Below, one piece after another: positions 1 to 37,696 of a stretch of 37,696 bases of DNA. The translations under genes were made by a program, and so were the position numbers. The DNA is from an uncultured Mycoplasma sp. GTDB lineage: Bacteria; Bacillota_I; Bacilli_A; RF39; UBA660. The notes under the pieces are model-generated. The model was not told the DNA's origin. It saw only the letters and a list, made by a program, of their open reading frames with translations, and searched no databases. The stretch covers positions 1-37,696 of the forward strand of contig CAMEEZ010000007.1 in NCBI GenBank assembly GCA_945915275.1. The letters run 5' to 3'. Numbering within the stretch: position 1 is the first letter of the stretch; the number at the start of each line of letters is the position of its first letter.

Positions 1-972
1 AGCTTCAACTTTATCATTATTAATATTAATATCTTTTTTTATATATCCTTCTAAAGTATTAGTTATTTTTGATGGAGTAAATTGAATATTACCAGAAATA
101 ATCTCAGTGTATTTTTCATATTTGTTATCTAAATATTTATATAACTTTATTTCTCCAGACTCATTTTTTAATCCAATTAATGTTATATTGCTTGCTTCAT
201 TAAAATATGATGGAATGTTAATTCCTGTGATTGATACAGTCTTTTCGACATAATTATCTGGCATAATCATATTTCTTGTTGTTTTTACAATAGTTAATTT
301 TTCATTATTTACACTAACTTCAATCGGATTTAAATCTTCGACTGTAACATTAACAGCATATACTTTTGATACCCCAGTTTCACTTGTGCAAGTTATCTCA
401 AATGTATTTGCACCTTCTAAAACTTCGAACTCACCTACTCCAGATATAGTTGAATATTTATCTTCTTTTTCTGCATTTATAGTTATTTTTTCCGTAGTTG
501 ATGGAACACTTACATTATATTCTAGAGTATCTTTATCAAATGCAGGAACCAATTCATAGCCATCTATATTTATTGATTTTAAATAATTATTTTTTGATTT
601 TTCTCTTGGTAATGATACTGTAATAGTTATGGATTTAGCTCCTAAATTAATAGTTCCTCCAACTGAATTTGAAACTTCAACTGGAGTTATAGTTATAGTA
701 GCAGTTCCCACTTTCAATGCATTCAATGTTATAGAATATGAATCATTTTCTATCCATGCTCTGTCTTCACTTATCGAAACAACTGAAGAATTGCTACTTT
801 TAATATTAAATCTTCCTATAACATCAGAACCTTTAATTGTTAATTTAGTTTTCCCACCCTTAGTCATATTTTTAGCAGCACTAATCGAAAAACTAGAAGC
901 ATTAACTATATTTATATTTATCAAAAACAAGAAAAAACTTATTATTAAAATTAACCATTTATTATTTTTCAT
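1..972 (-). CDS. Secreted cadherin-like/Ig-like surface protein, 3' end outside window
   Basis: The reading frame is open from an ATG at 972 to the window edge (324 codons, no stop), so the C-terminus is missing. The start follows a strong GGAGGG site at 978-983. The N-terminus MKNNKWLILIISFFLFL plus INIVNA is a signal peptide cleaved near residue 25. Residues about 26-125 form a beta-rich Ig/BIG2- or cohesin-like module (SFSISAAKNMTKGGKTKLTI onward). Residues about 130-205 match the cadherin-like beta-sandwich family (YLKSINIDGYELVPAFDKDT, LEYNVSVP). The remainder looks like the extracellular stalk that usually precedes a coiled coil and membrane anchor in such proteins. It lies 12 nt after the glucosaminidase gene and is probably co-transcribed with it. 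The cell-surface role is inferred; the ligand is unknown. A cohesin-like identity is tempting because the neighbour carries a dockerin, but it is unproven. Confidence 0.75.
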   Translation of the reverse strand, partial: MKNNKWLILIISFFLFLININIVNASSFSISAAKNMTKGGKTKLTIKGSDVIGRFNIKSSNSSVVSISEDRAWIENDSYSITLNALKVGTATITITPVEVSNSVGGTINLGAKSITITVSLPREKSKNNYLKSINIDGYELVPAFDKDTLEYNVSVPSTTEKITINAEKEDKYSTISGVGEFEVLEGANTFEITCTSETGVSKVYAVNVTVEDLNPIEVSVNNEKLTIVKTTRNMIMPDNYVEKTVSITGINIPSYFNEASNITLIGLKNESGEIKLYKYLDNKYEKYTEIISGNIQFTPSKITNTLEGYIKKDININNDKVEA

Positions 973-984
973 TAAATCCCTCCA

Positions 985-2718
985 TTATTTCATAATATTA
1001 TTTTTTATTAACACATAATCCGATGCACCTATTTTACCATTATTATCTGCGTCTGCCGCTAAGCTTTGAGCTAGAGAAAACTCAGTATTATTTCCCATAA
1101 TACTATTTTTTATTAACACATAATCTGCAGCGGTTGATTTTCCATTACCATCCAAATCTCCCGGAACACTAATTGTATAACTATATGTTCCACTAGAATC
1201 ACTAATAGTCACTACAGAACCTGTGCTTACTATATTGTCATCGCTTATTTCATTACCACTTATATCTATAACTTTAATCGTTGCATCTTTATAATTTATT
1301 TTAAATATTGATGCTTTTGTTCCAATACTTATATTAGTTATAACATCTGAAGTAACTTTAACATTCAAAGTGTCTATATAACTTTTTATTTCTTCGGGAA
1401 CACTGCCGCTATTTCCATTTACTATTACAGAATCATTTCCTCCACTTGCCCATACTAATCCTGCAAGAATAGGACTTGATTCACTACTATATGCTCCAAT
1501 ATTAAAGAAATTATATAAACCAATATATGTAGTATCATTATAAGTAAATTGACTACCTGATGTAGCTCGAGATCCATTACTTCCAGATTCTTGTTTAGCT
1601 AATGATGCAAGATATACAGAACTAATATTTGCATTTTTTCCGGCTTCCACAAAAATTTGAGCATAGGATTTGTTATCTAGCACTGAAATATCTTTCATAA
1701 ATGTAGAATCCAAAATTGTCTGAACTACAGTTTCTGTATAATTATCAGAATAACCCAAATTTTCAAACATTATAATTCTTTCTTGAGCCAAAAAATTTCT
1801 TGGATCTAAATAATAAGCAACAGTTTCTGTATTAGCTTTATACCATCCATTTTCTGTTTCTACGTAATTTCCGTTTTGATCTACAAAATAATATTTTCCT
1901 CCACCTTGTATAGAACAAACTTTTTGTTCTTTATTAACAGCTGTATTAAAATCTATTCCTGTTTTTAACGCTTTGAAAATCCAATTTGGATAAGTTTCAT
2001 GTAATGCTCGTAATTTACATTTATAGCTTTCTGGAAACTCTTCAACATCTAGAGCTGCTTCAAATGTGGCATCCTTAACCTCTGTTTGACAACTAGTATT
2101 AGCATCACTTTCTGGAAGTTTTGTATAATCAGGCATATTTTCAAATATAGGAATTGTAAATTCTAAGGGTAAGCTTAATAAACCATTATCTCTGTAACTT
2201 TTATAACTTGTATAAGCTTCAGACAATGGAGCTGCTAAATTTGCCATATATTGATGATTATATAAAGAATAACTACTATTTGGATTAACATTAAATTTTT
2301 TTAAATAAGATGTAAATTGACCTTTACTTATATATGATTTTGATATGAATAAAGCTCCACCTTTTATTGCCTTTTCTGGACTAGTCCATGGTCTTAAATA
2401 ACTATCTTCATTATCTTCTTCAGTTGTACCAAATGAAATATAAGAAGAACATATATATCCCGTATCTTTTCCTGCTTGAACATTATACCATCCAGCAGAA
2501 CAACCGTTTCCAGTATAAAGAGTTGTTGATATAAGTTCAATTATATCCCCCTTATATAGTTCTTTAATTATATTGTGATTATTGGATTCCGCTGTACTTC
2601 TAAGTCTTACACCATTCCCTGTTATAATCCCAGAAGTCTTTGCGTTTACTAGAAATATCTCACTGAAAAGAAAACATATAGTAATAATTACAAACATTTT
2701 ATAAACCAATTTATTCAT
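985..2718 (-). CDS. Secreted SH3b - beta-N-acetylglucosaminidase - dockerin protein
   Basis: This is a predicted peptidoglycan hydrolase cleaving the GlcNAc-MurNAc glycan backbone outside the cell. A signal peptide (about residues 1-26) is followed by a bacterial SH3 domain (about 28-95; GVRLRSTAESNNHNII, GWYNVQAGKDTGYI). The middle region resembles clostridial autolysins, with AYYLDPRNFLAQERIIMFE and the catalytic segment LASLAKQESGSNG, where E377 is the likely acid. The last 57 residues are a type I dockerin: two calcium loops (DLDGNGKSTAAD, DADNNGKIGASD), each followed by YVLIKN.IM. The ATG at 2718 has an AAGGAG site 7 nt upstream and a sigma-A promoter behind it. The dockerin implies attachment to a cohesin on a partner, possibly the downstream surface protein. 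The enzyme class is fairly sure; exact bond specificity is inferred. Confidence 0.82.
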   Translation of the reverse strand: MNKLVYKMFVIITICFLFSEIFLVNAKTSGIITGNGVRLRSTAESNNHNIIKELYKGDIIELISTTLYTGNGCSAGWYNVQAGKDTGYICSSYISFGTTEEDNEDSYLRPWTSPEKAIKGGALFISKSYISKGQFTSYLKKFNVNPNSSYSLYNHQYMANLAAPLSEAYTSYKSYRDNGLLSLPLEFTIPIFENMPDYTKLPESDANTSCQTEVKDATFEAALDVEEFPESYKCKLRALHETYPNWIFKALKTGIDFNTAVNKEQKVCSIQGGGKYYFVDQNGNYVETENGWYKANTETVAYYLDPRNFLAQERIIMFENLGYSDNYTETVVQTILDSTFMKDISVLDNKSYAQIFVEAGKNANISSVYLASLAKQESGSNGSRATSGSQFTYNDTTYIGLYNFFNIGAYSSESSPILAGLVWASGGNDSVIVNGNSGSVPEEIKSYIDTLNVKVTSDVITNISIGTKASIFKINYKDATIKVIDISGNEISDDNIVSTGSVVTISDSSGTYSYTISVPGDLDGNGKSTAADYVLIKNSIMGNNTEFSLAQSLAADADNNGKIGASDYVLIKNNIMK

Positions 2719-2752
2719 TATGTTCTCCTTCCTATACTAATATATCTATTAT

Positions 2753-2780
2753 ATTATAACACTTTACCTATCTTATTCAA
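2753..2780 (-). promoter_or_regulatory. Promoter of the glucosaminidase operon
   Basis: On the minus strand the -35 is TTGAAT (2775-2780) and the -10 is TATAAT (2753-2758), separated by 16 bp. The ATG lies 35 nt downstream with an AAGGAG site between. It diverges from the LCP promoter within a 183-nt intergenic region. Confidence 0.7.
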
Positions 2781-2846
2781 ATTTATACTAAAAATAATAG
2801 ACAAAATATTGTAAAGTAAATCACATGTATTATTTTTTCTATCAGG

Positions 2847-2875
2847 TTGTTTTTTTATTTTAGATATATTATAAT
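2847..2875 (+). promoter_or_regulatory. Promoter of the LCP gene
   Basis: TTGTTT (2847-2852), a 17-bp spacer and TATAAT (2870-2875). A GAGAGG ribosome binding site at 2888-2893 precedes the ATG at 2902. Confidence 0.68.
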
Positions 2876-2901
2876 GTATTATTGTATGAGAGGATAATAT
2901 T

Positions 2902-4776
2902 ATGAAAGTATTGTTTAGAAAATTGAAAAGAACTAATAAAATAGCATTAACATGCTTTTTAGTTACTTTTATAGCATATATAATTGGACTGATTTTGTTT
3001 TCAAAAAGTCTACTTGCATTAAGTGGAATTGAAACATTATTAAGAATTATAGGAATTATCTTTTTTGGATTATGGATATTTATTTATTTAATAACTAGTC
3101 TTGTAAAACTCATAAAAAGAAAATATAAAATTTTTATTCCATTTACAATATTTACAATCATATTTGCTATTTTGTTTTTCATAGCTTCTTATTATATTAA
3201 TTTTTTATATAGTAAAGTTGGAGATTTAAGTGAAAGTAATACAATAACTTATACATCTAATTTGATTAATTTTAAAGATAGTGAATTTAATTCTAAGTCT
3301 ATCATAGGTATGATTAGTGATGAGGATGACATCGAGGGAAATATCTTAGCTAAAAAGATTATAAAAAAACACAGTTTAAAAAATGAAATAAAAAAATATA
3401 ATGATTATCAAGAAATGTTATTTGATTTTTATGAAAATAAAATAGATGCTATTTTTGTTTCTGCTAATTATGCAACTTTATTTGGCAGCGATGAAAATTA
3501 TGGAACTATTGGTAATGATACAAAGATTATTTACGAATATAGTGAAGAAAGAGAAAATGAAGATTTAAGTCTTGTTAGCACTAAAAAATTAACTGAACCA
3601 TTTACAGCATTAGTTATGGGGGTTGACTCAGATGTAGATGGTTTAAATGCTAATGCTGCATTTAATGGTGATACATTAATCTTGATGACGTTTAATCCCA
3701 AAACTTTAACTGCTTCAATGTTTAGTATCCCAAGAGATACATATGTTCCAATAGCATGTCGTAACAATGCTTATTCAAAAATTAATTCAAGTGCAGCTTA
3801 TGGAACAAATTGTGTAATAGATACTATTGAACAATTAACCGATATTAAAATAGATTATTATGTTAAAGTAAACTTTAAAGCTGTTGTAGATTTAGTTAAT
3901 GCTGTTGGTGGAGTTGAATTAGAAGTTGAAGAACCAGACTTTGTTTGGAATCACGGCGTAAATTGTGGTGGAAAAATTTGTGAAGCCACGAGTAATAGAA
4001 AAAGCGATAAAATGGTCTATATTGACCCAGGATGGCAAAAATTAAATGGTGAACAAGCTTTAGGGTATGCTAGATGTCGTCATTTATATATTGAAAGTGA
4101 CTTAGCAAGAAATAGACATCAACAAGAATTGATTTCTGCTATAGCATCTAAAGCAATGACTATTAGAAATTTCGATGATTTTGAAGATATACTTGATGCT
4201 ATAAGTAATAATATTGTTACTAACATGAGTACTAAACAAATATTATCTAGTTATGAAATTTTAAAAAATATGTTAGAAAAATCTCTTAAAGATGAAGAAA
4301 TGATTAATATTAAAAAGACTTATTTAGAAGTATATAACTTACCAGTTAATACAGGATACACAATTACTTCTGCACTAGGATATTATCCATCTAGTTTAGA
4401 AGAAATCACAAAGATGATGAAAGTTAATTTAGAAATTGAAGAAAATGAACCAATTAAAACATTTAGTTATAGCATTGATGAAGATTACTCAACCAAAATA
4501 TATGGAAAAGGAAAAACCGGCGGAGAAAAATTAGAAACTTTACCAAATTTTGTTGGTAAAACTGTGACAGAAGTTCAAAGCTGGGGTTCAAAAAATGGTA
4601 TAAGTATTATAGTTAATGGAAATGGTAGTATCGTAGAAAAGCAAAATAAAGCTTCTGGTATACTTGTAAAAAATATTAGTTCATTAACGATTACAACTCG
4701 GAGTGATTATTCTATTAATAAAGAAGAAGAAAAAGATAATAATATTACTGTTGAAAATGACTCCACTGAAAATTAA
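2902..4776 (+). CDS. LytR-CpsA-Psr (LCP) family wall-polymer transferase with C-terminal PASTA domain
   Basis: LCP proteins transfer undecaprenyl-linked glycopolymers onto peptidoglycan at the outer membrane face. Three hydrophobic segments (about 14-36, 44-68, 77-101) are followed by a ligand-binding-like domain (about 130-212; SIIGMISDEDD, NKIDAIFVSANYA). The LCP catalytic core spans about 235-412 with the hallmarks GDTLILMTFNP, SIPRDTYVPI (R278), DYYVKVNFKAVVDLVNAVGG and ALGYARCRHL..SDLARNRHQQ. Residues 547-599 (LPNFVGKTVTEVQSWGSKNG, then ASGILVKN) fit a PASTA domain, the muropeptide-binding module usual in Ser/Thr kinases and PBPs. A charged tail rich in K, E and N ends the protein. At 624 aa it is longer than simple LCP proteins (300-400 aa). 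It has its own promoter and a terminator directly after the stop. Confidence 0.9.
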   Translation: MKVLFRKLKRTNKIALTCFLVTFIAYIIGLILFSKSLLALSGIETLLRIIGIIFFGLWIFIYLITSLVKLIKRKYKIFIPFTIFTIIFAILFFIASYYINFLYSKVGDLSESNTITYTSNLINFKDSEFNSKSIIGMISDEDDIEGNILAKKIIKKHSLKNEIKKYNDYQEMLFDFYENKIDAIFVSANYATLFGSDENYGTIGNDTKIIYEYSEERENEDLSLVSTKKLTEPFTALVMGVDSDVDGLNANAAFNGDTLILMTFNPKTLTASMFSIPRDTYVPIACRNNAYSKINSSAAYGTNCVIDTIEQLTDIKIDYYVKVNFKAVVDLVNAVGGVELEVEEPDFVWNHGVNCGGKICEATSNRKSDKMVYIDPGWQKLNGEQALGYARCRHLYIESDLARNRHQQELISAIASKAMTIRNFDDFEDILDAISNNIVTNMSTKQILSSYEILKNMLEKSLKDEEMINIKKTYLEVYNLPVNTGYTITSALGYYPSSLEEITKMMKVNLEIEENEPIKTFSYSIDEDYSTKIYGKGKTGGEKLETLPNFVGKTVTEVQSWGSKNGISIIVNGNGSIVEKQNKASGILVKNISSLTITTRSDYSINKEEEKDNNITVENDSTEN

Positions 4777-4804
4777 AAAAAATTCGGATAATCCGAATTT
4801 TTTT
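4777..4804. terminator. Bidirectional terminator between LCP gene and nrdD operon
   Basis: AAATTCGGA / TCCGAATTT stem (9 bp, loop TAA) at 4780-4800, flanked by an A-run on the left and a T-run on the right. It can therefore end the convergent transcripts from both sides. Confidence 0.85.
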
Positions 4805-4988
4805 ATGCTTTTAATGGTGAAGATGAAGTTCCATGTTTAACACGATCTTTTTCTTCTGCACGTTTACCATTATTAAATCTTTCAACAGTACCAACTAAAT
4901 AGCCAGTAATTCTTCTAATTCTTTCGAATTCTACGCCTTCTCCTTCTACTTTTTTTGATACAGTTTCCATATTTTTTTTGTCTTTCAT
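4803..4988 (-). CDS. Separate glycyl-radical C-terminal segment of class III ribonucleotide reductase
   Basis: This 61-aa protein carries RRITGYLVG (Gly29) followed by FNNGKRAEEKDRVKHG. It matches the extreme C-terminus of one-piece NrdD enzymes, where E. coli has RRVCGYLG, FNAGKQEEVKRRVKH and the radical glycine. The main NrdD chain upstream ends before this motif. The two frames differ (start 4988 versus the frame of 7323). The small gene has its own site (AGGAAAGAGG, about 6 nt before the ATG) in a 22-nt gap, so it looks like a genuine split gene and not a recent frameshift. Its expected job is to hold the glycyl radical and dock onto NrdD. No NrdG activase is in the window. The glycyl-radical assignment rests on motif comparison from memory. 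Confidence 0.8.
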   Translation of the reverse strand: MKDKKNMETVSKKVEGEGVEFERIRRITGYLVGTVERFNNGKRAEEKDRVKHGTSSSPLKA

Positions 4989-5010
4989 AATTACCTCTTT
5001 CCTTTCTTTT

Positions 5011-7323
5011 TTATTTAGTGCAGTCTAAACAGCGTAATTTTTCAACACTAACAGCTTCTCCAGAACGACGTCCACATTTTGGACAAACATCTTTAATAAC
5101 CCCAACGTATCCACAAACAGGATCTCTATCTACTGGATGATTAATTGCTGCATATCCCATCTGATTATCATGCATCATACGTACAATTTGCATAAATCCT
5201 TCAATATTATCTGATGGATCACCATCAAGCTCAATATAGCTAATATGTCCGGCATTAGTAAGAGCATGGTATGGGCCTTCTTTTTTCAATTTGTTAGCAA
5301 TACTTATATTATAATAAACTGGGACATGGAATGAATTAGTATAGTATTCTCTGTCAGTTACACCCTTTATTTTGCCATAAATAGCTCTATCAATGTTTGT
5401 AAATCTTCCACTTAATCCTTCGGCTGGTGTTGCTAAGCAAGTAAAGTTCAAATTATATTTTTCAGTATATTCATCACAGCGTTTACGCATGTGTTCGATA
5501 ATTTCTAAACCTAGTTTTTGAGCTTTATCACTTTCACCATGATGTTCACCAATCAATGCCTTTAAACATTCAGCTAAGCCAATAAATCCAATTGACAAAG
5601 TACCATGTTTTAAAACTTTTCTTAACCTATCATTAGGCTTTAATTTTTCACTATCAAGCCATACACCTTGTCCTAATAAGAATGGGAAATTATAAAGTCT
5701 TTTATCACATTGAATTTCAAATCTTTCCAATAATTGATCTTTAACTAAATCCATTAATTCATCTAATTCTTCATAAAAACCTTTCATATCAGTTTTTCCA
5801 TCTTCATTTGCTCCAACTATACCATGTTTTATTCCAAGTCTTGGTAGGTTAATCGTTGTAAATGAAAGATTTCCTCTTCCCGGAGTAATTGCTTTATCTG
5901 GATCTACAGCATTAGCCATAACTCTTGTTCGACATCCCATATATCCAACTTCAGTACGATAATCTCCAGCTTTATAATATTGTAAATTGAATGGTGAATC
6001 TATAAATGAGAAATTAGGGAACAATCTTTTAGCAGATACCTTACATGATAATTCAAATAAATCATAGTTCGGATCTTCTTTAAAATAGTTAACTCCTTCT
6101 TTTAGTTTAAAGATTGAAATTGGGAAAATTGGTGTTTCTGAATGTCCAAGTCCAGCATCTGTTGCTAACAAATAGTTTTTGCTAACCATTCTTCCTTCAC
6201 TAGAAGTATCAGTTCCAAAATTAATTGATGAGAATGGAACTTGAGCACCCGCTCTTGAATGCATTGTATTTAAATTGTGGATAAAGGCTTCCATAGCTTG
6301 ATAAGTTCTCTTATCCGTTTTTTCGTAGGCCTTTTTAATACCCATTTCAAACAATCTTTTAAGTCCTTCAACATCTTTATAATATTTTTCAAAATATTCA
6401 ACTTTAACATCAATTGAATCTATTTTATTAATGTCTTTCTCTAAAGCGTTAAGATTAATAAAATTACCAAATTCTGAATAGTCTAATAGATCAGTTATTA
6501 CCATTTTTAATTGTTTTCTAAATGTTTTAATAACTCCTGGGGCCAAATAATAATCAAACGCTGGAACACTTTGACCACCATGTTGATCATTTTGATTAGA
6601 CTGAATGGCAATTGCTGCTAAAGCAGAATAACTCATAATGTCTTGGGGCTCTCTTAGATGCCCATGACCTGTTGAAAAACCATTTTTAAATAATTTTTCT
6701 AAGTCTATTTGATTACATGTTGTAGTTCCCATCGCTAAGAAATCCATATCATGAATATGAATTGCTCCATCATCATGAGCTTCACTAAATTTTCTTTTCA
6801 TTAAATAACTTTTAGCAAATTCTTTAGATACTGTGGAACCAAATTGTAACATTGTTCCCATTGCAGAGTTTCCATCAATATTAGCATTTTCTCTTTTGGT
6901 GTTATCCTCTGATGCGCTTTTTAATCCTAAACCTTCCAAAGTTTTTAAGAATTTATGAAACTTTTTATCATGCATAAAAGTTTCTCTTGATTGAGTTCTT
7001 TTGTCTCGATATTCTGAAAATGATGTAAATACATCTTCATACTTTAATTTTTTCAAATTATTTTCAATCAAATCTTGTATTTCTTCAATCTTGATTTTAT
7101 CTTTATCTTTAAAGTTTTTTACAATATCATCTATTACAGCTAAATATACTTTTTGAACATCTTTTGTTGTATATTTATGGATTAAATTTCCATCTTCATC
7201 TGTACTATCTATAATACTATCAAAGCCTTTTTTAATAGCTATAGCTATTTTTGAACCATTAAAATCTACTTTTTGGCCATTTCTTTTTACTACTTTGATA
7301 TTTTTTAAAATTTCTTCTGTCAT
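5011..7323 (-). CDS. nrdD: Anaerobic (class III) ribonucleoside-triphosphate reductase, large part
   Basis: NrdD reduces NTPs to dNTPs under anaerobiosis with a glycyl radical. An N-terminal ATP-cone (KVVKRNGQKVDFNGSKIAIA to about residue 100) gives allosteric control. The catalytic barrel shows HIHDMDFLAMGTTTCNQIDL (the Cys is the likely thiyl-radical residue), STGHGHLREPQD, QSNQNDQHGGQSVPAFDYY, SRAGAQVPFSSINFGTD and YMGCRTRVMANAVDPD. The C-terminus is a cysteine cluster (PVCGYVG..VCPKCGRR...RCLDCTK), the structural Zn site. The chain stops there, and the glycyl-radical loop that normally follows is encoded in the next gene. The frame also opens with a GTG at 7332; I prefer the ATG at 7323 (770 aa) because AGGA lies 9-12 nt upstream. 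It starts the operon under a consensus promoter. Confidence 0.95.
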   Translation of the reverse strand: MTEEILKNIKVVKRNGQKVDFNGSKIAIAIKKGFDSIIDSTDEDGNLIHKYTTKDVQKVYLAVIDDIVKNFKDKDKIKIEEIQDLIENNLKKLKYEDVFTSFSEYRDKRTQSRETFMHDKKFHKFLKTLEGLGLKSASEDNTKRENANIDGNSAMGTMLQFGSTVSKEFAKSYLMKRKFSEAHDDGAIHIHDMDFLAMGTTTCNQIDLEKLFKNGFSTGHGHLREPQDIMSYSALAAIAIQSNQNDQHGGQSVPAFDYYLAPGVIKTFRKQLKMVITDLLDYSEFGNFINLNALEKDINKIDSIDVKVEYFEKYYKDVEGLKRLFEMGIKKAYEKTDKRTYQAMEAFIHNLNTMHSRAGAQVPFSSINFGTDTSSEGRMVSKNYLLATDAGLGHSETPIFPISIFKLKEGVNYFKEDPNYDLFELSCKVSAKRLFPNFSFIDSPFNLQYYKAGDYRTEVGYMGCRTRVMANAVDPDKAITPGRGNLSFTTINLPRLGIKHGIVGANEDGKTDMKGFYEELDELMDLVKDQLLERFEIQCDKRLYNFPFLLGQGVWLDSEKLKPNDRLRKVLKHGTLSIGFIGLAECLKALIGEHHGESDKAQKLGLEIIEHMRKRCDEYTEKYNLNFTCLATPAEGLSGRFTNIDRAIYGKIKGVTDREYYTNSFHVPVYYNISIANKLKKEGPYHALTNAGHISYIELDGDPSDNIEGFMQIVRMMHDNQMGYAAINHPVDRDPVCGYVGVIKDVCPKCGRRSGEAVSVEKLRCLDCTK

Positions 7324-7358
7324 ACTACACACTTCCTATCTTTCTTACTTTCAAATTT

Positions 7359-7387
7359 ATTGTATATATTAAATAAAAAAATTTCAA
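7359..7387 (-). promoter_or_regulatory. Promoter of nrdD
   Basis: TTGAAA (minus strand, 7382-7387), a 17-bp spacer that starts with seven Ts, and TACAAT (7359-7364). The ATG is 36 nt downstream. No convincing NrdR box pair was found. Confidence 0.7.
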
Positions 7388-7647
7388 GAAAAATTTAACT
7401 TTTTGTTTTTGAAGCAAATTTGATTTTTGCCATTTTTCCGAACTTTTTTTAAGTTTACATAATTATTTAAATTCTGTTTTTTGGCTAATATATGCTTGTC
7501 AGAAAGTTTTTTTGATTTTTTTATGTTCGCTAGACATTTCTTGACTTTTTAAGTTTTTGTATTTTCACAAAATTTACATTTTTGAATTTTTTGCGTTTTT
7601 TTCTAAAATCATTTTAATAAAATATAGCTATTTTTTTTTAACTAGTA
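7388..7647. other. Noncoding, strongly strand-asymmetric T-rich spacer
   Basis: About 260 nt between the divergent nrdD and murC genes. The plus strand consists largely of T-runs of 4-9 broken by short mixed words (GATTTTT, AAGTTTTT, TTTGCG). No open frame with a ribosome binding site, no stable GC-containing hairpin and no tRNA was seen on either strand. It may be an AT-rich spacer or intrinsically curved upstream DNA. Confidence 0.5.
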
Positions 7648-7653
7648 TATAAT
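7648..7653 (+). promoter_or_regulatory. Possible -10 element of murC
   Basis: TATAAT at 7648-7653 lies 22 nt before the preferred murC ATG. No good -35 is visible 16-18 bp upstream, so this is tentative. The predicted leader is only about 15 nt. Confidence 0.4.
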
Positions 7654-7675
7654 TATATTGAATGGATTTGATAGA

Positions 7676-9046
7676 ATGAAAGAGAAAATTAACTTTAATA
7701 AAATTCACTTTATAGGTATTGGTGGTTCGAGCATGAGTGGTATTGCTGAATACTTACATAATTTAGGAAAAAAAGTCACTGGTTCAAACAATGAATTAAA
7801 TCCAAATATAGAAAAATTAAATAAACTAGGTATTAAAACTTTTATTGGCCACGACAAAAAAAATATTATTGATCAAGATTTAGTTATTTATACTACTGCG
7901 ATTAAAAATGACAATCCCGAATTAATTGAAGCTAAAAATAGAAATATAAAAATATTAGAGCGAGCTGAATTTTTAGGATTGTTAACTGAATATTATCAAG
8001 AATCCATTTGTGTATCAGGCACGCATGGAAAATCTACGACTTCATCATTAATATCTTTATGTTTTTTGGAAGATAATAAAGATCCTTCTATTCAAGTAGG
8101 AGCTGTTATCAAAAATATTAATAGTAATAATAGATGTGGTAATAGCGATTTCTTAATAATGGAAGCTTGTGAATATAAAGATCAATTTTTAAAATTTAAA
8201 CCTAAAGTAGAAGTTATTCTTAATATTGATACCGATCATTTAGATTATTTTAAAACTTTTGATAATATTGTATTATCTTTTCAAAAATATGTTTCATTAT
8301 TACCAGAAGATGGTCTGTTAGTTTTAAATGCTGATGATGAGAATGTTTTGAATTTAAAAAATTATACTAAAGCTAAAGTAATAACATATGGAATAAAAAA
8401 CAAATGTGATTATCAAGCTACTAACATTAATTTTGACGAAAATGGATGTGCAACTTTTTCCGTTAATAATAACACTTATAATTTAAGCATTAAAGGCTAT
8501 CACAACGTCTATAACGCTTTAGCTACAATTGTTGTTTCAAACTACTATAACTTAAGCTTAGATAGTCTAAAAAGAGGGTTATTAAATTATACTGGGGTAG
8601 AAAGAAGATTTGAATATTTAGGTAAAATTAAAAAGAATGTTCTAGTTTATGATGATTATGCTCATCATCCTACAGAAATAAAAACAACTTATGATAGTGT
8701 TAATAAAACTAAACATAATAAATGTTGGGCAATCTTTCAACCACATACTTATAGTAGAACTTATGAACATTTGGATGAATTTGCTGAAATATTAAAGAAA
8801 TTTGATAATATAATTATTGCTAAAATATATGCTGCGAGAGAAGAAAATATTTATGGAATAAAAGAAGAAAGTTTAGTTAATTTAATAAAAAAAGATAACC
8901 CTAATGTTATATATATTGAAAAATTTGAAGATATTGAAAAATATATCTTGGATAACATTGAAGAAAATGATTTAGTTATATCTATTGGTGCTGGTCCAAT
9001 TAATAAAGTAACAAATAACTTAGTAAAAAAAGAAGATTACAATTAA
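7676..9046 (+). CDS. murC: UDP-N-acetylmuramate--L-alanine ligase
   Basis: MurC adds L-alanine to UDP-MurNAc with ATP, the first step of the cytoplasmic peptide stem. Visible motifs are the N-terminal Rossmann glycine stretch FIGIGGSSMSGIAEYL, the ATP loop CVSGTHGKSTTSSLI, the central EACEYKDQFLKFKP and LNIDTDHLDYF, NVYNALATIVV, and the C-terminal VYDDYAHHPTEI and FQPHTYSRT. Length (456 aa from the chosen ATG) is normal for MurC. The frame extends upstream to a TTG at 7658, but a likely -10 box ends at 7653, so that start would be almost leaderless. The ATG at 7676 has GGA 9 nt upstream. A short ORF ATG at 7662 ends in TGA overlapping this ATG (ATGA), which might couple translation. It is monocistronic, with a hairpin at its 3' end. 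Confidence 0.93.
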   Translation: MKEKINFNKIHFIGIGGSSMSGIAEYLHNLGKKVTGSNNELNPNIEKLNKLGIKTFIGHDKKNIIDQDLVIYTTAIKNDNPELIEAKNRNIKILERAEFLGLLTEYYQESICVSGTHGKSTTSSLISLCFLEDNKDPSIQVGAVIKNINSNNRCGNSDFLIMEACEYKDQFLKFKPKVEVILNIDTDHLDYFKTFDNIVLSFQKYVSLLPEDGLLVLNADDENVLNLKNYTKAKVITYGIKNKCDYQATNINFDENGCATFSVNNNTYNLSIKGYHNVYNALATIVVSNYYNLSLDSLKRGLLNYTGVERRFEYLGKIKKNVLVYDDYAHHPTEIKTTYDSVNKTKHNKCWAIFQPHTYSRTYEHLDEFAEILKKFDNIIIAKIYAAREENIYGIKEESLVNLIKKDNPNVIYIEKFEDIEKYILDNIEENDLVISIGAGPINKVTNNLVKKEDYN

Positions 9047-9068
9047 TTATTCAATTGTAATCTTTTTA
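9033..9068. terminator. Bidirectional terminator after murC
   Basis: A 12-bp perfect stem AAGATTACAATT (9033-9044) / AATTGTAATCTT (9053-9064) with an 8-nt loop. It has T-rich sequence to the right and A-rich sequence to the left, and it overlaps the murC stop codon. It serves murC and the convergent gene ending at 9066. Confidence 0.88.
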
Positions 9069-10526
9069 TTTTACAGAAATTTTTTCTCCATTTTCTAGCT
9101 TTAATTCTAAAAGATATATGCCATCACTTTCAAGTAAAGTTTGATCAACTACTTTACTATCATATCGTTTAAGATTTATTTTCGTATCATCAAATTCTTG
9201 AGATAATAAGTCCATTTGATATAAAGTATCGTCAGTAGTGACAATGTATAAATCTAAATATTTTAAATCTTCCCTATATGTTAAATATATATTACTACAA
9301 TTAAGAGAATTTTCTCCATCTTTTATTTCAAGTTCTTCAATATTCTTGATATCTCCTTTATACATATATAAAGTTCCATCATAAAATAATCCTACACCAT
9401 CAATATTTAATTTATCTTTAATATTTTTCTTAAAACTTAAATCATTAAAATCTATATTTATGCCATTATAAACATTTAAATAAACTTCAGAAATAGTAGT
9501 AATATTTCCTTCATTTTCCCCAATAAAGAAATTGTCATTATTCTTTTCTGCTAAATAAAAATATCCTTTATTATTTAAGTAATCTGCAATAGCAATATTT
9601 TTTATTGACCCATCATTATTTATTGTCAACAATTTATTGTTTTGATAATCTAATTCAGCATCTTTATCTATATTAAGGTCTATATGAGCAAAATAATAAT
9701 TTTCTTTATCATCTTTTAAACCAATAATTTCTTTATCATCAAGAGTTTTTAAATTACTTACCATAGTTATATTAACATCTTTTATAGATAATTTAAATGT
9801 TTGATCACCTTTAGTTACTTCTAAAATACCATTATTTACCAAATATTTAAAATTTTGAGTTTCACAATTAGTATTAAAATTGGCTGGGACTTTATTATAT
9901 GCTTCTTCAAAAGAACTAATTGTCGATAACTTAACAATTTCTAAAAGTGGTTCTTTATTGACTGGCTTATCATCATTTTTTTTAGAAACTAAATAATTAT
10001 AATAAATAAAGCCTGATACTCCAAGTAAAACTATTGCTACTATTATTAAAATTATTATTTTAATAAATTTTTTTGATTTATTTGGTTTTTCATCATCAAT
10101 TCCTTTAACTTTTATGTCTAATGTATCTGGATTACCATCAATTGATTCAACTTTATTTTCTACATTAGTTAAAGAAATTGCATTCAATTCTGATGGTTGT
10201 TCTATATTACTTGGGGTTTCAGCATTAATTTGAGTTGGTGGCGTAGGCATAGATACTTCCGGAATAATTTGAGGAGCAACTCCTATATTTTGATTATTGT
10301 TAGTCAAATTTTCTTCCATAATTACTGGCTGTGCAATATTAATCTGTGGTTGAGATATTTCATTTGTAACAGGTTGCATTATTGTTTCTTGACTAAGATT
10401 ATCCACTGGCTGACTTTCTGTTACTATTTGTGGCGCAACTTGTTCTAAATTTTCAACTTGAGGCTTTGGTTCATCTATCTTTAATTCTGTTGGAATATCT
10501 ATAATATCATTTTCATCATTTTTCAT
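9066..10526 (-). CDS. Single-pass membrane protein with long Pro/Gln/Asn-rich cytoplasmic tail
   Basis: I do not recognise this family. Residues 1-150 are low complexity, acidic and rich in P, Q, N and E, with recurrent short words such as PQI, QPV and PTELKI. They are followed by a basic stretch (NKSKKFIK) and one membrane helix (about 155-177, IIILIIVAIVLLGVSGFIYY). The positive side faces the N-terminus, giving a cytoplasmic tail and an outside C-terminal domain of about 300 residues rich in beta-type and hydrophilic segments. No catalytic motif is seen. A domain like this could be a sensor or an envelope scaffold, but that is a guess. It is 47 nt downstream of dusB with its own promoter embedded in the dusB end and an AAGGAG site before the ATG. 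Confidence 0.75.
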   Translation of the reverse strand: MKNDENDIIDIPTELKIDEPKPQVENLEQVAPQIVTESQPVDNLSQETIMQPVTNEISQPQINIAQPVIMEENLTNNNQNIGVAPQIIPEVSMPTPPTQINAETPSNIEQPSELNAISLTNVENKVESIDGNPDTLDIKVKGIDDEKPNKSKKFIKIIILIIVAIVLLGVSGFIYYNYLVSKKNDDKPVNKEPLLEIVKLSTISSFEEAYNKVPANFNTNCETQNFKYLVNNGILEVTKGDQTFKLSIKDVNITMVSNLKTLDDKEIIGLKDDKENYYFAHIDLNIDKDAELDYQNNKLLTINNDGSIKNIAIADYLNNKGYFYLAEKNNDNFFIGENEGNITTISEVYLNVYNGINIDFNDLSFKKNIKDKLNIDGVGLFYDGTLYMYKGDIKNIEELEIKDGENSLNCSNIYLTYREDLKYLDLYIVTTDDTLYQMDLLSQEFDDTKINLKRYDSKVVDQTLLESDGIYLLELKLENGEKISVK

Positions 10527-10559
10527 AACCCAACTCCTTATTCTCTATTCTATTATAAT

Positions 10560-10587
10560 AATATAGTAAAACTTTATTTATTGTCAA
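10560..10587 (-). promoter_or_regulatory. Promoter inside the end of dusB for the tail/TM protein
   Basis: A perfect TTGACA (10582-10587) formed by the last codons of dusB, a 16-bp spacer and TATATT (10560-10565). TATTAT two bases further on is an alternative -10. An AAGGAG site and ATG follow. Confidence 0.7.
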
Positions 10588-11548
10588 TAAAATAATTATC
10601 CAAAATGCTAATTAATTCTGCTTTACTTTTAGCACTACAAATATTATTTTTTATTTTTTTACTATCAGGCATAGATTTAAAATAATATAATAAATGACTT
10701 CTTATTTCTAATAAAGCCGCTTTTTCATTTTTATCTTCAATTAACATTTCTAAATGTCTTTTCATCATTTCAATTCTTTCTTTAAGTGTTACCTCTTTAA
10801 TAGGTTCATTATTAACAAAAGAAACACAATCTCTTATTAACCAAGGATTGCCAATACAACCTCTACCAATCATTACTGCGTCACAATTAGTTTCTTTCAT
10901 CATTTTTGCAAAATCTTCAACAGAGGTTACATCTCCATTACCTATCACGGGAATTGAAACTGATTCTTTAACTTGTTTTATGATATTCCAATTTGCTTTT
11001 CCAGAATAACCTTGACTTCTTGTTCGCCCATGAATAGCGATTGCAGAAGCTCCAGCACTTTCACAAGCCTTAGCTACTTCTATGGCATTTATATTAGATT
11101 CATCCCAACCACTTCTTATTTTTACAGTGACAGGAACACTTACCGAATTTACAACAGCACTAACAATTTTTTTGATTTTTTCAACATCTTTTAAAAGTGC
11201 ACTTCCAGCTTGGCTTCTTAAAGCAACTTTAGGAACAGGACATCCCATATTAATATCTATTATATCTGGGTGCATAATCTCTTCAATTTTTTTAGCAGCA
11301 ATTACAAATGATTCGACATCTGAGCCAAATATTTGTTGAGCTATTGGTCTTTCAGATTCATTCATTTTTAACATTTTAAGTGTTTTTTCGTTATTGAATG
11401 AAACCGCCTTATCACTAACCATCTCGGCATAAATCAATCCTGCTCCCATTTCCTTAATTATTTTGCGATAACTTGTATTACTTATACCTGCCATTGGTGC
11501 AAGTACTACAGGATTTTTAATTTCAACATTACCTATAAAGAAACTCAT
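10574..11548 (-). CDS. dusB: tRNA-dihydrouridine synthase (DusB-type)
   Basis: This is an FMN enzyme that reduces uridines in the D-loop of tRNA using NADPH. The TIM barrel starts with NPVVLAPMAGISNTSYRKI. It contains IDINMGCPVPKVALRSQAGS with the catalytic Cys (most DusB enzymes have a KNGAGSAL-like stretch here, so this loop is slightly unusual). FMN-binding segments are VKIRSGWDE, AIHGRTRSQGYSGKANW, IPVIGNGDV and AVMIGRGCIGNPWLI. The C-terminal helical tRNA-binding region follows. At 324 aa the length is typical. The start has an excellent AAAGGAGGG site. It follows pduL but has its own promoter in the 59-nt gap. Confidence 0.92.
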   Translation of the reverse strand: MSFFIGNVEIKNPVVLAPMAGISNTSYRKIIKEMGAGLIYAEMVSDKAVSFNNEKTLKMLKMNESERPIAQQIFGSDVESFVIAAKKIEEIMHPDIIDINMGCPVPKVALRSQAGSALLKDVEKIKKIVSAVVNSVSVPVTVKIRSGWDESNINAIEVAKACESAGASAIAIHGRTRSQGYSGKANWNIIKQVKESVSIPVIGNGDVTSVEDFAKMMKETNCDAVMIGRGCIGNPWLIRDCVSFVNNEPIKEVTLKERIEMMKRHLEMLIEDKNEKAALLEIRSHLLYYFKSMPDSKKIKNNICSAKSKAELISILDNYFIDNK

Positions 11549-11578
11549 TTTTACCCTCCTTTGTTTAAATTGCTAAAA

Positions 11579-11607
11579 ATTATATAAAAAAAGAAAAAGA
11601 TACTCAA
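11579..11607 (-). promoter_or_regulatory. Promoter of dusB
   Basis: TTGAGT (11602-11607) directly after the pduL stop, a 17-bp pyrimidine-rich spacer and TATAAT (11579-11584), then an AAAGGAGGG site before the dusB ATG. Confidence 0.72.
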
Positions 11608-12171
11608 CTAAATTATAATATCCAATTCTTCATTTCCTTTTAATCCGAAAGCATTAGCATCATCAGTATCTAAATGTAATTCTGTAGCACTATTATCTGT
11701 TATTTTAGCATACGCATCAATTATCCCACTCTTATCTCCTGATATAACAACTTTAACTTTTTGATTATCTTTTAAATTATATTTTAAAGCTTCTTTCGAT
11801 GGCATATGCAAGTGACGATTAGCTATAATACAACTTTCTTTTAATTCTACACTCCCTTTTGGACCTGTTATTGTAATGTTTTCTGCCCCATTCAAATCGC
11901 CGCTTTTTCTAACTGGAGGATTTACTCCAAGAATTCTTGCATCATGGCGAGAGATTTCAACTTGATTATATAATCTAAATGGTCCAAGAATACGTACATT
12001 ATCAATTTCTCCTTTAGGTCCTTTGATAAGCACTGTTTGATTACTAGCAAATTCTCCTGGTTGTCCCAATTCCTTTTTTATAGTTATTTTTTCAGCAAAT
12101 AATCTTTCATAGACCTCTTTTGTTAAATGTAAATGATGATTACTTACACCTAATTTAACTTTTATATTCAT
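11608..12171 (-). CDS. pduL: PduL-type phosphate acyltransferase (phosphotransacetylase)
   Basis: PduL interconverts acetyl- or propionyl-CoA and the acyl phosphate and is unrelated to classical Pta. The two zinc-binding histidine clusters SNHHLHLTKE and IIANRHLHMPSKEAL are both present, with EISRHDARILGVNPPVRKSG between them and the C-terminal LHLDTDDANAFGL. No encapsulation peptide precedes the first domain, so a cytosolic role in acetate/ATP formation is likelier than a microcompartment role. No acetate kinase or pdu/eut gene is next to it. A TTG at 12201 extends the frame, but the ATG at 12171 is preceded by AGGGAAGTG and begins directly at the conserved domain, so I start there (187 aa). 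Confidence 0.9.
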   Translation of the reverse strand: MNIKVKLGVSNHHLHLTKEVYERLFAEKITIKKELGQPGEFASNQTVLIKGPKGEIDNVRILGPFRLYNQVEISRHDARILGVNPPVRKSGDLNGAENITITGPKGSVELKESCIIANRHLHMPSKEALKYNLKDNQKVKVVISGDKSGIIDAYAKITDNSATELHLDTDDANAFGLKGNEELDIII

Positions 12172-12243
12172 GCTACACTTCCCTTTTAATTTTACACGCA
12201 AATATACATTTATTATATATTATTTTTTTAATAATTTAAAGTC

Positions 12244-12271
12244 TTGTGTAAAATTTTTTGTATGTTAAAAT
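12244..12271 (+). promoter_or_regulatory. Promoter of the PRPP synthetase gene
   Basis: TTGTGT (12244-12249), a 16-bp spacer and TAAAAT (12266-12271) with an upstream TGT that makes an extended -10. AAGGAG at 12280-12285 is 7 nt before the ATG. Confidence 0.6.
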
Positions 12272-12292
12272 CTAAGTATAAGGAGTAGTTTT

Positions 12293-13366
12293 ATGAAAAA
12301 TAATGATTTATGTTTAATTGTAATGGAAAATTGCAAAGAGTTTGGTTTAAAAGTAGATGATCACCTTAAAAAAATTAGAAAAACAGATAAAAGTTTCATC
12401 TTACCAATTGATGCTGTAAGGTTTAGTGATGGCGAAGGAAAAGTTAAGCTACTATCTAGTATCAGAGGTAAAGATGTTTTTATTTTAAGCGATACTCATA
12501 ATTATAATATAACTTACAAAATGTATGGAAAAGAACATACTATGGGTCCTGATGAGCATTATCAAGATATAAAAAGAACAATTTTAGCCACAATGGGCCA
12601 TGCAAAAAGAATAACTGTTGTAATGCCTTTTTTGTATGAATCAAGACAACATCGTCGAAAAAGTAGAGAATCCTTAGATTGTGCCTTAGCTTTACAAGAA
12701 CTAAAAGCCTTAGGTGTCGATAATATTATCACATTTGATGCTCATGATCCAAACGTTCAAAATGCCGTACCAACTATGGCTATTGATAATTTTTATCCAA
12801 CTAATGATATATTGAAAGAATTCTTAAAAAATGAAAAAATAGATAGTGAGAACACTTTAGTTATAAGCCCTGATGCTGGAGCTATGGATAGGGCAAGATT
12901 TTTAGCTGATATCATTAAAGTAGATGTTGGTTTGTTTTACAAAAGAAGAGATTTATCTAAAGTAGTTAATGGAATGAATCCAATTGAAGCTCATGAATAT
13001 TTAGGAAAAGATCTTAAAGGGAAAAATGCTATCGTTGTTGATGATATGATAGCAAGTGGACGTTCATTAATAGACGTAGCTGAAGAATTAAAAAAAAGAG
13101 AAGCAAAAAAAATATTTTTCTTCTCAACCTTTGCTCTATTTACTAATGGCCCTGAAATATTTATAAAAGCTCATGAAGATAAACTATTTGATAAAATTTA
13201 TAGTACAAATTTAACTTATATTCCGGAAGAAATAAAAAAATCTAAATGGTTTGTAGCAGCCGATTGTTCAAAATACACTGCTGAAATAATTGATTATAAT
13301 AATGCAGAAAAATCTACTGCTGAATTAATCGAAAAAAATTCTGCTCTTAATAATTTTAAAAAATAA
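12293..13366 (+). CDS. prs: Ribose-phosphate pyrophosphokinase (divergent)
   Basis: Prs makes PRPP from ribose-5-phosphate and ATP for nucleotide, His and Trp synthesis. The N-terminal half has VRFSDGEGKVKLLSSIRGKD, corresponding to RFADGE..V.I..S.RG.D of the family. VVMPFLYESRQHRRKSRES stands where classical enzymes have PYFGYARQDRK, followed by TFDAHDPNVQNAVP (DLH.PQIQGFF region). The PRPP loop is AIVVDDMIASGRSLIDVAEE (usual form LVDDMIDTGGT). At 357 aa it is about 40 residues longer than typical Prs. The substitutions place it in a divergent subgroup, so allosteric behaviour may differ. It has its own promoter and terminator. Confidence 0.87.
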   Translation: MKNNDLCLIVMENCKEFGLKVDDHLKKIRKTDKSFILPIDAVRFSDGEGKVKLLSSIRGKDVFILSDTHNYNITYKMYGKEHTMGPDEHYQDIKRTILATMGHAKRITVVMPFLYESRQHRRKSRESLDCALALQELKALGVDNIITFDAHDPNVQNAVPTMAIDNFYPTNDILKEFLKNEKIDSENTLVISPDAGAMDRARFLADIIKVDVGLFYKRRDLSKVVNGMNPIEAHEYLGKDLKGKNAIVVDDMIASGRSLIDVAEELKKREAKKIFFFSTFALFTNGPEIFIKAHEDKLFDKIYSTNLTYIPEEIKKSKWFVAADCSKYTAEIIDYNNAEKSTAELIEKNSALNNFKK

Positions 13367-13388
13367 ACCTTTATGGTTTATTTTTTTA
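13361..13388. terminator. Bidirectional terminator after prs
   Basis: AAATAAACC (13361-13369) / GGTTTATTT (13375-13383), 5-nt loop, followed by a T-run. The A-rich left flank serves the convergent gene. Confidence 0.82.
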
Positions 13389-13941
13389 TGTTCTTTAAAC
13401 TTAATTCATTGTTATTTTCCTCTGGATTAAATTGTAAATATTTCAAATCTATCATATTATTTATTTCATAAATATTATTTAAATCATTTAATAATTCTTT
13501 GGCAATAAATAAGGCTTCTTTTCGAGAAAAAACTTCTCTATTTTTATCACTTTCAAATTTTCTATATTTACTACCTGATTGAAGAATTTTTATTTTTTCG
13601 GTTATTTCAAAATAATGATTTGATTTACACAATAAACTTATTTGTATAATTTTATCTAAACAAATAGTATTTTTTGATACAAAATAATACTCATTATTCT
13701 GTAAAACATTATATGACTCATTTATTCCTTTTATAATAATGAATATACCTTCAATTGTTTTATTACTTAATTGATTGATGTTTAAATACTTAATATCTTC
13801 TTCAGCTAATTTTTGTTTTAGTATATTCATAAAAATATCATACGACATCTTATCTTTAATATTTATTTGAATTATATTGTTAAAATAAAAAATTGAAGTT
13901 TTTAATTCTTCAATTCGTGATTTACTTTTTATGAATTTCAT
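13378..13941 (-). CDS. Hypothetical protein (187 aa)
   Basis: This family is not recognised. The product is soluble-looking, Lys/Ile/Asn-rich and has no signal peptide or clear membrane helix. Weak features are an N-terminal basic stretch (MKFIKSKSRIEELKTSIFYF) and a late helix SRKEALFIAKELLNDLNNIY. No catalytic motif could be picked out. The frame starts upstream at a TTG (13971), but AAAAGGTGATAAT directly precedes the ATG at 13941, which I take as the start. It is the last gene of a small operon with the histidine-phosphatase-like gene (70-nt gap) and the 38-aa peptide. Confidence 0.65.
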   Translation of the reverse strand: MKFIKSKSRIEELKTSIFYFNNIIQINIKDKMSYDIFMNILKQKLAEEDIKYLNINQLSNKTIEGIFIIIKGINESYNVLQNNEYYFVSKNTICLDKIIQISLLCKSNHYFEITEKIKILQSGSKYRKFESDKNREVFSRKEALFIAKELLNDLNNIYEINNMIDLKYLQFNPEENNNELSLKNIKK

Positions 13942-14011
13942 ATTATCACCTTTTGAAAAATATATATCCAACTTCTATTTAATTATATTAAATTCTTAAT
14001 TTTTTATTCTT

Positions 14012-14632
14012 TTATTGATAAATATTTTTTATTTCCTTTAAGTTTAATTTATCATCAAAAGTTAAACTTAATATTAAATTTCCAGAAACAGAATCTACGA
14101 CTTCATCATTAAAATTCAAAATCAAATTATTATCAAGATTATAAGCGATTTCACACCAATTAGATAACAATGAATTTACAACCACTGTATGAGTAAAAAT
14201 CAAAATTTCTTCATCTTGATTTATTTTAGTCATTTCTTTAAAAGCTTTTGTTACTCTTTCTTTTGTCATATTAAAACTTTCACCGTTTGGTAATTTATAA
14301 TTAAAATCATGTTCTTGATTTTCTTTAAAATATTTAAAATTAGTTTGTTTATTTGTTTGTCCTACTTTTCTTTCATTAAATTTATTTTCAATGTTAATTG
14401 TAATATTTAATTTATCAGATAAATATTTTGCTGTTCCTAAAGCACTAGCAAATCCAGAAGAATAAATACTTGTTACATTTTGAAGCTCTGGTATATTAGA
14501 AATATTTTGAGCAAAAATTTCTCCTTGAACACTTAATGGACGTTTTACTCTTTTTTCATCCATTGTTTCATCATTTAAATAATCTATATTATTTAAAACC
14601 AAATTATTTACTATTAAATATACTTTTCGCAT
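14012..14632 (-). CDS. Histidine phosphatase superfamily protein lacking the catalytic RHG motif
   Basis: The fold signature of the phosphoglycerate-mutase/acid-phosphatase superfamily is visible: RPLSVQGEIFAQNIS, IYSSGFASALGTAKYLSDKL (usual YSS..RA.QTA), a following NERKVG (usual L.E..fG), GESFNMTKERVTKAF (GES..d...R) and EILIFTHTVVVNSLL (the second conserved His). The defining N-terminal motif is absent: the protein begins MRKVYLIVNNLVLNN where active enzymes have a L(I/V)RHG stretch, so the phosphorylated histidine and its arginine are replaced by V and N. The RA.QTA arginine is also missing. It is probably a non-catalytic relative acting as a binding or regulatory protein. It follows the 38-aa Cys peptide by 11 nt with an AAGGAG site. 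Confidence 0.75.
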   Translation of the reverse strand: MRKVYLIVNNLVLNNIDYLNDETMDEKRVKRPLSVQGEIFAQNISNIPELQNVTSIYSSGFASALGTAKYLSDKLNITINIENKFNERKVGQTNKQTNFKYFKENQEHDFNYKLPNGESFNMTKERVTKAFKEMTKINQDEEILIFTHTVVVNSLLSNWCEIAYNLDNNLILNFNDEVVDSVSGNLILSLTFDDKLNLKEIKNIYQ

Positions 14633-14643
14633 TTCATACTCCT

Positions 14644-14760
14644 TTATAAATTATTATTGTCATCTTTATATACTTTAGTTAAATAGTTATTAGAAATAAA
14701 ATTTTCTAAACAATTTGGACTATCATCTGGAATTACAGATTCACATTTATAACATTTCAT
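14644..14760 (-). CDS. 38-aa cysteine-containing small protein
   Basis: This small frame encodes MKCYKCESVIPDDSPNC followed by a polar tail ending DDNNNL. The CxxC plus a third Cys 11 residues on resembles half of a zinc ribbon; a fourth Cys is missing, so metal binding would need a dimer or partner. Reality is supported by a ribosome binding site (AGGTGG, about 6 nt before the ATG), a consensus promoter just upstream, and an 11-nt junction with AAGGAG to the next gene. Function is unknown. Confidence 0.65.
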   Translation of the reverse strand: MKCYKCESVIPDDSPNCLENFISNNYLTKVYKDDNNNL

Positions 14761-14776
14761 AGAACCACCTATTATA

Positions 14777-14805
14777 ATTATACTATCATATTAATTTTTT
14801 CTCAA
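14777..14805 (-). promoter_or_regulatory. Promoter of the small-peptide/phosphatase-like operon
   Basis: TTGAGA (14800-14805), a 17-bp spacer and TATAAT (14777-14782); a second TATAAT overlaps at 14771-14776. The 38-aa ORF starts about 16 nt downstream. Confidence 0.72.
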
Positions 14806-14830
14806 TTGATATATTGCTTCAATGAATTAA

Positions 14831-14863
14831 TGAAAAAGAAGACTTATATTTTTCGTCTTCTTT
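14831..14863 (-). terminator. Terminator downstream of the two-component operon
   Basis: Minus-strand stem AAAGAAGAC / GTCTTCTTT (9 bp; arms 14855-14863 and 14835-14843) followed by a T-run. It lies about 150 nt after the kinase stop, so it could end kinase mRNA or a short transcript starting in between. Confidence 0.8.
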
Positions 14864-14926
14864 AAAAAGTGTGAGTTTGAGTTTATATGTTTATTAATTG
14901 TATAGGGTTTTTATTTATTTTTCTTT
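14831..14926 (-). ncRNA. Candidate small RNA between kinase gene and terminator
   Basis: An extended -10 on the minus strand (TGATATAAT, TATAAT at 14932-14937) lies downstream of an array of response-regulator-type boxes and about 95 nt before an intrinsic terminator. The predicted transcript has an A-rich single-stranded 5' part, a C-containing segment (AACTCAAACTCACAC) and the terminator hairpin, which is the classical shape of a base-pairing sRNA. No ORF with a normal start codon is present. There is no good -35, so the promoter would depend on an activator or the extended -10. This is inference only. Confidence 0.3.
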
Positions 14927-14938
14927 ATAATATTATAT

Positions 14939-15000
14939 CACCTTCTTTCATTATTTATGATACACATCATTTATGAAAGATAGGTGAACTATTTGTGAAA
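14939..15000 (-). promoter_or_regulatory. Three tandem 11-bp TTTCA boxes overlapping a long inverted repeat
   Basis: On the minus strand three abutting 11-mers read TTTCACAAATA (14990-15000), GTTCACCTATC (14979-14989) and TTTCATAAATG (14968-14978). The 11-bp period is one helical turn and is typical of OmpR/PhoB-family operators. The last two boxes also form one arm of an interrupted palindrome (CACCT-TCTTTCAT ... ATGAAAGA-AGGTG, 14939-14986), which puts related boxes on the opposite strand. The same first box occurs at the regulator's own promoter and at 17937-17947. Confidence 0.5.
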
Positions 15001-15014
15001 AATTATTAAGTTTA

Positions 15015-16388
15015 CTATTTTTTTATTTCAAAGTAGAAATTAGAACCGATATTTTTAGTACTTTTAACACCATATACAAAGCCATGTTTTTCTAAAGTTT
15101 CTTTTACTATCGAAAGACCTATACCTGTGCCTACAACATTTCGATGATGATTTTTATCAGTTTTATAATAACGATCCCAAATATATGGAATATCTTCTTT
15201 TTTTATTCCTTTACCAGTATCAATAATTTCTACCAAAACGCTTTTCTTTGTATCAGTAACTTTAATAGTTATTTTTTTATCTTTACCAGTATAATTTATT
15301 GCGTTATTAAGTAAATTATAAATTACTTGATTCATTTTTTTCTTATCTGCTTTAATTAATACTTTAGCAGGCATTTCCGTAGCAAATATATATTTCTCGG
15401 TTTCTTTAATAATTGAATACTTTGATATTATATTTTTTATTTCTGTTATTAAATCGTATTCCTCCAAGTTTAACATTGTAGGATCATTCTGTAATTTAGA
15501 TAATTCTAATATATCGTTAACTAATATATTTAATCTATCAGTTTCAGAAATAATAATATTTACATGTTCATCCAATTTCTTTTTATCTTTGTATGATATG
15601 TCTTTAATCATTTCTGAATATGCTCTAATCATTGTTAGTGGAGTTTTCAAATCATGAGAAACATTAGCCATTAAATCTCTTCTTAACTCATCAATTTTAG
15701 ATAATTCTTTACCAGCTGTATTTAATGTTTCAGCAAGTTCATCTATTTCAGCTATTCCATTTTTTTCAAAAGTAACATTATATTTTCCTTCACCAAGAAG
15801 TTTTGCTTTTGCTGAGATATTTGATATTGGATCAGTAATCTTTTTGGAAATAAAATATGATATTGCAACAGCTAGAATTATCATAATAAAGACAATGTAT
15901 ACTAGTTGACTTCTTAAAATTACCGAAGCACCACTAATATCCTCTAAAGCTGAATATAATATAATAGTATGATTGTTATCTTTTATAAAAGAAACTATCG
16001 CTGTAACATCATAATCTTCATCTAATACTCTGAAACTTTTAGATATTGAATTTGAATTAATAAAACTATTAATCTTTTTATTAAGATTTATATTATTTTT
16101 TCCTAAACCACATCCTACTAGTTTAGCATTATAAATAATTGCTTCATTATTATCAACAACTTCAATACAAATACCTTTTTCATAAGCTAAATTTTCTAAA
16201 TCATATTCTTTTCCTTTAGAAATCTTTCGGGCAATAGATTCTATAGTTTGCACCTGATGTTTTTCATAAGCAACATTTAAAAATACTATTTGAAAAGCCC
16301 AAAATAATATTAGAATACTTATACAAAAAATAACTAAATAACCTAATGTTTTAAATTTTATGCTCGATACTTTATTTGTTATATTCAA
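15015..16388 (-). CDS. Membrane sensor histidine kinase
   Basis: This is the sensor partner of the response regulator just upstream. TM1 (about 15-38), an extracellular loop of about 120 residues, TM2 (about 160-180) and HAMP (about 180-232) precede the dimerisation domain with NVSHDLKTPLTMIRAYSEMI (phospho-acceptor His245). The ATPase domain has VIYNLLNNAINYTG (N box), IDTGKGIKKEDIPYIWDRYY (G1 and F boxes) and GTGIGLSIV (G2). The extracellular loop contains two cysteines (ICIEVV, VGCGLG). The start is a TTG at 16388 overlapping the regulator by 17 nt with a GGGG stretch about 10 nt upstream; no ATG or GTG precedes TM1. The signal sensed is unknown; VanS/PhoR-like envelope kinases share this layout. 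Confidence 0.93.
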   Translation of the reverse strand: MNITNKVSSIKFKTLGYLVIFCISILILFWAFQIVFLNVAYEKHQVQTIESIARKISKGKEYDLENLAYEKGICIEVVDNNEAIIYNAKLVGCGLGKNNINLNKKINSFINSNSISKSFRVLDEDYDVTAIVSFIKDNNHTIILYSALEDISGASVILRSQLVYIVFIMIILAVAISYFISKKITDPISNISAKAKLLGEGKYNVTFEKNGIAEIDELAETLNTAGKELSKIDELRRDLMANVSHDLKTPLTMIRAYSEMIKDISYKDKKKLDEHVNIIISETDRLNILVNDILELSKLQNDPTMLNLEEYDLITEIKNIISKYSIIKETEKYIFATEMPAKVLIKADKKKMNQVIYNLLNNAINYTGKDKKITIKVTDTKKSVLVEIIDTGKGIKKEDIPYIWDRYYKTDKNHHRNVVGTGIGLSIVKETLEKHGFVYGVKSTKNIGSNFYFEIKK

Positions 16389-17037
16389 ATTTATACCCCA
16401 TTCCTCTGACTGTTATAATAAACTTACGATATTTTCCTAATGAATTCCTTAACGTTTTAATATGCGTATCAATAGTTCTATCTTCCCCATAATAATCATA
16501 ACCCCATATATTAGTTAAGAGGCTTTCTCTTGATATCGCAACATTTTTATTTTCAATTAAATATTTTAATAATTCATATTCTTTTGGGGTTAAATTCACT
16601 TTTTCATTATCAACATATACTTCGTGAGCTAATGTATCTAAAGTTAAACCTTCAAATTCATATTTTTCAGAATTTTTTTCCGCTCTTTTAATAATTGCTT
16701 TTACTCTTGCCACAAGTTCTCTTGGACTAAATGGTTTGGTTACATAATCATCTATTCCTAAATCAAAGCCAATTAATTTATCATATTCTTCGTTACGGGC
16801 TGATAAAAAAATAAACGGAATATTATTTTTTATTTTTTTTATTTCTTTACAAGCAGTATATCCATCCATCTTAGGCATCATTATATCCATTATTATAATA
16901 TCAATATTATTATTAATGACTTTATCTATTGCTTCAAGGCCATTTTCAGCTTCAATAACCTCAAATTTTTCAATAATTAAATATTCTTTTATGACACTTC
17001 TTATTAAGGATTCATCATCTACGACTAAGACTTTCAT
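16372..17037 (-). CDS. OmpR/PhoB-family response regulator
   Basis: The receiver domain (1-120) has the acidic pair VVDDES, phospho-acceptor Asp51 in IIIMDIMMPKMDG, and the Lys in YVTKPFSPREL. The C-terminal winged helix (about 128-221; NLTPKEYELLKYLIENKN, ESLLTNIWGYDYYGEDRTID, VRGMGYKFE) binds tandem direct repeats in this family. It is the first gene of the two-gene operon and overlaps the kinase start. Its promoter holds two TTTCA boxes 11 bp apart over the -35 position, which suggests autoregulation. GGAAGTG precedes the ATG. Confidence 0.95.
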   Translation of the reverse strand: MKVLVVDDESLIRSVIKEYLIIEKFEVIEAENGLEAIDKVINNNIDIIIMDIMMPKMDGYTACKEIKKIKNNIPFIFLSARNEEYDKLIGFDLGIDDYVTKPFSPRELVARVKAIIKRAEKNSEKYEFEGLTLDTLAHEVYVDNEKVNLTPKEYELLKYLIENKNVAISRESLLTNIWGYDYYGEDRTIDTHIKTLRNSLGKYRKFIITVRGMGYKFEYNK

Positions 17038-17052
17038 AAAATCACTTCCATA

Positions 17053-17090
17053 ATTATAGTTTATATCATATTTGTGAAAAGTAAATGAAA
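17053..17090 (-). promoter_or_regulatory. Regulator promoter with two TTTCA direct repeats
   Basis: TATAAT at 17053-17058. Two abutting 11-mers, TTTCATTTACT (17080-17090) and TTTCACAAATA (17069-17079), lie 10 bp upstream and replace a consensus -35. That is the usual arrangement for activation by an OmpR-family regulator. The RR gene starts 15 nt after the -10. Confidence 0.55.
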
Positions 17091-17117
17091 AACAGCAATT
17101 TGAAGCTTAATAATAAT

Positions 17118-17644
17118 TTAATTATTTATTATTTTAATAGCTCTTTCTAAAGCCTCCTTTGGTGTTTTTGCTGTTATACATAATATCCTATTTCTATCAT
17201 CAATATATTTATTGGCTAGATTTTCTGCCCATCCTCCAAATTTATCTATAACTATAATAGGTATATTTGCTTGATACGCAATAGCCATTTCTGTTAATGT
17301 TCCAGATCCTCCACCTATAGCGATAATTACATCACAAGATAATACTAAAGTAAATTCTCTTCCTCCACCAATATCTAACCCACAAGGAATGATTATATCT
17401 GGTATAAATTCACCCCAAATTTTTTTAGATTTTCCATAAGTTATTCCTACAGTTAAACCACCATTTTCCTTAGAACTTATCGCAGCGTTAGTGGATAAAG
17501 AAGAATATTCTTTTTCTGCACCATAAACTAATATATTGCCACTTATAGCAATTAATTTTCCTAACTCTTTAGCAAATCTTCAGCTTCTTTACTATAATTT
17601 AAATCTGCAGATGACCCCATAATTCCAATTTGTAATTTTTTCAT
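17118..17644 (-). pseudogene. LOG/TIGR00725-type nucleotide-binding protein, single frameshift
   Basis: From an ATG at 17644 the frame reads MKKLQIGIMGSSADLNYSKE, then hits TAG within a few codons. Removing one frame slip at the A-run 17574-17576 (TTT on the coding strand where TTTT is expected, GATTTTGCTAAAG) restores a continuous 175-aa protein to the stop at 17118. That protein contains GGGREFTLVLSCDVIIAIGG, GGSGTLTEMAIAYQANIPII and a C-terminal helix, the Rossmann/LOG fold of the TIGR00725 (SLOG) family, which binds nucleotide-like ligands. No other lesion is present and codon use is normal, so the change is recent, a sequencing error or slippage at the run. The start is not preceded by a perfect Shine-Dalgarno, but AAAGAGGATGTTAAA lies just upstream. 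It ends 80 nt before the regulator, without a visible terminator. Confidence 0.8.
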
Positions 17645-17698
17645 TTTAACATCCTCTTTCTCTTTTTAATATTCAATAATGATGCTTATTACCAAATG

Positions 17699-17729
17699 AA
17701 AAAGCTATACAGAATTACCTGTATAGCTT
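17699..17729 (-). terminator. Intrinsic terminator in the leader of the LOG-like gene
   Basis: Perfect 11-bp stem AAGCTATACAG / CTGTATAGCTT (17719-17729 and 17702-17712), 6-nt loop, followed by TTTC. The U-tract is short (five including stem bases), so termination may be partial, as expected of an attenuator. Confidence 0.7.
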
Positions 17730-17803
17730 ATTTATAATACAGGCAACAAGCATCACAAAACGCACTTGTTGCCGACGAATTTTAATGTCGTATTAACAAG
17801 TGC
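17702..17803 (-). promoter_or_regulatory. Chain of mutually exclusive hairpins (attenuator-like leader)
   Basis: Reading the minus-strand RNA 5' to 3': arm A GCACTTGTT (17795-17803) pairs with arm B AACAAGTGC (17762-17770). Overlapping B, GGCAACAAG (17765-17773) pairs equally well with C CTTGTTGCC (17742-17750). C overlaps CCTGTAT (17737-17743), which pairs with ATACAGG (17718-17724), and that last segment is part of the 5' arm of the terminator stem. Thus A:B, B:C, C:D and the terminator form a relay in which each helix excludes its neighbour. Arm A lies inside the end of the leader ORF, so ribosome position could set the state. Confidence 0.55.
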
Positions 17804-17847
17804 AGATTATTATGATGGTGTTGTCCATTAATAAAATAATTTAACAT
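17782..17847 (-). CDS. 21-codon His-rich leader peptide
   Basis: ATG at 17847, TAA at 17782-17784. The peptide starts MLNYFINGQ, then has three consecutive His codons (CAC CAT CAT), and ends NNLHLLIRH, giving 5 His in 21 residues. AAAGGAAG lies 6 nt before the ATG and a near-perfect promoter 18 nt upstream of that, so translation is likely. It is placed directly before alternating hairpins and a terminator, like an amino-acid attenuation leader. A role in sensing charged His-tRNA or a metal is conjecture. Confidence 0.55.
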   Translation of the reverse strand: MLNYFINGQHHHNNLHLLIRH

Positions 17848-17871
17848 AACAATCTTCCTTTCTTTGCCTAA

Positions 17872-17900
17872 AGTATATTAGATAATTTTTATTTTGTCAA
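17872..17900 (-). promoter_or_regulatory. Strong sigma-A promoter of the leader/LOG transcript
   Basis: Perfect -35 TTGACA (17895-17900), a 17-bp AT-rich spacer and TATACT (17872-17877). This is one of the best promoters in the window. Transcription should begin near 17865, just before the leader peptide's ribosome binding site. Confidence 0.85.
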
Positions 17901-17920
17901 TAACTATATATCTTAAAATA

Positions 17921-17958
17921 ATAATGGTTTAACTACTATTTGTGAAAGTAAATAAAAA
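17921..17958 (-). promoter_or_regulatory. Second TTTCA-box site upstream of the leader promoter
   Basis: TTTCACAAATA (17937-17947), preceded by a partial repeat TTTTTATTTAC (17948-17958). CATTAT (17921-17926) sits at exactly the distance of the regulator's -10. The alignment with the regulator promoter extends beyond the box (CACAAATA, 10 bp containing TTAAAC/ATAAAC, then the -10), suggesting the same regulator acts here. Confidence 0.45.
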
Positions 17959-17977
17959 ATGTAGAATAATCTACATT
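17954..17977 (-). terminator. Terminator of the sorted surface-protein gene
   Basis: AATGTAGA / TCTACATT stem (17970-17977 and 17958-17965), TTAT loop, followed by TTTT and more Ts. It overlaps the stop codon. Confidence 0.8.
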
Positions 17978-19523
17978 AATTGTATTTCTTTTTTAATTTA
18001 TTCATCCCAAATAGTCCTGCTAATGAAATTACCCCTGTTACTAAATATATTGCAATGGCATCACTAGTTTTAGGATTCTCTACGTTATCTTCTATAATAA
18101 CATTATTTTTAGAATTATCTTCGACATTATCTTCTGAAATTTTTAAATTATCTTCGACAATGGCATATGCACTAAAATGATCTGTTACAAACGATGCTAT
18201 TTTATCTTTTACTGTTATTTCATGTCTTTCTAGTTCACCTTTGGAATTTATATAATATGCAACAATATTTTTTCCTTCAAAAATTTCAGGGACTGGTAAA
18301 GTTACTAAGAATTTACCATTGTCTAGTTTTTTTATATACTCGTTATTACTAACAGATTTTAGATCTATATCGATAGCAAATACATTATCAGTTTTTAGTT
18401 TTTCTTTATATTCATCTATATTATCTATAACATTTGTAATTACAATTGTATCTAGCGGAATTGATGAATCGTTAGATGAAACTTCAACATTGTTTATTAA
18501 ATCTTTAGATTTGTATTCTATTTCTTGCATCTTTGCTGAATCTCTTATTATTACAAATTCATATTTAATACCATTAATTGTTATATAGTAATAATAATCC
18601 CCCATTTTAGATTCATCACCTAATTGAGAAAAACCATATGCATTAATAGGATCATATCCTTCTTGTTCTTCCCAATTATAATCGCTTCTTTTTCCAGCCG
18701 ATTCAATTTTTATCTCTATTCCTAAATATTTTTCAATTCTATCCTTGGCTGCTTTTATATAAGCTTCCTTACTATTTTCTGTATCATCAGGAATATAAAT
18801 TATATTATTTTTTTGAACTCCTATCGGATCAACATATCCATATGCAATTCCATTATATTCTGCTATGAAAAAGCCAAAAGCAAATGAGTGCATTGCAATA
18901 TCGTCTCCTGCTCTAACATCCAAACTGTATGTTATTGCAGCGTGTTCAAATTCTTTTCTTAAATCAATAGAATAATTTAACGCATTATTTAAATCACTTA
19001 TTTTTTCTTTATTTTTTATTGTAGAATAATAGTTAATAAGATTTAAATCACTTATATTATATAATTTAGGATAATCAGGATTAATACCTTCGGATACTTT
19101 TTGAATATATTTATCTATTATTTTAGCTATTTCTGGATTATATTCTTCATATGTAAAATTAATTACATGTTTTTCATCCATTGGGTTTTCTGTATCGATA
19201 ACATAATCCCAAACACCCGGATTAACTTCTTCATATTTAACTCTATATATTCTTATATCACATTTAGTATAATCATCATTACAATTATTAATTTCTATAT
19301 TATAATTATTTTCATCAAATATATCCCAAAATTTATTAAATAATTTCCCATAAAATAAAACATCTGCATCAATATCATTTTTAATTGGAATACTTTTCAT
19401 TTCATAAGTATCAGTTGGAAACATTTTCTTAAATGTATCACTAAATTCCTCAGCATTTACTCCTTGAATTGATAAAACTACAACAAAAACAAAAGTTATA
19501 AAACTTAATAATACTTTTTTCAT
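17976..19523 (-). CDS. Sortase-anchored surface protein of unknown function
   Basis: A signal peptide (MKKVLLSFITFVFVVVLSIQ, cleaved near GVNA) starts the protein. The end is a cell-wall sorting signal: NPKTSD, a hydrophobic helix (about 485-505) and a basic tail KLKKKYN. NPKT-type motifs replace LPXTG in many clostridial and related surface proteins. The roughly 450-residue extracellular part is acidic and hydrophilic, includes a segment rich in Tyr/Gly/Ile (FFIAEYNGIAYGYVDP) and a C-terminal beta-type portion (LVTLPVPEIFEGKNIVAYYI, FVTDHFSAYAIVED) like that seen before sorting signals in other surface proteins. No enzyme motif was recognised. No sortase is in the window. GAGGATGAG lies about 9 nt before the ATG. 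Confidence 0.78.
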   Translation of the reverse strand: MKKVLLSFITFVFVVVLSIQGVNAEEFSDTFKKMFPTDTYEMKSIPIKNDIDADVLFYGKLFNKFWDIFDENNYNIEINNCNDDYTKCDIRIYRVKYEEVNPGVWDYVIDTENPMDEKHVINFTYEEYNPEIAKIIDKYIQKVSEGINPDYPKLYNISDLNLINYYSTIKNKEKISDLNNALNYSIDLRKEFEHAAITYSLDVRAGDDIAMHSFAFGFFIAEYNGIAYGYVDPIGVQKNNIIYIPDDTENSKEAYIKAAKDRIEKYLGIEIKIESAGKRSDYNWEEQEGYDPINAYGFSQLGDESKMGDYYYYITINGIKYEFVIIRDSAKMQEIEYKSKDLINNVEVSSNDSSIPLDTIVITNVIDNIDEYKEKLKTDNVFAIDIDLKSVSNNEYIKKLDNGKFLVTLPVPEIFEGKNIVAYYINSKGELERHEITVKDKIASFVTDHFSAYAIVEDNLKISEDNVEDNSKNNVIIEDNVENPKTSDAIAIYLVTGVISLAGLFGMNKLKKKYN

Positions 19524-19612
19524 TTAAACTCATCCTCTCTATAATACATAATAACATACTTTTATAAATTTTATAAGCAAAAATCAACTAAACTGTTTTT
19601 ATTATTGAATAT

Positions 19613-20500
19613 TTAAAAATGATGCTTATTAATAAATGGATGCCTTAGTTTATTGTTTCTCTTTTCTAAATAACTAACATTTATTTTGTAATCTGGCTTA
19701 ATATATATAACTTCTTCATCTATTTTATTTTTAAAGGGTGATAATTTAATTTTTTTAGTCTCTAAAATATTTTGAGAAAATTTATATTTTTTAGACAAAG
19801 CAACTTTTCCAACATAATTTAATTTTTGGCCTTTTACTTCGCCCAAGTACAGCGAAATATTGTTTTTATTAACAGAATATCCTCCGATATAGAACTCTCC
19901 TTCATGAATATTCTTTATTTTTAGCCATGAATATGTTCTAACTCCAATTTCATATAAACTATTCTTTTTTTTAGCAACTATCCCTTCAAGATTAAGTTTA
20001 GTTATTTCATTAAAAAGATTAATTCCATGTTCTTCAAAATAAATAGTTTTATTAAAGCAATCATTCTCTTGATATTTATTTAATACTTTTTTCCTTTCCA
20101 TGAGTGTTAAATTAATTAAGTCTTTACCTTCATGAATAATATCAAAACACATATATGTCACTGGATTATTATCCTGATAATATTTTATTCTTGATAAATT
20201 TTTTACATTATTTCTTTTTAATAACTTTTCAAATGAAGGAAAACCATTATCAAATAATACTATCTCCCCATCGAAAATAGTGTTTTCATTAACCAAGTTT
20301 TTTATGGATTGCAATTCTGGATACAAACGAGTTATATCTTTTCCGTTTCTACTATAAATCTTTACTGACTTTTTATTCGCATAAATGATAGCTCTAATTC
20401 CGTCAAACTTTATTTCAAAAATATAGTCTTTATCATTAAAAGGCTTATTAACTTCTTTTAAGAGCATCGGTTTTAATGGTACGTTATTCCAAAGGCTCAT
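19613..20500 (-). CDS. ATP-dependent DNA ligase, stand-alone LigD-type ligase domain
   Basis: It seals double-strand breaks with Ku in bacterial non-homologous end joining. The nucleotidyltransferase domain has motif I EIKFDGIRA (adenylated Lys), RNGKDIT, motif III FDGEIVLFD, motif IIIa YMCFDIIH, motif IV LEGIVAKKKNS and motif V SWLKIKN. The OB fold follows (about 200-290, with GEFYIGGYSVN and YVGKVALSKKY). At 295 aa it contains only the ligase; polymerase/primase and 3'-phosphoesterase domains typical of LigD are absent. Its ATG overlaps the Ku stop (ATGA), so the two are translationally coupled. Confidence 0.93.
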   Translation of the reverse strand: MSLWNNVPLKPMLLKEVNKPFNDKDYIFEIKFDGIRAIIYANKKSVKIYSRNGKDITRLYPELQSIKNLVNENTIFDGEIVLFDNGFPSFEKLLKRNNVKNLSRIKYYQDNNPVTYMCFDIIHEGKDLINLTLMERKKVLNKYQENDCFNKTIYFEEHGINLFNEITKLNLEGIVAKKKNSLYEIGVRTYSWLKIKNIHEGEFYIGGYSVNKNNISLYLGEVKGQKLNYVGKVALSKKYKFSQNILETKKIKLSPFKNKIDEEVIYIKPDYKINVSYLEKRNNKLRHPFINKHHF

Positions 20501-21246
20501 TTGTATTTTTTTAAACTCTTTTCTAAAGCAGCCATCAAGTTATTAACTTGTTCTTTAGGGCTAGATTTTTTTCCTTTTACTTCTTTTCCTTCGAGTTTAT
20601 CATTTATTGCGTTTTTAATATTATTTTGATATTCATCTTTGTATTCTTTAGGATCAAATTTTATGCTTAAATTATCAATTAACTGAATTGCCATATTTAA
20701 TTCTTTATCTTTATAATTTGTTTCTATTTCTTTTTCATCGATAACTACTTCTTCATCAAAATATAATGTTGTCATAATAATACCAAAATTTGTTAATCTA
20801 AGTATACAATAATAAAACTTACTTCCAATGATTGTTTTAGCTAAAGCAACTTTTCTTGTTTTCTTTAAAGCATGACAAAATAGATTATAAGCCTTAGATT
20901 TACCTTCAGTTTCTAAGACATAACTTTTTTCGAATAACACAGGATCAATGTCCTTAATATCCACAAAACCTACGATTTCAATGGTTTTATCATTTTCTGG
21001 TTTTAGTTTATCTAATTCATCTTTTTCTAACACTAAATAGGTATCATTTTCATACTCATAGCCTTTTACTATGTCTTTTTCTTTAACATCTTTCTTGCAA
21101 TGTGGACAATACTTAATATATTTAATTCTCTGTAAACATTTTTTGTGAAGTTGATTAAATGAGGTATCATTATTTCTTATTACAGGATTCATTAATACTG
21201 GAATGTTAACTAAACCAAAAGAGATATTACTTTTAATATTTGGCAT
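20497..21246 (-). CDS. ku: Ku DNA end-binding protein
   Basis: Bacterial Ku forms a homodimeric ring on DNA ends and recruits the ligase. Family features: N-terminal SNISFGLVNIPVLMNPV, NQLHKKC, YCPHCKKDVKEKDIVKGYEY, DTYLVLEKDELDKL, VGFVDIKDIDP and the helical SIKFDPKEYKDEYQNNI, followed by a Lys-rich tail (EGKEVKGKKSSPKE). The frame is open further upstream (to 21333), but AGGTGA directly precedes the ATG at 21246 and the conserved region starts there, giving 249 aa, normal for Ku. TATAAT lies a few bases before the ribosome binding site; no good -35 is seen. Confidence 0.94.
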   Translation of the reverse strand: MPNIKSNISFGLVNIPVLMNPVIRNNDTSFNQLHKKCLQRIKYIKYCPHCKKDVKEKDIVKGYEYENDTYLVLEKDELDKLKPENDKTIEIVGFVDIKDIDPVLFEKSYVLETEGKSKAYNLFCHALKKTRKVALAKTIIGSKFYYCILRLTNFGIIMTTLYFDEEVVIDEKEIETNYKDKELNMAIQLIDNLSIKFDPKEYKDEYQNNIKNAINDKLEGKEVKGKKSSPKEQVNNLMAALEKSLKKYK

Positions 21247-21310
21247 ATTATCACCTATATTATAGTATTTACTAAAAGATTTAAAATAACACTCTAAAAA
21301 TATTAAAGCT

Positions 21311-21350
21311 ATAAAAAAATTAAAAAACGCCATTTGTTGTTTTTTAATTT
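21311..21350 (-). terminator. Terminator before ku
   Basis: AAATTAAAAAAC / GTTTTTTAATTT stem on the minus strand (21339-21350 and 21317-21328), 10-nt loop, followed by Ts. It overlaps the end of the upstream gene and separates it from ku. Confidence 0.75.
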
Positions 21351-22075
21351 ATTTGTTTGTTTATATTTTTCTTTAATTTTCTATATTTAACTACATATAT
21401 TACAGATATTGTTATTAGCATAACCGTGATTAATATAATTGTGATTAATAATGGATTATTTGTTGTTAAATAATCAACGAATGTTAAAGGCGCATCACAT
21501 TTTATTTGTTCACAGTTTTCTTCAACTTCTGTATTATTATTGTTAATTGAGATATCGTCTTCTAACATCGTATCTTCAACTATATTCACAACAAATTTAG
21601 GTTTCATTTCCAATACAATCTCACATTTTAAATATCTGTCATCTCCTTGAGCATTTTCATTTATACATGATTCATCTGCATATACCTTATATATATCTTC
21701 TGATTTATAAAAATTATCATAATCTTTAATTCTAATATTTTCTTCTAATAAATGTGCAAATCCAAAATCAGTTGAAAGATGTTCTCCATCTGGTCCTACA
21801 GAAAAACCGTCATCTGCAATATCAATTCTTAAAATAAGATTATTATTAATATTCTCTTGACCTGAAAGTGTTTTTTTATTAAAAGCTATAAAAAATATTC
21901 CCTCATTATATGAAACATTAAATTCTTCACCTGACCAATCTTTTTCTCCTTCGTGAATCGAAACACAATATCTTAATCCATCTATTTCAACCTCATGACC
22001 ATAACCACAAATATCAGCATTTACAGTCATAACACTTAAAACCATGCAAATTATTAATGTTATTATTTTTTTCAT
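21344..22075 (-). CDS. Secreted, C-terminally membrane-anchored protein of unknown function
   Basis: Signal peptide MKKIITLIICMVLSVMTVNA, an extracellular domain of about 175 residues with five or six cysteines (CGYGHEVEIDGLRYC, ESCINEN, LKCEIVL, EENCEQIKCD), then one TM helix (about 208-230, LLITIILITVMLITISVIYV) and a basic cytoplasmic end. The paired Cys spacing suggests disulfides in the outside domain. No known domain was recognised. It sits alone between the ku and yebC operons, each bounded by terminators. Confidence 0.7.
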   Translation of the reverse strand: MKKIITLIICMVLSVMTVNADICGYGHEVEIDGLRYCVSIHEGEKDWSGEEFNVSYNEGIFFIAFNKKTLSGQENINNNLILRIDIADDGFSVGPDGEHLSTDFGFAHLLEENIRIKDYDNFYKSEDIYKVYADESCINENAQGDDRYLKCEIVLEMKPKFVVNIVEDTMLEDDISINNNNTEVEENCEQIKCDAPLTFVDYLTTNNPLLITIILITVMLITISVIYVVKYRKLKKNINKQIN

Positions 22076-22126
22076 ATCAACCCTACTTTCTACAATAAGT
22101 ATATCTCATACCCAAATAATTTTCTA

Positions 22127-22151
22127 TAAAAAAATAGAGCCTCAGCCCTAT
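22127..22151 (-). terminator. Terminator of the yebC operon
   Basis: ATAGGGC / GCTCTAT stem (one G-U pair), loop TGAG, followed by seven Ts (minus strand). It overlaps the yebC stop. Confidence 0.8.
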
Positions 22152-22864
22152 AAATTAACATTATGATAGATATTAGAAACATCTTCAATATCTTCAAGCA
22201 TTGTTAGTAATTTTTCAAATGTTTCTAAATCTTCACCTTCAAGTGTGATTCTTTCTTTTGGAAACATTCCAACTTCATCTATTTCATAATCAATTTCTGG
22301 AATAAGTTTTTCCAAAACATCTTTTACTTTATTTTGATCAGTTGGATGAACACTAATAGTAATAAGTCCGTCTTCGTTTTCAAAATCAACTAAATCAATC
22401 CCAGCATTAATTAACTCTTCAAAAATTTCTTCTTCTTTATCAGATTTTATAGCGATAACTCCTAAATAATCATAATTGTATGATACTGAATTTGAAACGC
22501 CAAGACTTTTGTGAACTTTATTAAAAGCTGCTCTTACAAAACCAACTGTACGATTCACATTATCTGTTAAACAATCAATAATTAATGTAGATGCTCCGGG
22601 CCCAAATCCTTCATAAACAACTTTTGTATAATCATCTGCGCCAGCACCTTTAGCTTTATCAATTGCCCTATTAATAATATCTGAAGGAACTTGTTGTTTT
22701 TTTGCTTTTTCAACTAACCTTTTTAAATTAATATTTGATTCAATTTCAGGAACTCCTTTTTTAGCAGCTAAATATATTTCTTTAGCAAATGTTGAATATA
22801 ATTTAGCTTTAATAGCTCCCGTTTTTTGAATACTAGCTTTTCTAACTTCATATGCTCTTCCCAT
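22148..22864 (-). CDS. yebC: YebC/PmpR family protein
   Basis: YebC-family proteins act as DNA-binding regulators and, in recent work, as translation factors relieving stalls at proline stretches. The hallmark N-terminus MGRAYEVRKASIQKTGAIKA (usual MAGHSKW..I...K) identifies the YeeN-like YebC subgroup. YEGFGPGASTLIIDCLTDNVNRT and the middle GVSNSVSYNYDYLG are conserved, and the C-terminal domain contains LEGEDLETFEKLL. A GTG at 22873 would add MKK, but GAGGTG lies 7 nt before the ATG at 22864, so I start there (238 aa). It is the last gene of a three-gene operon. Confidence 0.92.
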   Translation of the reverse strand: MGRAYEVRKASIQKTGAIKAKLYSTFAKEIYLAAKKGVPEIESNINLKRLVEKAKKQQVPSDIINRAIDKAKGAGADDYTKVVYEGFGPGASTLIIDCLTDNVNRTVGFVRAAFNKVHKSLGVSNSVSYNYDYLGVIAIKSDKEEEIFEELINAGIDLVDFENEDGLITISVHPTDQNKVKDVLEKLIPEIDYEIDEVGMFPKERITLEGEDLETFEKLLTMLEDIEDVSNIYHNVNL

Positions 22865-22874
22865 TTTCTTCACC

Positions 22875-23900
22875 TCATAAAAATTTTAACTTTTTTACAT
22901 ATTTATAAACAATACTTTTTTCCTTTTTGTCTTTTTTTATTTTGTTGATAACTTCTAAAGGAGTGTATACTCTAAAATATGACCAATTTTCTAATTTCAT
23001 TATATATTCTAAAGATTTAAGAATCATTGTTTTATCATCTTCGGTTTTAAAGAATTTCTTGATTCGATTTAAAGTTCTTTTATCAACATTATGATTTAAT
23101 AATCTATAATACCAATTTTTTCTTCTCTTAAAGCAGAATTTTTTTCCATCAAGGTTCTTAACAATCTTTAGAGTATCAAAATACCCAAGACGTATGTTAT
23201 CACGTATTTGCTCTTGATTCAAGTTTAAAATGCTTCCTAATTTACGGCTAGGCTTAATATACACTAGTTTTCCTTTTTTTATGGGCTTTTGTTTGATACC
23301 TATTCCATTTAAAGAAACGACATAAACTTTATCATAATCTTTTTCAAGCCACATATTTGCTGGACTATTATCATAAAATCCGCCATCTAAATAATAATTA
23401 TCATCAACTAACTTTTCAAATTTAAAAACAGGCAAATAACAACTAGCCAAAATATAATCATCAAGTTTATCTCTTGGAATTTCATGTTTATATTTATATA
23501 CTGGCTTTAAATTGTTTAACCTTACTGTAACTAATCCATAATCTATTTTACTATTATAAAATTTATCAAGATTAATATTATCTATTATCATCTTTTTTAA
23601 TTTTGTAGTAGCAATTCCTTTATTTTTTAAAATCTTAACTAAATTAGCAAACGTCTTATTTAATGTAACAATGTGCATATTTTTAAATCCATCTAAATCT
23701 AATAAAGATGATACATCTACATTTTGCCAAACTTTTAATAATTCCTCTGCTTGACCGGATGCAATCATCGCAGCATTAAAAGAACCAATGGAAGTGCCAG
23801 AGATACCATTTATTTTAATATGACAATGTTTAAGTGCATAATAAGCTCCGACTTGATATGAACCTCTAGTTCCTCCGCCTTCTAAAGCTAAGCCTATCAT
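22875..23900 (-). CDS. Patatin-like phospholipase
   Basis: This is a lipid acyl hydrolase with a Ser-Asp dyad. The oxyanion loop LEGGGTRGSYQVGAYYAL, nucleophile elbow GISGTSIGSFNAAM (GXSXG) and catalytic YLDGGFYDNSPA (DGG) are all intact. The C-terminal 100 residues are very basic (FCFKRRKNWYYR, KKDKKEKSIVYKYVKKLKFL), which suggests membrane-surface binding. There is no signal peptide, so it is cytoplasmic. Its ATG overlaps the epimerase stop by 4 nt and yebC follows closely, so the three are co-expressed. Natural substrate unknown. Confidence 0.9.
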   Translation of the reverse strand: MIGLALEGGGTRGSYQVGAYYALKHCHIKINGISGTSIGSFNAAMIASGQAEELLKVWQNVDVSSLLDLDGFKNMHIVTLNKTFANLVKILKNKGIATTKLKKMIIDNINLDKFYNSKIDYGLVTVRLNNLKPVYKYKHEIPRDKLDDYILASCYLPVFKFEKLVDDNYYLDGGFYDNSPANMWLEKDYDKVYVVSLNGIGIKQKPIKKGKLVYIKPSRKLGSILNLNQEQIRDNIRLGYFDTLKIVKNLDGKKFCFKRRKNWYYRLLNHNVDKRTLNRIKKFFKTEDDKTMILKSLEYIMKLENWSYFRVYTPLEVINKIKKDKKEKSIVYKYVKKLKFL

Positions 23901-24841
23901 TTTTTTACCTCTTTGTACAATAAAGCTAACAATGGTTTAGCCATTATTATATTAAATTTACGATTCTTATGCTTTCTTTTTTGTCTCATAAAGTAAGAAT
24001 CAATTGAATCATTTCTAAAATGTAATATATTCTCTAATTTATCTGAATCTCTATAAATAAATCCATGAAAATCTTTATAATTAAATAATCTAGCTCTAAT
24101 AAATTTCCAACTTATTCCATAATATTTTAATATGTTTATAAGTATTTCTTTATACGTTGCACGACAACCTTCTCCACCGGCAAGATTAAATTTCTTTCCA
24201 TTTAGTGATGGGATATTATCTAAAGCTTTTACAAAAGCATATGCAGCGTCTTCGGCAGTTATAACCTCTATATATTCATTATTAATTCCATTATAGATAA
24301 AATCATTTTTACCTAAATCTCCTAATACTAAAGGTAGTCTGAATATTATATGATTTTTATGTTTTTTAGTAATCATCTTTTCTATTTCAAGTTTATTTTG
24401 ACTATAATAATCTAATTCATTATTAGTGGTTTTTGTAGATATAGTAACTTCTTTAGTTTTATCATTATCATATATACTTGTTGTAGATGCGTATAATAAT
24501 TCACAATCTTTATTATAAAATTCCATAGCTCTTATTAAATTCTCTGTACATTTATAATCTATTACTTCCATTAATTCTTTATTAACATTTGCAAGTGGTG
24601 GTAATACTCCGGCTAAATGAATAATATAATCATGATCTTTAACTAAAGCATCTGTAAGTATGGGATCAGTGATATCTCCATATATTATATTTATTCTACG
24701 ACGATATTTTTTTAACACTTGATATGTGTTTTTATTTTTTAAATCTATTGCTGTTATTTCATATTTTCCTTCACTTAATAAATATTTAATAACTAAATTT
24801 CCAATAGTACCTGCGGCACCTGTAACTAATACTTTCTTCAT
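23897..24841 (-). CDS. NAD(P)-dependent epimerase/dehydratase (extended SDR)
   Basis: The N-terminal dinucleotide motif VLVTGAAGTIGNLVIKYLL (GxxGxxG), acidic AIDLKN for NAD preference, IYGDITDP, HLAGVLPP and the active-site pair in LDYYSQNKLEIEK (YxxxK, with STTSIYD upstream) define an extended SDR. The C-terminus is basic with KRKHKNRKFN. Substrate unassigned; relatives act on nucleotide sugars, but no sugar gene is adjacent. It is the first gene of the operon with patatin and yebC, under a palindrome-overlapped promoter. Confidence 0.87.
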   Translation of the reverse strand: MKKVLVTGAAGTIGNLVIKYLLSEGKYEITAIDLKNKNTYQVLKKYRRRINIIYGDITDPILTDALVKDHDYIIHLAGVLPPLANVNKELMEVIDYKCTENLIRAMEFYNKDCELLYASTTSIYDNDKTKEVTISTKTTNNELDYYSQNKLEIEKMITKKHKNHIIFRLPLVLGDLGKNDFIYNGINNEYIEVITAEDAAYAFVKALDNIPSLNGKKFNLAGGEGCRATYKEILINILKYYGISWKFIRARLFNYKDFHGFIYRDSDKLENILHFRNDSIDSYFMRQKRKHKNRKFNIIMAKPLLALLYKEVKK

Positions 24842-24872
24842 TTTAAATCACTCTACTTTTAAATCTATTTAT

Positions 24873-24906
24873 ATTATAACAAAGATATGTAAATAATTAC
24901 ATATCT
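24873..24906 (-). promoter_or_regulatory. Promoter with perfect palindromic operator, epimerase operon
   Basis: TATAAT (24873-24878) with TGT upstream (extended -10). The -35/spacer is covered by the perfect inverted repeat AGATATGTAA-ATAA-TTACATATCT (24883-24906). A dimeric repressor or activator is likely. The same DNA could also form an RNA hairpin if transcribed from upstream. Confidence 0.5.
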
Positions 24907-24914
24907 AAATTATT

Positions 24915-24956
24915 AAATAAAAACACTTAACTATTATAAATGTAATTAGTTAAGTG
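24915..24956 (-). terminator. Terminator of the LTA-synthase-like/asnB operon
   Basis: CACTTAACTA / TAGTTAAGTG (24947-24956 and 24924-24933), 13-nt loop, followed by TTTTTATTT on the minus strand. Confidence 0.82.
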
Positions 24957-24970
24957 GTAACTATTGATTT

Positions 24971-26788
24971 TTAATTACTAAAATATACTTCATACCATTT
25001 CAAAAAACAGTAAACAGTCCATACTTTACGATAATTATCTTTTTTGTTATTTTTATGTTCATCTAATAATTTTATTAAATATTTTGTATTAAAGAATTTT
25101 TCTCCAGCTTCAGATTTAATTGTTTTTTTCACTTCATTATAAACATCTTCATCTCTCATCCATTCTCTAATAGGTACAGGAAATCCCAATTTTTTCTTTT
25201 TGTAAGATTCATTAGGAATTACTTTCTTTGCAGCATCCCGTAAAGCTACTTTAGTATTTTCCTTTGTAACTTTATATTCAAATGGTAGGCTTGATGCAAC
25301 TTTAAAAACCTCTTTATCTATAAAAGGGACTCTTCCTTCAAGGGAATTAGCCATTGTCATTCGATCAGCTTTTTGTAAAATATCTTTTATTAGCCAAAAA
25401 TTAATATCGATTGCTTGCATTTTTATAATATTACTCTCATTTTTAAATTCTTCAAAAACAGGTTTAGTGATATCACTATTTTTTATAGTTCTTTTTTTCT
25501 TTAAAACCTTATTGGACTCTTTTTCGCTATAAACTTTGTTAACTCCAATATAGTTTTCCTCTAAAGTCATCCCTCTTCTTACTAAAAAGTTTATACCTCT
25601 TACTTCTGGAAGTAATCTACAAATTTTAGAAATAGCTCTTCTGATTCCAAAAGGAATTTTATTATAAAAAGAATAATCCACTTCTTCACGATATGTATTA
25701 TATCCGCCAAAGAATTCATCCGCACCTTCACCCGATAAAACCACCTTTAAATCTTTGCTTGCTAAATTAGCAACAAAATATAAGGCTACGACAGCTGGAT
25801 CACTTGCAGGTTCATCCATGTGATACATTATTTTAGGAATTATTTTCATGTATTCTTCTTTAGAAATAATTTTACTTTTATTGGTAATTTTAAGTTTATC
25901 AGTTAAATCTTTTGCTAGCTCTATTTCACTATATTTATTTATATCATATCCGACCGTATAAGTTTTATCCGGTTTTGCTAAAGAAACTAAATACGATGAA
26001 TCAATTCCACTAGATAAAAAAGAACCTACTTCAACATCCGCTAACATATGATGATTTACAGAATCTGTCATTGCTTCAGAAATTTTTGTGACAGCAGTAT
26101 CGTATTTCATATTTTTATCCGGAAAACTTAATTTATAAAATTTTTGATTAATAATCTTTCCTTCTTTATATAATATATAATGGCCTGGCTCTAACCTGTA
26201 TACTCCTTTAAAAAATGTTTCTTCCGTAGGAGTAAAACTAAATGATAAATAAGGTCCTATCAAATCTTCATTTAATTCTTTATGAAAATCCGGGTGCTCT
26301 AATAAACTCTTTATTTCGGAACCAAACATAAATGTATTATTAAACTTTGCATAATATAACGGTTTAATCCCAAAATTATCACGGGCTAAAAACAATTCTT
26401 TTTTCTTTATGTCATAAATAGCAAAAGCAAACATACCACGTAGTTTTTTAGGAAGTTCACATCCCCATTCTTCATATCCATGAATTAATACTTCTGTATC
26501 ACAAGATGTAGCAAATTTATGATTTTTGTTTTTTAATTCATCCCTTAACTCTACATAATTATAGATTTCTCCATTAAAAACTATAACCATTGTTTTATCT
26601 TCATTATACATTGGCTGATTCCCTGTAGATAAATCAATAATAGAAAGTCTTCGGTGACCTAAGGCAATGAAATCATCCACATAAAATCCTTCACTATCAG
26701 GACCTCTATGAATAATTCTATCATTCATTTTTTTTATGATGGGCTTTTTGTTTTTGCTATTATTTATGAATCCTACTATTCCACACAT
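24971..26788 (-). CDS. asnB: Asparagine synthetase (glutamine-hydrolysing) or AsnB-type amidotransferase
   Basis: The N-terminal class II glutaminase begins MCGIVGFINN with nucleophile Cys2 and has HRGPDSEGFYVDD, HRRLSIIDLSTGNQPM and VFNGEIYNY. The synthetase domain has the ATP loop SFLSSGIDSSYLVSLA (SGGxDS type), VLSGEGADEFFGGYNTYRE, DRMTMANSLEGRVPF and GFPVPIREWM. At 605 aa it is full length. It amidates aspartate to asparagine, but some AsnB relatives in Gram-positives amidate peptidoglycan diaminopimelate. Being translated from the same mRNA, 1 nt after an LTA-synthase-like gene, makes an envelope role worth considering. TAGGAG precedes the ATG. Confidence 0.92.
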   Translation of the reverse strand: MCGIVGFINNSKNKKPIIKKMNDRIIHRGPDSEGFYVDDFIALGHRRLSIIDLSTGNQPMYNEDKTMVIVFNGEIYNYVELRDELKNKNHKFATSCDTEVLIHGYEEWGCELPKKLRGMFAFAIYDIKKKELFLARDNFGIKPLYYAKFNNTFMFGSEIKSLLEHPDFHKELNEDLIGPYLSFSFTPTEETFFKGVYRLEPGHYILYKEGKIINQKFYKLSFPDKNMKYDTAVTKISEAMTDSVNHHMLADVEVGSFLSSGIDSSYLVSLAKPDKTYTVGYDINKYSEIELAKDLTDKLKITNKSKIISKEEYMKIIPKIMYHMDEPASDPAVVALYFVANLASKDLKVVLSGEGADEFFGGYNTYREEVDYSFYNKIPFGIRRAISKICRLLPEVRGINFLVRRGMTLEENYIGVNKVYSEKESNKVLKKKRTIKNSDITKPVFEEFKNESNIIKMQAIDINFWLIKDILQKADRMTMANSLEGRVPFIDKEVFKVASSLPFEYKVTKENTKVALRDAAKKVIPNESYKKKKLGFPVPIREWMRDEDVYNEVKKTIKSEAGEKFFNTKYLIKLLDEHKNNKKDNYRKVWTVYCFLKWYEVYFSN

Positions 26789-26789
26789 A

Positions 26790-28721
26790 TTAATCTCCTA
26801 GTACTTTTTTGTAATAATTATATTCTATAATATTTTTGCTCATTGTTATTTTAGATGAAACAATACTATTCATTGTATTAATATATTCATCATCTATTTC
26901 TTCGTTATCATTTGGAATAAATTCTTTTGTGTTAGCAAAATATTTCCCTTTATCGCTTACCCATGAACGATTGTTCATAATTGCCAATCCAGGCTCTGTA
27001 CTTAAAATATCTTTCCCAATAAATAATCGTGAATCAAAAGTTAATCCAAATATATTATAGATTGTTGGAATAACGTCTATTTGACTTCCGACTTTGTCAA
27101 CTTCTATTTTATCCATTTCGCTATTCCATAATACAAAATTACTATGATTTATTTCAATAACATTGTCCCTTTTATATGTTGACACTTCATTTATTTCGGA
27201 TAAAGATAGCATATAAGGATAATGATCCCCAACAAATGATATAACTGTATCTTTTAGTTTTCCAGCTTCTTCAAGTTTTTTAAGTAAAAGTTCTAAGGCT
27301 TGATCAAATTCTATTTGAGCGGCAATATATGCTTTAACTGAATCACTATATGGTAAATCTTTGACAGCTTCTTTATGTTTTTTACTCATGTTATTTCCAG
27401 TCCAAGAATAACCACCATGTCCACTAACTGATGCATAAAAAACCATAAAATTGTCGTCATTAATATAATCATCCACAGTCGCTTCAATCATCTGAACATC
27501 ACTTTCTGGCCATGATTTACAATTTATTTTTTTTTCAAGTCCATTATAACATCCTTGAAAATTATTAAATCCCAAAGCCTTTAAATATTTATTACGATCT
27601 TGAAAAGTATAGTAGTGATTATGATAAGCATACGTATTATAACCAATACTCTTAAACATATTTGCTATACCATACGGAAAATAGTTTTGACCATTGCGCC
27701 ATGTTTTTAAAATAGAACCATTGGCATACAATCCAGTTAATTCTTGAAATTCTCCTCCGATCGTACTATTATTCACAGGCGAATAAAAATTATTAAAAAC
27801 AAATCCTGAATTAGTTAATTTATATAAAGTTGGAGTTAATTCTTTATCTACAGCAACCATATTATAACTTTCGGCCATAATTAAAATTAAATTTTTCTTT
27901 TTGAAATATCCAGTATATTCATTTTGATAAGTTCCTTCATCACTATTAAAATATTCATGCATACTTTTAATAGTATTATCACTTTCGTTTTGAATCAAAT
28001 TTTCTAAATCAATTCTGTCATCTATATTCAATGAATAAACTTTTTCAGCTTCTGTTTCTTTATTATCATAATCAATATATTCTATTTTTTCATCAAACCC
28101 AAAAATTGCTTTCTTAACATCTAAATAAGTAGCATTTAATACCCCAAATTTTTCAATACTTAGAGTGACTTCATTTACATTATAATATAAATTATAAGCA
28201 GAATATGTATCTTTTTTATTAATTAAAAGAATTCCTTTAAATGAAAGAATTAAAAGAACTATGATAATAAATCTTATTCCTTGAACTTTTAATGAGGATT
28301 TTTGGAAATCTAATTTTTTCTTTATAAAAAAAGCTCCAATAAATGGTATAAATCCCACAATAATATAAAGAACATTTTTAAAAATCATACCTAAAGTGTC
28401 TTTCCAAAATGTCATTAGCTGATCTGCTAACTTTAATAGTGAGATCGAAAAATAAATATTAAAGATATTTTTATATACTATTTCTGCGGATACCCAAAAC
28501 ACTAAAATAAAGGTTATTATAAAAAAGATAACCTTACCTGTTTTCTCATTAAAAAACTTAATTAAAAAATTAATTATATAAGAGATTAAGCAAGTACTAA
28601 ATAGAATATAAATTAAAGACATTGAAAAAAATTTTTCAATAGTCATTGCTCTAAAAATAAACTCTAGAAACACTATTGTTATAAAAATATAAATTATTAA
28701 TGGGAGTTTCTTTTCTTTCAT
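26790..28721 (-). CDS. LTA synthase family membrane sulfatase
   Basis: This is an LtaS-type enzyme: five N-terminal TM helices and an extracellular sulfatase-fold phosphoglycerol transferase domain. Metal and catalytic signatures are LILIMAESYN (Glu), VNNSTIGGEFQELTGLY (Thr in the position of the LtaS nucleophile), YAYHNHYYTFQDRNKYL, FYASVSGHGGY and SFVGDHYPY (Asp-His). An extended, more variable linker lies between TM5 and the domain (about 200-270). The open frame reaches a GTG at 28748, but that overlaps a likely -10 box. I choose ATG 28721 (MKEKKLPLIIYIF), with GTGAT just upstream; ATG 28727 is an alternative. Confidence 0.88.
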   Translation of the reverse strand: MKEKKLPLIIYIFITIVFLEFIFRAMTIEKFFSMSLIYILFSTCLISYIINFLIKFFNEKTGKVIFFIITFILVFWVSAEIVYKNIFNIYFSISLLKLADQLMTFWKDTLGMIFKNVLYIIVGFIPFIGAFFIKKKLDFQKSSLKVQGIRFIIIVLLILSFKGILLINKKDTYSAYNLYYNVNEVTLSIEKFGVLNATYLDVKKAIFGFDEKIEYIDYDNKETEAEKVYSLNIDDRIDLENLIQNESDNTIKSMHEYFNSDEGTYQNEYTGYFKKKNLILIMAESYNMVAVDKELTPTLYKLTNSGFVFNNFYSPVNNSTIGGEFQELTGLYANGSILKTWRNGQNYFPYGIANMFKSIGYNTYAYHNHYYTFQDRNKYLKALGFNNFQGCYNGLEKKINCKSWPESDVQMIEATVDDYINDDNFMVFYASVSGHGGYSWTGNNMSKKHKEAVKDLPYSDSVKAYIAAQIEFDQALELLLKKLEEAGKLKDTVISFVGDHYPYMLSLSEINEVSTYKRDNVIEINHSNFVLWNSEMDKIEVDKVGSQIDVIPTIYNIFGLTFDSRLFIGKDILSTEPGLAIMNNRSWVSDKGKYFANTKEFIPNDNEEIDDEYINTMNSIVSSKITMSKNIIEYNYYKKVLGD

Positions 28722-28736
28722 ATACATCACATAATT

Positions 28737-28766
28737 ATTATAGCACACTTCTCTTATTTAAAACAA
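28737..28766 (-). promoter_or_regulatory. Probable promoter of the LTA-synthase-like/asnB operon
   Basis: TTGTTT (28761-28766), an 18-bp spacer and TATAAT (28737-28742) preceded by TGC, an extended -10. The start site would fall only about 10 nt before the ATG, so the leader is very short. Confidence 0.5.
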
Positions 28767-28793
28767 AAAAAGAAGATATATTATCCTCTTTTT
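28762..28793 (-). terminator. Terminator of the yihY operon
   Basis: 12-bp stem (one G-U) AAAAAGAGGATA / TATCTTCTTTTT with an ATA loop (28782-28793 and 28767-28778), followed by TTGTTTT on the minus strand. It lies about 100 nt after the yihY stop; no gene is seen in between. Confidence 0.78.
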
Positions 28794-28891
28794 AAATATT
28801 ACTCTTCAATATCGTTAATAAGAAATATTAGATTGATATCAAAAAAACTAGATGTACTAAGTAATATTTGTGTACATATAAATATTATTAA

Positions 28892-29746
28892 CTACTTTAC
28901 AGTATTTATTTGACTAGTTTTTTCCAATTTTATTTCTTCTTCTCGATAATTTAAGTCCATTCCAATTGTAAAAATATAGGCAAGTAAATAAAACCATATC
29001 ATTAAGATAACTATATTGGCAAGTCCACCATAAAACACATCATACACAGCAATATGAGAAATATAATATGAAAATATCGATGTTATTATAACCCAAGATA
29101 CAGAAGTAAATATTGCACCATAATTAACATATTTACTTGGAAGTAATCTATCAGGAGCCATAGTATAAAGAATTTTTACTAAAATAAAAATTACAAACCA
29201 TGATATAGGACCTTTAATAAAGTTAAATATAACTGAAATCTGTTCTGTAAATCTTGTATTTAAGTTAACATATCTTATAACTTCAATTATTTTTTCACCA
29301 AACACAGGAACTGCTAACATAAATATTATTAATAAAATTAATACTATTGTCATAATTAAGGCTTTTAATCGTCTTTTTAAAAAACCTGTATTTTTAATTC
29401 CATATATTGCATTTGAAGTTGTAATAATTGAAGCTGCGCCATTTGATGCTATTATTATGGCTATTATAAGAGATATATAAAATTTTATTCCCAAATTTGT
29501 TCCTCCCAAATTAGCTACTACTAAATTTGCAATATCTTTATTTAAAGCTTTTGCTAAAAATTCAAAGATAAAACTTGATGGAACATTAAAGAAAGTTGCT
29601 ACATAAGTAATAAGCGTAATAGTGGGAACAATTGATAATACTAAGTAATAAGCAAAAGATCCAGGAAGAACAGTCATTTCTGGCCTTTTTAAGACAGTCA
29701 TAAAATTTTCCCAAAAGATTTTAATCTTTTTTTTCAACTTTTTCAT
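28892..29746 (-). CDS. YihY/BrkB-family inner membrane protein
   Basis: This polytopic protein has about six TM helices and the family pattern FAYYLVLSIVPTITLITYVA near residue 30, IIAIIIASNGAASIITTSNAI, and YVNYGAIFTSVSWVIITSIF towards the end. At 284 aa it is a normal length. The biochemical role is unsettled for this family; a transport or lipid-related role has been suggested. The ATG lies within the preceding gene (26-nt overlap), so translation is coupled to the GGDEF protein. Confidence 0.9.
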   Translation of the reverse strand: MKKLKKKIKIFWENFMTVLKRPEMTVLPGSFAYYLVLSIVPTITLITYVATFFNVPSSFIFEFLAKALNKDIANLVVANLGGTNLGIKFYISLIIAIIIASNGAASIITTSNAIYGIKNTGFLKRRLKALIMTIVLILLIIFMLAVPVFGEKIIEVIRYVNLNTRFTEQISVIFNFIKGPISWFVIFILVKILYTMAPDRLLPSKYVNYGAIFTSVSWVIITSIFSYYISHIAVYDVFYGGLANIVILMIWFYLLAYIFTIGMDLNYREEEIKLEKTSQINTVK

Positions 29747-31754
29747 CTTTAGAAGATTCCTTTTTTTGTAATTTCATTTGTTCCACAGCTTCATTTATAG
29801 CGTCTTCAATTGTTTTTATATCGTCAGTAATCATACTATAACCAAATTCCGCACCATATTCATAAGGCAATTTTTTAAATTCTTTATTCAATTTATGAAT
29901 ATAACTTGTTATTTGTTTTTGGGTATAACCAATCAAATAAATGGTAAACTCATTTCCATCTGTACGCATAATATCTGAATAATCAAGCTGAGTTTTAATT
30001 AAGATATTTGCTACGGCTTTAATTTGTTTATCGCCTTCTTCATATCCTAATGTATCATTAATATATTGAATATTATTCAAATCTATTACTATCATCGTTT
30101 GTGGATAAATTTTATTATTATTCCAATTATCTATATTTTCATTTAAATAATTACGATTTTTTAATGAAGTTAACTGGTCAATATATTTCATTTTGTCTTC
30201 ACGTTTAATTTTTTTAATAATTGTGATTTTCTTTGTTCGACGATACAAAATATATATTATTACCGCAGTCAAGAATAATATATATAAGAAATATCTTGCT
30301 AATTGACCTAAAATAGTGCCACTTTTTACAGTCTCAGAATGATTATACATTCCACGATTAACAGCCTCATTGTAATCTATTGTATTTATATATCTTTCAA
30401 ATAATTTATAAAAAGCATTGTTATTATTTATTTTAAATGAATATTCAGAATTTATAAAATCTCTATGTCTAGAAGAGAAATTTTTAAGTTCATCATTTTT
30501 ATAATATTCAAAGATATTTTTATCTAAAACTATAATCACATCTTTTTTAGCTAGCTTAAATAAATCATTATTGTTCTTATAAGTTTTAATATTAATACCA
30601 TTTATCTTAGATAAGGCATTTTTTAATAAACTATCTTCAAGAACATAAACTTCTTTTCCTTTTAAGGCATTTAAAGAATTTATAACAATAGAATTACTAT
30701 TTTGAGCAATTATATCATATTGTATTCCCATGCCTGCTTTCACAGTTTGATAATTATTTGTTAAATTATAATAATTAAAATAAAAATCTACTTCCTCTTT
30801 TTCTATAGCTTTATAAAACTTATTAATATTTTTATATTTAGTAAAATTAATATCTAAATTTGCAAAAGAAGAAAAATCCTTTAAATAAATTGCAATAATC
30901 CCACCATAAGTTCCACCAGATATTACTTCATATGGGCTAGTATTTACAAATCCATAGTTAAAATCCATTCCTCTTAAAGCATCTACTTCAGTTTCGGATA
31001 TACCTAATTTTGAGGTAAATAAAGAAAATTCTGCTTCATTAAAATAATCATCAAGATTATCTTGCCATTTTATGAAATACTTTTTAAAAATTGATCCTAA
31101 AGTACTTTCAGTATTTTGAATTAGATAATAATTTGGAACATCACTTAAATGTTCAATAACATACAAGTTGTTTTCTAAAAGAAAATCTAAGTATTCTAGT
31201 CTAGGAACAATAATATATGAAACTTTGTCTTCTATAAGACTTTTTTCTAAATCTTCTCTACTATCATATTGACTATAATTTATATTATAATTTCCTAAAA
31301 AACTAGTAACATGAGCCAAATTACTATTTAAAATACCAATATTTTTTCCTTCTAAATCTTCATAACTTGATATAAGTTCATAATTATTACTTACTACTAC
31401 ATAATAATCTTTATAAAATACAATATCTTTATCTTCATAATTATTCGAATATCCTAGAGTTAACCCTGAAGAATTATCCCCAGTTTTAATGGCAACGGGA
31501 TTAATATCAATATTATATTCTTTTCCAAAATCTTCAATGAAATCAAAATATACACCTTTACCTATATTTCCAAAAACTGCATTATCATTTAATACATTGA
31601 CATTTTGAATAGTTGAAACATTATCATTTATCCAATTTCTTTCAATTATATTTAAACGTGTTTTATCACTAAATATTTTATAAGTAATACATCCACCAAT
31701 AATTAACACTAGTAAACATATAATTATAATAATTATTTTTGTTTTCTTTTTCAT
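29721..31754 (-). CDS. Membrane protein with two periplasmic-binding-like domains and a degenerate GGDEF domain
   Basis: TM1 (about 5-25) is followed by an extracellular region of about 470 residues containing two SBP-type modules (GKGVYFDFIEDFGKEYNIDI; VDFYFNYYNLTNNYQTVKAG), then TM2 and a cytoplasmic C-terminal domain. The latter shows the GGDEF fold: DQLTSLKNRNYLNE, MIVIDLNNIQYINDTLGYEE, GDKQIKAVANIL. The signature is RTDGNEF where active cyclases have RxGGDEF, so a glycine and the metal-binding Asp/Glu are lost and c-di-GMP synthesis is unlikely. It may bind GTP or c-di-GMP as a sensor. The true start is ATG 31754 (GAGGAAA 8 nt upstream), giving 677 aa; a longer in-frame extension overlaps the previous gene. 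Confidence 0.85.
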   Translation of the reverse strand: MKKKTKIIIIIICLLVLIIGGCITYKIFSDKTRLNIIERNWINDNVSTIQNVNVLNDNAVFGNIGKGVYFDFIEDFGKEYNIDINPVAIKTGDNSSGLTLGYSNNYEDKDIVFYKDYYVVVSNNYELISSYEDLEGKNIGILNSNLAHVTSFLGNYNINYSQYDSREDLEKSLIEDKVSYIIVPRLEYLDFLLENNLYVIEHLSDVPNYYLIQNTESTLGSIFKKYFIKWQDNLDDYFNEAEFSLFTSKLGISETEVDALRGMDFNYGFVNTSPYEVISGGTYGGIIAIYLKDFSSFANLDINFTKYKNINKFYKAIEKEEVDFYFNYYNLTNNYQTVKAGMGIQYDIIAQNSNSIVINSLNALKGKEVYVLEDSLLKNALSKINGINIKTYKNNNDLFKLAKKDVIIVLDKNIFEYYKNDELKNFSSRHRDFINSEYSFKINNNNAFYKLFERYINTIDYNEAVNRGMYNHSETVKSGTILGQLARYFLYILFLTAVIIYILYRRTKKITIIKKIKREDKMKYIDQLTSLKNRNYLNENIDNWNNNKIYPQTMIVIDLNNIQYINDTLGYEEGDKQIKAVANILIKTQLDYSDIMRTDGNEFTIYLIGYTQKQITSYIHKLNKEFKKLPYEYGAEFGYSMITDDIKTIEDAINEAVEQMKLQKKESSKDEKVEKKD

Positions 31755-31755
31755 A

Positions 31756-32244
31756 TTATTTTTCCTCTTCGTCAACAACTGGGGTATTGTTATTCCATAC
31801 AACTCCAGTTCCAAAAGAATTTCGTGATCCCATTATTGTAAATCCTTCACTTTCTTCTGTTTTATCTTTTGATAAAATATAATTTATATCATAATAATCT
31901 AGTATTTCATCATTAATAAGTTCCAAAGAAGATATTGCTTTTTCTTTTGCTTGTTCTAAAGTAATATTTCCTTCAAAATTAATTGATAAATATATAGTTC
32001 TTATTGAAACTCTAACATTGCTTTCCTTGATATTTTCATCAGAATTTAGCGTATTTTCAATTTCTTTTTCAAAATTTTTTGGCAGTTCAACTTTATTATC
32101 AAGTCTATTACCATAGGGACTTTTCTCTGAACCGATAAAATAAGACATTGCAACAGTAACAATTGCTACAAAGCATATTATAAGAATAATAAACAAGACA
32201 AATAAAACTCTATTATTTTGCCAAATATCTTTTATTTTTTTCAT
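31756..32244 (-). CDS. Small single-TM extracytoplasmic protein
   Basis: One TM helix near the N-terminus (about 13-37, LFVLFIILIICFVAIVTVAM) is followed by an outside domain of about 120 residues with alternating beta-alpha segments (VRVSIRTIYLSINFEG, TLEQAKEKAISSLELI) and an odd Gly/Asn-rich end (GSRNSFGTGVVWNNNTPVV). The family is unrecognised. It is first in a three-gene operon and ends 1 nt before the GGDEF protein start, so a partnership in sensing is plausible. GAGGTG precedes the ATG. Confidence 0.7.
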   Translation of the reverse strand: MKKIKDIWQNNRVLFVLFIILIICFVAIVTVAMSYFIGSEKSPYGNRLDNKVELPKNFEKEIENTLNSDENIKESNVRVSIRTIYLSINFEGNITLEQAKEKAISSLELINDEILDYYDINYILSKDKTEESEGFTIMGSRNSFGTGVVWNNNTPVVDEEEK

Positions 32245-32269
32245 ATTTCACCTCTAATTGAGCAAATCT

Positions 32270-32298
32270 ATTATACTATATTATATTTAGATTATCAA
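32270..32298 (-). promoter_or_regulatory. Promoter of the small membrane protein/GGDEF/yihY operon
   Basis: TTGATA (32293-32298), a 17-bp spacer and TATAAT (32270-32275), about 26 nt before the ATG. Confidence 0.75.
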
Positions 32299-32305
32299 AC
32301 TTATA

Positions 32306-33211
32306 TTAAGACCATAGATCTTCTTTATATTTTCCATCTTCAATTAATTTTTTTATAGATTCTTTTACAAACGGTAAATCTTCTTTATATGTTACGCCTA
32401 ACCATTTACCTTTTGTTATTTCATTTTTTAAAATTATATTTCCATTATTAATATTTTTTGTTACACAATCTGGTAATAATGCTTCATCTTTACTTAGATT
32501 TGGAGTTTTTTCAAAAAATTCTTTAAAAAATTCTTCCAAATAATTAAAGAAACTATTTTTAAAACAATACATATTCATACTTACAGGATGATTTATCTCG
32601 GTATCAAATGGTTTACTTCCATCTAATGGTTCACAATGGGCTTTTCCATCCACTGTTGATATAGAGCTCTCAATCATTTTTACGATATTATTATCTTCCA
32701 TATAGCATACAGCTCTTTTTACACTTCCATATTTACTACTAGTTTCAATATATGGATATGTTATACAAGCATATTCATTTTCATCTTTACTATTTAAAAA
32801 GAAATTATAGGCTGTCTCATATGCTTCTGGGCCATAATAGTCATCGGCATTTATTACTGAAAAAGATCCATTTACATAATCTTTAGCTGCCAATATAGCC
32901 TGAACAGTTCCCCAAGGTTTAGTTCTATCTTTTGGAACACTAAATCCTTCAGGAATATCTTCCATTTTTTGAAATGCATATTCAACTTTAATTTTATCAG
33001 CAATTCTTTTACCAACAGTTTCTTTAAAAACATCAAGCATTTCTTCTTTTATAACAAAAACAACTTTATTAAATCCTGCTTTTTTTGCATCATATGCAGA
33101 ATAATCTAAAATAAATTCTCCTTTTAACCCAACTGGTTCAATTTGTTTTAACCCTCCAAAACGACTACCCATTCCTGCAGCCATTACTACTAACGTTAAT
33201 TCTTCTTTCAT
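32306..33211 (-). CDS. Sugar-phosphate-type nucleotidyltransferase
   Basis: The N-terminal signature LVVMAAGMGSRFGGLKQIEPV is the NTP-binding loop of GT-A nucleotidyltransferases that make nucleotide-activated sugars or alcohols. SVINADDYYGPEAY gives the metal-binding Asp pair, and KPWGTVQAILAAKDYV matches the family. The C-terminus (KGKWLGVTYKEDLPFVKESI) is typical of a bacterial subgroup of about 300 aa with unassigned substrate. It follows pcrA by 2 nt, so it is co-transcribed. Candidate products are wall-polymer precursors, but nothing in the sequence fixes this. Confidence 0.85.
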   Translation of the reverse strand: MKEELTLVVMAAGMGSRFGGLKQIEPVGLKGEFILDYSAYDAKKAGFNKVVFVIKEEMLDVFKETVGKRIADKIKVEYAFQKMEDIPEGFSVPKDRTKPWGTVQAILAAKDYVNGSFSVINADDYYGPEAYETAYNFFLNSKDENEYACITYPYIETSSKYGSVKRAVCYMEDNNIVKMIESSISTVDGKAHCEPLDGSKPFDTEINHPVSMNMYCFKNSFFNYLEEFFKEFFEKTPNLSKDEALLPDCVTKNINNGNIILKNEITKGKWLGVTYKEDLPFVKESIKKLIEDGKYKEDLWS

Positions 33212-33213
33212 AT

Positions 33214-35301
33214 TTAATTTCCTTTCTTAATACTTTTATGATTTTTCATTAATTTTTTTATTCCATAATTTTTAGCAAAGGCAATAGAGACATATTTATC
33301 ATCAAAATCTAAAACAACTCCTCTGCCATAAATCGTATGCATGACAATTTCTCCTTTTTGATATTCTACAGATTCGGAAGAATACATTTTTTCTTTGTCA
33401 ATTTGTTTTTCTTCTCTTATACTAGCGTTTGTTTTTTCAATTAACGCTTCATCTATTTCTTGCAAAAACCTACTTGGAGGATTTTGATTCTCTCTACCAT
33501 ATAACATTCTCTTCTTAGCATTTGTTAAATATAATCTTTCTTTGGCTCTAGTTAAACCTACATAACATAATCTTCTTTCTTCTTCAAGGCCATTTTCTTC
33601 CAAGAAGGAATTAGCATGAGGAAATATACCCTCTTCCATTCCAGTAATAAATACAACTTTAAATTCTAATCCTTTGGCACTATGAAGAGTCATCAAAGTA
33701 ACAACATCATCATTATTTTTATGTTCTTCAATGTCAGCTACTAAACTTAATTCTTCTAAAAAATCACCTAAATTAACACTTCCCGTTCTTTCTTCAAAAG
33801 ATGCCGTAATACTTTTAAACTCCATTAAGTTATCAAGTCTTAACTCTGCTTCAAGTGTTTGTTCATTTTCAAGTTCTTCTTTTATTTTAGATTTAGTAAT
33901 TACGTCATCTATTAATTCAGTTAATGACATATTTTCACTATCTTTTTGAAGTTCTAATATAATTTCTTTGAAAGCCAATTCTTTTCCTTTAGAAATAACA
34001 TCAAACATAGATTTATTCTCTTCATATGCTTTTTTTTCTAATTCATCAATAGTTTTAACTCCTATGCCTCTTTTAGGAACATTTATTACTCTTTTTAAGC
34101 TTATTTCATCATGAGGATTATAAATTAACCTTAAATAGCATAATAAATCTTTGATTTCTTTTCTTCCGTAAAAATAATAACTTCCTACAACTTTAATACC
34201 TATATCACTTTTTAAAAACATTTCCTCAATAATACGCGATTGAGCATTTGTACGATAAAAAATAGCAATATCATTTTTACTATATCCTTCTTTTAAAAGC
34301 TTATGTATTTCTTCAATTATCAATGTAATCTCATGTTTTTCATCATAACTTCTTAAGTATTTTAACTTTACTCCATCACCACATTCACTAAATAAATTAA
34401 CATCTTTTCTTTCAATATTATTTTTTATTACAGAATTAGCTGCGTTTAAAATCATGTTTGTGCTTCGATAATTTTGATTTAGAGTAATTACCTTTGCTCC
34501 AGGATAATCCTTTTCAAAATTTAAAATATTTTTAAAATTAGCATGTCTGAAGGCATAAATTGATTGATTTGGATCTCCGACTATAAATATATTCTTATGC
34601 TTTTTTGCTAATAACTTAGTTAAACGATATTGGACTTCATTAGTATCTTGATACTCATCTATTAAAATATATTTAAATTTTTCCTGATATTTTTCTAATA
34701 TATTAGGGTTTTCTAAGAATAATTTAACAGGAAGCTTTAGTAAGTCATCAAAATCAACCGAATTATTTCTTTTTAAAGTCTGCTCATATTCTAAATAAAC
34801 ATCATATGCTACTCTTTCTGGGGGAGTGTTAAAAAATTTTTCTATTTCAGCATTTGTTAACATTTCATTTTTTATAAAACTAATTCTATTTCTAATATAC
34901 GATGGTGCCGCATCTTTTGAGTCATACCCTTTATTTTTCATTATTTTTTTTATTATACTTAAGACATCATCACTATCTAAAATAGTAAAGTTTTTTTCAA
35001 GGCCTAATGAATCAACATTTTCTCTAATTAATTTTAATCCTAAAGAATGAAATGTCCCGACAAAAGCATAATTTTCTTCGACTATTTTACTTAATCTTTC
35101 TTTCATTTCTTTGGCTGCTTTATTAGTAAAAGTGATAGCCAAAATATTATATGAAGGAACTCCAGAGTCAATAAGATTAGCTATTCGTGTAGTCAGCACT
35201 TTTGTTTTACCAGATCCTGCTCCAGCAATTACTAAACAAGGTCCTTCTTTGAACTGTACTGCTTCTAGTTGATTGTTGTTTAAATTGTCATTTATGTTCA
35301 T
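33214..35301 (-). CDS. pcrA: UvrD/PcrA-family ATP-dependent DNA helicase
   Basis: This SF1A 3'-5' helicase acts in repair and replication-fork maintenance. Motifs in order: Q motif and LNNNQLEAV, Walker A VIAGAGSGKTKVLTTRI, Ia AITFTNKAAKEM, II ILIDEYQDTN, III IFIVGDPNQSIYAFRHA, IV TLNQNYRST, V VTLMTLHSAKGLEF and VI CYVGLTRAKERLYL. The C-terminus (EIVMHTIYGRGVVLDFDDKY) is the PcrA-type tail that contacts RNA polymerase. At 695 aa it is slightly short of typical PcrA (about 720-740). A GTG two codons upstream (35307) is an alternative; AAGGA lies 10 nt before the chosen ATG. Confidence 0.94.
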   Translation of the reverse strand: MNINDNLNNNQLEAVQFKEGPCLVIAGAGSGKTKVLTTRIANLIDSGVPSYNILAITFTNKAAKEMKERLSKIVEENYAFVGTFHSLGLKLIRENVDSLGLEKNFTILDSDDVLSIIKKIMKNKGYDSKDAAPSYIRNRISFIKNEMLTNAEIEKFFNTPPERVAYDVYLEYEQTLKRNNSVDFDDLLKLPVKLFLENPNILEKYQEKFKYILIDEYQDTNEVQYRLTKLLAKKHKNIFIVGDPNQSIYAFRHANFKNILNFEKDYPGAKVITLNQNYRSTNMILNAANSVIKNNIERKDVNLFSECGDGVKLKYLRSYDEKHEITLIIEEIHKLLKEGYSKNDIAIFYRTNAQSRIIEEMFLKSDIGIKVVGSYYFYGRKEIKDLLCYLRLIYNPHDEISLKRVINVPKRGIGVKTIDELEKKAYEENKSMFDVISKGKELAFKEIILELQKDSENMSLTELIDDVITKSKIKEELENEQTLEAELRLDNLMEFKSITASFEERTGSVNLGDFLEELSLVADIEEHKNNDDVVTLMTLHSAKGLEFKVVFITGMEEGIFPHANSFLEENGLEEERRLCYVGLTRAKERLYLTNAKKRMLYGRENQNPPSRFLQEIDEALIEKTNASIREEKQIDKEKMYSSESVEYQKGEIVMHTIYGRGVVLDFDDKYVSIAFAKNYGIKKLMKNHKSIKKGN

Positions 35302-35325
35302 CTGCACTCAATCCTTACTATTAGT

Positions 35326-35354
35326 ATTATAACATTTGATATGTTTTAAATAAA
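35326..35354 (-). promoter_or_regulatory. Promoter of pcrA
   Basis: TATAAT (35326-35331) with TGT upstream (extended -10) and a weak TTTATT (35349-35354) at 17 bp. Confidence 0.5.
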
Positions 35355-35377
35355 GAGAAATGCTCATTTTATTTTAA

Positions 35378-35401
35378 ATAAAAAAACTGGATTATCCAGT
35401 T
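35378..35401 (-). terminator. Terminator of the helical-repeat operon
   Basis: AACTGG / CCAGTT (35396-35401 and 35385-35390), ATAAT loop, followed by seven Ts on the minus strand. It overlaps the last codon of the 95-aa gene. Confidence 0.8.
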
Positions 35402-35687
35402 ATAAATATTCTACAACAGTGATATCTTTTTGTATTTTATCAATTAAATCATCATGATCATATTGATTAAAAATGTTAACAAAATTACTATTATCCATTA
35501 AAAACATATCATAATAATTTATAAAAACTCTTTTATAATTAGTGACTCCTAATTCTTTTAAGAATAAAATATTGGCAGATACTAATTTCTGTTGTTCTTT
35601 TAACTTTGCAATCATTAATTCTGGTGTATTATTTTCAATTTCGGCAATCTCTTGTTTTGAAAACCCCAATTTATCCAAAAATTTCAT
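35400..35687 (-). CDS. Small helical protein (95 aa), third gene of unknown operon
   Basis: The family is unrecognised. The all-alpha prediction contains two related segments: FLDKLGFSKQEIAEI and, 39 residues later, FLKELGVTNYKRVFI. Each pairs a leucine-rich helix with a turn around LG, like the helical hairpins of mTERF-type or similar solenoid repeats. It starts at an ATG overlapping the stop of the 269-aa gene by 4 nt, so it is translationally coupled and probably part of the same complex. There is no signal peptide or membrane helix. Confidence 0.65.
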   Translation of the reverse strand: MKFLDKLGFSKQEIAEIENNTPELMIAKLKEQQKLVSANILFLKELGVTNYKRVFINYYDMFLMDNSNFVNIFNQYDHDDLIDKIQKDITVVEYL

Positions 35688-36493
35688 AGTTTTACACCAC
35701 TACTTTCTAAATCCATATTCTCAGAATTTATTAATTCTACTATTATCGGCTTCATGCTTTCAGCATCTTCCCTTGACCATTTTTCGTTACAAATCAGTGT
35801 TGCATAAACAATATCTACATCACTGATAGCACCCTTATGTTCTTTTTCATACGATACTAAATTCATGATTATACCCTCTGCTCTATCTTTAGATTTATCA
35901 TCTTGTTCAATTCCTGCTGAAGCAAAAGCATTATTATAAACTCTTATAAGAGTTGTATACTTTTCAAAATCTTCTATATCTAAATTAGCATCTTTTGATT
36001 GTAACGCTTCAATTATATTTTGGGCCTTTTCTTCATTAAAAGCTTGATCAAGAGTCATATAACTAGGCGTTTCTTCTTCGACTATTTCATCTAAATGTAA
36101 TCCTTCTGCAACTCTTTCCCATTCATCATCATTTAAAATGAAACTTTTAATTGTTCCGTCTTCATTTAGATAGCCTTTACCAACTTTTTCACAGTCTTCA
36201 ATTCGACTTATTATTATTTCAGCTTTAAATCTTAACAAAGATGGATTATTATAAATAATGCCAAATTTATCTTTTTTAGAATATTTTTCAATAGTTGTAA
36301 TTAAAACGTTTTGCTCTATAGTTAACGCTCTCAAGTCAGTAGCTTTTGAAAACGTTAAACCTGTTTCTGCAAACGTTTTTATAATCTCTTTTGTGTTCTC
36401 AACATTTTCTTCAGCGATTACAATGTTTGAATAAAACTTAGGCAATTTTGCTCTTTCATCCTCAGATAATAATCTACTAATTTCTTTAATCAT
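35684..36493 (-). CDS. Helical protein of unknown function, second gene of operon
   Basis: This acidic, alpha-rich, soluble 269-aa protein has no enzyme motif recognised. One segment (YNNPSLLRFKAEIIISRIED) resembles a C-terminal segment of the first operon protein (LNPSVLTKYTYDELIHAIDL): NPSxL followed by a helix with E and I at similar places. The C-terminal third (DIVYATLICNEKWSREDAES) is a further helical hairpin. A good AGGGGAG site stands before the ATG, 15 nt after the previous stop. Confidence 0.65.
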   Translation of the reverse strand: MIKEISRLLSEDERAKLPKFYSNIVIAEENVENTKEIIKTFAETGLTFSKATDLRALTIEQNVLITTIEKYSKKDKFGIIYNNPSLLRFKAEIIISRIEDCEKVGKGYLNEDGTIKSFILNDDEWERVAEGLHLDEIVEEETPSYMTLDQAFNEEKAQNIIEALQSKDANLDIEDFEKYTTLIRVYNNAFASAGIEQDDKSKDRAEGIIMNLVSYEKEHKGAISDVDIVYATLICNEKWSREDAESMKPIIVELINSENMDLESSGVKL

Positions 36494-36508
36494 ATATACT
36501 CCCCTATA

Positions 36509-37597
36509 CTAATATGCCATTAATGGAACTTTTTTTGGATCTAAACCACTTTCATTTAATAAATCAATTGCATGTATTAATTCATCATAAGTATACTTTG
36601 TTAATACTGATGGATTTAGAGAAATATCTAAAGGTGTTTTTTCCAAGCTAAATAATTTCTCAGCCTTATTTATAAACTCTTTATCAGTTAATAAGCTAAC
36701 GTTATCAGCAAACAATTCTAAATCCAAATCTATAGTTTTAGCATATTCTACATTATTTTTCATTACTTCTTTATCAAAATATAATGAAATATTATCTAAA
36801 TCTGTATTTGTATAATCTAGATAATCCAATCCAAGTTCTTCCATCGTCTCTTTAATCTCATTCTTATTATTAGCTGATGGAACAATATCTTCAATACTTG
36901 AACTAATTGATTCACTACTATACCCTTTTGCTTCTTGGATTACCTCGGAGATGCTCTTTCCGCCCTTTTGTTCTTTATCATATTCATATAAAGCATCTTC
37001 AGGAAACATTAAAATTTTAGCTGCTTCTCTTTGTTCCTCTTCACTAAAGCCGAATTTTTCTAACAATGAAGTAATTGAATCTCTAGTAATATTTATATTA
37101 CCGGTTAGAGCTAGTTCAAAATATTCATTAAGTTTCTCTTGTAATGCTAATGCCGCATCTTTTCTAATTCCTAATTCTTCAATTTTAGTTATTGCATCAT
37201 TCATTTCTTCTTCAACATTAGTCAATTCTTCTTCAGCTTTATTAGCTTCAGTTACAACTGAATTAATAGTTTCTGGCAATCTCTCATCCAAATTACTCTT
37301 TATAACATCAGGATTAAAATCCAATCCAAGCCTATCAATTACTAATTGATAGTCAGCTTCATTAATATTTGCTAGTACACTACTTAGTCTTTCTCCTTGC
37401 TCTTTTAATGAAGATTCTTCATTAGCAAGTCTACTTATTTTTTCTTGTAACAACTCTTTTTCTTTAGAAGTTCTTAACTTAGTTTCCTCAGCAGAACTTT
37501 TTTCTTTTTCCATTTGAGTTAAAATTACACTATCCTCACCACGTAAATTATATAATTTATCTAATATTTTTGTTGCTTCCTTTGTTAATGAATTCAT
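36509..37597 (-). CDS. Coiled-coil plus helical-repeat protein, first gene of operon
   Basis: Residues about 25-75 form a strong coiled coil (EKEKSSAEETKLRTSKEKEL) and about 115-150 a second one (EANKAEEELTNVEEEMNDAI). The C-terminal 100 residues show three related units of about 31 residues starting DKEVMKNNVEYA, DKEFINKAEKLF and YDELIHAIDLLN and ending in LD plus a hydrophobic turn (LDLELFADNVSLL, LDISLNPSVL, LDPKKVPLMAY). This is the look of a helical-hairpin solenoid such as mTERF-like repeats. The frame extends upstream to 37657, but AAGGGTG lies 8 nt before the ATG at 37597 and the promoter lies between, so 362 aa is preferred. Function unknown. Confidence 0.7.
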   Translation of the reverse strand: MNSLTKEATKILDKLYNLRGEDSVILTQMEKEKSSAEETKLRTSKEKELLQEKISRLANEESSLKEQGERLSSVLANINEADYQLVIDRLGLDFNPDVIKSNLDERLPETINSVVTEANKAEEELTNVEEEMNDAITKIEELGIRKDAALALQEKLNEYFELALTGNINITRDSITSLLEKFGFSEEEQREAAKILMFPEDALYEYDKEQKGGKSISEVIQEAKGYSSESISSSIEDIVPSANNKNEIKETMEELGLDYLDYTNTDLDNISLYFDKEVMKNNVEYAKTIDLDLELFADNVSLLTDKEFINKAEKLFSLEKTPLDISLNPSVLTKYTYDELIHAIDLLNESGLDPKKVPLMAY

Positions 37598-37624
37598 ATT
37601 TACACACCCTTTATTCTGTATAAC

Positions 37625-37653
37625 ATTATAACAAAGATGTTCGCTAAAGTAAA
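37625..37653 (-). promoter_or_regulatory. Promoter of the coiled-coil/helical-repeat operon
   Basis: TTTACT (37648-37653), a 17-bp spacer and TATAAT (37625-37630) with TGT upstream (extended -10), followed by an AAGGGTG site. Confidence 0.72.
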
Positions 37654-37696
37654 CCAAAAACCATAAAAAGAACGTATTTTATACCTTACGAATATA

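Follow-up and report, generated by a model that had tools for sequence, protein, structure and literature searches.

Histidine-codon leaders on an alternating-arm RNA scaffold in uncultured gut Bacilli: a probable attenuator family with apparently interchangeable sensor peptides

On the minus strand of the window (the whole 37,696-nucleotide stretch of DNA analysed here), a very short open reading frame with a run of His codons precedes a cluster of hairpins and a LOG-like gene. An earlier note, made from the sequence alone, read this arrangement as a translation-coupled attenuator and possibly a new leader family, while objecting that a LOG-like protein is not a biosynthetic enzyme and that Firmicutes generally use T-boxes for His. 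The locus raises the question of what such a leader senses, and why it stands in front of this gene.

Architecture of the leader

The features of the locus, in the order of transcription, are:

17872..17900, minus strand: sigma-70-type promoter, TTGACA-17 nt-TATACT, with 11/12 consensus matches in the sequence
17854..17860, minus strand: Shine-Dalgarno sequence AAGGAAG of the leader ORF, from the sequence
17782..17847, minus strand: leader peptide ORF, MLNYFINGQHHHNNLHLLIRH and stop; 21 codons, with related peptides conserved in relatives
17812..17820, minus strand: putative regulatory His codons CAC CAT CAT, ending 11 nt 5' of the CTT core of arm 1
17787..17803, minus strand: arm 1, within the ORF, GCACTTGTT ... 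CGAC; from the fold; covaries with arm 2 (swap z -14.5)
17762..17776, minus strand: arm 2, GTCGGCAACAAGTGC; partner is arm 1, or arm 3 via GGCAACAAG (17773-17765; 2:3 swap z -12.0)
17737..17756, minus strand: arm 3, GTGATGCTTGTTGCCTGTAT; partners are arm 2, arm 4 or arm 6
17715..17728, minus strand: arm 4, AGCTATACAGGTAA; predicted antiterminator with arm 3 (3:4 swap z -8.2), or 5' half of the terminator
17703..17712, minus strand: arm 5, CTGTATAGCT; 3' half of the intrinsic terminator (4:5 swap z -16.6)
17699..17703, minus strand: U-tract of the intrinsic terminator, from the sequence
17679..17693, minus strand: arm 6, GGTAATAAGCATCAT; 3' of the terminator; can pair with arm 3 over 15 bp
17118..17644, minus strand: putative controlled gene, SLOG cluster 4 / TIGR00725 (LOG-like); PF18306 E 7.6e-25, TIGR00725 below cut-off

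The promoter, with its -35 hexamer TTGACA at 17900-17895 and its -10 hexamer TATACT at 17877-17872 separated by a 17 nt spacer, is the top-ranked of 10 in the region, and its match to 11 of 12 consensus bases bears out the near-perfect promoter described in the earlier note. The 21-codon ORF is also as described there, running from 17847 to 17782 with the three consecutive His codons at 17820-17812; its peptide holds five His in all. A Shine-Dalgarno-like motif, which was a filter criterion of the scan, lies 5' of the leader ORF in 93/94 leaders. The ORF is followed by five arms that alternate between CTTGT-like and ACAAG-like sequence, the final two forming an intrinsic terminator with its U-tract. 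Each of the four overlapping helices that had been proposed together with a terminator is present, with duplex energies from -13.5 to -16.9 kcal/mol (1:2, -15.9; 2:3, -16.9; 3:4, -13.5; 4:5, -16.1). The whole leader folds at -51.7, against -29 +/- 3.6 in dinucleotide shuffles (z -6.3). The terminator-like site comprises 12 pairs; two such sites, one on each strand and both the same hairpin, compare with 0.2 expected in shuffles.

The sixth arm pairs with 17742-17756 of arm 3 at -22.3 kcal/mol (z -6.5). The window and two subtypes of the leader show an arm 6:arm 3 pairing of 12-15 bp, with 13/93 loci at z < -4; its carriers among the relatives include L036, L041, L051, L069, L081, L089, L095, L109, L166 and L171. 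Arm 6 cannot influence the first termination decision, and may act on the processing of readthrough RNA.

Conservation, covariation and a proposed mechanism

By DNA search, the leader recurs once more in this genome, on contig C1, and is also present in four further genomes of the family. A covariance model, R1, built from these six His leaders, gives at least 46 matches in at least 38 of 291 family genomes, and a core model of the scaffold without the codon run, R2, gives at least 50 matches in at least 40 of 385 genomes of the order. About one genome in ten of this family of uncultured gut Bacilli has a homologue. A 20-base stretch of the leader ORF, searched as an exact word, recurs at 52 or more further loci among 84,980 species genomes, and has no match in viral contigs. 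The 52 loci are all from uncultured Bacilli, "Tenericutes" and similar, many of gut or rumen origin and including Candidatus Coprovivens, and their order is presumably RF39 of GTDB; because they share the ORF word by construction, they supply extra gene contexts and not independent evidence for the word. Outside the family, in a sample of 395 genomes of the class, only two real matches to R2, both weak, are among those listed. These are L220 (44 bits) and L223 (41 bits), which are real His leaders in another family; L221, L224 and L225, also outside the family, have no suitable leader and were rejected as spurious. L223 is a tandem pair of His leaders (HHYHH and HHHHH) 5' of a hisZ-like gene.

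No Rfam family matches the locus at gathering score or at E<=10, the RF00514 His_leader covariance model finds nothing there, and neither does the T-box model RF00230, which detects T-boxes elsewhere in the same genome. A mobile element or repeat was considered, since copies precede unrelated genes, and was rejected: the order of ORF, arms and terminator is constant, and the targets share one signal.

The earlier note had named loss of the ORF or arms in relatives as evidence against its reading; relatives in fact retain the ORF with its His run, as well as the four alternative helices. A swap test of duplex energies set each arm's cognate pairing against its pairing with partner arms borrowed from other leaders, using 46 leaders less than 75% identical, drawn from 94 aligned to R2. 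The shuffling ignores phylogeny, and non-neighbouring arm pairs serve as the control. Cognate partners are stronger for all four neighbouring pairs (z -14.5 for 1:2, -12.0 for 2:3, -8.2 for 3:4 and -16.6 for 4:5), whereas four non-neighbouring combinations show no cognate preference (+1.5, +2.2, +0.6 and -1.3). Column counts in alignment A7, which was fitted to helices 1:2 and 4:5, give 94.8% paired for these two helices, with double changes in 22/23 pairs and a covariation score of 0.459, against 0.168 after shuffling and no more than 0.091 after sliding. Helix 2:3 is 91.2% paired, with a score of 0.246 against 0.159. In a single fixed column register, helix 3:4 has no covariation excess (77.7% paired against 78.0% in shuffles), because the subtypes ...TTGCCTGTAT and ...GTGCTTGTATC pair different stretches of arm 3; its support is therefore that of the register-free swap test. 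Thus the covariation proposed earlier as a check over homologous loci is found for 1:2, 4:5 and 2:3, but not for 3:4 in a fixed register.

In 55/66 His leaders and in 8/14 Arg leaders (described below), the codon run ends 11 nt 5' of the CTT core of arm 1, while the stop codon drifts, over all classes, from before that core to 17 nt past it. A stalled ribosome covers the RNA to roughly 10-12 nt beyond its A site, and a constant run-to-arm spacing with a drifting stop is what a ribosome stalled on the run would require. With arm 5 left out, the fold computed for the stalled ribosome is exactly 1:2 plus 3:4. Two other folds run against the model. With the ribosome at the stop codon and arm 5 yet to be made, 3:4 is favoured if the opening bases of arm 2 are masked by the ribosome. 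Once the leader is complete, the lowest-energy structure for the stalled ribosome is 1:2 plus 4:5, with the terminator on, so the model requires a kinetic order in which 3:4 forms before arm 5, as in classical attenuators.

In the mechanism that we propose, RNA polymerase would start near 17865 and a ribosome would translate the 21-codon leader. With charged His-tRNA, the ribosome would run to the stop codon and cover arm 1, so that arm 2 would take the nascent arm 3, arm 4 would be left free, and the 4:5 terminator would form. When His-tRNA is scarce, the ribosome would stall on CAC CAT CAT, its front edge not quite reaching arm 1. Helix 1:2 would then form, leaving arm 3 free to pair with arm 4 before arm 5 exists; the terminator would be blocked and the downstream gene transcribed. 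The leader is very probably a ribosome-mediated transcription attenuator sensing charged tRNA-His. This reading has its observed basis in the sequence, its conservation, the alternative helices, the codon-to-arm spacing and the gene context, from which the positions of the ribosome, the choice between termination and readthrough, and the signal are predicted. The comparative evidence, with the lack of a match in Rfam, supports the earlier suggestion of a translation-coupled attenuator of a possibly new family.

Two other explanations of the locus can be set against this one. Small ORFs and hairpins arise in numbers in AT-rich sequence, and the first reading was made by eye, which might leave a plain terminator or a chance hairpin cluster beside a meaningless ORF; conservation, covariation, gene context and the fold z-score contradict this, and we consider its probability negligible. 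The helices had been called hard to explain by chance from the outset, and the fold z of -6.3, the conservation and the swap test agree. Alternatively, the peptide itself could act, as a stalling nascent chain or as a metal- or histidine-binding peptide, instead of reporting codon starvation. The residues NNLHLLIRH after the run are well conserved in His leaders, and a class of leaders in front of ABC-F genes (below) has a conserved YVGKKIMY without a codon run, as is typical of drug-stalled leaders. However, the conserved residues of the His leaders are largely encoded by arm 1 (HLLIRH), so that RNA pairing accounts for them, and there are leaders that keep the run and have lost the peptide: L053 (HHHSNRTC), L101b (HHHHNNRTCK), L154 (HHHHNNFTC) and L161 (HHHSCVALLK). 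The identity of the run also tracks the downstream synthetase gene. An active peptide is therefore very improbable for the His leaders, and we retain codon-dependent attenuation as the preferred reading.

Genes behind the His leaders

The gene immediately downstream in the window is frameshifted near 17580, giving pieces at 17561-17644 and 17118-17579, which counts against the attenuator reading. Relatives have intact copies; the frameshift could reflect decay or an assembly error, the metagenome-assembled genome being 65% complete. The second leader copy in this genome precedes an accessory, PRK12420-like hisS, so that here SLOG4 and accessory hisS are separate, each behind its own leader. 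In L082, L111, L112 and L124, SLOG4 lies directly 5' of accessory hisS, and the same His leader stands at the head of their operon, the order being His leader, small ORF, PRTase, SLOG4, accessory hisS. Because SLOG4 shares an operon and a leader with hisS in relatives, the target in the window can be taken to belong to a set of histidine-controlled genes, which answers the objection that it is LOG-like and not biosynthetic. The same four loci, together with L081 and L122, have a conserved operon of the small ORF (GIVFSNDIKRIL), a PRTase-like gene (weak PF00156) and SLOG4, often with accessory hisS.

More widely, His leaders precede accessory hisS, hisG, the small ORF-PRTase-SLOG4-hisS operon, and genes for M20 deacylases, GNAT, S51-peptidase-like and DapF-like proteins. 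A crude text-rule tally of classes, then corrected by hand, gives about 22 hisS, 17 small ORF-PRTase-SLOG4(-hisS) and 4 hisG targets. The corrections assign L169 and L170 to ABC-F and L067 to M20, remove L162 from M20, recognise L101 as entered twice, and give L161 the leader MKKAKENHHHSCVALLK, which precedes hisS. A hisG gene lies directly 3' of the His leader in L046, L056, L100 and L125. Pfam has no match to the small ORF, S51-like and DapF-like proteins, which were named by eye. Among the leaders found, hisS, hisG and cysS stand as cognate genes behind matching codons, and no synthetase has a mismatched leader.

The family has two HisRS lineages. Canonical and accessory hisS coexist in four of 59 genomes surveyed (G000, on contigs C1 and C2, and G008, G207 and G012). 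The accessory copy is behind a His leader in G000 and G008 and, via the small-ORF operon, in G207; in G012 it adjoins a contig end. Eight genomes with the PRK12420-like hisS alone have neither leader nor T-box close upstream of it, and at L205 there is a weak T-box match about 3 kb from such a gene. Canonical hisS has a T-box within its flank, above gathering score, at 6 of the first 20 loci; the T-boxes of the window genome's own copy and of three others score below gathering. The His leader appears to mark the accessory hisS copy, with the canonical hisS of the window genome apparently keeping its T-box. The view that Firmicutes use T-boxes for His holds for canonical hisS, even in this genome, but does not hold in general, as His leader peptides had already been predicted in Firmicutes.

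Other codon runs on the scaffold, and known attenuators

The scaffold is also found with other leader peptides. Leaders with an Arg run (NNRRRLS and stop, or IIRRRRLRRHLRTR and stop) precede ArgE/DapE-type M20 deacylases in 13/15 cases. The sole Cys leader, MLNNMKYCCCCNNCLCCR (CCCCNNCLCC; L073), precedes cysS. Leaders of the form W(R)HH-IGNTYT precede ArgE-like M20 genes; Trp-(Arg)-His-(His) followed by IGNTYT or MGNTYT is seen 5' of such genes at L069, L070, L075, L100, L166-L168 and L171. ABC-F genes stand behind the scaffold at L068, L165, L169, L170 and L173, with a leader peptide that lacks a codon run: YVGKKIMY in three, TIMY in L173, and cut by the contig end in L165. Such a peptide without a run suggests nascent-chain or drug stalling for the ABC-F class, as known for MsrD (PMC10314930).

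R1, although trained on His leaders only, picks up members of all these classes in the family, among them Arg (E 6.6e-8 and 1.1e-7), Cys and ABC-F leaders that each have a leader ORF of their own; this speaks for common descent. Less certain than the attenuator itself is the wider proposal, drawn from sequence comparison, that arms 1-5 form one scaffold family in the order, with the preceding codons or peptide setting the specificity. With moderate confidence, we favour a homologous, general ribosome-stall sensor that an exchanged peptide would re-aim to His, Arg, Cys, Trp-Arg/His-His or, probably, a ribosome-targeting drug (ABC-F), with arm 6 adding a further layer in some subtypes. Homology across specificities would rest on short sequences, and the arms are short and of low complexity, so that CTTGT/ACAAG repeats might instead have arisen repeatedly, leaving the His, Arg, Cys and ABC-F scaffolds non-homologous. 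The similarly laid-out His attenuators of another family (L220 and L223), in which GATACAAG...CTTGTATC recurs, would fit such repeated origins, and a 2022 paper treats lineages as separate acquisitions (PMC9413887). Against this, the His-trained model recovers leaders of the other classes complete with their ORFs, the matches listed for R2 outside the family include only the two weak ones, and most His and Arg leaders place the run 11-12 nt from arm 1. We consider repeated origin unlikely, and return to the shared scaffold in the comparisons that follow.

Leader-peptide attenuation is classical, Firmicutes His leaders were predicted in 2010 and 2022, and synthetase attenuators are known elsewhere. 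In Bacillus, His leader peptides have been predicted before accessory hisS and hisZ (Naville and Gautheret 2010, PMC2965389). As here, a His-codon ORF and a premature terminator lie 5' of the accessory hisS while the canonical hisS has a T-box (PMC2965389). The lineage differs, and the regulon described here adds SLOG4/PRTase, hisG, S51-like, GNAT and M20 genes, a distinction drawn from the Bacillus descriptions. In the 2022 paper, His attenuators of the B. cereus group, Peptostreptococcaceae and Erysipelotrichales control his biosynthesis operons and share with the present leaders 3-5 His codons, alternative hairpins and a terminator (PMC9413887). L220 and L223, 5' of hisZ-like genes, have the layout given there, and, compared by description, the passages of the paper covered here mention no relative of the scaffold for Arg, Cys or ABC-F. 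A Cys-codon leader 5' of cysS is known as uORFC-8-2, the cysS attenuator of Rhodobacterales (PMC8632094), which resembles L073 by description; its host belongs to the Alphaproteobacteria.

In the proteobacterial his operon leader (RF00514), a stalled ribosome likewise chooses among chained alternative helices, but here there are five arms only, with no defined further upstream partner for arm 1. The T-box (RF00230) resembles the present scaffold in serving many amino acids with one RNA, and controls synthetases in the same genomes; it reads uncharged tRNA directly, whereas the sensor proposed here is a ribosome on the ORF. Amino-acid leader attenuators are filed per amino acid, and multi-specific control in Firmicutes is generally ascribed to T-boxes. 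What appears to be new is the lineage, the absence from Rfam and an apparently homologous scaffold with interchangeable sensor peptides. In the literature covered, which leaves out most subscription journals, we found neither a report of leaders of this type in the order nor one of a single scaffold common to several amino acids. If true, an exchangeable sensor peptide on a conserved scaffold would show how attenuators gain new specificity, and would provide a leader-peptide counterpart of the T-box family and a compact regulatory part with an input that a few codons determine. The leader set would also define a histidine regulon in uncultured gut bacteria, including the SLOG4/PRTase pair.

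Elsewhere in the window, at 19613-21333, two neighbouring ORFs resemble, by eye, Ku and an ATP-dependent DNA ligase, the components of an end-joining pair.
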